From contig CAJNDT010000002.1 in assembly GCA_905221615.1 (NCBI GenBank), positions 2,625,361 to 2,689,360 on the forward strand: 64,000 bases of DNA, read 5' to 3'. The stretch comes from Symbiodinium sp. CCMP2592 (taxonomy: Eukaryota > Sar > Dinophyceae > Suessiales > Symbiodiniaceae). Each line of letters begins with the position of its first letter. Within the stretch, counting starts at the first letter, position 1. The notes below the pieces were generated by a model. The model was not told where the DNA came from and did not search any database. It saw only the letters and a list, made by a program, of their open reading frames with translations. This document shows, in pieces, positions 1 through 64,000 of the stretch. The translations under genes and the position numbers were made by a program.

Positions 1-404
1 GGGTTCTGTCCCTGCAGCCTCAGGGTTGGGGTGGGTGTCCCTGAGGATAACTCCTGGTGGAAAGACCATGCGCATGCTGCGGCAGAAGGCCGACCGAAAT
101 TTCTGATTTTAGAGTGATGGCTCGCCGTGTAATAACCTTGGGCTGAAAAGGCACAGGCTGGCTTGAAGCAGCGGCAGGACCTCCTAGGATTGGTTAAGAA
201 CCTTGTCTGTGCTCAGACTTCGTTTCATCATAAATTATATTCTTAGTTCAACTGCACGGCATTGCTTGGGTCAACTGAGGGTGCCCTCGACCATACGATA
301 TGCTGCAGACTGCTGTGGTTACGACACTGGCGTCAAGGGCTCAGAACTTGAACTGACTGCTCGTTCTTGGAAGGCGATTCTTTGATAATTTCAAGCCTGT
401 TAGC
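1..404. other. No gene recognised; upstream flank of methyltransferase gene
   Basis: No convincing coding frame is visible. The next gene lacks a recognisable motif I exon (the FxGxG SAM-binding loop), so that exon may lie here in a form I cannot resolve, or upstream of the window. Confidence 0.4.
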
Positions 405-1990
405 GTGAATCAGTCTCCAAGTGAGGCCCTCGCCCTCGCATTCATGGGCGTGAAGTTCAAGATCATTCATACAACCGAGATCGCTGATGAAGTTCAGACA
501 ATGAGGGATGTTGTTCACAGGAGAATAACGTCCTCGGCTTCGACAATGCGCAGGTCCTGGTGCCCGCCCATGTCCTCGAACGACATGTGCTCCAGGCCCT
601 CGCTGGCAGGAGACGATCTGGACCTGTACATTGGCACCAGTCCTTGTCAGGACTTCAGTTCGGCAGGCTTGAAGAAGGGCTCCTGGGCGTCAATTTGGGT
701 TCAGTCGAGTCATCGTGATTTGTGAAGCTTGCATTCTGACAGTCAGTGAACTCAGACTCAAGACGAGGTTCAAAGGGCAGTCAAGGGAGGCTGTGGTGGG
801 TGCAGCTGGAGCATATCCTGGACGAATCGCCCCGCGTGCCTGATCAGACCATTGTTACTAGTGTCACGGTGTCGCATTGTCAAAAGTTGCTGCAGGTTAT
901 GTGGACATATATAAATAAATGAGGCCTTCGTCATCGAAAATGTCCTCGGCCTCGCCCAGCGTTTCCCTGGCGTCCTCACAACTTCCCATGACCTGCTAAG
1001 AGAGGCTGGTTACGTCAGACACTGAGGTCTCTGACGAGTCTATGGACTCGGACTCGTCGTCAAGAAACTGTAGCTTCCAATCCAATACTTCCATCAGACG
1101 GGCAGGGGCTTTAGTAATCCTCAAGGTCGTGCAGCAGGGCATTCTCGACACATCAGAGCACGGCATCCCACAGCGTCGCCGCCGACTATTCCTAGTGGGT
1201 GTGCGCAAGGACTCCTTGAGCTACAAGGGCCCGGCCGAGTGGCTGCCGCGACCCATAAAGGCAGGAATCCCGAAAAATGAGAGGTGTGGTGATTCTGATG
1301 GCTTGGCAACACGGTGGCTAAAATAAGGCACTGCCACTGGCCGGCTTCGTGCAGAGTGAGCCTTGGCCCGGTCAGCACGCCCTCGACCTCGACAAGCAGA
1401 CTCGGACATTCCAGAGAAACATCATGGCTGTCCCTTTGACTGACAAGTTGAGACTGTGGCCGCTTCGTTTCTTTTGTCAGGTCTGTCACTGTCAGTGACA
1501 TAATTAATAATCCTGCCTGCCTAAGGCAAAGAAGAAGCTGGGCAAACAGTACCAGGCCCCAGGCACACTTGTGGACGTGGCGGCAGGGCAGCACAAGGCC
1601 ATTGGTCGAGGCCTGTCACCGACTATAACGTCCTCGCGGGGAAGGTATGCAGGGGCAGCCTACTATGTGCCCAGCCGTCGCACCTGTCTGGTCTTGCACG
1701 AGCTGGGGAGGCTCACAGGACCAGGGCTTGCAATGATTATTGCACAGAAGCCACCCAACAGTTTAAGACTGTCTACTCCAGTCTGCGGCTAGATCACAGG
1801 ACTGCCAGACAGTCTGGTGACATCCTTCTTGACCTCGCCCACGCCCACCTCCTTGTCGCCGTCTGCCGTCGGGAAGGCTTTCGGAAATGCAGTTTCCAGC
1901 AATGTCATGGAGAGGGTGCTTCGCAACGTCTTATTGGCGGCTGGGTTGGTCAAGAAGGAGCTGCCAGATTATTGGGGTAATGTCTGCAGG
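405..1990 (+). CDS. C5-cytosine DNA methyltransferase, split gene (partial)
   Basis: This would transfer methyl from SAM to cytosine C5 in DNA. Characteristic motifs lie in order on the + strand but in different frames, so introns are implied. A segment SEALALAFMGVKFKII (about 414-470) fits the motif II region. The catalytic motif IV, TSPCQDFSSAGLKKG, follows, with its PCQ at 642-650. Motif VI, FVIENVLGLAQ, has its ENV at 936-944. Motif VIII, HGIPQRRRRLFLVGVRKDS, is at about 1159-1215. A late segment, RGLSPTITSSRGRYAG followed by HELGRLTG, is at about 1605-1730. Motif X, VGKAFGNAVSSNVMERV, is at about 1869-1921. Estimated exons are 405-690, 921-1012, 1120-1250, 1555-1740 and 1850-1990. The motif I exon was not found, so the 5' end is open. 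The order and spacing fit the family well. Orthology to a specific DNMT class cannot be judged from this. Confidence 0.72.
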
Positions 1991-2540
1991 CCAGACTGGC
2001 GTAGTGTCACCTGCTTCATTGGTTCTTAGTACTGCTTGCTGGTCAGGTCAGTGGCAGGGAGGAAGCACCTGACCTCTGAAGAGGCCCACTGTGTTTCGAC
2101 TCAGTCCTGAGGTGTCGTTATTGTGGTCCCCCAGGTGCAGAAGATCTTAGAGCGGCAATGGCAATGACTCTTGGACTTCTTGCCCTCGACCTCAGACAGC
2201 AAAATTGCAATCACACACATGTGCCAGGCTCCCTCTCAGGCTGAAGTGTGAGCAAGGATGCTGGGAGAAGCATTGTCATCATTCCTTGATGCCGCGTTTT
2301 CAAGTGAGCGAGCTGTGTAGTTCTACGGTCAATTGAAATTGTGAGTGGCCTGCCTTGACAGAGTGTCACATTCACATTACTAAGACTAGTACTTTCAAAG
2401 AGACTCATGATAACAATAAAGGCATATCCAACTGAAACTGGCAGAATTCAATTAGTTAACACAGTCAGACAGTAGGTCAGTCTTGTGGTTGAAGTTCTGT
2501 TTAAGTTTATGGCCTTTCGCGATGTCCTTGGGGTCCTCCT
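1991..2540. other. Intergenic or intronic DNA with one exon-like stretch
   Basis: Mostly no coding signal. A short open stretch at about 2128-2205 (LRAAMAMTLGLLALDLRQQ) follows a possible acceptor and has the local Leu-CTC-before-G style. It may be the methyltransferase C-terminus or an early exon of the next gene. Confidence 0.3.
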
Positions 2541-2544
2541 CGTC

Positions 2545-12444
<9,900 letters not shown>

Positions 12445-12580
12445 ATTCAATTGTGATGACATTCAGTGAGGTCACAAAACAAAACAAATTCAGTTTAGGG
12501 CCTTTCGTCTACGGTTTTCATGTCGGCAGGCAAATGTGCATTTGACCTTCCAAGGTGGTCTACGCTCCCAGTCATCACGT

Positions 12581-12634
12581 GACGCCCTCGCCAAGGAGTG
12601 GTGTCAGGACGCCCTCGCCCAGGACTGGTGTCAG
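12581..12634 (+). repeat. 27-bp direct duplication centred on GCCCTCG
   Basis: Two copies of a 27-bp unit beginning GACGCCCTCGCC and ending TGGTGTCAG, differing at two positions. In one frame it reads as a repeated peptide of the type DALAxxWCQ. Confidence 0.8.
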
Positions 12635-12674
12635 TGCTGCCACTCGTACTTACTCTATTAAAATCATCAGAGCA

Positions 12675-12812
12675 AGCTTGACATGAGCGACATTGTCAGC
12701 CATGCAGAACGTGTGGTGGGGTGCTCGTCGGCGACTACCCCAAGGCAAGGCCAACCTGCTTTACGCAGAAAGCATCCAGGAGGACCTTGCCGTGGTTTCA
12801 TGAGTGTCAGTC
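12675..12812 (+). pseudogene. Possible decayed copy of the preceding gene's last exon
   Basis: VLVGDYPKA resembles VVVGDTHKV of the terminal exon at 12325-12444, and both share the DNA word CTCGTCGGCGAC or GTCGTCGGCGAC. A frame shift of one base would continue into KANLLYAESIQEDLAVVS and a stop. The similarity is short, so this is tentative. Confidence 0.25.
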
Positions 12813-13137
12813 TAAGGTGCTCCGCCTTCCAAGGTGGTGTACAGTCAGTCCCAGTGTTCCCATGACAACGACACTGCCAGGTGCTCGTGAAATCAACAAA
12901 TTCGTCAGATGGTTGATGGGCCGACATCTTTGCCATTTGCGGCCTGGATTCTTACAGTGAAGAAGGCGGGTTGGTGCGACGTTTCTAATAGTGGGCTGAG
13001 TCAGAGTCCATGATGCATGAACAAGCAGGGTCATGTGATCCAATCATGGAAGTTTCCCCGATTCATTCTCCTTGTGAAGGTCCGTAACAGCACTGCATAT
13101 GCATGGTGCATGGGCTTCCAATGTGGTCCAAAATGCT

Positions 13138-13195
13138 CCTGGTCCTGGCAGGATGCCCTCGCCACTCCTGGTCCTGGCAGGATGCCCTCGCCACC
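13138..13195 (+). repeat. 28-bp direct duplication centred on GCCCTCG
   Basis: Two adjacent copies of a unit containing GGTCCTGGCAGGATGCCCTC, followed by GCCAC. Similar local duplications around the same heptamer occur at 12581, 18006 and 20038. Confidence 0.75.
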
Positions 13196-13664
13196 GGTAG
13201 ACAATGCACAGCACAGAGCCTGGGCCACTGAAGTTATAAAGTATGATAATTTTCAACATGATGCGACACAGCTACTTATTTCAAGCCAAGGCAGACATTG
13301 TGTAACATTATGTTTTAAATATTTGGCTGGAAGCTGTGACATCTCATTTCTGCGGTCCAAAAACCCGGACCCAGCACGACATCGGGTGTTGTGTGGCCAG
13401 TAGTGCCAGGCAGCGCGAGGAAAATCTGTGTGCGTGCATGTGTGTCTGTGTCTGTGTGTGTGTGTGTGTGTCTGTGACTGACAGGCACTGGAGGTGAAGT
13501 TAGGGAGAGCTGTGAGCCAGAGAGTATCGTTTCATACATCCGATCCTTGGCTGTTGTGTTCTTGCAGGTTGATTCCGAGAGTTGATGACAGCCGGGGGCC
13601 CTGGATTTGTCATTGGAAGCCGTGCAACCCGATTCCATAAAAAAGGATTCGGTTTTCAGAAGTC

Positions 13665-13920
13665 GATCACAAACGCAACCCTCCAGACCCGCTACATCCT
13701 TGCACACATGCCCGGGGCCGGCCTGCAAGGATGTACCCCCCCTGGGGGGTATACATTTATGACTGGGTTTAACATAAAGATTCTAACCCTACTTATCCTG
13801 AAACCGATCACAAACGCACCCCCCCGGAACCCCTACATCCTTGCACACATGCCCGGGGCCGGCCTGCAAGGATGTACCCCCCCTGGGGGGTTACATTTAT
13901 GACTGGGTTTTGTCAAATCA
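13665..13920. repeat. 141-bp tandem duplication with two hairpins per unit
   Basis: The second copy begins 141 bp after the first (GATCAC at 13665 and 13806). Each contains a perfect 10-bp stem CATCCTTGCA...TGCAAGGATG (13695-13733 and 13836-13874), immediately followed by a second palindrome ACCCCCCC-T-GGGGGGT. The stems are kept in both copies while the DNA between them has diverged. Confidence 0.85.
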
Positions 13921-14237
13921 GAATCCTTTTTTTTTTTGACCCCTAATGTAACGAGCCTCTTTGCCCGTTAAAGACAGTGTTGTGCAGCAGGGCCAAAGGT
14001 CTAGCAACGCCAGACTGAGTATCTCTTACTAAATCCGGTCCAAGCCCGCCGCAGCTGCAGTCCTCGTCCTCGCAGGTCTGCTGCTCAGCAACTGTCACTG
14101 TCATCCGGATCTCACGTGTCAGCTGGTTTGCATGTGTGGCACTGCTCGGCATATGCCTTCTTACAACAGCTCAAAGATCCCAGAGCATTTTGCTCAAAGT
14201 TGGCCCTGCGGTGCTAGCAGACGGACAGGCGAGCACC

Positions 14238-17125
<2,888 letters not shown>

Positions 17126-18380
17126 GTGCAGCCGCCCCCGCGGTCCTCGTGAGTGCAGTCGGCATAGGTCCTCGTGAGCACAGCCACGATTTGCAGGCAT
17201 AGGTCCTTGCACAATTGTAATTTTGAAGAGACGTGGACAAAATTGGGATTGCCCTTAAACCTAAATCATTTGACAAGGATTAATTATTATAATAACTGTC
17301 TTATAATAGGCGATTTTGGGCTTCTACTAGAAGCAGTTTGCCCGTGTCCTCGTCATCTGTCAGACAGGAGACAGCCGTAGAAACCTGCGGCATAAGCTGC
17401 GAGCCAATCCCAGCTGAGGCGTCAAGAAATTCAATGCAAGAGTGCGACTTAGCTTGGGGATCCGAGCCTGAATAGCTCCAGAAGTGACACCCCCAAATGC
17501 GTGACCGTCAGACATCAGTAACAGACTCCTGCAGCCAGGGATTGATGCAAAACTGTTTTGCACGCTGCTTGTCCAATGTCGTTGCAGTGTGATACTAGAG
17601 CTATGCTTGTAAGCGGCTTGGGTCAACCCTCAGCTGGGAATGCAGGTTAGTTTAGATTTGCACGTCTAGACTGTACCTTCTAGATTTTCGTCCTGGCCCT
17701 TTAAAGAGTCATTCTACGCCTTCGCCCACGCTACCTAGAATCTTAATCTAAACTACTGTCGCTCTACAGACCTCGCCACCGTAGGTGAGGGTGGGTTCAA
17801 GTTTTACTGTGGGCGAGGGCGATTCATTCTAGTCAGTGGGGCCATGACTTGCGACCTCCTGATCGTCCTCACGGATGGACAGCGGGGGATCCCAGATTTA
17901 ACACGATAAGGCCGGGTGAGGCTGTCGGTGCGGGGGCGAGGGCGGGGACTCAGACTCAAATCAACAAGCCGAAGAAATAGGTGAGGCATGTTGTAGTTTG
18001 ATCTTGAAGCCGCCCTCGGGTGCAATTTAATGTTGAGAAGCCGCCCTCGGGTGCTGTGTTGACCCAAGCGTTCGTGGATGCTTCGCACGCAGTCGGCGCG
18101 AAAAAAACGTGAGAGCAAGTGTTGCCATTGCAAAGTCCATGACGACAGCATTGAGACTCCTGGCAGTCAGTCCGAGAGGAGGGCATGATTTTGCATTCGC
18201 TGCTGCTGCAGGTGGTGACGCTGCGTGCTGCCAACGTGCCAGGCTCGCAGGACGACAATATGCATGACTTAGTCGTCCAGGGCTTAGAACTTTGGCCGAG
18301 TCGTCGTATTTTATGCTAAGGCTTTTCTTTTAATGTCATATTATAATTGTCATGGGTACCAATGGCTGTATTCATGTGCT
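17126..18380. other. No gene recognised
   Basis: Just after the stop at 17125, GTCCTCGTGAG occurs three times in 70 bp, twice followed by TGCAG. A duplication GAAGCCGCCCTCGGGTGC-like lies at 18006-18055. GCGAGGGC words around 17800-17950 are in reverse sense to the rest of the region and may mark a minus-strand gene remnant, but no convincing frame was found. Confidence 0.4.
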
Positions 18381-21300
18381 TCCGGGCATGGGGGTTTGGG
18401 ATTAATTTCTTAGGGTTAGGGTTGAGGGCCTAGGGTTTAGGGTTCTGGCTGAAGGGCTTAAAGGGCACAGTTCCTAAGCCTAGGGTTTAGGGTTCTAGCT
18501 AAGGGTTTTGGGTTCAGGGATCTTTCGGATCCTTTAGAATAGGTTTTCAGGGATGATTTTGGGAGGATTGGCCCCGAAGTGCTTTGAATACTGGGGGGGG
18601 GTTTGACTTAAAGTGGGAAGTCTGCATTATACATTCTCGTCTCAGTCGTGCGTAGGCAATATTTAAGGACTCGAACAGAGTTTCGGATGTGAAGAACAAA
18701 AATAATAATGCCTGGGGGCTTCATGTCATGGGTGGTGAGGTTGTGTCCGGACGGTTTATGAAATTGGCTACTAACAAATAATAACATTACAAGGATTTTT
18801 GGAGTTAAGGCTCTAGGGGATTGTGGCTTAGAGTTTCAATGTCAGTCGTCAGTTCCAGTGTTGAGTCTTCTGGTTCCCACTTCGAGGTTTGATTAAGGGG
18901 TTAGGCTTTGGCGGTTTACTCCCCCGAACTCCTGGAGCTTAATAATACCTGAAACCCTAAACCCTGAACCCTAAAGCCAAGCCCGGAACCCTGCATCTCA
19001 AACCCTGCGCGTTGAACCCTAAACCTGAAACCCCAAATCTTGAAGTAATAAGCCCTAATCGCTGAGCTGTTTAAAAGAGGTTTGTGCCAGTGCAGTGAAT
19101 AGGCATCGGGTAGGAAAATACGGGTGTCACCAGGTCTTAACGTGAAGCCGCCGTAGTACCTGCTAGCTTACCCAGAAGATTGAAGGGGACTTGGGGCACG
19201 GGGTCAGGTTAGTAGTGAAGCCGGCCGAGCTGGCTTGAAACACTGACTGCAGCGAAGGCTGCCAGTCGCTGCCAGAGCGTGGGCAGATCTCATCACGCCG
19301 CACCACACCAGGCGGAGCACTGAATGCCTTTCACGCTTCGGCGAATGAGCCAAGGTTTTCGAGAAACAGCATTGGTGCAGATACCCCGAGATTACGGCAA
19401 GAGGACGCGATCCCAGGGATCGGTTGCCGAGGGGTCCAATGGCAGAGGGCTTTCCCTCCGTGCACCGCGCGGCTCCGGCCCGACGCAAGAGATGGCCCAA
19501 TGGCCGAGGAATCCTGAGGTTCGTGAGTACTTGATTCACAAGCCCTGGATTTTCTTGCCTGATGAGAGACCTTCAGCGAGAACACCGAGACCGCCGAGAT
19601 CGCAGGGTAGGCTTAGGCCCGAGCCCTTACACCCACTCTCACCGTCAATAAATGTAAGACTAGTAGGGCATGTTGGGGGTCTGATCTTCACTGTGTTCTT
19701 CTTGGATTTCCAGTGTAGTCATTTAACTTGTCGGTGCTTCAAACCGAAGCCTCTCCCACCCTAATCTGTACTTTAATAAACCCTCAACCCCAAACCCTAC
19801 TACCCTAAAACCTAAACCGCCAATCTGCTTGCAAAAGCTCCTCCTGAGTGCAGTTTAGGGTTTAGAATTTTAGGCGTGAGATTTTGCAGCATGGACAATA
19901 GGATCATTTTCGCAGGGGTCGTAACATAGACTGCATGTAAGACGCAGCGACGACCTGATCTCCTCAATCTTTAAAGTTAAGTTATTAATTACTAAGTTCG
20001 CATTGACAAGCCGTTAGTTAAAGTTAAAGCGGATTTCCATCCGAACTCGCCCTCGTTCCTTCCATCCGAACTCGCCCTCGTTCCTTCAGGCCCTCTTAGA
20101 ATTGAATCCCAAACAGACCAGAATTTGTGAAGGCACGGGTAGCCACGGTTAGTTTCCAGGTCAGGCCGTTCAGGGGTAGTCCAGCAAACACGGCAACCCA
20201 AGACGAAACTACTGCCCTGAGCCCGCGGAATCACGTCTGCCCGAGGGTTCCCCGAAGAATCATTTGGGACTAGTCAGTCTGTGGCCTTTTCTCTGTTGAA
20301 ATCCTTGGGAATCTATTCAGCACTAGGCTTCCGGGCAAGGGCTCAGGAGCTTCAGTGTCCGGGTCTCTGTCACTGAGGGATTTGAACGACGTTCTGCGAC
20401 TAGAAGGGCATAATGGGGTTCTAAGGCGTCGTAGTTATAATTTACTGGCTTGCTCCTCAGGGATTTCTTGCTTTGCTTGGCGTGGTTTAGATAATAGGTT
20501 GAGGCTTAGCTTTGAAGTCCCTATTATAAATAAACCCTAAACCCTACCCTATAATAAGCCCTAAGCCCTAAACCCTGGACCTTAAATTATATCTCTAAGT
20601 CTAAGCCCTGAACACTCAACATCTCTGAACCCCAATTGGCCACCAAACCTTCTCGCCGCCAGGTGTCAGGCGAGTTCTCGCCCTCGCCCGCGGAAATGCA
20701 GTCCTCGAAGGCGGGCTCTCTGACAGGGATTATTAATATCCGCCTCTTAATATCCGTCTTTGAAGGATCCCACGGCAGAGAGAGAAGTTGGGGATTTATG
20801 TGAACATGGCCTTGCCATGCCAATGACATTGCTCAAAACCCTGTGCCCAGGCCTCGGCGTCCTCGTCCGACTCAAGTTGATTGACCACTGGACTGCGGAC
20901 AGGTGAATGATTTGGGCATTCTGGTTTTGGTCCGTTAGTGTGTAAGTTAAGTGACATTCCGGTTTGTGATTAGTGTGTAAGTGACGAGTCCCGCAAGCTA
21001 AACATCAAATCCTGTAATAATTTTATAAGAAATGGGCCCCGGCACATGCGTACTGCTTGATGCTAATGTCTTCAGTGTGTTGAGAACTCGTGTGTAGGGT
21101 AGTAAACGCTGGAGTTGGGTTGTGGCCATGTCGGCATTTAAGGTTATTCGAATTGCTGGATTCTCTGCATTTCAGAGGGGTAATGTATCGATTCAAGTTA
21201 TTTACTCCTGGGATTTGCCTGGACAGGAGAACCCTATGTAAGAACCAACATCACTGCGGAACCAAGCCCTTAACTTGGCCCGCTTGCGATGAATGACAGG

Positions 21301-22086
21301 GAGTATTCCCCTTTCATTAGCCCAGTATCCTTAAGAAGCCCCTGGGTTTGGAGCACGGAACACGGACGGAAATAATTCAGTGCCCTAAGCCCTAAACCCC
21401 GCTGCCTTGCATTTGAAGCTGCAGCTTGGCAACCAGAGCCAGCCATGTCTTTCATAGACGTTCCACAAACTGTGGGAGAGCCGGAACGAAAGAGACTGCG
21501 CGCACAAGGACACCACGGCTGGGCACTGTCACTGTCACAGCTGTCTCCAGTCACTGGTGGTGCGAATGGGCCGCATGGAGGCTGTGAGCCAGCGCGCCAG
21601 TACATTGTCGTCAGGGTGGCAGTAGCACATCTGCCGGAAGTTCGACCAGCGCGGCTGGCTCTCATTGCGGGCACCTGCCGGGGACAGGCTTTGCCCTACA
21701 ACGTTGCCGAGACTGCGGCACGATTTCAGGCGGTGCTGTACCAGTCAACAGTGGCATCCGACATCGAGATCCTGGCGCCTAGGGCTTGAACCCGATCCCT
21801 ATGAAACCCATTTAATTTAAACCTAAACCCTAAACCTTGCGTAGACTTTGATGATGTAATGGATTGGATTTGGGGTCTGAGTCTAGGCATTCGTGATTCG
21901 GGTTTTCATGCCCGCCCTGCAGCTTGATTCAAAACAGCGTGTAAATTATCCGCTTAAATGTAACTTATTATTATTCGCGCGCTTACACAGCTTTCGAACC
22001 CTAAACCCTAAGCCCTAAACCCAAACCCTAAAGCCTTTGCCATTAAATGATAAGCCTGTTCGAAAGTGACAAGCTTCCCACTTCTG

Positions 22087-22217
22087 CCCTCGACCTCGAA
22101 GCCCCAAGCTCGCCATAGGCCCTCGACCTCGAAGCCCCAAGCTCGCCATAGGCCCTCGACCTCGAAGCCCCAAGCTCGCCATAGGCCCTCGACCTCGAAG
22201 CCCCAAGCTCGCCACAG
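22087..22217. repeat. 33-bp tandem repeat, four copies
   Basis: The unit starts CCCTCGACCTCGAAGCCCCA and ends CTCGCCATAGG. Four nearly identical copies run from 22087; the last ends GCCACAG. As 33 is a multiple of three, several frames read through it, giving false repeat peptides. Confidence 0.95.
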
Positions 22218-22720
22218 AAACGTTCTCCCCACATCGAAGCCACAACTCAGATTACCCATGAGAGTGATTCAAGCTTTAAGGTGTAGGCTTTCCTTGCTGT
22301 CTTGAGACTTAGGCCCCTAAGTCCGGAACCTCACCCCAAATTTGCTGCTAGTCCACCTCCCAGGCCTCAAAATTTAAATTAATTCTCTACACCCCTAAAC
22401 CCTAAACCCGAATGCAATTTTGGCCATGCGGCAGGAGCTTTCTGGCAGGTTCTGGCGGCTCACCCCATGCCACCAGGGGCAGGGGAAAAAATGCGTGTGA
22501 GTTTTCTGTGCGGACTACAGGTGTGCAAAAGCTACTACTGAGCACCAATGACTATCAAGTTTATCGACCACGGTTTTTATTTATTAATAACCCCATGATA
22601 CCTAAATTCAGAACAATCCAATCCTTAACTGTGGTTATTTAGTTGTCCTGGTTGTGGCATTGGCACCACAAAAGCATAAAAAAGGATTTCCTTTTTTTCG
22701 CCCTTCCACTAAACATCTAA

Positions 22721-22812
22721 GAAATTAGGGGTACCTTTTTCGGTGATGTCCTTATATAAAGGATCCTACTATTTAGGGTACTCTTTTAGGGTCCCCTATT
22801 TTCGACAACTCC
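22721..22812. repeat. MITE family C copy
   Basis: A short foldback with arms like AGGGGTACC... and GGGTCCCCTATTTTCG, also seen at 38481, 61224 and 61888. The inner word GGATCCTACTATTTAGGG is shared with the copy at 38481. Confidence 0.6.
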
Positions 22813-23342
22813 CATATTGCGGTTTCGGGCCATGGTTTAGGGTTTAGGGGTTTGGGATCTTCAGGGTTCGGGTGTCCATCTTTGTACTTCATCTTTTCGG
22901 AAGGGCCAACTTGTGAAAGGATGCCCACTCGGGTGCTAAATTGTAGCTTCAGGGTTTACTATAAAGTTCCGTTTAGTCAGATACAATACCCCTTTAATAA
23001 TCCCTATGGAACGATACGATGATGAACAAAAACCAAAAGCCTAGCTCTGTTTAGGTTTTTTGAGATTCTCTGAGCCAGAAGCCAGAAACCTTTCAGCCCA
23101 TGACCCCAGATGACCAGGTATAGTCGCGGCATAGAGTTTAGGATTTGGGGCAGTTTCGGCGACGGTATAGTAGCGAAGTGCCGCGGATTCTGGGAAGAGG
23201 GAAGGCATGTGATCGCCACAATTGGTATCGCCTTTGAGGACTAATTCGGGACATGATGGTCAAAGCGGGCAGGAGCAAAAACGGCAACAACAGCGACAGC
23301 AACGTAGCGATATGGGTGTCTGTAGCCTTTTTTTAGTAGGAC

Positions 23343-23408
23343 TACTTGGAGGGTCGGGGGACTTAGTAAGTAGGTAGTAAGTAGACTTATCAGTACCCTA
23401 AGAGGTTA
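23343..23408. repeat. MITE family A, left part, split by DTE-1
   Basis: It reads TACTTGGAGGGTCGGGGGAC and continues as in the intact copies at 62074 and 63754 (in reverse) up to AGTACCCTAA, then GAGGTTA. The remaining part resumes at 35376 beyond the large element. Confidence 0.8.
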
Positions 23409-23436
23409 CTTGAAGGGGCGGGGGTGTTAGTAATTG
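23409..23436. repeat. DTE-1 left terminal inverted repeat
   Basis: About 28 bp, CTTGAAGGGGCGGGG then GTGTTAGTAATTG. It matches the right end with one shifted G/T and one mismatch. Confidence 0.85.
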
Positions 23437-23590
23437 TATATGCAGGTTGTTAATTGTTTGGCACAGTTAGCAAATGACTTATATGAGATGTGTAAGTGTA
23501 GTTATTGAACTTAGCTATGTTGAAGTTAACTTGGTTAGCTAAGTGTATTTATATGAAAAAGATAAGTGAGCTAAGTGATCTAAGTTGCAT
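23430..23590. promoter_or_regulatory. DTE-1 left subterminal TAAGT-rich zone
   Basis: Short words such as GTAAGTGTAG, TTAGCTAAGTG and GAGCTAAGTG recur every 10-25 bp. The mirror zone is at 35085-35340. Such subterminal repeats are typical transposase-binding sites; binding here is inference. Confidence 0.45.
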
Positions 23591-23649
23591 GAAGCATGCT
23601 GCTCAGAGACGCAATGCAGGGCTTTAAAGCTCGCATGCAGTTCTCTTTT

Positions 23650-25659
23650 TTACACCTGCGGGACTGCGACAATGGCAGCATTGCCCGAAATGCTGTAAGG
23701 GCATGTGGCCCGGATCAGTCGGGTTTGCACGAGGCCACAATCGTCGGAGACTTCATACATACAGCCATGGACATGTGTCCAGAAGGTAATGTGCGACCAT
23801 ACAACTTTCTCGCACATTACATGATAAGCCACTTTGCCTACGGCAGTGACCCCATCCAGATCCATCAAGGCCAAGTCGCCGACAGCCACGGTGAAGTTTC
23901 CTCCATGCACTGCCTGCCTGGCTGTGAAGACTTCACCCTGGACCCGGATCGTGTTGTGTATCTCTGTTTGCAATCTGGCAGGAGCTGGTCTCACAGGGTC
24001 GACCAAGCGAACTCCTTGGCCTGGGAGGTATACACACTCTGCCAGACTTTCCATGTGACCATGGAGTACATCTTGTAGGATGCTCCTCTCAAAGGTTCTG
24101 CTTGTATCCAAAATTTCATTCGAAATTTTTTTGATGATTTCATGTTTTCTTTCGTGCACAAAGCAGCTGAGGAGGACCTGATGCTTGGCCAGTTGCAGCG
24201 CCAAATGGCCTGCCAAGTGACACTTTGGCACCCACCACTCATCTCCATACCGACTTTTCGCCAGATCGAGATGCCTTTTGATGAGCTGCTGCAACTGCAG
24301 GGGGGTAAATGCTGAAGGTTTGGCATTGATCGCTTGCAAAGCATCAATCACCTTGCACAAAGCCAACCAAACCTCGCAAGAGTCCCGGATATCTCTGCTG
24401 CAATTTGGCAGCACAAAGACTAGCACATAGAGTCGCAGCAGCTGCATAAAGTTCAGAGCCTCGCTGGCTCCACACTTCAAGGTTTCGCTTGGCTTTCGCT
24501 TCTGCAAGATATCCTTTGCAGCAGCACCTCGCAAACGAGAAGGCCAGGTAAAACCATTTGCGAAGCGATCAATGTCATTGTGCTTCCAGCCATGGTTGTG
24601 AAGCTCTCCAAGAAAAAACCCCGTCAGAACATTGAAGATGCCATTGACCAAATAGATATGGAAGTAATCGAACATCACACACTCGATGACCGGAGGCCCG
24701 TATGCTGCATGTGCCAGCAATCCATCCTCTTTGAAATTGAACCCCATTGCTGTTTGGAGTTGCAGGAATCTGTCTTTGTTGAGGACCGTCTCTTGCCTTC
24801 GCAAGAAGTCCATGGTGTCTCGTATAGACTCGGGTGTGTGCATCCGAAAGCAACTCATGTCGGTTTCCAGGCCGGACACCATATTGCCCCGACTCCTTTC
24901 AGCAATGCTGCTTTTGTGGTCCACGGCGTTTTGGCATTGAACACAGAATATGAGCCCACTGGCTCCTTTATTGAAAAGGGTAGCCTTAATTGCAGCTTCG
25001 TCGGATATGATGATCTTCAAGTCGGCAAAGAGCATACGTGCTTGTCCAGGGCACTGCAACACAAGACCTTTTCTGAAGTCAGGTCTCTCAAAGAACAAGG
25101 CTGCTAGCTGCCTGAAGAGCACAGTCATGCCGCCGAGATCTGCGACCAGAGAGCTGCGAATGGCACAGAGAGTGAACCAGCAATTTTCGCAACCCATTGC
25201 ATGCTGTCCCAAAGGGAGCAGGCTCCAATATACAGCCTGGACCTTTCTCCGGTTGGAGTGCTTGAGTTGGTTGCCCGGAGCCAGCTCGTCGGAATACCAC
25301 ACCAATCCCCATGGTTGAAGAATGCTGGGGGGTGTGGCATCCATGGCCCTCTCCAGGAACTCGCCAAATGGTCGACATCGCTCTGTCGCCCAGGCAAGCA
25401 TTGCAGCTGGGTTCAAGACAGGAAATTCAAACTCCACACCAGTTTCGGCAACACACTTGAAGTCGCATAGGATCTCGCCATAAGCAGTTTGGTAGCTCCG
25501 AGTCTTCTCATCCCGGGCCCGCTTCAGTGTTCGGCGACTCGTCCCAGATGGCAACTCGGGCAGCTCTTTGAGTTCCTGCAAGACCTGACTGAGACCTCGC
25601 TGGGATACATATGATTTCCTTCCCAAGCAGGAGAGCGAGGAGCTCCCGGCGGAAGCCAT
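23650..25659 (-). CDS. Transposase-like protein of DTE-1 (DDE-type candidate)
   Basis: A 669-residue single-exon frame starting at an ATG in CCCATGG. I recall this family as very abundant in dinoflagellates. In order it shows: YSDELAPGNQLKHSNRRK at about 121-138 (first acidic candidate); ISDEAAIKATLFNKGASG then CVQC (about 217-240, acidic residue plus C-x2-C); FDYFHIYLVNG at about 328-338 (D-x2-H); WWVPKCHLAGHLALQL at about 475-490; and an acidic/basic stretch FVHERKHEIIKK at about 500-511. This succession matches DDE transposases with a zinc-knuckle insertion (CMC/Plavaka-like). The protein at 42968-45398 keeps the same order. It is the last gene of the - strand cluster and ends only 241 bp from the element's left tip. 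The frame is intact, so the copy could be active. Which acidic residues are catalytic is inference. Confidence 0.7.
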   Translation of the reverse strand: MASAGSSSLSCLGRKSYVSQRGLSQVLQELKELPELPSGTSRRTLKRARDEKTRSYQTAYGEILCDFKCVAETGVEFEFPVLNPAAMLAWATERCRPFGEFLERAMDATPPSILQPWGLVWYSDELAPGNQLKHSNRRKVQAVYWSLLPLGQHAMGCENCWFTLCAIRSSLVADLGGMTVLFRQLAALFFERPDFRKGLVLQCPGQARMLFADLKIIISDEAAIKATLFNKGASGLIFCVQCQNAVDHKSSIAERSRGNMVSGLETDMSCFRMHTPESIRDTMDFLRRQETVLNKDRFLQLQTAMGFNFKEDGLLAHAAYGPPVIECVMFDYFHIYLVNGIFNVLTGFFLGELHNHGWKHNDIDRFANGFTWPSRLRGAAAKDILQKRKPSETLKCGASEALNFMQLLRLYVLVFVLPNCSRDIRDSCEVWLALCKVIDALQAINAKPSAFTPLQLQQLIKRHLDLAKSRYGDEWWVPKCHLAGHLALQLAKHQVLLSCFVHERKHEIIKKISNEILDTSRTFERSILQDVLHGHMESLAECVYLPGQGVRLVDPVRPAPARLQTEIHNTIRVQGEVFTARQAVHGGNFTVAVGDLALMDLDGVTAVGKVAYHVMCEKVVWSHITFWTHVHGCMYEVSDDCGLVQTRLIRATCPYSISGNAAIVAVPQV

Positions 25660-25699
25660 GGGGTCTGCTGGCGAGCTCTTGGCCCTGCCGAGCGACCCA

Positions 25700-26450
25700 C
25701 TACTTTGACTGCAGATTCATACATATATATATATGTATATCTGTATAAAAGGTATACTATATATAGGAAAAGTGGATGGGAGCATGCAGGCACTGTGTAC
25801 GTACCTTATATATCTATATATATATATATATATATACAGAGATATGTTTTGTTTACATGTATATATGCATGCTCTTTGTTCCTGCAGGTTTCCAAGCATA
25901 TTGCTGCAACGGTGCAACCCCACTGCGAGCAGTCCGGGAAACTCCAGTGCAAGGCCAAGACAACCTTTAACCATAAACCCGAAACTAAATATTTGATATA
26001 TATATATATATGTATACACAGAAACCCGAAAGCTATAGATATATAGCATCCGAGTATTGATTTGTACACATATATATACATGTATATACAGTTATATATA
26101 TAGTATATACCACACCAAACCTAACCTAACACCAAACGTGATCCTGAGACACATCTTAATAAATCGCAAAGCCATATATAATATATACATGTACAACTCG
26201 AAAGCTTCAACATAGCTCTCGAAGAAGGGTCCACATTCGCACCCTCCTAAAAGGACACCCCTGTATAATATATGTGTGTGTATATATATATATATCAATA
26301 TATATTCAACCCATATATATATATATATATATAAAGTATATATAGGCTCCTATATATATATATATACATCCCATATGTAAAGTATATCTATATATATATA
26401 TGTATATAACACATATATAATATGCCACGAAACAAAAACCCGGATCGTGC
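25700..26450. repeat. (TA)n-rich spacer between DTE-1 genes
   Basis: A spacer with many short TATATA and TGTATATA tracts (near 25727, 25820, 26000, 26280, 26320, 26390). It separates the transposase-like gene from its - strand neighbour. No frame of interest was found; 26450-26761 also holds no clear gene. Confidence 0.7.
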
Positions 26451-26761
26451 AGGCATCCTGCACCACCGCTTTTGACACCTGCCAGGATCGCTTCGGTCTT
26501 TCCCTCCGTGGCAAGCGATGCTCCCAACATTATACCTCCCGAGGTACAATGCCTTTAATGTACACACAGCCTTTGTGAAAGATGAATAATAAGGTGCATG
26601 CTTCGTGGAGGCTCGCGAACAAAACTTTGCTGATGCTGGAAGACACCAAAACACGTCAACATGCATATAGACTTAAGATGTATACACTCTGCCTGTAGCC
26701 TCCAAACTCTCACCCTATATAGGACTCCAGCTGTGCATGCTTTCAGCAGCTGTTGATGCAA

Positions 26762-28192
26762 TCACGGGCCAAAGCACGACGGTGTGCAGCCGGGCTTTTC
26801 CCGGCACTTGGCACACCCATTGGGTCGCAGCTTGATGCGAGCCGACAAAGTCATGCATCGGACCTCTTCTCGAGTGAACTTCTGCAAAGCCTTCTGGACC
26901 TTCTTCGGCTGCGACTTCGCCTTCGCCTTGCAAGCAGCCTTGGCCTTCGCCTTGGGCTGCGACTTTGCTTTGGGCTGGGACTTCATGGCCGTGCACTTGG
27001 CCTTCGCCTTAGCCTTGGCCTTGGCTTTACCCTTGGCCTTGGCTGCAGCCTTGGGCTTCTTATTTGCCTTGTGCTTCGCCTCGTTTTCCTTGGCCTCGGC
27101 CTCGACGGTGCTGTCGAACCCTTTGTTGTCGCCCTTCCAAGCTTGAAGCATTTCATCTGCATGTTGTGCAGCACTGACAGGATCCTTGCTGGCCAGCACT
27201 CCCTGTTGCTCGGCCTGCTTTGTTCCGCTGCCCTGTGCCGGTTCATTGGTAACTGTAGGAAGCTGCAAGGCCTGCTGTTGAGCAGGCGAGGAGGCCATCG
27301 TCCCAGACGAGGCGGCAGCAGCTGGGTCGCCGAAGATTTTCAACCCAGGCAATCCATCGTTCTTCTTCGCCAATTGCTGCTGCTGGTTGAACATGTTAGC
27401 TGCCATGCTGCCCCAGAACTGCATCATACCCTGCATGGTGTGGGGCATGTGCATTGCCGGGCCTGCTGCTGGACCACCCAGCACCATGGCAGTGTTGCTC
27501 TTGTGGAAAGAGAGGCTTTTGTTACTGCCACGAAGAGCATCACGGGCCAGCACCATTGTTCCAGGCAGCTCACCTCCCAAGGCATCTGCGAAGCGATCTC
27601 GGGTGTGTGGTGGAAGATCCTCAGGCCGAGTGTACTTGGCGACGAACTCGCCACAGGAAGCATCTTTGAGCATGGTCTTCACCTTCTTCTTGAGGCACAC
27701 GACAGCCGAATGGAACTCGTCGGGGCTCTGCAAGCCAGTATTGTTGCAACTCTGCAGGGTCTTGATGATGTGTCCCACAGACTGTTCTGATGGCCAGAAC
27801 ATCTCCAGTCGAGCCATTATCTGAGCAGTGTGAGTCAGCCTCATGACGAGAGTGTCGTCGCTGGACAAAACTCTCCGGTCCTCGGCGCCCAAGAAACCCC
27901 AGAAGTTGAGAATTTCCTGGTTCTTCTTCTTGGCCTTGGCATTTGCTGGAGTGCTGCCTGCCAAGGTCTGGGAGACGGCTGCACCCAGGGCCTGCTTCTG
28001 CTCGTGTGACCAAAGGCCCTGCTGCACCAAGCTGCAGATCTCTGCACCCTCCTCGACTGTGATGTGGCTTTGACGAATCGTTCTGATGGAGACCTCGCTC
28101 TGAGCAGCCAAGAGAGAAGTCCATTGATCTCCCATGATGGGCTGCTGGGTCTGGAGGAGCTGGTTCAGCTGTCGAAGGAAAGCAGCTGCCAT
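26762..28192 (-). CDS. DTE-1 accessory protein, Gln/Ala-rich with KAKAK tail and cysteine knuckle
   Basis: 476 residues from ATG 28192, in GCCATGG. Upstream codons stay open to 28369, but this start has the better context and opens MAAAFLRQLNQLLQ. The N-terminal third is helical (SLVQQGLWSHEQKQALGAAV). A middle region has FWGFLGAEDRRVLSS. Gln/Met-rich low complexity follows. A long basic tract of repeated KAKAKAK and SQPKAK blocks covers about residues 370-440. The end is a cysteine cluster of spacing C-x2-C-x4-C-x3-C (CAKCREKPGCTPSC). The basic tract and knuckle suggest nucleic-acid binding in the nucleus. No catalytic domain is recognised. I recall similar proteins accompanying dinoflagellate repeats, unverified. 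It lies 1.1 kb upstream of the transposase-like gene in the same orientation. Confidence 0.65.
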   Translation of the reverse strand: MAAAFLRQLNQLLQTQQPIMGDQWTSLLAAQSEVSIRTIRQSHITVEEGAEICSLVQQGLWSHEQKQALGAAVSQTLAGSTPANAKAKKKNQEILNFWGFLGAEDRRVLSSDDTLVMRLTHTAQIMARLEMFWPSEQSVGHIIKTLQSCNNTGLQSPDEFHSAVVCLKKKVKTMLKDASCGEFVAKYTRPEDLPPHTRDRFADALGGELPGTMVLARDALRGSNKSLSFHKSNTAMVLGGPAAGPAMHMPHTMQGMMQFWGSMAANMFNQQQQLAKKNDGLPGLKIFGDPAAAASSGTMASSPAQQQALQLPTVTNEPAQGSGTKQAEQQGVLASKDPVSAAQHADEMLQAWKGDNKGFDSTVEAEAKENEAKHKANKKPKAAAKAKGKAKAKAKAKAKCTAMKSQPKAKSQPKAKAKAACKAKAKSQPKKVQKALQKFTREEVRCMTLSARIKLRPNGCAKCREKPGCTPSCFGP

Positions 28193-28489
28193 GGCACGGC
28201 CGGATATAGCACAGATGCTCTGCACAAAGCGAGCTGCTGTAGCCGTGCTTGCGAACACCTGTCTATAGAGCAGCAGCGGGCAGCAGGCAGATGATGGAGT
28301 GCATGTGCTTTGCAACACACAAGCATGCAGCCTGCCACTGGAGACGTCTTTCACATTGCATGCAGTCACAGACCGGAAGACTTCTTCACCAAAGGGGTCT
28401 CGGTTTCGCAGGCAGGGCTCTGAGCTCGCCAGCAGAACCCGTAGACACCCTCAAGAGCACAGCCATGTTACTACAGTATACCGACACCT

Positions 28490-28770
28490 GCAGGCATGCA
28501 AGTGTGTAATATATGTGTATGTAAGTTCAGAGATTCAGTCCATTTCATATACACATAAATATATATACACATATATGTATGTATATATATATATGTGTAT
28601 ATAAGAATATATGAACGATATGTTTTGGTATCTGTATATGTATATATATATATATATATATACATATCGTGTATATATACATATATATATATATGTATGT
28701 GTGTGTGGGGTAGATACACATCTCACATGTAATAGGTATATATGCAGAGTGTGTAAAACTGTGTATGTAT
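28490..28770. repeat. (TA)n/(TATG)n-rich spacer upstream of the accessory gene
   Basis: Alternating TA and TATGTA runs with no coding frame. A pyrimidine and (CA)n tract follows at 28820-28970. Confidence 0.75.
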
Positions 28771-29242
28771 ATGTACTTCAGTGAAATCCATGCAGCCACT
28801 TTGCTATGTAGCAGTCTCTTCCTTCACAGCCAACCCCCCCTCCCTCCAACCCCCTTGTACCTTCCCTCGCTCACTCGTTCTCTGTCTCTGTCTCTGTCTC
28901 CCTCTCTCCCTCTCCTCGTTTGTTGCTCTTTGTCGCAGACACAACACACACACACACACACACACACATGTTGCCATGGGGGTCTGTGTGCCTCATGGGC
29001 CTGACCAAACGGTGGAGACTCGGAGGATGGGCGGTTTTTCTTCAAACTGGCCCATATGGTCTGTGGTCGTGAAACAGACACAGGCCCCGGTAGCCCAAAG
29101 CCTCGGCTGTACAGGGGGATATAGCCCCCTCGCCGATTCGTCTTCTGCAGCCCAAAGCTATTTCTTACCTATATAGTTTCCCTACTTATTGCCTAGAGAG
29201 GCCAGAGGACAGGGAACCACGAGGGCACTGGGAAAGCAACCC

Positions 29243-29427
29243 TTTATGCATGCATAAGGGGCCTGACCCCAAAAACCCGAAACCTTTATGTATGCATAAA
29301 GGTTTGTGCCCTTGGCCCTGCCGAGGTTTATGCATGCATAAGCCCCGCCCTAGGAAACTGAACCCAGCCATATGCATGCATAAAGTTCCGGTCTATTTTG
29401 CTTAAGGGGCTTTATGCATGCATAAAC
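29243..29427. promoter_or_regulatory. Five TTATGCATGCATAA palindromes phased at exactly 42 bp
   Basis: Near-identical palindromes with the core TATGCATGCATA are centred at 29250.5, 29292.5, 29334.5, 29376.5 and 29418.5. The second has one mismatch (TTTATGTATGCATAAA). The 26-30 bp between them are not conserved, so this is not a simple minisatellite. A 42-bp period is four turns of B-DNA and would put all five sites on one face. They lie upstream of the accessory gene starting at 28192 and just downstream of the gene at 29497-31340. A binding array (regulator, transposase or replication protein) is inferred. Confidence 0.75.
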
Positions 29428-29496
29428 CCCGGCCATCGGGACTGGTAGCCCTGACCCTCTGTGCCCGAAGCGGCGAGCCGGAAAATGCCCCCAATT

Positions 29497-31340
29497 TCAG
29501 GTCCTTCGCTGCTCACAGCATGCAGGACCTTGGGATCCAAGCAAGCAGGCCAGGCCGTATATAGAGCAACACAGGCGGTCTGAGCTTCCAACTATTAGCG
29601 GCTCCCCTGGTCTCCAGGCCACAAACCAGGGGTGCCAGGCAGGAACCATGGGATCCTGCCAGGCATTATAAGTTTCAACACCATCAGGACAGAAAGGCTC
29701 CTCGGTCACAGCACAGGCCTCAACGGACTCGCTGGGCTTGCAGGTTTATCGTCTCGGCCATGACCCCCATGGTGTGGAGGGAGGCCCGCAAGTCCTGCAT
29801 GTCGGGGCTCGCGGTGTCTTCAGCTTTGCTGTTCTCGTGGATTGGCAAGCAGCAAGGGTCCTCCATGTGGCTTCTCGATTCCTCGAGTGCCCCTTGGGCC
29901 TTTGTGGCCCGGACACCTTGGCCACCACGTGTCCGGGCCCTCTTTCTCCCCATGCCCGCCGCCCACTCCTGCAACGGGGCCAGCAGCAAGCAGAGGCAAA
30001 CCTGAAGCACCATCACAAAGACCAAGGCAAGCCTGGCCGTGCTCGTCGATGAAAGCGACCTGCCCAAGAAGACTGCATCAGTATAGAGACAAGTGCAGTC
30101 GTGCATGCCAGACCCAAAGAAAAAGCCTTGGGCTTCACGTAGTGCCCTTTGCCCTTCGAGTCCGGCATCAGATCTCCTCAATCCAGACAACAAACACTTG
30201 CAAAGAAGCCTGGCTCCAGACAACCACAAGAAGTCCTTCGTCCCAGTTCGCGGGCAAAGCCTGCCACAGATGCAGCATGCATTATATACACAGTGAACAG
30301 CTATATGCTTGCTGTCCTTGGTCTTTGGCACGGGGTCCATGTACCTCTTCGGAGGCGGCTCCTGCAATCAAACAAGAAGTACATTATATCGCCTTACGAA
30401 GAAATTCCGCCTTCGGCTCCGCTGGGCGCTGCTTCTTGCTGTTCGCCGGCTTCAGCACAACTGGCGAGCAGGCACACTAGATATGTACGATGGAGCAGCA
30501 TGCAAAAGCAGTTGCAATGACATGTCGGGCATGCTGGGCTCGGCCGGTGGATCCTCGACGTCCACCTCCACGGTGTCCGAATCCTCGTGGCCTGCATGCT
30601 GCAACTACATGGATATATACATATGGACTCCTTGAGCTTCAAATACCCGGCCTGCCAGGCATATCACAGAAGCTTTAAAGTCTCCCACATCGTCGTTCCA
30701 GTAGAGCCACCCGCCTTAGGCGACAACGGTTTTCTTCTACCCAAATTAAGAAAACACCTAGGACCAGGGCTGGCAGGCACGTTCATGGCCTGCACGTCTG
30801 GGTGCTTGAAGTACATGTCACCTGCACGAGTGCACGAGCCAATTCACTTGATTCCATGCAGACACTATATATAACTGCAGCCTCCAACAGACAGGATCTT
30901 CCACCCCATCTTGGCCGACCAGGAAATCGTGGTGCCTGCAAAACAATTGCAACCAAATGAAAGGCTATATATCCATATCACTTGCATGGGGGCACCGGCC
31001 TTCATCATTCTTGTATTTCCCCCTCCCGGACTTCGAGAAGTCCGTGTGGAGCTGCAGCCGCTCCACCACATCGGCCTGTTATTTTTGGGGCGGTGGCATG
31101 TGTGTGCATGTGGTTGTACAGGGGCCCCACCTCCACAGCGGAGGGAAGGCTTCGCGACAAGAAGCTAAAGGACATCATCACTCCCAAAAACCACGGCAGC
31201 TTCACAAGCCAAAAGAGCTGAAAAAGCAAGCATGGCGCAGACGTGGCACCCACTGCAACAAGGGCAAATGTGCATGCAGAAACACGACACCAATGTTCAG
31301 AGAGCTTCGGTCGATGTCGTCTGTCCAAAGACAGCATCGG
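29497..31340 (-). CDS. DTE-1 split gene of unknown function
   Basis: Not recognised. Several exon-like frames on the - strand, in different phases, suggest a gene with short exons. In order of transcription: around 31090-30985 (DVVERLQLHTDFSKSGRGKY); 30945-30885 (HHDFLVGQDGVEDPVCW); 30815-30780 (DMYFKHPDVQAMNV); 30585-30500 (HEDSDTVEVDVEDPPAEPSM); 30440-30385 (LKPANSKKQRPAEPKAEFL); 30360-30300 (EPPPKRYMDPVPKTKDSK); 30045-29985 (VAFIDEHGQACLGLCDGAS); 29980-29760 (SRSHMEDPCCLPIHE); and 29720-29560 (DGVETYNAWQDPMVPAWHP). The frame changes between the last two at about 29740, a short intron or a lesion. The product would be moderately charged with several Pro/Lys stretches. Exon borders and the true start are unknown. 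Confidence 0.4.
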
Positions 31341-31505
31341 GCAATCAAAGTGTGGAGCCGTTGTGAGTTTGCATCATTGACAGTAATATATACATATGTA
31401 TATATATATATATATTTTTTTTTCACGGTGTGTTGATACATACTATACATCAAGTATACACATTGCATGGATGCACGGAAGATACATGCGAGACTGCATG
31501 CAGAA

Positions 31506-32204
31506 TCACTTCTTGGCCTTGGCCGGGGAGCCAACGATGCCCTTCGGGGCCGGGTTCTTGGCCGGGGAGCCATTCAGGATGCTCTTCAGGGCCGTGCTCT
31601 TAGCTTTTGCCTTGGCCTTGCCCTTGGCTTTCGCCGCTGGAACCTTGGCCTCCTTGTCGGAATCCTCGCTGGCATCGGTCTTGTCCCGGGAGCTGTGCCT
31701 TCTTTTCTTCCGATCGACAGGCATTTGTTGATTCGCCTGCTCCATGAGCCAATTGAAATTTTCGGAGAGCATCTCCACGAAGATGCTCCCGGTAGACAGG
31801 CCCTCGCTGAGGATCGACAGCTGAAAGCCATCGATCGTAATGTCGACGATCGCCGGCAACAGGTGCACGTGCTTGGCCAAAGCCTTCACCTTATCCTTCT
31901 TGCTTTTCTTCTTCTTGGGCTCGTCGTCGGCTTCATCGTCCCTCAGGGCCTCTTCCAGCAGCTTGTCGCAAGCAGCCTGCCTCTTCTCGATCAAATCGTC
32001 AAAGAGCTTTATGTTCAGCGACCCCGATGATTCCCCTTGGCCGGACCGCAAGTCCAGTCGTTTGCCTGTGATCATTTTCACAAGCTGCGGGGACCATTTC
32101 GAGACAGCACAGAAGACCCGGTCGTCGACACTCTTTTGGGTTGGCATCCAGCTTCGGTCACCCAGCACGACAACCTGTTTCGTCACAATCTCGAAGCAAG
32201 CCAT
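31506..32204 (-). CDS. DTE-1 accessory protein with SPAK/KAK basic tail
   Basis: 232 residues from ATG 32204, the first start with a sensible N-terminus (MACFEIVTKQVVVLGDRSW); the frame is open further upstream to 32570. The N-terminal half is mixed alpha/beta. A basic patch DDEPKKKKSKKDK is at about residues 108-120. The C-terminus holds AAKAKGKAKAKAK and spaced SPAK motifs, like histone H1 or dinoflagellate histone-like tails. Not recognised as an enzyme; chromatin or DNA binding is inferred from the tail. It lies 450 bp downstream of the neighbouring gene, same strand. Confidence 0.6.
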   Translation of the reverse strand: MACFEIVTKQVVVLGDRSWMPTQKSVDDRVFCAVSKWSPQLVKMITGKRLDLRSGQGESSGSLNIKLFDDLIEKRQAACDKLLEEALRDDEADDEPKKKKSKKDKVKALAKHVHLLPAIVDITIDGFQLSILSEGLSTGSIFVEMLSENFNWLMEQANQQMPVDRKKRRHSSRDKTDASEDSDKEAKVPAAKAKGKAKAKAKSTALKSILNGSPAKNPAPKGIVGSPAKAKK

Positions 32205-32653
32205 GATGATGCGATGCACGGGGGAAATGGTTTGATGCGAGGCTGGAGCTGTTTTCTGCCGGCGAGCACACATGCCCTGCCTAGGCGAAAACAACACATC
32301 CATGCAAGCAGCAACTTCAACAATGCACCTGCACTTCATCACGGGCGATGCATCCTGCACTTGCATACAGAAGCATAAAGCTGCACTGCATTTCCATCCG
32401 CAAAGCACAAGCTCGCACACCTGAGGGATCCTCGCACCATGCAGCTGCACAGAACACTCTATGAATGGTCGCTCTATAAAAACCATGCCCCTCGGATGCT
32501 TGCAACCTGCAACAATTGTACATATCCTTCTCCGCAATGCATTAGAAACAGACCTCACATATACATACAATGGAATCTTTCAGATACTGCAAGCTCAAGC
32601 AATGGCTGCTGCTGGTATAGCAGCACACTGGACTGCATACGGATGCCGAAACA

Positions 32654-34831
32654 TCACTTCTTCTGAGCCTTCTTGCTGGAGCCACCTGAGCTCGCCGATG
32701 CTCTTTTCTGCGCCGAAGTCTTGTGGTCGTCCTCCACTTCCTCCAAGGGAGCCACCTGCACCGTTTTAGATCTGAAAGCCACAATGGGGCTGCCTTCCGG
32801 GATCTTCTTGGTGTTCTTAAAAACCGGAATCTTGATGCTCTTCTCTGTTCCCGCAATCCAAACAAGCTTCACATTGCAATCCTCTTCCTGATGGCTGTGC
32901 TGCACCAACCAAAAGGGAACTACCACATGTTTGCAAGTGTCGTCGTCGTTATCTTTGGGTAGAATGTTGGCTCCGGAAAGCCAAAACTTGCGGTCGTCTC
33001 CTTGCCAGTCCGTCTGCACCTCAAACATGGTGTTGCCTTGGCCCTGGGATTTCTGCACGACCTTGTTGGTCATGGGCACCATGCAGAGTTTCTTGATGTC
33101 CGAGTTGGCAAGCAACATCCTCGAAGGCTTCAGCTGCAATTTCAGGTGCTCCGATCCACACTCCATGGACTGGTGAAGCTTGTAGAGCTCAAGCTGAATC
33201 TTCGATGCAAGAATGCTGGCATCAAAATCCACATGGTGCTGGTACTGGTCCAAGCTGTCTAGCATTGTGGGCTGCACACGAGGAACAAACACGACCCAAT
33301 CTCCAGCCAGGATAACATTGAGATCCACCTTGGCCGTCTTTCCCGAAGCCATCTTCACAAAGACCATCTGACCTTTCACTTCTGAAAGAACTCCCTCGAT
33401 TTTGTCAACCTTGCGACGGATGTGTGCACCCATAGCGAAACCCTTGGAGGCCAATATCTTCTCAGGTTCCTTGATACTGCCGTCTTCAGCAAGCTCAAGC
33501 ATCACACCTGCAGCAGAAGGCTGGGAAGCAGTCGCTGCAGTTGCAGCTGGTTCACTTTGCTCAGACACCGACTCCCATGGCAAAGGGAGTGCAACACCGG
33601 TCAGGTTTCTTGCCACGAGCAAAAAATCGTGCCCAATCGCTTGGACTGTTTTGTACTTTTTCTCGTCCGGCACCTTGATGCCGAGGACGTGCGATGCTAT
33701 CGTCATATCCATAGTGGCCAGAGCTTGCACGACCCGCGAATCCGTCATGAAATCGCGAGCTCCATCCCTTAAGATGCCCCTGACCGTGAGGATCATGTTG
33801 TCAGCTTCCTTGACCTTGGGGAAGAGTTCTTTAGAAGTCATCTTCTTCACATCAGCAATGGTCACATTCTGCCTCAAGTATGCCTGCTTCATGAGTGCAT
33901 GGCGAAATGCTGCAACGGGATCTGACTGGTGCCCTCGGCAATCTTGCCCGAAAGCCTCCCACAGGACAGGCCCCAATTGCCGAGAAGAAGGGCAGTAAGC
34001 CCGCACAAAGGACTCCGTCTCCTGAAGGAAGCTCGCATCGGCACCCCCGGAAGCCTTCAGACAAAACGTAAACATGTGGGGTACGGAGGCATGGCAGCTT
34101 GGTTTGCTGGCCAATATCAACTTCTTCAGAGATGCAAAAGCCGGTGCTTGGCCAGTCTGAGTCTGCAAGCGGTAGTACGTGGAATGGATGCGACGGAGTA
34201 CTTGTAGCTCATGTTCTCCTCGTTGAAGCGATGTGTTGCCTGACCGGGATATCAAGCTGATCAGCTCTGGGAACTCTTCCGCCACGGAGGAGGAGATCAC
34301 GTCCCACGTCAGGCCTTGATCAGCTGCTTCGTGGAACGAAGCATCCCGAGCACGAAGAAGCTCCATGCTGAGCTTTCCACCCACACTCACGACCTCGTTG
34401 CCGTGGCTTGCACCTTGTTGAAAAAGTCGCAAAGCGCAATTGGTATGTGATCCGCAGATCGAAGTGATCTTGATCGCTTCCGGCTCAAGGCTTCCGAGAA
34501 GACCGTGGGCTGACTCGAACAGCTTCTTGTTCCACTGCCGGACCCAGTCTCCTTCGACTTCGACACCGACCGCATGCACACGTGTGGGGACATAGCCCAC
34601 ATCGACAATCGAGTCCACAAGATCACGAACGTCTTGTGGATTCACTCCGTACCCATCCCGGTTGCAGGGATGGATCCCCACAAGGCTCGCCTCCAACTTC
34701 ATGGAGGTCAAGAGATGCTTGGACTTCAAGTAGTTCAAGCAGTTCTCCACGATTCGGACAAGGCCGTCGCCATCCGAGGCTTCTCGAAGGAAAGCCTGCA
34801 GCCGCTCTCGCACATCCGACTGCAAAGGCAT
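32654..34831 (-). CDS. DTE-1 large accessory protein, unknown
   Basis: 725 residues, single exon. ATG 34831 (MPLQSDVRERLQAFL) is chosen over the open upstream extension to 34948, which reads as Cys-rich noise. Near residue 50 is VGIHPCNRDGYGVNPQDV, a turn that recalls ParB-like or Srx-like folds, although the resemblance is short. GSHTNCALRLFQQGASHG follows near 120. A late segment FAMGAHIRRKVDKIEG...GQMVFVK looks like a small KOW/SH3-type barrel. The tail is Ser/Lys-rich (ASSGGSSKKAQKK). It is the first gene of the - strand cluster. No catalytic motif is certain. I recall related proteins as dinoflagellate multi-copy genes, unverified. Confidence 0.65.
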   Translation of the reverse strand: MPLQSDVRERLQAFLREASDGDGLVRIVENCLNYLKSKHLLTSMKLEASLVGIHPCNRDGYGVNPQDVRDLVDSIVDVGYVPTRVHAVGVEVEGDWVRQWNKKLFESAHGLLGSLEPEAIKITSICGSHTNCALRLFQQGASHGNEVVSVGGKLSMELLRARDASFHEAADQGLTWDVISSSVAEEFPELISLISRSGNTSLQRGEHELQVLRRIHSTYYRLQTQTGQAPAFASLKKLILASKPSCHASVPHMFTFCLKASGGADASFLQETESFVRAYCPSSRQLGPVLWEAFGQDCRGHQSDPVAAFRHALMKQAYLRQNVTIADVKKMTSKELFPKVKEADNMILTVRGILRDGARDFMTDSRVVQALATMDMTIASHVLGIKVPDEKKYKTVQAIGHDFLLVARNLTGVALPLPWESVSEQSEPAATAATASQPSAAGVMLELAEDGSIKEPEKILASKGFAMGAHIRRKVDKIEGVLSEVKGQMVFVKMASGKTAKVDLNVILAGDWVVFVPRVQPTMLDSLDQYQHHVDFDASILASKIQLELYKLHQSMECGSEHLKLQLKPSRMLLANSDIKKLCMVPMTNKVVQKSQGQGNTMFEVQTDWQGDDRKFWLSGANILPKDNDDDTCKHVVVPFWLVQHSHQEEDCNVKLVWIAGTEKSIKIPVFKNTKKIPEGSPIVAFRSKTVQVAPLEEVEDDHKTSAQKRASASSGGSSKKAQKK

Positions 34832-35084
34832 GATGGGCAAGCGAGATGGAGGACGGAGCTGAAAATCTGCCTGCGAGCCAAGGGCCCTGCAATGGCGATA
34901 GATGGCTGCAATGCATGGAGTCATGCACAATACACAGAAGGCAAGCATGCGAGCATGTCCTCAACACATGCAATGCAGCAGCTTTCCATGCAATTTTCAA
35001 TTGCATCCTGAATACATGCGGCAGGAGATCTCCATGCAAGCTTCCGTTTGAAGCTTTGCAAATGCCAGGAAAACAACTTCAAAT

Positions 35085-35340
35085 AAACAACTTACACCAC
35101 TTACCTAAATCAGTTACACAAAGTTATCTAAGTTTGGCAAGTTGCTTAAAAGACTTGTTCTATCTTACTTATAAGTTCCACCCTGCTTTTGGCTAAGTGA
35201 CTCAACTGCTTGCTCCACTTCTTAATTCAAGCCTCGGACTTGCTAAGTTGTCCATACAACATAGTATATATACAGCACTTATAACTCATGTTAACGAACT
35301 TGTAACTCAACTTAACCTGATTGTCTAAATCTCCTAAACC
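35085..35340. promoter_or_regulatory. DTE-1 right subterminal ACTTA-rich zone
   Basis: Words AACTTACACC, CACTTACC, TATCTAAG, CTTACTTATAAG and AACTTAACC recur densely, mirroring the left zone at 23430-23590. Probably also the 5' flank of the first DTE-1 gene. Confidence 0.45.
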
Positions 35341-35347
35341 ATGTATT

Positions 35348-35375
35348 CGATTACTAAACACCCCGCCCCTTCAAG
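35348..35375. repeat. DTE-1 right terminal inverted repeat
   Basis: It reads CGATTACTAAACACCCC, then GCCCCTTCAAG: the inverted counterpart of 23409-23436. Confidence 0.85.
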
Positions 35376-35433
35376 TATGGTACTTCTAAGTCCCGAAAAT
35401 AACCAGTTACGAAGTCCCCCGACCCTCCAAGTA
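35376..35433. repeat. MITE family A, right part, split by DTE-1
   Basis: It starts TATGGTACTTCTAAGTCCC and ends GTCCCCCGACCCTCCAAGTA, as in intact copies of the family. Confidence 0.8.
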
Positions 35434-35468
35434 GCTCCTGCCAGCAGCATGAGCAACAATGCTGGTTA

Positions 35469-35594
35469 CTTGGAGGTTCATGGTAGTTGTAAGTGGGGCG
35501 ATAAGTAGGGTAACTATACTTATGACCGCTATTCAAGCAAGCAGTTATAGCTCCACTTGTAATTCCATCTTATAACTACACATGTACCTCCAAG
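35469..35594. repeat. MITE family E copy
   Basis: Arms CTTGGAGGTTCATGGTAGTT and, inverted, CTTGGAGGTACATGTGTAGTT. The ends resemble family A for eight bases and then differ. It shares AGGGTAACTATACTTAT with the region at 41209-41340. Confidence 0.6.
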
Positions 35595-38480
35595 TGGCCC
35601 TTGTGGAGGTAGAGAACCTGCCTCCCGTGCACAGTTTTCTGCCTTGGCATCGGCCCCAGAATGGTGCAATCAGGGTTTCGGGTTTAGGGGCTTGGTGTTT
35701 GCTATAAGGCTGAACCGATCCTTTGTTTCGTATCGCATAGGCGGGCCCTGGTTTCGCGATGCAGATCTGAAATGTAGGGACCCGATTTGGAAATCCTCGG
35801 CGCTAAGCCCGCGTAAGATTTGATCATGAGTTGGACCCTTTCTCGGAACACAAGTTTCTTACTTCGAGGCTGTACTTCCTAGCTGGGGGGGGAGGGGCTG
35901 GTGCGGTGCTGCATTAAGACTTCCACTATTGCTAAATTATATGACTCCTGTGATTCTTATTGTTACGATGGTCAATGGTTAGTATGGTAACATTGAGATC
36001 AGTATGGTTACCATAACCTGTGTTATCCATATCAAACGCCGGAACCACCCGGGTTGCAGACCGTTGTTTAAAGACAGTTCAACCTCGAAACATGAGCTGT
36101 CAAACCCTTAGCAGCCTAAACATCCACAGGAGGAAACATAAAAACAAACCAAGAACCAAGGCACAAGGAAGAGGCACCCCCTTTTCTTGGCTTTGTGCCG
36201 GCGACGAAGAAGGAGAAGCAGAAGGACTGCAGTTAGGGTTTGGGGCTTTAGGGCTTCAAGGCTGTATTTAGGGTTCAGGGTTTTAGGTTGCGGGGTTTAG
36301 GGTTTAGCTTACAAGGTTTGGGACTGATTCCGGTTTTGGGGCCTGTAGGGTTAACAGAGGCTTTGGGGCCTGTAGGGTTGTGGGGGCAATCATGGCATAA
36401 ATCTGCTTTGGGGTCTGCAATGTGCTTACGGAAACCTATTGTTTAGGGTTTAGGGTTTAGGGGGTAGCATCGCTGGCATTGTGCTGTGAGCAACTTTATG
36501 CTAGGCAAAGTTCGGGTTCAACTTATCAGACCCTACCAAAACAAAGGTTGTCTTCTAGTCAGACGTCCTTGTAAGCCTACCCGTAGGAACGGCACACCCG
36601 CACCATTTTTTGACTCTCAAGCCTCGAAACCCCAAACCCTCAAGCTCCAACCCTAAAGCCATAAAGCCCTCACCGCGAACCCATCCTAAACCCAAGGCCC
36701 AAACTAAAACCCTAGGCCCTCCTCCCACCCTAAACCCTTAAAACCATGACAAAAACGTATTACCCTGAACCGCTAACTCCTAGGCTCTATATCCAAAGCC
36801 CGAAACGCTTGAATCCGTAAACCCTAAACCCCGAAACCCTAAACCCTAATCCCCTAAACCCGAAGCTTTTCTAAACCCCTAAACCCCGAAACCCTAAATC
36901 CTAAACCCCTAAACCCTAAATCTTAAACCCTAAATCCTAAACCCTTAAACCCCTAAGCCATAAGCCCCGAAACCCCAAAGTTACTAAACCCTCAGCTCTC
37001 CTAAAACGCCCCCCAGGCGAAGCAAGCCGTAGCGGCAAGAGGCCTGCCAGGGCCCAGGGGGTTTTTGCAGAGGACGGTTTGGGATTTGAGGAGTTTCGGG
37101 ATTTGGGGGATTTAGGGGGTTTAGGAGTTTAGGGGTTTAGGGATTTCGGGGTTTAGCGGTTAGAGGTTTCGGGTTTAGGGTTTAAGGAAAAGGTGAGTCC
37201 AGTGTGTGTTAGGGTTTAAGTGCCGATAGTATATGGGGCTCTTTTAAATATGGGGATGTACTTCGCGACTTGGTCTATATCACGGTCGCGGAATTTCTGG
37301 AATTTCTTTCTGCCATTGAAGCAGACAAGGGTTTGCGGGTCAGGTGAAGGATTTACAGCTCGGTGTTTAAGGTTCAGGGTTTAGGGATTAGGGATTAGGG
37401 ACTAGGTTCAGGGTTTAGGATGTGATGTAAGGCTGGGCAAGTCTAACTGGGTCTGCGGCAGGGGCCAGGGGATAGTTAACCTTGAGTCATCGTGCCTAGA
37501 CCCCCCAACTACCCTCTAGTAGACCCCAAATACCCACTATGAAGGGCCATTACTGTGGGGCTCTATTAAGGGACCGTTGTGGGGTCCTGGTGGTCGAGGC
37601 TCCTATAGACAAGTGCCCTTCTGAAGTTCGTGATCCCAGTTTGTTGTTAGACACAGGTTCCGGCTTGCCGATTGCACTCCGGGGTATCCTACACCTTTTA
37701 AAGCCCCAAACCCTAGGCGGCCCTTTTTTGGATGGGGTTTAAGCTCTCTCTCTCTCACACACACACCGAATCTCGAGAAAACCCTTGCCTCTAGTAAATC
37801 TCATAAGGCCGTCACAGCTAGAGCTCAGAGAGCCCAATACCCTTCAGCACAAAATGACGGTATAGGGTTTCGGGAGGTATCTTAATGTAGGCCTTGTTAG
37901 GGTTCAGGAAAGTAGCTGTATGTAGGCAGTAAGGGGCACAGGGTCCTCTGGCCCCAAACCGCCTTTACGCGCATGGCAGGTGAATTGAAAGTCCAGGGTG
38001 GTTGCAGCTGCGGAAGCTGCCGTTTCGTACTCACCAGGTGCGGGAGAGGTAGTGTTTGCGTGCGAATCAAAGCAGGATTTGGGTTTTAAGCTTTTGGCGG
38101 GTCAGGGACGATAGGGTTCAGAGTCAGGGTTTAGGGTGCTGCATGCTGCATATGCCTCCATAGTCTAGGCAATCCAAAATTGGGCTAAAGGTATAGTGTC
38201 TCCGGTCCAAACACACCGCGACGATTCCAGAGCATCGCGACGCTGATTCTGCGGCTTAGCCTCTCACCACGTCACTCTTTCGACGCATGGTTCTCAGGAC
38301 GAGAGTCGCTCTCAAGCTTCAACTATTGGGTAGCCCGCGATGAGACATGCGCACACAGCCTCACGTGCGGACAGATACCCAGCGACCCTAGACTCGCCCG
38401 TGGTTCGAGGTCCAAGCCCTAGACCGTGCGGCTGATGCCGTCACATTTTCAGAACCTGCCTATAGTCTCCATTGTAGATT

Positions 38481-38551
38481 TTGGGGTCCCTCTCATAAGG
38501 ATCCTACTATTTAGGGCTTTATATTGGGGTCCCCTATTTTCGGAAACTCCC
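38481..38551. repeat. MITE family C copy, left arm shortened
   Basis: GGATCCTACTATTTAGGG and GTCCCCTATTTTCGGAAACT match the copy at 22721. Confidence 0.55.
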
Positions 38552-39133
38552 ATATCTAGGTTCCTGAGTGGTACCCTTTTGACCTTTTTAGTTTGGGGTC
38601 TCCTTCTTTTTTCTAAACCAGCTGAATGTTAGGTTTGGTTCCCCTTATTGTTAAGGGGTTACTCAGGAACCGGGAAATAGCTAGTAACCATATCCAGTAA
38701 TTGTTTTTTGGCGACGGTACTCTAACTTTGGATTTATAGATGCAATAGGGACCTGCATAATCAGTATTCTGCCATATGGTTCCCTAATGTGGCCTGCCCC
38801 TGAAAACCTAGTCTGACTCTTCACCCTAAACCCTGCGCAAACCCTAATCCCTAAACCCAAAGCCGTAAACCCTAAGCACTAAACCCACAGCCCTGAACCC
38901 TAAACCCCCTAAACCCTAAACCCCCTAAACCCCTAAACCCTAAACCCTAAACCCCTAAACCCTAAACCCTAAACCCTAAACCCCTAAACCCCCAAGGCCC
39001 TGAACCCTAAACCCCTAAACCCCCAAGGCCCTGAACCCTAAAGCCAACCCCCAAGGCCCTCTGCCCGAACTTGAAGCCCCGTGTAATGAACGATCCATCA
39101 CTCTCCTTTTGGGATGTTGGGGCTTCTACCTGG

Positions 39134-39233
39134 GGTGGTTGTCAAAACTATGGTCCCCTTGTGGTTACCCTAAGCATCAGGTGCCGTAATATAGTAGGGA
39201 CCCAAGAAAGGGACCGTAATTTTGACAACCACC
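39134..39233. repeat. MITE family D
   Basis: 100-bp foldback with arms GGTGGTTGTCAAAA and TTTTGACAACCACC, followed inward by TATGGTCCC and GGGACCGTA. A partial family-A end (CACTTGGAGGATCGCGGGAC) lies just outside its right arm. Confidence 0.7.
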
Positions 39234-39784
39234 CACTTGGAGGATCGCGGGACTTAGTAAGGAAGATTTTGGAGTTTAGGCTTGGGGTTTTAGGGCTTAG
39301 GGTTCTAGGGTATGGGGTTCAGGGTTTTTACGTCTTATTTATAAAAACCGTGTAGGCTTCGGCTGTAGAGAAGCCAATGCCAGACCTCGGCAAGGATCCG
39401 ATTTAGGGTTTCGGGTTTAGGGCTTGGGGTCTAGGGTTTAGGGTTTAGGGGTTAGGGTTTAGGGTTTAGGGGTTTAGTGTTTCGGGTTTAGGGTTTAGGG
39501 GGTCCACCTCCCCTCGTCCCAAGCGCATCATCTTTTAAGATCGCTCGTGTATTGTCTGGGACGCCCAAAAAACAGCGCCGCCAGGTTCCCAGAAGAGTTC
39601 CAACACTGCTACTGCAGCAGTTGCCGGAAGAGACATGCCTGCAGCGGTTCGGGGAGTCCTAAACCCTAAACCCATAAACCCCAAACCCTAAACTCCTAAA
39701 CCCCTAAACCCCATAAACCTTAAACCCTACATAAACCCTAAACCTCTATACTCCGGGCATGACTGCTACGCTCCTTCGCAAGAA

Positions 39785-39811
39785 AAGGGAGAGGGAGATA
39801 CAAAGAGAGAA

Positions 39812-39846
<35 letters not shown>

Positions 39847-39847
39847 A

Positions 39848-39921
<74 letters not shown>

Positions 39922-39962
39922 AGAGAGAGAGAGAGAGCGAGCGAGCGAGCGAGCGAGCGAGA
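39785..39962. repeat. (GA)n purine tract
   Basis: About 175 bp of GAGAGA with short poly-A interruptions and a GAGC-repeat end. It gives false Ser/Leu- or Arg/Glu-rich frames. Confidence 0.9.
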
Positions 39963-40390
39963 CCAACTGACATACCGTGGGCAATAAGTCGTACCTTAAA
40001 GCTATAAATCTCCACCCCGAGGAAGACACCGTGGTACTTCACATCCGGGAACCCACAGCTACCAACCGGGCTTCTCGACCGAAGGAAGTTATGGCGATCT
40101 TGCTCGTGAAGGAACATTTGGATCCAGGGCGACGACGTCCCGCCCTCGACGGGCAGCGACGGCGAAAGCGGCTCTGGAGAAGGGGAGGACTCTAGGGTTT
40201 TGAGTTTTAGGGTTTCAGGGTTTAGGGTTTTAGGGTTCCAGAGTTTTAGGGTTTAGGGATTAGGGTTTAAGGTTTTAGGGTTTTGGGGTTGGGGTTTTCG
40301 GGTCCGACTCCGGCCTTCGAGGAGGAGTCGGCATCGCAAGGCGAGAAGATCGAGAGGACTGTCCCGACGAGCCATCGGCTTCAAGACCAT

Positions 40391-40499
40391 CCCAGAGACT
40401 CCAATATCCCTTAGTTAAGGAATATACCTTAAATCATATTAGGGATCCTACTATAATTTAAGGTATATTCCTTAATTAAGGGGTATTGGAAGGTCTGGG
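40391..40499. repeat. MITE family B copy 1
   Basis: 109-bp foldback with arms of about 45 bp: CCAGAGACTCCAATATCCCT, continuing to AAGGAATATACCTTAAAT, and the inverse. Other copies are at 41492, 41717 and 62463. Confidence 0.75.
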
Positions 40500-41208
40500 C
40501 ATGTCTAGGCCGGGACTGTCGTCATGTTGGCGTGCCACCGCTTCGTCAAGTACCGCGAGTTGCGACGAATGGAACTGAAGGTGCCTCTGTTTCGGCGGCC
40601 CATTGTTTCGTGTTTAGGGTTTTTGATCACATTACCTAGGTCACCCACAAGCAGCAGCATTACAAGCCAAATCCTGATCTGCCCCGTTAGTAAAGCCAAC
40701 TGTTTTTTGAGGGTGGGGCAGAGAGCTTAGAAAATAGAACCTGAACCTTAAGCCTTAGGCGTGTGTTCCCTGGTTTCGAGCTCAGAAAACCGGGAAGCCT
40801 AGGCTTTCGGGGGCCGCCTGGCAGACGTGGATGCCCACGGAGGTCCCGGGGAGCTACGTTGTTTGCCTGAAGTTTGAGTAGTTCGGATTTGGGGTTGATG
40901 CCCCTAGGCTTCAACTAGGACCTAGAGTAGGCCCTTATTCCCTTTTTTGGTGGTTCAGGTTCCCTTATAACTCCCTTTAAAGCAAAAAGGGCACCCTATT
41001 TATTCCTAGGCTACTCTTGGGTCTAGTCAACTAGGGTCCGTCCGGGGTTTGAGTGATCAGCTTGAGGTACCTGTTGCGAGGTCGAACAGTCTTGTCCAAG
41101 CGCATGCTGCATTTATGTTGTCATTTATTCCTAGGTTACTCTTGGGTCTTGTTGTTGTGCTGCTGAAATAAAGCCCTTGCAAAGAACCCTTCAAACATGC
41201 TTTCGTTG

Positions 41209-41340
41209 GAAGTCCTCGCAGGCCCTACTTGGAGGTCCATGGGTAGCTCTACGTGGTGTTAAAACTCCCTTAATATGAGTTTATAAGTATAGTTACCCTG
41301 CTTATAACCCCACTCAAAACTACCCATGAGCCTGCCAGTC
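41209..41340. repeat. Degenerate MITE related to family E
   Basis: Starts TACTTGGAGGTCCATGGGTAG and ends with a diverged inverse around CTACCCATGAGCCTGCC. The middle word ATAAGTATAGTTACCCTG... is shared, inverted, with 35469-35594. Confidence 0.45.
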
Positions 41341-41491
41341 GGCCCCAAACCCTACACCTTTCTACAAGGCAGCCATACAAGGATCCTTGAAAGGGCAGGT
41401 TTTTCCGCGGCAAGGTTCTGACCCGCTTTCAGGTTTAGGGCTTAGGGGATTTGGAGGGTCGTGGGACTTAGTAAGTATGTAAGGTTATAAA

Positions 41492-41712
41492 GTACCCAGA
41501 GCCTCCAATACCCCTTAATTAAGGAATATACCTTCAATCCTATTGGGGTTCCTAAGATAATTTAACTTACATAGTGAACGGGGGAACTTTAAACTTTCTG
41601 GCCTTTATATATTAGCTCTATCCTAGAAAGTTTGAACTTTTTGGGGCCCGGTTGTTGAAGAAGAGAGTTAAGGCACATTCCCTAATTAAGGGGTGTTGGA
41701 GTCTCTGGGTAC
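41492..41712. repeat. MITE family B copy 2 with inner insertion
   Basis: Arms GTACCCAGAGCCTCCAATAC and the inverse enclose extra DNA, itself a foldback around ACTTTCTGG...CTAGAAAGT. Confidence 0.65.
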
Positions 41713-41716
41713 CTGA

Positions 41717-41830
41717 AGTCAGAGACTCCAAAACCTTGTAATTAAGGAATATACCTTAAATTATAGTAGGAACCCTAATATGATTTAAGGCATATTCCTT
41801 AATTAAGGGGTATTGGAGTCCCTGGGTACC
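41717..41830. repeat. MITE family B copy 3
   Basis: Arms CAGAGACTCCAAAACC... and ...GGTATTGGAGTCCCTGGG. It lies head to tail with copy 2, sharing the GGTACCTGAAGTCAG motif at both junctions. Confidence 0.65.
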
Positions 41831-42031
41831 TGAAGTCAGGCCTTCGTTACCACTGTTGTCCTTTGTTATGGTCCCCTAATAAAGAATAGACAGATCGGTT
41901 AAGGTGCCTTCTTTAAGGGCTTCTTATTAAGGGACTAGGGTAAAGGGCCCTGTCAATTTCCCCAAAAAGGACAAGGTCTTCGTTACAGCGCTACTGTAGT
42001 TGCTATGTGCCATGTGTCTTCAAGCATCCCG

Positions 42032-42246
42032 TACTTGGAGGGTCTTTAGGGGACTTAGTAACTATAAGGGGTTCCTTCAGAGGGATCTATAGGGATTCTA
42101 TAAGGGTATAGGGTTTAGGGTTTAGGGGACTTAGTAACTGGTTATTTTAGGGACTTATAAGTACCATAACCCCAATTAGGGCCCCTTTTAGGGTACTTAT
42201 AAGTCTACTTACTACCTACTTACTAAGTCCCCCGACCCTCCAAGTA
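42032..42246. repeat. MITE family A copy, enlarged, adjoining DTE-2
   Basis: TACTTGGAGGGTC at the left and GACCCTCCAAGTA at the right. GGGGACTTAGTAACT occurs twice inside, so an internal duplication or nested copy enlarged it to 215 bp. Its terminal TA at 42245-42246 is also the TA flanking the left tip of DTE-2. Confidence 0.75.
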
Positions 42247-42274
42247 CCTGCTAAACATATTCCGGAATGATTAT
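42247..42274. repeat. DTE-2 left terminal inverted repeat
   Basis: Starts CCTGCTAAACATATTCCGG. Pairs with 60251-60283. Confidence 0.55.
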
Positions 42275-42967
42275 CACGTGAAACTGGGATTATTACAAAT
42301 CTTCGCACCGACGCCTAAATTACGCCTTCGATCGCTGCCGAACGCCTGTGAACGCATATTATTGCTTTTCTTGTTTTTGGTGCTAATATAATACTAGCAT
42401 ATACTGTACTAACCAAATATATATATATATATATATACGAATATATGTATAACATATAGGATAAAATACAATATCTATTATACAGAATATACTAAGATAA
42501 GCGACATCAGATGCTTTGTTGGATTACAGTCCTTGATATTCGATTAAGCTGCATTACATAATAATGCCGTGAACTATGTTGTATACTGTACAGTCTTCTT
42601 GCACATCATGATCTCACATACACATTATTCTACAGCTCTCTGCATGGATTGTCGCCAGGGGTATAGAGCCTTTGCTAAGATATACCATCGAAACGTTTAT
42701 GTCTGAAAGCAAGCAACCTAAGCCATCGACCGAAGCCACCTCACCCACCCCCGTATGGTGGTGCTGGTGATCAGGATGATCACGAAGGTGATGATGGACA
42801 TGATGGTGATGCCAATGAGTCTGAAGATGCACCTGCGATGGCGACCAAGGTTATGATATCGAGTCGGGTGATCATGGCGATGCGGGCGATGGTGATGCTG
42901 AATGCTGGTGCTATGATGCTGACGATGGGTCCGAAGCTCACAGAACGCAGACCGCATCAAGCATATT

Positions 42968-45398
42968 TCAGCCGGACCAGTGCAGCCGCACTTGCGTAAG
43001 GTATCTTTCGAGGCTTCGTTGCACCCGCAGTCGCGGGCTCACGCAACGAGTAAGGAAACAGAATCTTCCTATCAGGTCCTCGTCCATAGAGCATGACTCA
43101 CACATAACGTTGTACACCCAGTCGGCTTGGTCAGCCTGGGTTGTCATCCAGTCGACCAGGTGCCAGTACATGTGCAGTTTTGGAATTAAAGTGAATTTGC
43201 ATTTCTTCTCTCGGCAAGTCAGCAATGCCATCCTTTGATAGCACGCTAAGAAGTGCCACCCTGCTTGATTGATTTCTTTGGCTTCATGCTTTGGAATGAA
43301 CAGCGGCGCTTTGTACAATCTGCTCATCCACAGGTTAAGGGCACGAGTGCCGCTAGCCTGAGAAAGTTCACGGGGTGGATCGTAACAGGGTCTACATTGT
43401 TAGATACCTCCAAACTTGAACAGTACATTCGTGCCATTTTTTCCAAGTTTCAGCTAGCTTCAGCTTCTCGTCGCCACCATGTTCCAGCTTTTTTCTTCTG
43501 CAATAATCATGTATGAACTTCATCAAAGACGTCGTCAATGCAGCTTTGTTCCACGATCCGTCCATGGACGATTTCCATCCTAGCAGATTCTTGTCAATCT
43601 TCTGAACGTAGTTGACGACTCTGTTTTCCTGACAGGACAACACCCTACAAGAACCCATCAGTCTCATGAAAAGAGAACGGAGCTGTACGGTGCTGTTGAA
43701 ATGCATTCGAGTCTCTTTGCAAAACTCGATGTACTGCGCAGATAGATTGCCAAGTCGCTCGTCGATCGTGCCGCCGCAGCAAGTTTCCATCAGAAGGGCC
43801 ATGCACCCTGCAGCCCAATTCTTGCCTATGCCAAGGCTGACTGTGTGAAAGGCATCAACCTTGTGAAAGAAAGCCTTGCGGTCACTCATGTGCAACAGTC
43901 TGCGCGTGAAGATAGCCTCGTCCTCCCAGGGCAGCTCCTGGTCAAACGTCTGTTTGTAGGACGCGTCTTGTCTCCTGGGCTCCGGCAGCCATAGATTTGC
44001 GCAAAAGAATGTGTTTTAGTTTTGTAGTCTATTAAAATTCTATTCTGTCGAACATCCCCCATTACAGCAACCGGACAGCAAAATGTATTGAGCCAAATTT
44101 AGCACGGCATCACATCCTCAAAGTCAAAGGGCGGTCTGCCGGCCAAGCATAAGTGGCAAATACCCACACAGGGTTTCTTACTGCTTTTGGCTTTGGGGAC
44201 TCGTCGGTACGAGCGACTGAGTTTGGCAGCGGTGGCCTGGTGTTGTGCATGCAAAAATCGATTCACACCCAAACCTGTTTTGCAGATACTTCTGCTCGAA
44301 ACAACCATTGAAAAAGCTGATAAACTTTTAGCCGGGGACAAGATAGGACCAGTCACCTTTATTCCCTATGGGAACGAGGTGCAAGTGCGACCCACACTTC
44401 AGCTTCACCCCCGCCCGACAGCAATGATCGATGTCCTCCACCACGTGGGCGAGCAACTCATCCATGACGGACGGATTGTCCTTGTAGTCCTCCTGGCGGC
44501 ACATGGAGTATGTCAGTCAACAGAAAATTGCAGAACCCAAACGATCCAAAACATAGCGTTCTTAATTCTTAAGTACGGAAGCCTTCAGCATTGTAGCAGC
44601 AATAAACCGGGTCTTGAAACAGTGACCCGCAAAGTGCATCTCCAAACTTGAAGATGCCACATCGCCCTGGCCAGTCCGCTTGGAGTTGACGCCTTGCCCC
44701 ATTGGGCTGTACACGGATACTACCAGCGCTCCGTCGCGCTTGTAGGTCGTACCTTCATCTCCGTGAATGTAGATGGGTACACAGCGCTGAAGCATCTTTT
44801 CTGAAGCCACGCCATAGATTCCATGCGTGCCATGGCATAGTCTATATTTCTGCCAAAATTCCAGAAGCTGCGGCCCTGCAGCTGCTAAAGTCTTGCAGCC
44901 CTCACCTAAACCGAAGAGGTGGTGCAGGTAGTTGTTCTTGTCAAGCACCTCAACCCACGAGGACGGCTTGATAATCGGGAAGTCCTTAAAGCAGCCGACC
45001 TGGCATTTCGTGATTTCCACGTCCAATCGCAAGCCGTGCTTGGCAAAGACACCAGATCTTCCTTAAAGCAGATCGAAAAATGATGAACCCAACGCCCAAC
45101 CCTACCAAGCTAATTGAACTCCTTAGAGGCTCGGGCTAAGGTTTCTTGACAGCTGAGAAACGGAGTGGGCTTTGTCAGCTGCTGCGAGGCTTTCGAGAAC
45201 AGGGCACACATCCGACATCTGTCGGCGAAGCAGTTGTCCATCCCCAGAACTTCCAGCAGCATATTCGGCATACTCCAAAGTTGAAGCAGCCCGATCAATG
45301 ATCTTAATGCACTGCTCCTTGGGATCATAGGGAGTTGTGTGGTACAGAGCGTGTGTGTGTATGTGTGGAGTTTCCCTGTCTTTGAAGCCTTTGTGCAA
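42968..45398 (-). CDS. Transposase-like protein of DTE-2, split gene
   Basis: Exon-like frames on the - strand: about 45345-45125 (probable N-terminal part, EYAEYAAGSSGDGQLL); 45060-44600 with IYIHGDEGTTYKRD (first acidic candidate) and SLEMHFAGHCFKTRFI; 44505-44345 with VPIGNKGDWSYLV; 44280-44100 with KPCVGICHLCLAG (C-x2-C); 43990-43430 with KVDAFHTVSLGIGKNWAAG (D-x2-H); and 43345-42968 with LIPKLHMYWHLVDWM, then CESCSMDEDLIGR and a stop. This is the motif order of the DTE-1 protein: D-E, acidic plus knuckle, D-x2-H, PK-x-H-x3-H, late E. I recall this family too as multi-copy in dinoflagellates. DDE-type activity is inferred from the order, not shown. It ends 721 bp from the element's left tip. 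Whether the 45.1-45.4 kb exon belongs here is uncertain. Confidence 0.6.
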
Positions 45399-45697
45399 TG
45401 CCGAGCGGCGCCTCGGCTATAGCTCCAAGCCAGATCCACGGCAGCATTGGACACACCTGGCGCAGTGAAAACTGTTGAAAGCTGCTGTACATGTGTCAGA
45501 ATGCATGCTTTTGGTGTTTCACAGCGCAAGACCCAACACACACACACACACACATACAACTTGTGTTTTTGCACACTGCAGAGCTTCGCTTCGATGTGAT
45601 TGCGGATGATCATCATCCGCTCATTCGATCAACGAAACAAACGTCGATCGATGTGTGCCCGGAAGTATACCGGGATCCCCAAAGCAAAACTGGGCTG

Positions 45698-45915
45698 TCA
45701 ATCCCAGGTGGCATCTCCCGTCAAGCCGATTGATTCCAAGGATCGAGGGTGGGAAGAGTTGTGATTGTGATTCAACTGTTTTGTAGAGTTGACAGCACCA
45801 TAAGATGATCGTGGAGGATCAAACGCCCTCAGAGTTTCAAGCCATCCACGTAGGAAAAGATCCGCTCGTCGCCGTCATCTCCCACCCAGATCCTAAGTTG
45901 TGGCAGGTTTTGTGC
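45698..45915 (-). CDS. Exon-like frames of an unknown gene
   Basis: Two short frames: about 45905-45835 (IWVGDDGDERIFSYVDGLKL) and, after a possible intron, 45779-45698 (SLESIGLTGDATWD, then TGA). The composition looks coding, but no start or domain was found. They may be the end of an upstream - strand gene. Confidence 0.3.
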
Positions 45916-45968
45916 AACATACGCACAGCATAATTTTAAGCCCTTCCGTATACAGACCAGTCAAGCGG

Positions 45969-46193
45969 CTACTTCTTCTTCTTGCTGGGTGGCTTCTTGG
46001 GGGTTGCTTTGGATTCACCATCCGTCTGCTTCTTGCGCTTGGCAGTGCGCACGATCTCTGCCATGATCAACCTACACAGACTGCTGCACAGTAGGGTTGG
46101 TTGAATGATCAGGCGCTGCCGACGCTGACTTCTGCTGCCGAAATGCTTGAACCGGGAGTCGATGGCCATCAACGCAGCACACCTCGGCTGCAA
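45969..46193 (-). CDS. Small very basic protein or terminal exon
   Basis: The frame ends KATPKKPPSKKKK followed by TAG. Earlier it has SRSQRRQRLII and AEIVRTAKRKKQTDG. The charge and Lys/Pro tail suggest a nuclear or DNA-binding tail. It may be a stand-alone short protein (start at 46170 or 46063) or the last exon of a split gene. Not recognised. Confidence 0.35.
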   Translation of the reverse strand: MQPRCAALMAIDSRFKHFGSRSQRRQRLIIQPTLLCSSLCRLIMAEIVRTAKRKKQTDGESKATPKKPPSKKKK

Positions 46194-46439
46194 AACCCCA
46201 CATATGTTCGAATGTAGGGAAGGGAGTTATATATAGATACACACAATATATATATATATATAAATAAACATATATATATATATATATATATATACACACT
46301 CTTTATCCATATATGCATCGGGGGTTGGGGGAGGTCCAGGGCTTGGAGACTCAGGACACGACTTGGAGGTTTATGTAAAGCGTAAGTTGTTAAGAGACCC
46401 CACGAACCTGGCTTTACAATACTCGCCTCCTCGGCCTCG

Positions 46440-46583
46440 AACACAGATATGAAACCCTAAACCCAAAAACCTTACGGTACACCCCTTGTCCTATAAAGCC
46501 TGACCCTAAACTCGACACTCTCCCTAAATCGTAACAACCTATATGAGCCCTCAACCCTGTAAAACCCGAACCCTAAGCCGGCT
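46440..46583. repeat. Telomere-type repeats inside DTE-2
   Basis: Degenerate CCCTAAAC words. A second cluster is at 46980-47300. An (AT)n block lies just outside at 46240-46300. Confidence 0.6.
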
Positions 46584-46930
46584 TTAGTTGAGATGCGGGT
46601 TCTTGGCATCAAGCTTGGCAGCTTCAATCGCATCTCGGAGCCTGGGTCCAGGAATGCAGAAGAAGCTTAATAAAATATTGGGCTCGGGGATGCCCGAATG
46701 TTGATCATACTCCAACCCTACGGATAGACGTTTGCAGCTTGGGTAGCTTTTCCGAGGCCACAGAAGCAACATCTGCTTCCACGTCCATAGTCAAGGTAGC
46801 TTTGAAACCAGCCAGCTTTGCAAAGGAAGCTTCCAAGTCCGTAGAAATAGCTTTCAAGTCTTTGGCGAGCCTTGGGGACAAGGGTGATTCTGATTTCGGA
46901 CAGGCAGGTTCAATCGGACCCTTTTTTTTG
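46584..46930 (-). CDS. Unknown two-exon fragment, helical and acidic
   Basis: An exon-like frame at about 46930-46735 (DLKAISTDLEASFAKLAGF, VEADVASVASEKLPKLQ) and a last exon at 46645-46584 (LRDAIEAAKLDAKNPHLN, stop). The composition is amphipathic-helical and unlike the surrounding telomere-type repeats. No start or known domain was seen. Confidence 0.35.
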
Positions 46931-47384
46931 CACGGCACAACCCTAATATAAGCCTCATGTTCCAATGTAATCCAAAGTAACCCCAAACCCTACATAGCAT
47001 AAACCCTCTATGTAGACCATAAGGGACCCGATTTCAAAGTACTGTTCTGAGGTTAGGGTTTAGGGATTGGGGTCTAGGTTTGGGGCCAGGGTTTCGGTCT
47101 GAGGGCAACCCAATCCCAGAAGACGAAACCCTCCACCCAGTAACCCCTAACCCCTAAACCCTCAACCCGACACCCTGAACCCTAAACCTAAGCCCCAGAA
47201 CCCGAAGCGCTAAACCCTCCTAAAAGCTCTATATGACTGCCCAAGCCCTCAACCTCTGAAGCAGAACCCTAAAGAGGCCCTAAACCCTCAACCCGATTAC
47301 GAACATTTCTTTGTTGGCTACTTCACCAGTCCTGGGCTTTAGAAGCTTGTTCTATGGAAATCCATAGAAACCCGATACGAGGGC

Positions 47385-47506
47385 AACTCTCTCTATCTCT
47401 TCTCTTCTCTTCTCTTCTCTTCTCTTTCTCTTTCTCTTTCTCTTCTCTTCTCTTCTCTTCTCTTTCTCTTTCTCTTTCTCTTTCTCTTTCTTTTTCTCTT
47501 TCTCTT

Positions 47507-47553
<47 letters not shown>

Positions 47554-47560
47554 ACGCACC
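47385..47560. repeat. (TCTC/TTCT)n pyrimidine tract
   Basis: About 170 bp of TCTTC and TCTTTC units, the reverse-strand counterpart of the tract at 39785. It gives false Arg/Glu-rich frames. Confidence 0.9.
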
Positions 47561-47729
47561 CTGTATATACCCTAAACATGATAAATCCTAACCCTGGCCA
47601 TGGGGGTCGCCGACTTGAAATTTAGGTTACTGAAGTTATCCCTAGATAGTTGTATATACAACTATATATCAGATCCAAGGCATTTGCTCAACAAGACTCT
47701 GCTGGCTGCCGGCGTCTGGCACCGGATTG

Positions 47730-50560
47730 TCAGGCGGCGTCACTTGCCCAATCATTCTGTGAACTTGCAAACTGCGCGTGTGCAAGCTGTCCATAAATCT
47801 TTGTCAGTTCTGGGAGCACCTTAGCAATTTCGAAGGTGCAGGTGAGGTCTTGCGTAGGCTATGTAGGATGCACTCACCTGCTCACCCATCTTCTCGGGAA
47901 CCGGGGTCTCGTCCTTCTCGTCCTTCCACCCCAGATCGAGGTTGATCTTGTCCAGTTCATGCCTTGTAGGAAGGATCGTTTCAAACAGCAAAAGCGCATA
48001 CATAATATGTACAGGCATGCATGCAGCTTGGTGACCTCCGCCTCTCGCTCCTTTTCTTCACGGATCTTGACGAGCTCGGACTGCCTCACGATGGCCTTTG
48101 TCTCAGTCTCGACGAAAAATTCATCGATCATCCCATTATACTTCCATTTCCTGCCACAGGTCCCGAAACGACTCCGATAAGATAGACTTGTGAGTGAGAG
48201 AGAGGAGAGAGAAAGAAAGAGAGAGAGAGAGAGGAGAGAAAACAGGACAGAGAAATGTGCGTCTGTGTATATTCATGCATGGTCGGCCTCACTAATGTTT
48301 GTGGGAAGCGTCGGCAGTACTTCACGATCGACTGGATAGATTCCCTGGTGAAGACAGGGCAAGTGTAGTAGCCGATGCTTTGTGTGATCATTCTGCTTCA
48401 GAACATGATTGCTATCCAGGGTCTCGGAGAACTCGCCGGAGTTCCGCATTTTCTCTTCCGTCATCCAGGATCCGTGGACCTCCCTTTCTTTGCTTTGCAT
48501 GCGCTCTCGAATCACGATGACACGGGCCGTGAAGGCCGCCTGCACAGAATATTCTCATGTACTGCACACACGTACACACACATATGCACATGTACACGTT
48601 TAGAGCCGCTCACCCTCCCCTTGCTCCACACAAACACAAATATGCACACACGTACACCAACACACACACACACACACACAAGGAGATGGTCCCAATTAAA
48701 ACTCTCCAACATTAGCAACAAAACCACGACAACAACGGAGACATATTTAGCCTTGTACGTATCTGTATAGACAGTATTCATGTAGACATGTGTAAGCTAC
48801 ACTCATCCATCCATGCATCCATCCTGCCACCCACTCATATACATCGTACATACACCCATGCATATACATGTTATGTGCACACAACACACTCTATGCATAT
48901 ACCCTCGAGTCACCTTGATTTTCTTGAACTGTCCCGGTCCATTGTCTGTGCCATAGCTCTTCAGAACGTCGCACAGGGCCAACTCGAGCCACTCGCGGCG
49001 TTCGCCGCCCTCTTTCCATTCCTTATGCGTGGCTGCGTCCACGTGGCATGCTCCCTTCTTGCGCTCCTGACAAAGCCTGGTGAGACGCATCCGAAGTGCG
49101 TCTGGGCTCAGCACCTGGATTCGGATGGGTGTTCGAGGCTCGAAGAAACAACAACACGAAATCGGATGCTGATTGATCATGTGTTCAAAGCATCGGCCTT
49201 AACACCATCGGGTGTTATGATCACATCATCACCGTCTGATGGCTCGGGGTCCTCGCCCCCAACCTCAGTACCCTCGAAACTTAAGGTCTTTGGAGCTGCA
49301 CGTCGCGGCAGCGAGCTCGGCGAGGAGCTCACGGCAGGGCTTGTAAGGGTTGGGCGGGTCGCGGGTGTCTGCACTGGTGTTTTTCCAGGGCTTGCTTTGG
49401 GGGCAGCAGCAGAGCCGGTCGTAGCAGCTTTCAGCTGAGCTTCTAGGGACTTGATCTTCTCTTGCATAGCGAGCAACATCTTTTGCTCATCAGAAGCTTC
49501 GGGTTTCGGGGCTTCTGGATTGGGCTTCTCTGGCTGCATGGGTGCTGCTTTCGGCTTCTCGGGGCTGGGCTGTTTCGCTTCTGTGGGGCACTGCTTCGCT
49601 TCTGGTTTCGGCTTCTCGGGGCTCGGCTGTTTCGCTTCTGGTTGGGGCTTCTCGTGGCTCGGCGGGTTCGGCTTTGGCTGCGGCTGCTCTGCTTTGGGAA
49701 GCACAGCCACGGTTCCCATCTGGGGCACACGTGATGTGGCTGGCACAGCCTTCACAGCAGTCGGGACTGGAGTAGGGGCAGCTTTGCTAGCGCACGGGAC
49801 AAGGCTCATGGGGGCTTGCTGAGGGGTGGCCACCAACATGGTTGTGCCGGTCTTGGCGCACGGAACCATGGGCTTGGGTGCAGGACTGGGCTGGCATGTT
49901 GGGGGTGGGCACCTTGGCGCCGCTTTGGCAGAACGAGGAGGGCTTCCGACCTCATACAAAACTACGCCCACTAACCCTCTTACATATGTATATATATATA
50001 TATGTTACGATATATGAACCCTCTGTATATGTGTATACAAATATATGTTATATATATATATACATATATATATATATAATATTGAAACCTGGTACAAACC
50101 CAAAACCCTCACACATTTAAATCCTCTGCGCAAGAAATATACAGTAATTAATCGGTCTAACCCAAAACCCATACTGTATACTTCGGAATAGACTCCGCAG
50201 GGGCCATGTTCGCCGCTGCCACCGGAGCCTTAGACCACATATCTACAAATAGGTATACATATTTTGGTCTAGCTCCCTCGTGTACTTAGCATCTTACGTG
50301 CTGGTAGGCGTCCTTTAAAATCTCATGCTTCACCATCTCCTGCTTCGGCACCAGGAGCTTCATTGGGGGTGGCGCAAGTGCCTGGCAAGCATTGAGATAA
50401 AGGCAGTTAACCCTGTCGTGCCAGTGAGTATCAGCACGACACACCTTCCCTTGAGCACCTTGTTGGCAGCTTCTCGTAGGCTTTTTGCTTCCTACAAGGT
50501 TCAAGATAGATGACTGGTTCAGTTTGATGCAAGCTTCGCAGCTCTTGCATGTCACCAGCT
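47730..50560 (-). CDS. DTE-2 accessory protein with Pro/Lys/Glu-rich repeats and SWMTEEKM region
   Basis: Exon-like frames on the - strand: 50560-50450 (LVTCKSCEACIKLNQSS, cysteine-rich, tentative); 50384-50300 (PPPMKLLVPKQEMVKHEI); and a long one at 49971-49190 with repeated EAKQPSPEKPKP-type units, a coiled-coil stretch (MLLAMQEKIKSLEAQLKAA) and an acidic end (EDPEPSDGDDVIITPDG). Then 49110-48915 (LCQERKKGACHVDAATHKEW); 48545-48290 (EREVHGSWMTEEKMRNSGEF, then SIVKYCRRFPQTLV in another phase); 48160-48030 (KYNGMIDEFFVETETK); 47985-47870; and a last exon 47826-47730 (IYGQLAHAQFASSQNDW, TGA). I recall SWM-EEKM proteins as dinoflagellate multi-copy genes, unverified. The function is unknown; the repeats and coiled coil suggest a scaffolding or DNA-complex role. 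Confidence 0.5.
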
Positions 50561-51069
50561 TGCCTGTATTGCTGCCAACAACTGCTCACGTGTCATTTGG
50601 CCAGCTTCGAAACGTAGTTCCATACCACACATGTCTGCGCAGCATGCAGCGCCCTTAGCCAGCTCTGCGCAAGACCAAGTGCGCGAAGGCAGCTGCTTCG
50701 GCACACTCATTGCCAAGAGCAGCCCTGAATCACAAAGGGACAGCCCCCAACGAGGCTACAGCATCAACTTGGGAAACAGAATATAGCCACAGAAGGCACA
50801 AACACCGATTTATGCTCATGCATGTGACCGCAATCATGACATGACGACGCTAAGGCCTTTTGCATTCTACGTGGGCAGCCAGGTTTTGTACAAATTCCGA
50901 ATTGGATTGCTGCGCAACTGGGCAGGTCAAGCTGCGTGGGGCCAGTTTGTTGTGGGATGGACTGGAACGATAGCACTTTTATGTCTCAAGCTAGATCACC
51001 CGCTCGGGTTTTGCAGGGTTTATGTCACCTGTAAGTGTATTCCTACCCGCAAACACCCGTAAAAGCCAG
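50561..51069. other. Spacer; weak coding signal at most
   Basis: No strong frame. The first part may hold 5' exons of the - strand gene ending at 47730. Confidence 0.35.
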
Positions 51070-51345
51070 CGCCGGGAGCCTGCGAATCCGAACGCCTCCA
51101 GAACGCTTCCGAATGCCCCCCGAACGCCCCCGCACGCCTCCGAACGCCTCCTGAACGCCTCTCGAACGCCTACTACGAACGCCGCGCGAACGCCGCGCGA
51201 ACGCCGCGCGAACGCGCGCGAACGCCGCGCGAACGCCGCGCGAACGCCGCGCGAACGCCCATGGCTTACCCTGGCCCAGCGAACGCTTCCGGGAATGCCT
51301 GCGCACGCCTCCCGCACGCTTCCGAACGCCCCGAACGCTTCCCTG
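51070..51345. repeat. GAACGCC tandem-word array
   Basis: More than twenty GAACGCC or close variants, often as GAACGCCGCGC, in 275 bp. The same word occurs in short form near both ends of DTE-2 (42339-42365 and 60160-60190). Confidence 0.85.
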
Positions 51346-51732
51346 CGTTTCACTGCAAAACGAAGCAAATTTCTAAATTTTGGCCAGCACAGGCTGTCTG
51401 AACCCTGGTCGAAGTAACAATATTCACAGAATGTATAACCCTGTTATACGAGGCTTTCCCGGGTTATATATGGTTTAAAGCGATTTTGGTGCAGCTGTGT
51501 AGCCAGCAAAAGCACCATGCAATGCCTCCAGGCACTTGTTGTGCTTGAACTCAACGTTTCAACACTATATTTACCCCGAAAGACCCACCCAGAATACCCC
51601 ATATACAACCCTCACGACTCGCTTTCTGTTGGGTTCTTAGTACTGTATGTCTGCGAGCCCCAGTGCTATATTGTTTTGGTGCTCTATAATAATTATTGCC
51701 CCCATGACCGCCCCCTTTTTTGCCGACCCACC

Positions 51733-51900
51733 AAGCCCACTGATGCTCATGATGCTGGCCCAATCCAGCCCTCATCCTCAGCAGCCGGCGGCCACGACCC
51801 GCGCGCCTTATGGTACCACCCTTGCGCCTTGCTCACCGTCCCCGCTGATGCTCATGATGCTGGCCCGCCGTCCCCACTCATGCTCATGATGCTCGCCCTC
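51733..51900. repeat. TGATGCTCATGATGCTGGCC, three spaced copies
   Basis: Copies near 51738, 51846 and 51880 (the last begins CTCATGCTC). The spacers differ. No gene is called between 51346 and 52140. Confidence 0.7.
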
Positions 51901-52149
51901 GCCGCGCAAAATGTGTGGGTCAAAGCCAGACGATATTTGACCCACAAAACCGTGCCCTTTGACAGGCCCCGGAGCTTAGCAACAGTCAGTTACATAATCT
52001 TTGTGTACACAAACATGATACCGAGCGGTGCTATACGAAGACCACATGTGTGAATATACATATACATATACATATATACACTTCCTGGGTAGACATGTGC
52101 ATGTGTATCATACATGCATACATACAGACATATATAATACACACATATA

Positions 52150-52159
52150 TATAATATTG

Positions 52160-52235
<76 letters not shown>

Positions 52236-52240
52236 CATAT
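52150..52240. repeat. (TA)n microsatellite
   Basis: About 80 bp of pure TA, flanked by TATACATA tracts. The interval 52241-53185 shows no convincing gene. Confidence 0.95.
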
Positions 52241-53185
52241 ACATATACATATGTGTGTGTATGTGTATGTGGGTGTTGGTGTCTAAATGCATATATGCAT
52301 ATATGTATAATTATGTGGAAACATGTACGGATCTGTGCATCTCTACATATATACACATGTGCAAATGTGCATACTTATAATGTGCATATTTATACATGTA
52401 GATAGCAGTTTTGGTTGGGTGGTTATTCCACTGTACGGCCCACATTTCGGTACTAAATGTGTGCAAGTTGTTCATATGATTCTAAAGTCTGACTTTGCAT
52501 ATGTATATACACACACATGTGATCATTGATAACCCCTTTTAACAGCACAGTTTTGTCGGAGGTGGTAAGAAAGATACACCCAAACAAAAAACGACACAAC
52601 CTGTGAGGATTAACTGCTTTGGTACTAGAATCATTACAGGCAGGGAAGTGTGTGAGCAAATATATGTATATGCACATATCCATGCCTATTATCAACTTTC
52701 TAGTGGAACGGACGTTTGTCAGTGCAGTTCGAACACGTGACCATATCTGTTTCTCTAGTAGGTTTGAACATTATAGTTGACAGGCCACCCACCCCTTCAA
52801 GGGCAACTGCATCGAATATCCTTATGAGGAGTTTCAGTTTGCAAACCCACGGCTAGGGCACTCGCATATGTAAAATCTTTGGACTCTGATATACCTTACA
52901 GGCTTCCCGGGACCCTTTCCAGACCCACACGAGGCATGCAACTTTCCATGTTTCGCGCAACGTGCTGGTAGCTGGGCAGCTTGGCTTCATACCCTCAGAG
53001 AGGCTAAGTCTGCTAAGCTTCGGCTTTATATATAGTTGGGCTTGTTAAAGACCTACCACGGAACCCTAAACTTTGACCATATAGCCCTATACATGTGTAT
53101 CTAAACCCCAACTCCAAGGGCTAGGTTTAGTCGCGATAGCCCCAGCACAGTTGCACTGAACACGACAAGAGCTCTGAGACCAAGC

Positions 53186-54409
53186 TCACCAGTGAGTGGG
53201 AAAAACAGAGCGCCACTCTGTGCCCAACTCCAATGATTTGTTGCCACGCAAGTAAATGCCTACTTCTTGCAATTTGGCCTCTGGCCAATCCAGCCATTGC
53301 ATGTTTGAAAAGACAGCAGGGCCTGACATTGGGCAAGCGAGCGAAGGCTTTCCTTCACCACGGGTCATCAACTTTGACAGATGTTGGACGGTGTGAAGCC
53401 CAAATCCCACAGGAAATACCCTTAGCTTCCAAGATCAATTCCAACTGCACACACACACACACACACCCGATAGTTCACAATGTACCGAGTTCCCGGCTGT
53501 GTTTGTTTGAGTTGTTTGGTTCCATGCCATCGCTTATTACCACTGCGATCTCTGCTGTATCGGACGGGCCGGAAGTCAGGAGTTCGAGGTCGTTGGTGTT
53601 GCAGTAGCTTCCCTTTGTTGTAGATTTCTGCCCATTTGTTGTTCGTAAAGCCTTGGTGGCGCTTTGCACTTTTCGCACCGTAGTGCGCCATCCACCACCC
53701 GATGCGGTACACCTCAGTCTCACACAGAACTCTATGTATTGTCGTTGCGTTGGCGCAGCTACATACACACAGCTCAATAAAGCAACCATGAAGCAGGCAG
53801 TTGACGAAATAGCCATTGCATCCGGAAGTAATATCGCATCAGGGAGCTACCAGGTTGCTCTATCATGAAAGTTCCCCCCATGGCTGTAATGAGCAGTGCC
53901 AGAAGTACGGTCCTGAGATATTGCACAGCGGAGCAAAACACACCGTCAGGTAGCCCTCAAGATGGCCAAACAAACGTATGGCAAGCTTCCGAGATGTCAT
54001 CTGGTTTGCTGCTCGAACGTAAGCTAGGCTATCGTTCCCTTCGGCAAAGGCAACGGACCTCCGGCTGGTGCCGGTGTTGGTGAGTATCCACGAGCTGCAG
54101 ACCGGTGCCAACAGGCAGAAGAATGCATTTGGCCGGCCTTGTAAGATCAGCCATATTGCTAACCTCGGATGTGGCTTTCGGTGGTTCTTGTACGTTTACT
54201 ACGTTGCAGGAGTTCATGCATGCGACAACACATATTAGGAATTTCTGCAACATAAGTTACCCGAAACCAGCCGGTGAGTTGATGTCCATGGGATTGTTTG
54301 GAGGTGGGTTCTCCATGTATTCGATATCAACAGCAGCTGCCGAATAATCCTGTTTGCGAACTGCACGGAATACATTGCCTTCGCCAGCGAAGAACTCGAT
54401 AAAGGACAA
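53186..54409 (-). CDS. Divergent SAM-dependent methyltransferase-like protein of DTE-2, split gene
   Basis: Exon-like frames on the - strand: 54409-54264 with LSFIEFFAGEGNVFRAV (FAGxG SAM loop, motif I) and AAVDIEYM (acidic residue after beta 2); 54132-53990 with FFCLLAPVCSSWILTNTG and RRSVAFAEGNDSLAYVRAAN; 53925-53795 with TFMIEQPGSSLMRYYF; 53730-53470 with RIGWWMAHYGAKSAKRH and RDRSGNKRWHGTKQLKQTQ; and 53420-53186 with EAKLQEVGIYLRGNKSLELG. The last frame reaches a possible GTGAG donor at 53189, so the 3' end may lie further on. The succession FAGxG, VD, P-x-CSSW, EQP parallels motifs I, II, IV (PC) and VI (ENV) of C5-cytosine methyltransferases, which suggests a distant relative; that link is inference. 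I recall the family as dinoflagellate multi-copy. The substrate is unknown. Confidence 0.6.
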
Positions 54410-56586
54410 ACCTGAATGATTTCGAATGTGCGCAACCCAGAGCTCAAGCACCCGTACCGGGAATGTTAAAGTTGCCTGTACAGGTATTCACAGGTTGCCG
54501 GTCCTCGGAGAAACGGCCCAGGTTGCCGCTGCTGGCCACCAAGACGACGAGAGCGATGAAGGCCTTTTTTTGCTGGGCTGAGTTGGCAATATATGAGATA
54601 ATACGAGGGTATGTCTATACCGGCTTGCTGGATTTATACCGTGCTGAACAAATTGCTCGAGCGGTACAGGGCTATATAGCTATATACATCTAGGGTGTGT
54701 CTTGAAGAGTTACAATGGGTCTATACATATATAAACACACACAATATGTGTCATTATAGTTGCGTACATATACATAAATTCTTTTGTGGGCATAATTAAG
54801 TTTAAGCCGAAACCGACCTCATCCCCAAATCTCGAATTTGCCAGGCCCCAAATCCCAAAGCTTCAGCTCATGTCTAACCTTGCAAGACCGAAAATTTTTG
54901 TCACAAAAAACCCCATGGCCCAAACTCTAAAGAGCCTGATGCAGCCCATAGTCCGCATTTGTGCATTGACCACTTAGCCTGTGTAGGGGCTTCAAAATGC
55001 TGTTCATTGCTACAGAGCTCGATGTACTTAGTTGGTCCCAATTTAATGCACAGATTGCACTATGATCCCATTTTGGCCTTCTGCACCTTCGATTATAAAT
55101 GCCTGATACCTGGCAGATCCATAAGGCGAGTAGCTTTTGGCGCTTGAAGGGAACACAGGCGCGGCACCAGCACATCAAGATGCATTGCCATGCTTGCAGG
55201 TCAGGCTCGCACTCGGAACTCAGCTTGAAGAGGTCTCTCGGTACGTGTCGGCACGCTTTAAAGAGTTGCTATGCATATAACATCTGCATGCACGGGTGCT
55301 TATATGCATAGCGTGGTCGCTGCGAGCGCGCAAAAGCAGAAATAACCAACGGTTCACATGCAGAAGCTCGTGTGCCGCAGTGCTGAGCAAGGGCAGTACA
55401 TAGCATCGGGCAAGGGAAACAGTGACGGCGTGGCGACGGCGCTTTCGAAGCTGGCCGCTGAACCATTGCGACCTGGCTGCAAAGGGCTGGCGGGCGGAAA
55501 ACTGGTTGATTAGTATTATAAAGCATATAATATAATCTAGATTGCGACTTTTCGTCAAGGTGTTGCCAAAACTCCGGTCGGTGTCCGACTGAGCAAGATC
55601 CGCACATGCGAAAGGCACCCATTGGTGCAGATTTGTCCAAAATCAAAAAGAGCTAGCCGGCCCAGCCAGGGATAGAAGGTTCAGGAACACCTATGCTGGC
55701 TTACCAACACGGCACCTATGTAGCATACGGCGATATACTTATACCGATCCGACTTGCCGATAGATTCTCTCACATTTGTGTTTGATTGTGCGCTTGTTTG
55801 CTTACATCGACACTTGTCCTTGGTCCGCGGCACGGCATCTATACTGGCTTTGGGGTTTTGAAGGCTTTGGGTGTTTCGGGTTTGGGGTTTTGAAAGGCTT
55901 TGGGTGTTTAGGGCGAGTCGTTCTAGCTTTCGAATTTCGGGTTTCAAGGCTTTGCCTTGAGGGCTTATACATAAACATTACAGGATTTCGGGTTTCTGTT
56001 TTTTGGGTTGTGCAGGGTCCTCGGGTATGGGGTCTTATAGTGCTATTTGGGGGTTTTGGGTTTTATAGGATTTCGGGCTTTGGGGTTTGGGTGTCTTCGG
56101 GTTTTTGAGAGGGCTTTGCGGTTCCTGTGAGACGTCTTCAGGTTTGGGGGTTAAGTTTATCGGGACTTCAGTTCGCCACAAGATAGACCCTCAACCCAAA
56201 CACCGAACACACGCCCTACAAGGGTAGGGAGCGCGAGGGAGAGAGTGAGGGTGAGCGAGAGGGAGAGAGAACATGACTAAACCTAGACTCGGCTATCTGA
56301 AAACATATACCGACCTATTCAGCCCTCTTGCCGCTGATCTGGGCCAGCTCCTATGCTCTTACCTGATTCAGCAAAACTGAGCTTTTCAGCTGTTCTGGAA
56401 ATCTCGAACAACAAGCCCATGCACTTCAGCGAGCGCATCTTTCAGATCACACAGCTCCTGGGTATCGGCAGGGGGGATACCGCCACGCTTCGGCTGACGG
56501 CGGTATGCTTTGACCTTGAACGGCGGATTAAAGACACAACACGATCACAGAAGAAACACACACAGGAGTTGCACTGCATGATTTGC
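54410..56586. other. Mostly no gene; one exon-like stretch
   Basis: On the - strand at about 55646-55540 a frame reads GAFRMCGSCSVGHRPEFWQ (C-x2-C-x3-H), possibly an exon. The interval 55850-56110 is a TTTGGGGTTT/TTCGGG-rich degenerate telomere-type tract. A short GA tract lies at 56220-56270. Nothing else is convincing. Confidence 0.4.
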
Positions 56587-57408
56587 TTAGCTATCTGCCC
56601 ACTCTTCGGCGATCACGGCATTCGTGAGAACACAAGGCGATGGCTTGGCAAAGTACGCAATCTGGTTCCACTTGTCCGCGAGGCCACCCCGGACTTTGAC
56701 ACCCACAGCTGATCTTGTCCAGTAGATTGAGTACTGCTGATTCTCGTCATGCGCTTCCACAACTCGGTGTGTGTGCTTGCCCTGCATGCCCAACTCCTTT
56801 GCTTCCTTGCACTCATGCAAGCAATCGATGATCTTCTGACGAACATCCTTGTGCCAGGGCCACTCGGGATGAGTCGGTTCGTCATTCGTCGGAGCCTTCG
56901 CCTTTGCTTTACCCCGTCCCCTTCCCCGTCCTTTTCCTCCCTTAGCCTTGGCCTTTGGCATTGCATCAGTCGTCTGCGCAGGCGCCTCTTCAGCGCCATC
57001 CTTCAGCGGCGCCGCCCTACGAATCCCGGGCCCCGCAGGATCCGAACTGGAAGCGCTGCCCTTCCCTTCCTGGACACCTTCATCATCACCCTCCTCCTCT
57101 TCCTCCTCCCCCTCATCATCATCGTTTTTTTCTTCATCTGATTCTTCCTGATCCTCTGCCTCTTTCTCTGTCTCCTCTGCTGCGGCCTTGGCTGCAGGCT
57201 TCTTCATCACTCGACCTCGGCCCCTTCCTCCCCGACCTCTCCTGCCACACTTGGGCGGTGGACCCTCATCTAGCTTGCCTTCTTCACTTCCTTCGCCGTT
57301 TCCCTCACCGCCCTTGTTCTTTTCTGCCTTCTTGCGTTTCTTTTCTCCTATCTGATCTCGGCGCTTGAGATACTCATCGGTGGGAACAGGAGGAAACGTA
57401 GACGGCAT
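56587..57408 (-). CDS. DTE-2 accessory protein, acidic/basic low-complexity with YWTRSAVGVK domain
   Basis: 273 residues, single frame from ATG 57408 (MPSTFPPVPTDEYLKRRD). The N-terminal two-thirds is charged low complexity: a Lys-rich start, GRRGRGGRGRGRVMKKP, a run of Glu/Asp at about residues 88-110, then KAKAKGGKGRGRGRGKAKAK. A compact C-terminal part begins PEWPWHKDVRQKIIDCL and contains YSIYWTRSAVGVKVRGG and WNQIAYFAK. I recall the YWTR-AVG-K segment from dinoflagellate multi-copy proteins, unverified. RG-rich and KAK tracts suggest RNA or DNA contact. It starts only 12 bases after the stop of the upstream frame, on the same strand. Confidence 0.6.
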   Translation of the reverse strand: MPSTFPPVPTDEYLKRRDQIGEKKRKKAEKNKGGEGNGEGSEEGKLDEGPPPKCGRRGRGGRGRGRVMKKPAAKAAAEETEKEAEDQEESDEEKNDDDEGEEEEEEGDDEGVQEGKGSASSSDPAGPGIRRAAPLKDGAEEAPAQTTDAMPKAKAKGGKGRGRGRGKAKAKAPTNDEPTHPEWPWHKDVRQKIIDCLHECKEAKELGMQGKHTHRVVEAHDENQQYSIYWTRSAVGVKVRGGLADKWNQIAYFAKPSPCVLTNAVIAEEWADS

Positions 57409-57420
57409 ATCCTGAGCTAT

Positions 57421-57999
57421 TTATTTAGGCGCGACAGTGGAAACTGTTGCAACACATGAAGGATGAATCACCACTATAGGCATACGAGTCACATCGGTGC
57501 CCTCAGTAGGGCCGGCAGGGTCGGTGGTCTCCATGGGTTCCACGACGGGCTCTACGGGCTCTAAGGGCTGAGTACAACTGGGATCTGCAACGACGAGTGT
57601 GTCATCAGTGTCCATGCCATACCCCGTAGACAGTCCGCAGCCTAGGAATGGAAGGAAATCATTTGGACGGGTACAACACAAATACAGCAGAATCACTCGC
57701 GAATCACTGCCAAGAACCTGCTGCAGGAGCTCCAGCAGCACTGTCGGGAGGGGGAGTTTGCCCAAGCCTCTTGGCCGCGAGTGTCCTAGGATACGCCAGG
57801 GGTGTTGCTGCCTGTCGACAACAAAACTACACAATCCCCTCCCAGCCCAGCATGCACATAAGGTTGCAGTCAAAAAGCGAGCTCACATCCATAAGCAGAT
57901 TCGAAAGCCGTGTTTCAAGGTCACACAAAGGTGCCCCATCAAGCTCTTCTTCGGACGACGCCACCATTTCACAGTCCTCTTTAATGATCTTAGGCCACG
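57421..57999 (-). CDS. Unknown gene just upstream of the YWTR protein
   Basis: Two exon-like frames on the - strand: about 57999-57850 (MVASSEEELDGAPLCDLETR, LMDVSSLFDCNL) and about 57790-57421 (LPTVLLELLQQVLGSDSR, then an acidic Pro-rich tail with EPVEPVVEPMETTDPAG). The stop is at 57421-57423. The tiny gap to the next ATG (57408) is odd for a dinoflagellate tandem gene pair. It could be a long 5' leader frame, a bicistronic unit, or one gene interrupted by a stop. No known domain. Confidence 0.4.
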
Positions 58000-59190
58000 A
58001 TACTGTATATGTATAGCTCCAACATCTATGCTTGTTTCTCCTGCGTGCAAGACATCCCTGTGGCCTGTGGGTCTTTGGCCGCCGGCTCGGCCGGCTCACC
58101 AGCATCCGGCACCTGCGTGATTGGGTTCGGCTTAAGCAAAATTTTGGCTGCTTTAGCAGAGCTTGCAGAAATGATTTTATTACAGGTTCAGGATTTGGTT
58201 TCGGGCTTGTTTATACACGCTCAAAATGAGGTCAATTGCCCTGCCTGCGAATCTTCGAGTGCTCCGGGCGCCGATGGGGCAGGCACCTCGCAGAAGCAAT
58301 CAAAACATTGTCTGTAGCAAGCGATATGGGGCTAGGTTGCGACGCAGTGAGCAGTCTTTGTGCGTAATACGGCCATGCAGAATGTCAAAACGGTCTGGTG
58401 AAGGAGCGGAATCTGGCAGGGCCCATATACTACACATCGGACCTGGACAGTGTCACGCATGATGTGTAGATATGTATCCCATGTTTCCGGTAAAGGCTGC
58501 ACATGTGTGCCTCTTCCGGCACTGGTGCGGCTGCCGTAGCGTCCTGGCCAAACATAAGGGCTCACGGGTTTAGGGTTTAGGGTTATATATACGGGCTAAG
58601 GGTTTATATAAGGGTTTCTGACCGAGCAAACGATTGACACAATTAACGGGAATTTGATGACCCTTAAAGTACCCTGTGTAAGCATCCCTCAAGCCGCAAA
58701 GATCCACCATCTAACCGACTGCGCAAACTCAACCGGCCCCTCGTAGCCTACATGGTGCCCCTGACAGTGCCGTGTAATTTATGCAGCTCAATGGATCCTG
58801 CTGTACCTGCACCAACCCAGCCCGGCATACTCAATGTAAAGACATTGGGACAACGAATGCTTAAGCCTATAAGCCCAAAACCTCAAACCTGAACACTATA
58901 CCTGCAAAAACCTGAGCCCTCAACCCTGAACCGAATTCGCTTTGCGGTAGTGTGCTTGCAGTGGCAAAATTTCAACCGCTTATGTTACATAGGACTCTGT
59001 ACGACTGCACAATGCTGCAAAGCCGACGAATCACCAGAAGGGGTGCCTCCGTCGGCATTTCGGAATCCTGCACAGGGCCATGCCGTGAGAGAATCATGCC
59101 GTGAGAGAATCATGCCAAGTACACTGACAAACGTCATTAGACAAAGGGCAACCGTCGAGAAGCACAACACGACTGCGAGTTAATGTTTGC
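58000..59190. other. No gene recognised
   Basis: Possible exon fragments only (for example PETWDTYLHIMRDTVQVR, - strand near 58470). A short TTTAGGG cluster is at 58565-58620. Confidence 0.4.
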
Positions 59191-59783
59191 TCATGCTGAT
59201 AACTTGACAGGGTCTTTTGTGCTCTCCTTGGGATCCATATCGAAGCCCAGGTCAGCCAGGAGACTTCGCACGATTGGGTCCTGGCCGGAAGCACGGAAAA
59301 AAGAGCTGCTTAATGGGGTGCCCGAGCTTTTGGGGCTGCAGTCCTTGATTATGTGTTGTCCTTCCTTCTTTACTCGAGTGCCTTCCCCCTTCAATAGCGA
59401 AGTGAGATGGCGGATCGACCATGCTTCATGGTACACGATCTCTCCGGACACTCGAATGCTGTTGTTCTGGTAGACTGTGTGAACTTCTTCAATCAGGCGG
59501 TCGATATTGGGAAGGAGCAAGTTGTTCAGTCTGACCAAGTGTAAGACTGGCGGCAACACGTGCCGGTTCGCTCGTGCATTGTGTATTGTTTTCTCCACCT
59601 GTGGCACAATCTCCTCCCGTTTCATCTTGGAGTTGTACCGAATCAACAGACGGCCCTGGTTGCGCATGCGCTCCCGAACAGGTCATCCCAAGTCAACGCC
59701 AGTCCGTCGAGTGAATAATTTCCCACCCTTTCCTTCCCTTCTGAAGCACTGCCGTCCTCCTTCTTGGAGGCAGCAGAAGCCAT
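59191..59783 (-). CDS. DTE-2 accessory protein, frame interrupted
   Basis: Starts at ATG 59783 (in GCCATGG) with MASAASKKEDGSASEGK and reaches LTWDDLFGS near 59690. The frame then shifts by one base to MRNQGRLLIRYNSKMKREE and runs on to a stop at 59191. The second part is rich in Leu/His/Arg helices (ANRHVLPPVLHLVRLNN, DRLIEEVHTVYQNNS) and looks coding throughout. The interruption may be a frameshift lesion, an assembly error or a tiny intron. The family is not recognised. It is the first gene of the DTE-2 cluster. Confidence 0.5.
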
Positions 59784-60250
59784 GGCTTTTATACCTACCC
59801 TACCCACAGCAGTGCTGCGTAAGCCACGTGATCGAGAATCCTGAGTCTGATGCGATGGTGCTCGGCGAAACCAATGTGCGAGCACTGAGCACAGGTTGCA
59901 GCAATATAAACACGCCAGCAGCACCGTTTGACGACGCCCATTAGGGAAGGCGTGCAGATCTACCATGGTACTATTATGCTGAATTGCTCGTGTTATGTCT
60001 GGGTATGATATTTCATGCAACTTCTTTCTCAAACCTGCGCTTTCTAGACCCGGTGCAGGCATAAGAAAAATGTATGAGCACACAAATGAAGCATGGATGC
60101 TTGGGTACTGTATGTCTGTATGTCATGGATGATTTCTGACCAAAGACCAGCCCGACGCTGGCGAACGCCTGCGAACGCCTGCGATCGCATTTTATTGCGG
60201 TACACAATAATTCTCTGCCAGAGGTAGAGATTCATGCGTATCTTGGATCT

Positions 60251-60283
60251 CCGGAATCATTTCCAAGTAACACGTTTAGCAGG
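60251..60283. repeat. DTE-2 right terminal inverted repeat
   Basis: Ends CACGTTTAGCAGG, the inverse of the left tip. TA follows at 60284-60285. Confidence 0.55.
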
Positions 60284-60814
60284 TACGTACCATGATGTCT
60301 TGTGGAGTTTCGATTGGGATGTGTGGGATTTATGTCGGGGCATAATGACTTGAATGAGGCTTGAGATCCTAAACCCTAAATTCTAAACCCTAAACCCCAG
60401 CCCCTTTATGACAGTGGGGTCCTCAGTAATATGTTACCGCACATTCGCACCACCACTACTGTTGAACAAATTGTGCTAGCAGGCTCCTTCGGATGATAAG
60501 AGGCACATTGCTAACTCAAGGAGAGTTGCTCTTTGCGTGCCAGCACCTGAATCTGTTCGGATTTAGGGGTGTAGGGTTTAGGGGGAACGCTTGCCCGCCA
60601 CATGCAATTTCATTGGATAGTAGCGCTTTTTGCGTGCATGGCGAAGTATGGAAGAAGAGTTCCGGAATTTCTCTGCCAGGAGGGTCAGCTGAAATGGACA
60701 TCCAAAGCCGGTGCCCTACAACGTCGGGCTTCTGTGTGTTAAGGATTAATAACGTAGAAGCCTGAAGAGAATACTGTCGCAATGCTATTCCTTCAGGTTC
60801 CTCATATGATACGA

Positions 60815-60903
60815 TTGATGATATGTAAATCCTGCATTACCCGTAAAACCATAATTCCCATAGCTTAGGGTCCTTAAGGTCATGCAGGATTTATATCATC
60901 AAC
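60815..60903. repeat. MITE family F
   Basis: 89-bp foldback. The left arm is TTGATGATATGTAAATCCTG, then CAT; the right arm is its inverse with a 2-base difference. Confidence 0.7.
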
Positions 60904-61223
60904 AGTATCTCAGTATGAAGGCCCCTCTTGTTGGAGGCTCTCGCAAGGCTTTGCTGGAAGCCTGCACGCCAAGCATTCCTACCCGGAAGCAAGTCTGCAT
61001 GCCACAACCCTGAAGCTCCAAAACCCTACCTAGGATGCCTAGTAGTCGTACCCTTATTCCCTTAAGGCCTAAACCCTAAACTCTACATCCCTAAACCCAA
61101 AATTCCTAAACCCCTGAACCCCAAACTCCCAATCCCGAAGCCCGGAACCCGAAAGCCCTAAACTGGAACCTCTCCCACGAGGTTGGCCTGAAGAAGGACC
61201 GGACCTCGGCGTTTTCGACAAAA

Positions 61224-61421
61224 GGGAGTTTTCGAAAATTAGGGGACTAGGGGTACCTTTAAAAGGATCGTTGAAGGGCTCCTTAAAGGCGGATCTATAA
61301 GGGTTCTATAAAGGGTTTAGGGTTTCCGAAAATTAGAGTACCTCGTTTTGGGGTCCTTATAATAAGGATCCTATTTAGGTACTATATTAGGCATTAGGGT
61401 CCCCTATTTTCGGAAACCCCC
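61224..61421. repeat. MITE family C, composite copy
   Basis: Outer arms GGGAGTTTTCGAAAATTAGG and ...CCCCTATTTTCGGAAACCCC, with a further inner arm (GGTTTCCGAAAATTAG) near 61320. Two copies seem nested or recombined. Confidence 0.6.
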
Positions 61422-61887
61422 ACATATCGGATGACATTAAGGGCTTTGGGTTGCCTTTTGGGGGTTTACGGTGTAAGGGTCAGGTTTCTTTTTGGGCCCG
61501 GGGGTTTTTAAGTTGAGGTTCCCCTTGTGTTGGGGTTTAGGATTTACGTTTAGGGTTTGGAGGTGCTGAGTTTGAGGATTCCGAGCTTTGGGGGCTTATG
61601 GCTTATGGCCCAAAAGGCTTTGGGCCTCACATATGAGGGCTTCGGGCTATAAGAGTCGTGAGTTTCGGGTTTGGGGTTGGGGGTTTACGATGTAGGGCTT
61701 TCGGGTTTAAGGTTTAGGAGCTGTTAGACGCTGAGGGCTGCTGGGCTTAGTCACTGATCCAGGATTGAAGGTGTGGAGGTCTGGGCTGGAGCAGTAGTTA
61801 AGTTGGTTTCTGCGTAAGCCAAGCAAGGGCAAAGACATTTGATTCAAGGTCCGGACGACAAGCCACGCCAGGACTGCCGCGTGATTT

Positions 61888-61988
61888 GGGAGTTTCCGAA
61901 AATAGGGGACTCTAATATAGCACCCTAAATAGTCGGATCCTTATAAGGACCCCAAAACAAGGTACCCCCTAATTGTCGGAGATTCCCA
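61888..61988. repeat. MITE family C copy
   Basis: 101 bp, GGGAGTTTCCGAAAATAGGG at the left and a diverged inverse (CCCCCTAATTGTCGGAGATTCCC) at the right. Confidence 0.7.
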
Positions 61989-62073
61989 TTTCTAAGCTCA
62001 GTTGTTGTCAGGAGCTCTCTCACTCAGGGCTTGAGCACAAATATCATGGATCTGTAGGATCCCGAAACACCTG

Positions 62074-62204
62074 CTTGGAGGTCGGGGGGCTTAGTAACTG
62101 GTTATTTTAAGGACTTATAAGCACCATAACCCCAATTAGGGTCCCTTTTAGGGTACTTAGAAGTCTACTTACTACCTACTTACTAAGAACCCCGACCCTC
62201 CAAG
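62074..62204. repeat. MITE family A copy with TG flanks
   Basis: 131-bp foldback CTTGGAGG...CCTCCAAG, flanked on both sides by TG (62072-62073 and 62205-62206) where other copies have TA. This argues that the flanking dinucleotide is a target duplication. Confidence 0.85.
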
Positions 62205-62462
62205 TGGTGGTAGAGTTTGCACGTGGATCATATCATATGCATGTGCTTAAATGTATGTCTGTCCATGCATGCATGCATGCATGCGAGGATGCAAGGACCT
62301 CGGGGCTTTTACGGTATGAATCAGATAATAAAGCCGAAAGGGGTTGACGGTTTAGGGTTCGGTGTTTTAGGGAATAGTGTTTAGGATAGCGGCAAACAAA
62401 GCCGTCCTGCTACTAGCGCCGATGCGAGCCAAGCGACGGAAGTAGTGATTCTGATAGACACC

Positions 62463-62580
62463 CAGAGACTCCAATATCCCTTAATTAAGGAGTTTACTTT
62501 AAATCATATAAGGGATCGTACTAACTATATTTTATGGTAATATTCCGTAATTGAGGGATATTGGAGTCTTTGGGCACCTG
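62463..62580. repeat. MITE family B copy 4
   Basis: Arms CCAGAGACTCCAATATCCCT and AGGGATATTGGAGTCTTTGG. The inner part has diverged. Confidence 0.7.
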
Positions 62581-63102
62581 GGTGGCCTCACATAGGGACA
62601 CGCAAACGCTGGACAGCTGCCCATGATGCGCATCCAGGTAGGGCTTTGGGAGATTTTATATTTTCCCTTTTTGGGATCTGAGTGCTAATATTTTTCATTG
62701 GCTTTAAAAGCCCCAGCTAAATATTCTTTCACGCATAGATGGTTTGCTTCTGCTGTTGCTTTGGAAGCCGCCGCTACCCTCAGGCCTCAGTTGCCACACC
62801 CCGAATCCCCTAGACTCTCGAATGAAAGCAAATCCCCGCACTTCTAAACCCCCCAGAGCAAACCTAAACCCTAAACCCTGAAACTGAAAGCCCTGAGACT
62901 TGGCGGCATTTCTCCAGGGTTTCGGCAGAGCCAAGTGGCAGGTGCATGCAAGTGTGATCCTGGCATGCTGCAAGGGAAGGACAGGTGGCAGTTTGGGACA
63001 ATTTGCTCATATTATCCCTTATGGTGTTGTAGGGTTGGTTTGTCTTGATTGTTTTGGAGGGCGATTGAACTTACAACCTCGGAGAAATGTTTTTCCGCAG
63101 GA

Positions 63103-63307
63103 GGCACGTGTGCACGAAGTGCGGTGTGTTTTTGACCATCGTGTACGATGAAGACGATGCGGACGCTTGCCTGCAGACAGCCCTGCACAGGCAGCACCCG
63201 CAGACTTGTAGAACTTCCATCCCGGCCAGTGCCCCGTCAGCTGTCAGCAGTGCTGCAGTAGTTTATAACTTTGTTATTTCGAGCGACTGTGTGTGTGTGT
63301 GTGTGTA

Positions 63308-63357
<50 letters not shown>

Positions 63358-63477
63358 TATATATATATATACACATACATATTTATACTTATACTTATAT
63401 GCAGCAATAGAATCCGAGAGCAACACCGATGCGGAGCCTCAACACCCCCTGGCCAGACTCAGGGAGTTGATATAGAA
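63103..63477 (+). CDS. Small + strand gene (partial) with C-x2-C motif
   Basis: Two exon-like frames: about 63103-63238 (RRHVCTKCGVFLTIVYDED and ALHRQHPQTC) and 63403-63477 (AIESESNTDAEPQHPLARLR, stop TAG). They are separated by an intron-like spacer containing (GT)n and (TA)n. The cysteine pair plus a later His/Cys could form a small zinc site. Not recognised. The 5' end is open; a frame near 62900 may be an earlier exon. Confidence 0.4.
63308..63375. repeat. (TA)n microsatellite
   Basis: About 45 bp of TA, preceded by (GT)n and followed by TATACACATA. Confidence 0.95.
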
Positions 63478-63753
63478 GGTTCTCCACAAGCCGGACTTAG
63501 CTTGATTTCGTTTAACAAAGTTATTTTAAGTGACCATAATAAGGAAATCATTTTATTTACTATAGATTCCTATTATGGAAACTTAGATTAAATTCCGTAA
63601 CAAGAACCCAGCTTAGCTTGGGGAGGATTTGGGGGATAGTTGATCCCACCTCACCTCGTGCACTTGCAACAATGATACACCGGAATCATAGAAGCCAATC
63701 CTGAAGCAGGTGCAGAACCGACCCTGAACCCTGAGCCCTTTAAGTAGGGCTTA

Positions 63754-63885
63754 CTTGGAGGGTCGGGGGACTTAGCAACTGGTTCTTTTAGAGACTTATA
63801 AGTACCATAACCCCAATTAGGGTCCCTTTTAGGGTACTTGTAGGTCTACTTACTACCTACTTACTAAGTCCCCCGACCCTCCAAG
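63754..63885. repeat. MITE family A, intact copy with TA flanks
   Basis: 132 bp, CTTGGAGGGTCGGGGGACTT at the left, inverse at the right, TA at 63752-63753 and 63886-63887. It is the best reference for the copy split by DTE-1. Confidence 0.88.
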
Positions 63886-64000
63886 TAGTGCGGGCTTAAA
63901 CACGCTAGGTGTGGCCTTTGGCCGGAGCATTGGACGACTGCTACACGAAGGACGTGCTATCATCAGTATCGGGGCTTCAGGTTCAGGGATTGGGGTCCCG

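Follow-up and report, generated by a model that had tools for sequence, protein, structure and literature searches.

The 64,000-nucleotide stretch of Symbiodinium sp. CCMP2592 DNA analysed here (the window) carries an element, DTE-1, that we interpret, at a probability of roughly 86%, as a young and autonomous DNA transposon of the cut-and-paste type, probably still mobile, whose transposase (gene E) has a predicted DDE fold of RAG1/Transib type that fits the CMCT clade and whose lineage we could match to no named one. The strain appears as S. tridacnidorum CCMP2592 in a 2021 paper (PMC8045281).

The element is bounded by exact inverted copies of the 15-mer CTTGAAGGGGCGGGG with TA on the outside of each, so that both the matching inverted ends and the TA flanks described in the original prediction were borne out (Table 1). 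The extent given there, 23343–35433, takes in two flanking pieces of a MITE; the element proper runs from 23409 to 35375, and the description as a TIR element of about 12 kb stands. Both ends start with CTTGAAGG (first bases CTTG), giving the termini CT..AG. When up to three mismatches were allowed, CTTGAAGGGGCGGGG matched the window 11 times against 2.05 expected, several of these matches being MITE ends. Joined together, the two MITE pieces aligned over their full length to all 40 scored genomic copies (of 1,060 first-look candidates) and, within the window, to two full MITE copies and a third truncated on the right; the pieces are thus the halves of a single MITE, interrupted at the TA within GGTTATGG, as had been predicted, and the picture of one TIR element sitting inside one MITE is supported. 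The empty sites were also found: intact MITE copies have just one TA at the insertion point GGTTATGG, one of them reading GGCTATGG there instead, and those read are flanked by TA, with CA at one copy in the window. The left half is short by about 14 bp, close to the 15 bp originally noted, which is within the length variation of the family—36 of the 40 scored copies measure 136 bp, and the other four lack 12, 11, 6, and 1 bp at this same point—so the insertion of DTE-1 need not be the cause. Further MITE-like ends, with the same signature but other sequence, lie at 35469, 39236, and 41450 in the window, one of them directly adjoining the element.

Table 1. Features of DTE-1 and of the MITE that it interrupts (window coordinates).
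Feature	Position	Strand	Remarks
Interrupted MITE, left part	23345..23408	+	Its own TA flank at 23343-23344
Left TA target-site duplication	23407..23408	.	Read in the window
DTE-1, complete element, 11,967 bp	23409..35375	- (all genes)	TIR at each end; 20 fetched copies 11,910-12,014 bp
Left TIR CTTGAAGGGGCGGGG, E-gene end	23409..23423	+	Imperfect identity reaches ~28 bp
Terminal 260 bp, ACTTA/TAAGT-rich	23409..23668	.	26.9 per kb, by repeat count
Gene E, predicted RAG1-fold DDE transposase with C-terminal BAH-like domain	23650..25659	-	~669 aa from first Met
BAH-like domain of gene E (predicted)	23665..24018	-	Residues 542-659 of the 663-aa query
Gene D, ~476 aa	26762..28192	-	N-terminal region conserved; basic tail rich in Lys/Ala; C-x2-C-x5-C-x3-C cluster at the end
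Gene C, tentative	29720..31102	-	Weakly conserved W-rich pieces (P0045, P0052, P0042)
Gene B, ~232 aa, basic tail	31506..32204	-	Homologs placed after A in other families' gene models
Gene A, 725 aa	32654..34831	-	ParB-like N-terminal and C-terminal PR/SET-like fold, weak structural hints
Terminal 260 bp, ACTTA/TAAGT-rich	35116..35375	.	26.9 per kb, by repeat count
Right TIR, A-gene end	35361..35375	-	Exact inverted copy of the 15-mer CTTGAAGGGGCGGGG
Right TA target-site duplication	35376..35377	.	Read in the window
Interrupted MITE, right part	35378..35431	+	Its own TA flank at 35432-35433

Across the 1,098-Mb assembly, the exact TIR occurred 74 times, against 3 for the reversed control; by hand count, 58 of these hits form 29 convergent pairs and 16 stand single. 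The members of 28 pairs lie ~11.9–12.0 kb apart, and the remaining copy (C26:43566-64163) has a spacing of 20.6 kb, which suggests an insertion of ~8.6 kb within it. A protein search independent of the TIR (67 scored of 731 candidates) returned at least 32 transposases of the DTE-1 type. The original prediction held that other copies of the genes should likewise be bounded by this TIR, and a hand comparison placed 29 of the 32 within an exact pair, with the other three (C402, C953, and C4896:1181338) beside a single exact TIR. Twenty of the 29 paired copies, selected for having a TIR pair, were fetched and proved 98.4–99.9% identical to one another. Matching 2-bp duplications flank 18 of them (TA in 14, TG in three, and TT in one); the exceptions are L015, with TG and TA flanks, and L025 (C1112:599550-609549), where a 26-bp direct duplication replaces the 2 bp, as if from a widely staggered break. 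Among these 20 copies, gene A shows 4 synonymous and 18 non-synonymous changes, and protein-changing variation is not clearly suppressed; with gap-adjacent columns masked, variable sites amount to 1.0–1.6% in genes A, B, D, and E, 3.5% in C, and 0.8–2.7% in the rest. In the 2021 paper, most LTR elements and DNA transposons of its hybrid assemblies are described as little diverged and possibly still active (PMC8045281).

That the last gene is transposase-like, as had been proposed from its reading frame, is supported by a structure model of gene E with a RAG1 fold, RAG1 being the best fold match. Over 30 sequences, D118, D214, C233xxC236, H475xxxH479, and E497 are invariant wherever the residue is present, and the fold points to catalytic and zinc-binding roles for them. 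None of the 30 members matches a Pfam transposase, Transposase_21 (PF02992) included (E ≤ 1), and their majority sequence has no such match at E ≤ 10; the clade placement of E therefore rests on fold and motifs. More distant relatives of the transposase (P0027–P0039, 24–35% identity) come from ENA, JGI, and lgn records, and the group may therefore have hosts other than Symbiodinium.

The gene E search also separated four families, by our own assignment and with counts that are lower bounds: F1, DTE-1 itself (at least 32 copies, 98–100% identity to E); F2 (at least 13 copies, mostly 62–65%); F3 (at least 13 copies, 39–40%); and F4 (at least 8 copies, 36–37%), with one degenerate copy on C2068 outside all four. 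All 12 fetched downstream ends of F2–F4 (four per family) read CCTTYAAG, followed by TA in all but one F2 copy, which has CA, and CT..AG termini recur in all four families examined (for F4, at the E-side end that was read). Two F2 copies, of 14,027 and 14,031 bp, have a TIR pair with TA flanks, and in one F3 copy the TIRs are separated by 13,461 bp, with three ORFs matching gene A at the far end of the copy and a TA outside that end. The pairing of genes A and E was counted among the matches listed (for A, 62 scored of 552 candidates). In F1, all 32 transposases have an A gene upstream on their own strand, 8.9–9.2 kb away in 30; the exceptions are C26, at 17.8 kb, and C4896:1181338, where the nearest A gene is 24 kb off and belongs to a neighbour. 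For F2 the same holds in 8 of 13 cases among the matches listed, and for F3 and F4 in none of 21; since one F3 copy has gene A by sequence, this zero is not proof of absence. Conversely, 20 of 60 A entries have no E partner among the matches listed. On C1152 (23777-41391), an A homolog (36%) and an F4 transposase stand in opposite orientation ~14 kb apart, which may mean that two elements lie here or that the arrangement is a different one. In the parts that were read, the related families keep the DTE-1 layout, including the order of the end genes.

How this group relates to named transposons can be considered from several sides. CACTA elements classically have subterminal short repeats, as DTE-1 does, and a second DNA-binding protein, and membership in the CMCT clade would be common to both; E also has DxMH and ER..K..K motifs that we take to be similar to those of EnSpm/CACTA. 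Unlike EnSpm/CACTA, however, DTE-1 has no CAC..GTG termini, makes 2-bp duplications at TA, and has no Transposase_21 match, and its CT..AG termini differ from the CA..TG usual in CMCT. Tc1/mariner was rejected, given the RAG1-type fold and the lack of a Pfam transposase match; the TA duplication is the sole common feature. A tentative reading, one that we think could well be wrong, is that DTE-1 belongs to an undescribed RAG1-fold lineage at the level of a superfamily, with at least three families in one dinoflagellate genome and CTTRAAGG ends next to TA, which would move as a multi-protein machine (a BAH-fused E, a ParB-like DNA-clamp A, and the basic DNA-packing partners B and D). Among the papers listed in a literature search whose scope took in few subscription journals and not Repbase, no such element appeared for dinoflagellates, and a prior description is possible.

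It is unlikely, though worth serious attention, that DTE-1 is instead a dinoflagellate member of the ESTA elements (EnSpm-like transposons with TA target duplications) of rust fungi, which are RAG1-like by HHpred and make TA target duplications (PMC12730594, 2025). A RAG1-like fold and TA duplications are both present in DTE-1 (TA on both sides in 14 of 20 copies), and, by description only, the two also have in common a transposase recognised by its structure and C(2)C and H(3-4)H motifs (PMC12730594). Some ESTA families carry TET/JBP genes, whereas the five DTE-1 proteins match no Pfam model at cut-off; such genes are not in all ESTA families, the supplement listing some that lack them (PMC12730594). 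Compared again by description, DTE-1 differs in its dinoflagellate host, its CTTGAAGG..CCTTCAAG ends, its A-B-C-D-E gene set, and its BAH-like domain.

A direct relationship to the ancestor of RAG1-RAG2, as a RAG-like (RAGL/ProtoRAG) or Transib transposon, would accord with RAG1 as the best fold match and with the core fold, DDE triad, CxxC, and paired His that E shares with Transib, ProtoRAG, and RAG1, and a complete RAGL has been described in an alga, the pelagophyte Aureococcus (PMC9435367). We nevertheless consider it very improbable: those elements duplicate 5 bp in most cases, and the ends of RAGL, which start with CAC, are like the RSS heptamer (PMC7204232), whereas DTE-1 makes 2-bp duplications and starts with CTTG. 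No kelch model appeared in the Pfam scans or among the fold rows listed for the low-confidence model of A; a histone-reader domain would be common to DTE-1 and RAG1-RAG2, but the putative reader of DTE-1 is BAH-like and fused to the transposase, and these scans and fold rows turned up no RAG2-like protein.

Slimmer still is the chance that the near-identical copies are assembly duplicates of a few real insertions, a concern raised by the published CCMP2592 assembly being a hybrid built from both short- and long-read data (PMC8045281) and by several common flanks. L019 and L023 have flanks in common, and L039 combines the left flank of L015 (267/267) with the right flank of L017 (311/311), which reflects either recombination between copies or an assembly bridge; independent insertion sites are accordingly fewer than 20. 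L015, L017, and L039 lie on C780 and C2628, and the L015 and L017 flanks seen in L039 are ~46 kb apart. Against wholesale duplication, the other fetched copies have distinct flanks and their own dinucleotides, and pairwise differences among copies reach 1.6%.

Of the five leftward genes originally predicted, all do lie on the minus strand, and A, B, D, and E are backed by homology across families; the case for C is weak. Its W-rich, weakly conserved pieces span 31102-30998 and 30936-30880, the latter reaching 30769 in one match, and one gene model has further exons down to 29723. Gene A, folded along with E and yielding a model of low confidence, reaches up to 100% identity to Symbiodinium sp. 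CCMP2592 proteins. A region homologous to gene D lies upstream of E in P0005, P0006, and P0009, and some gene models join the homologs of A and B, or those of D and E; two contig sizes, 214,383 and 138,281, are each common to one E record and one A record. At the end of gene D (26765-26827), a C-x2-C-x5-C-x3-C cluster follows LRPNG and is partly kept in P0005; similar motifs occur in other dinoflagellate proteins. Between genes C and D, TTTATGCATGCATAA recurs at 29243, 29327, and 29411, at an exact 84-bp spacing. Elsewhere in the window, positions 4001-6000 show a strong GC skew (0.51) and low GC (0.40), unlike the rest. The only Pfam signal from the five proteins was a sub-threshold match to Peptidase_S49_N (E 0.097), so we see no polymerase, capsid, or ATPase among them, and an integrated virus or polinton-like element, which the multi-gene, TIR-bounded ~12 kb might recall, is barely credible, with no viral fold match to E at E ≤ 0.001 and no match in viral contigs to the one peptide pattern searched.

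The ends of DTE-1 also link it to the MITEs. The density of ACTTA/TAAGT falls from that of the terminal 260 bp (Table 1) to 0.4 per kb in the body of the element, and three MITE copies have 30–66 per kb. A signature, CTTRRAGG..C..GG...TT, is common to the ends of F1–F4 and the MITE, except for one base in the F2 E-end, and has 12 sites in the window (at most one mismatch) against 0.32 expected. Given these similar termini and subterminal repeats, the MITEs are probably non-autonomous relatives that the DTE-1 group would mobilise, to judge from sequence. Symbiodinium introners are likewise short TIR elements of the same genus, but have 4-bp duplications in their printed example (PMC9860276).

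If DTE-1 is an autonomous cut-and-paste transposon, E, possibly with help from D, B, and A, would bind the CTTGAAGG ends as well as the subterminal ACTTA repeats, pair both ends, and then excise the element, as RAG1-fold enzymes do; joining to target DNA would follow with a 2-bp stagger at TA or, rarely, at TG or TT. The PHD finger of RAG2 steers RAG to marked chromatin, and the predicted C-terminal BAH domain of E may guide DTE-1 in a comparable way.

A predicted RAG1-fold transposase in a dinoflagellate, with conserved key positions and many near-identical open copies, widens the apparent range of the enzyme class ancestral to V(D)J recombination, and its fused BAH-like domain would represent a second route to a chromatin reader for a RAG1-type enzyme. 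Should the lineage prove to be undescribed, that reader would have been gained independently of RAG2, and the group would be a main source of the Symbiodinium MITE cloud; in any case, it is a candidate autonomous partner for a MITE family with ~1,000 candidate sites. Dinoflagellates are hard to transform, and a native transposon whose ends are known could therefore, if active, serve as a genetic tool. The copies of DTE-1 themselves appear to record recent movement in a genus of coral symbionts.
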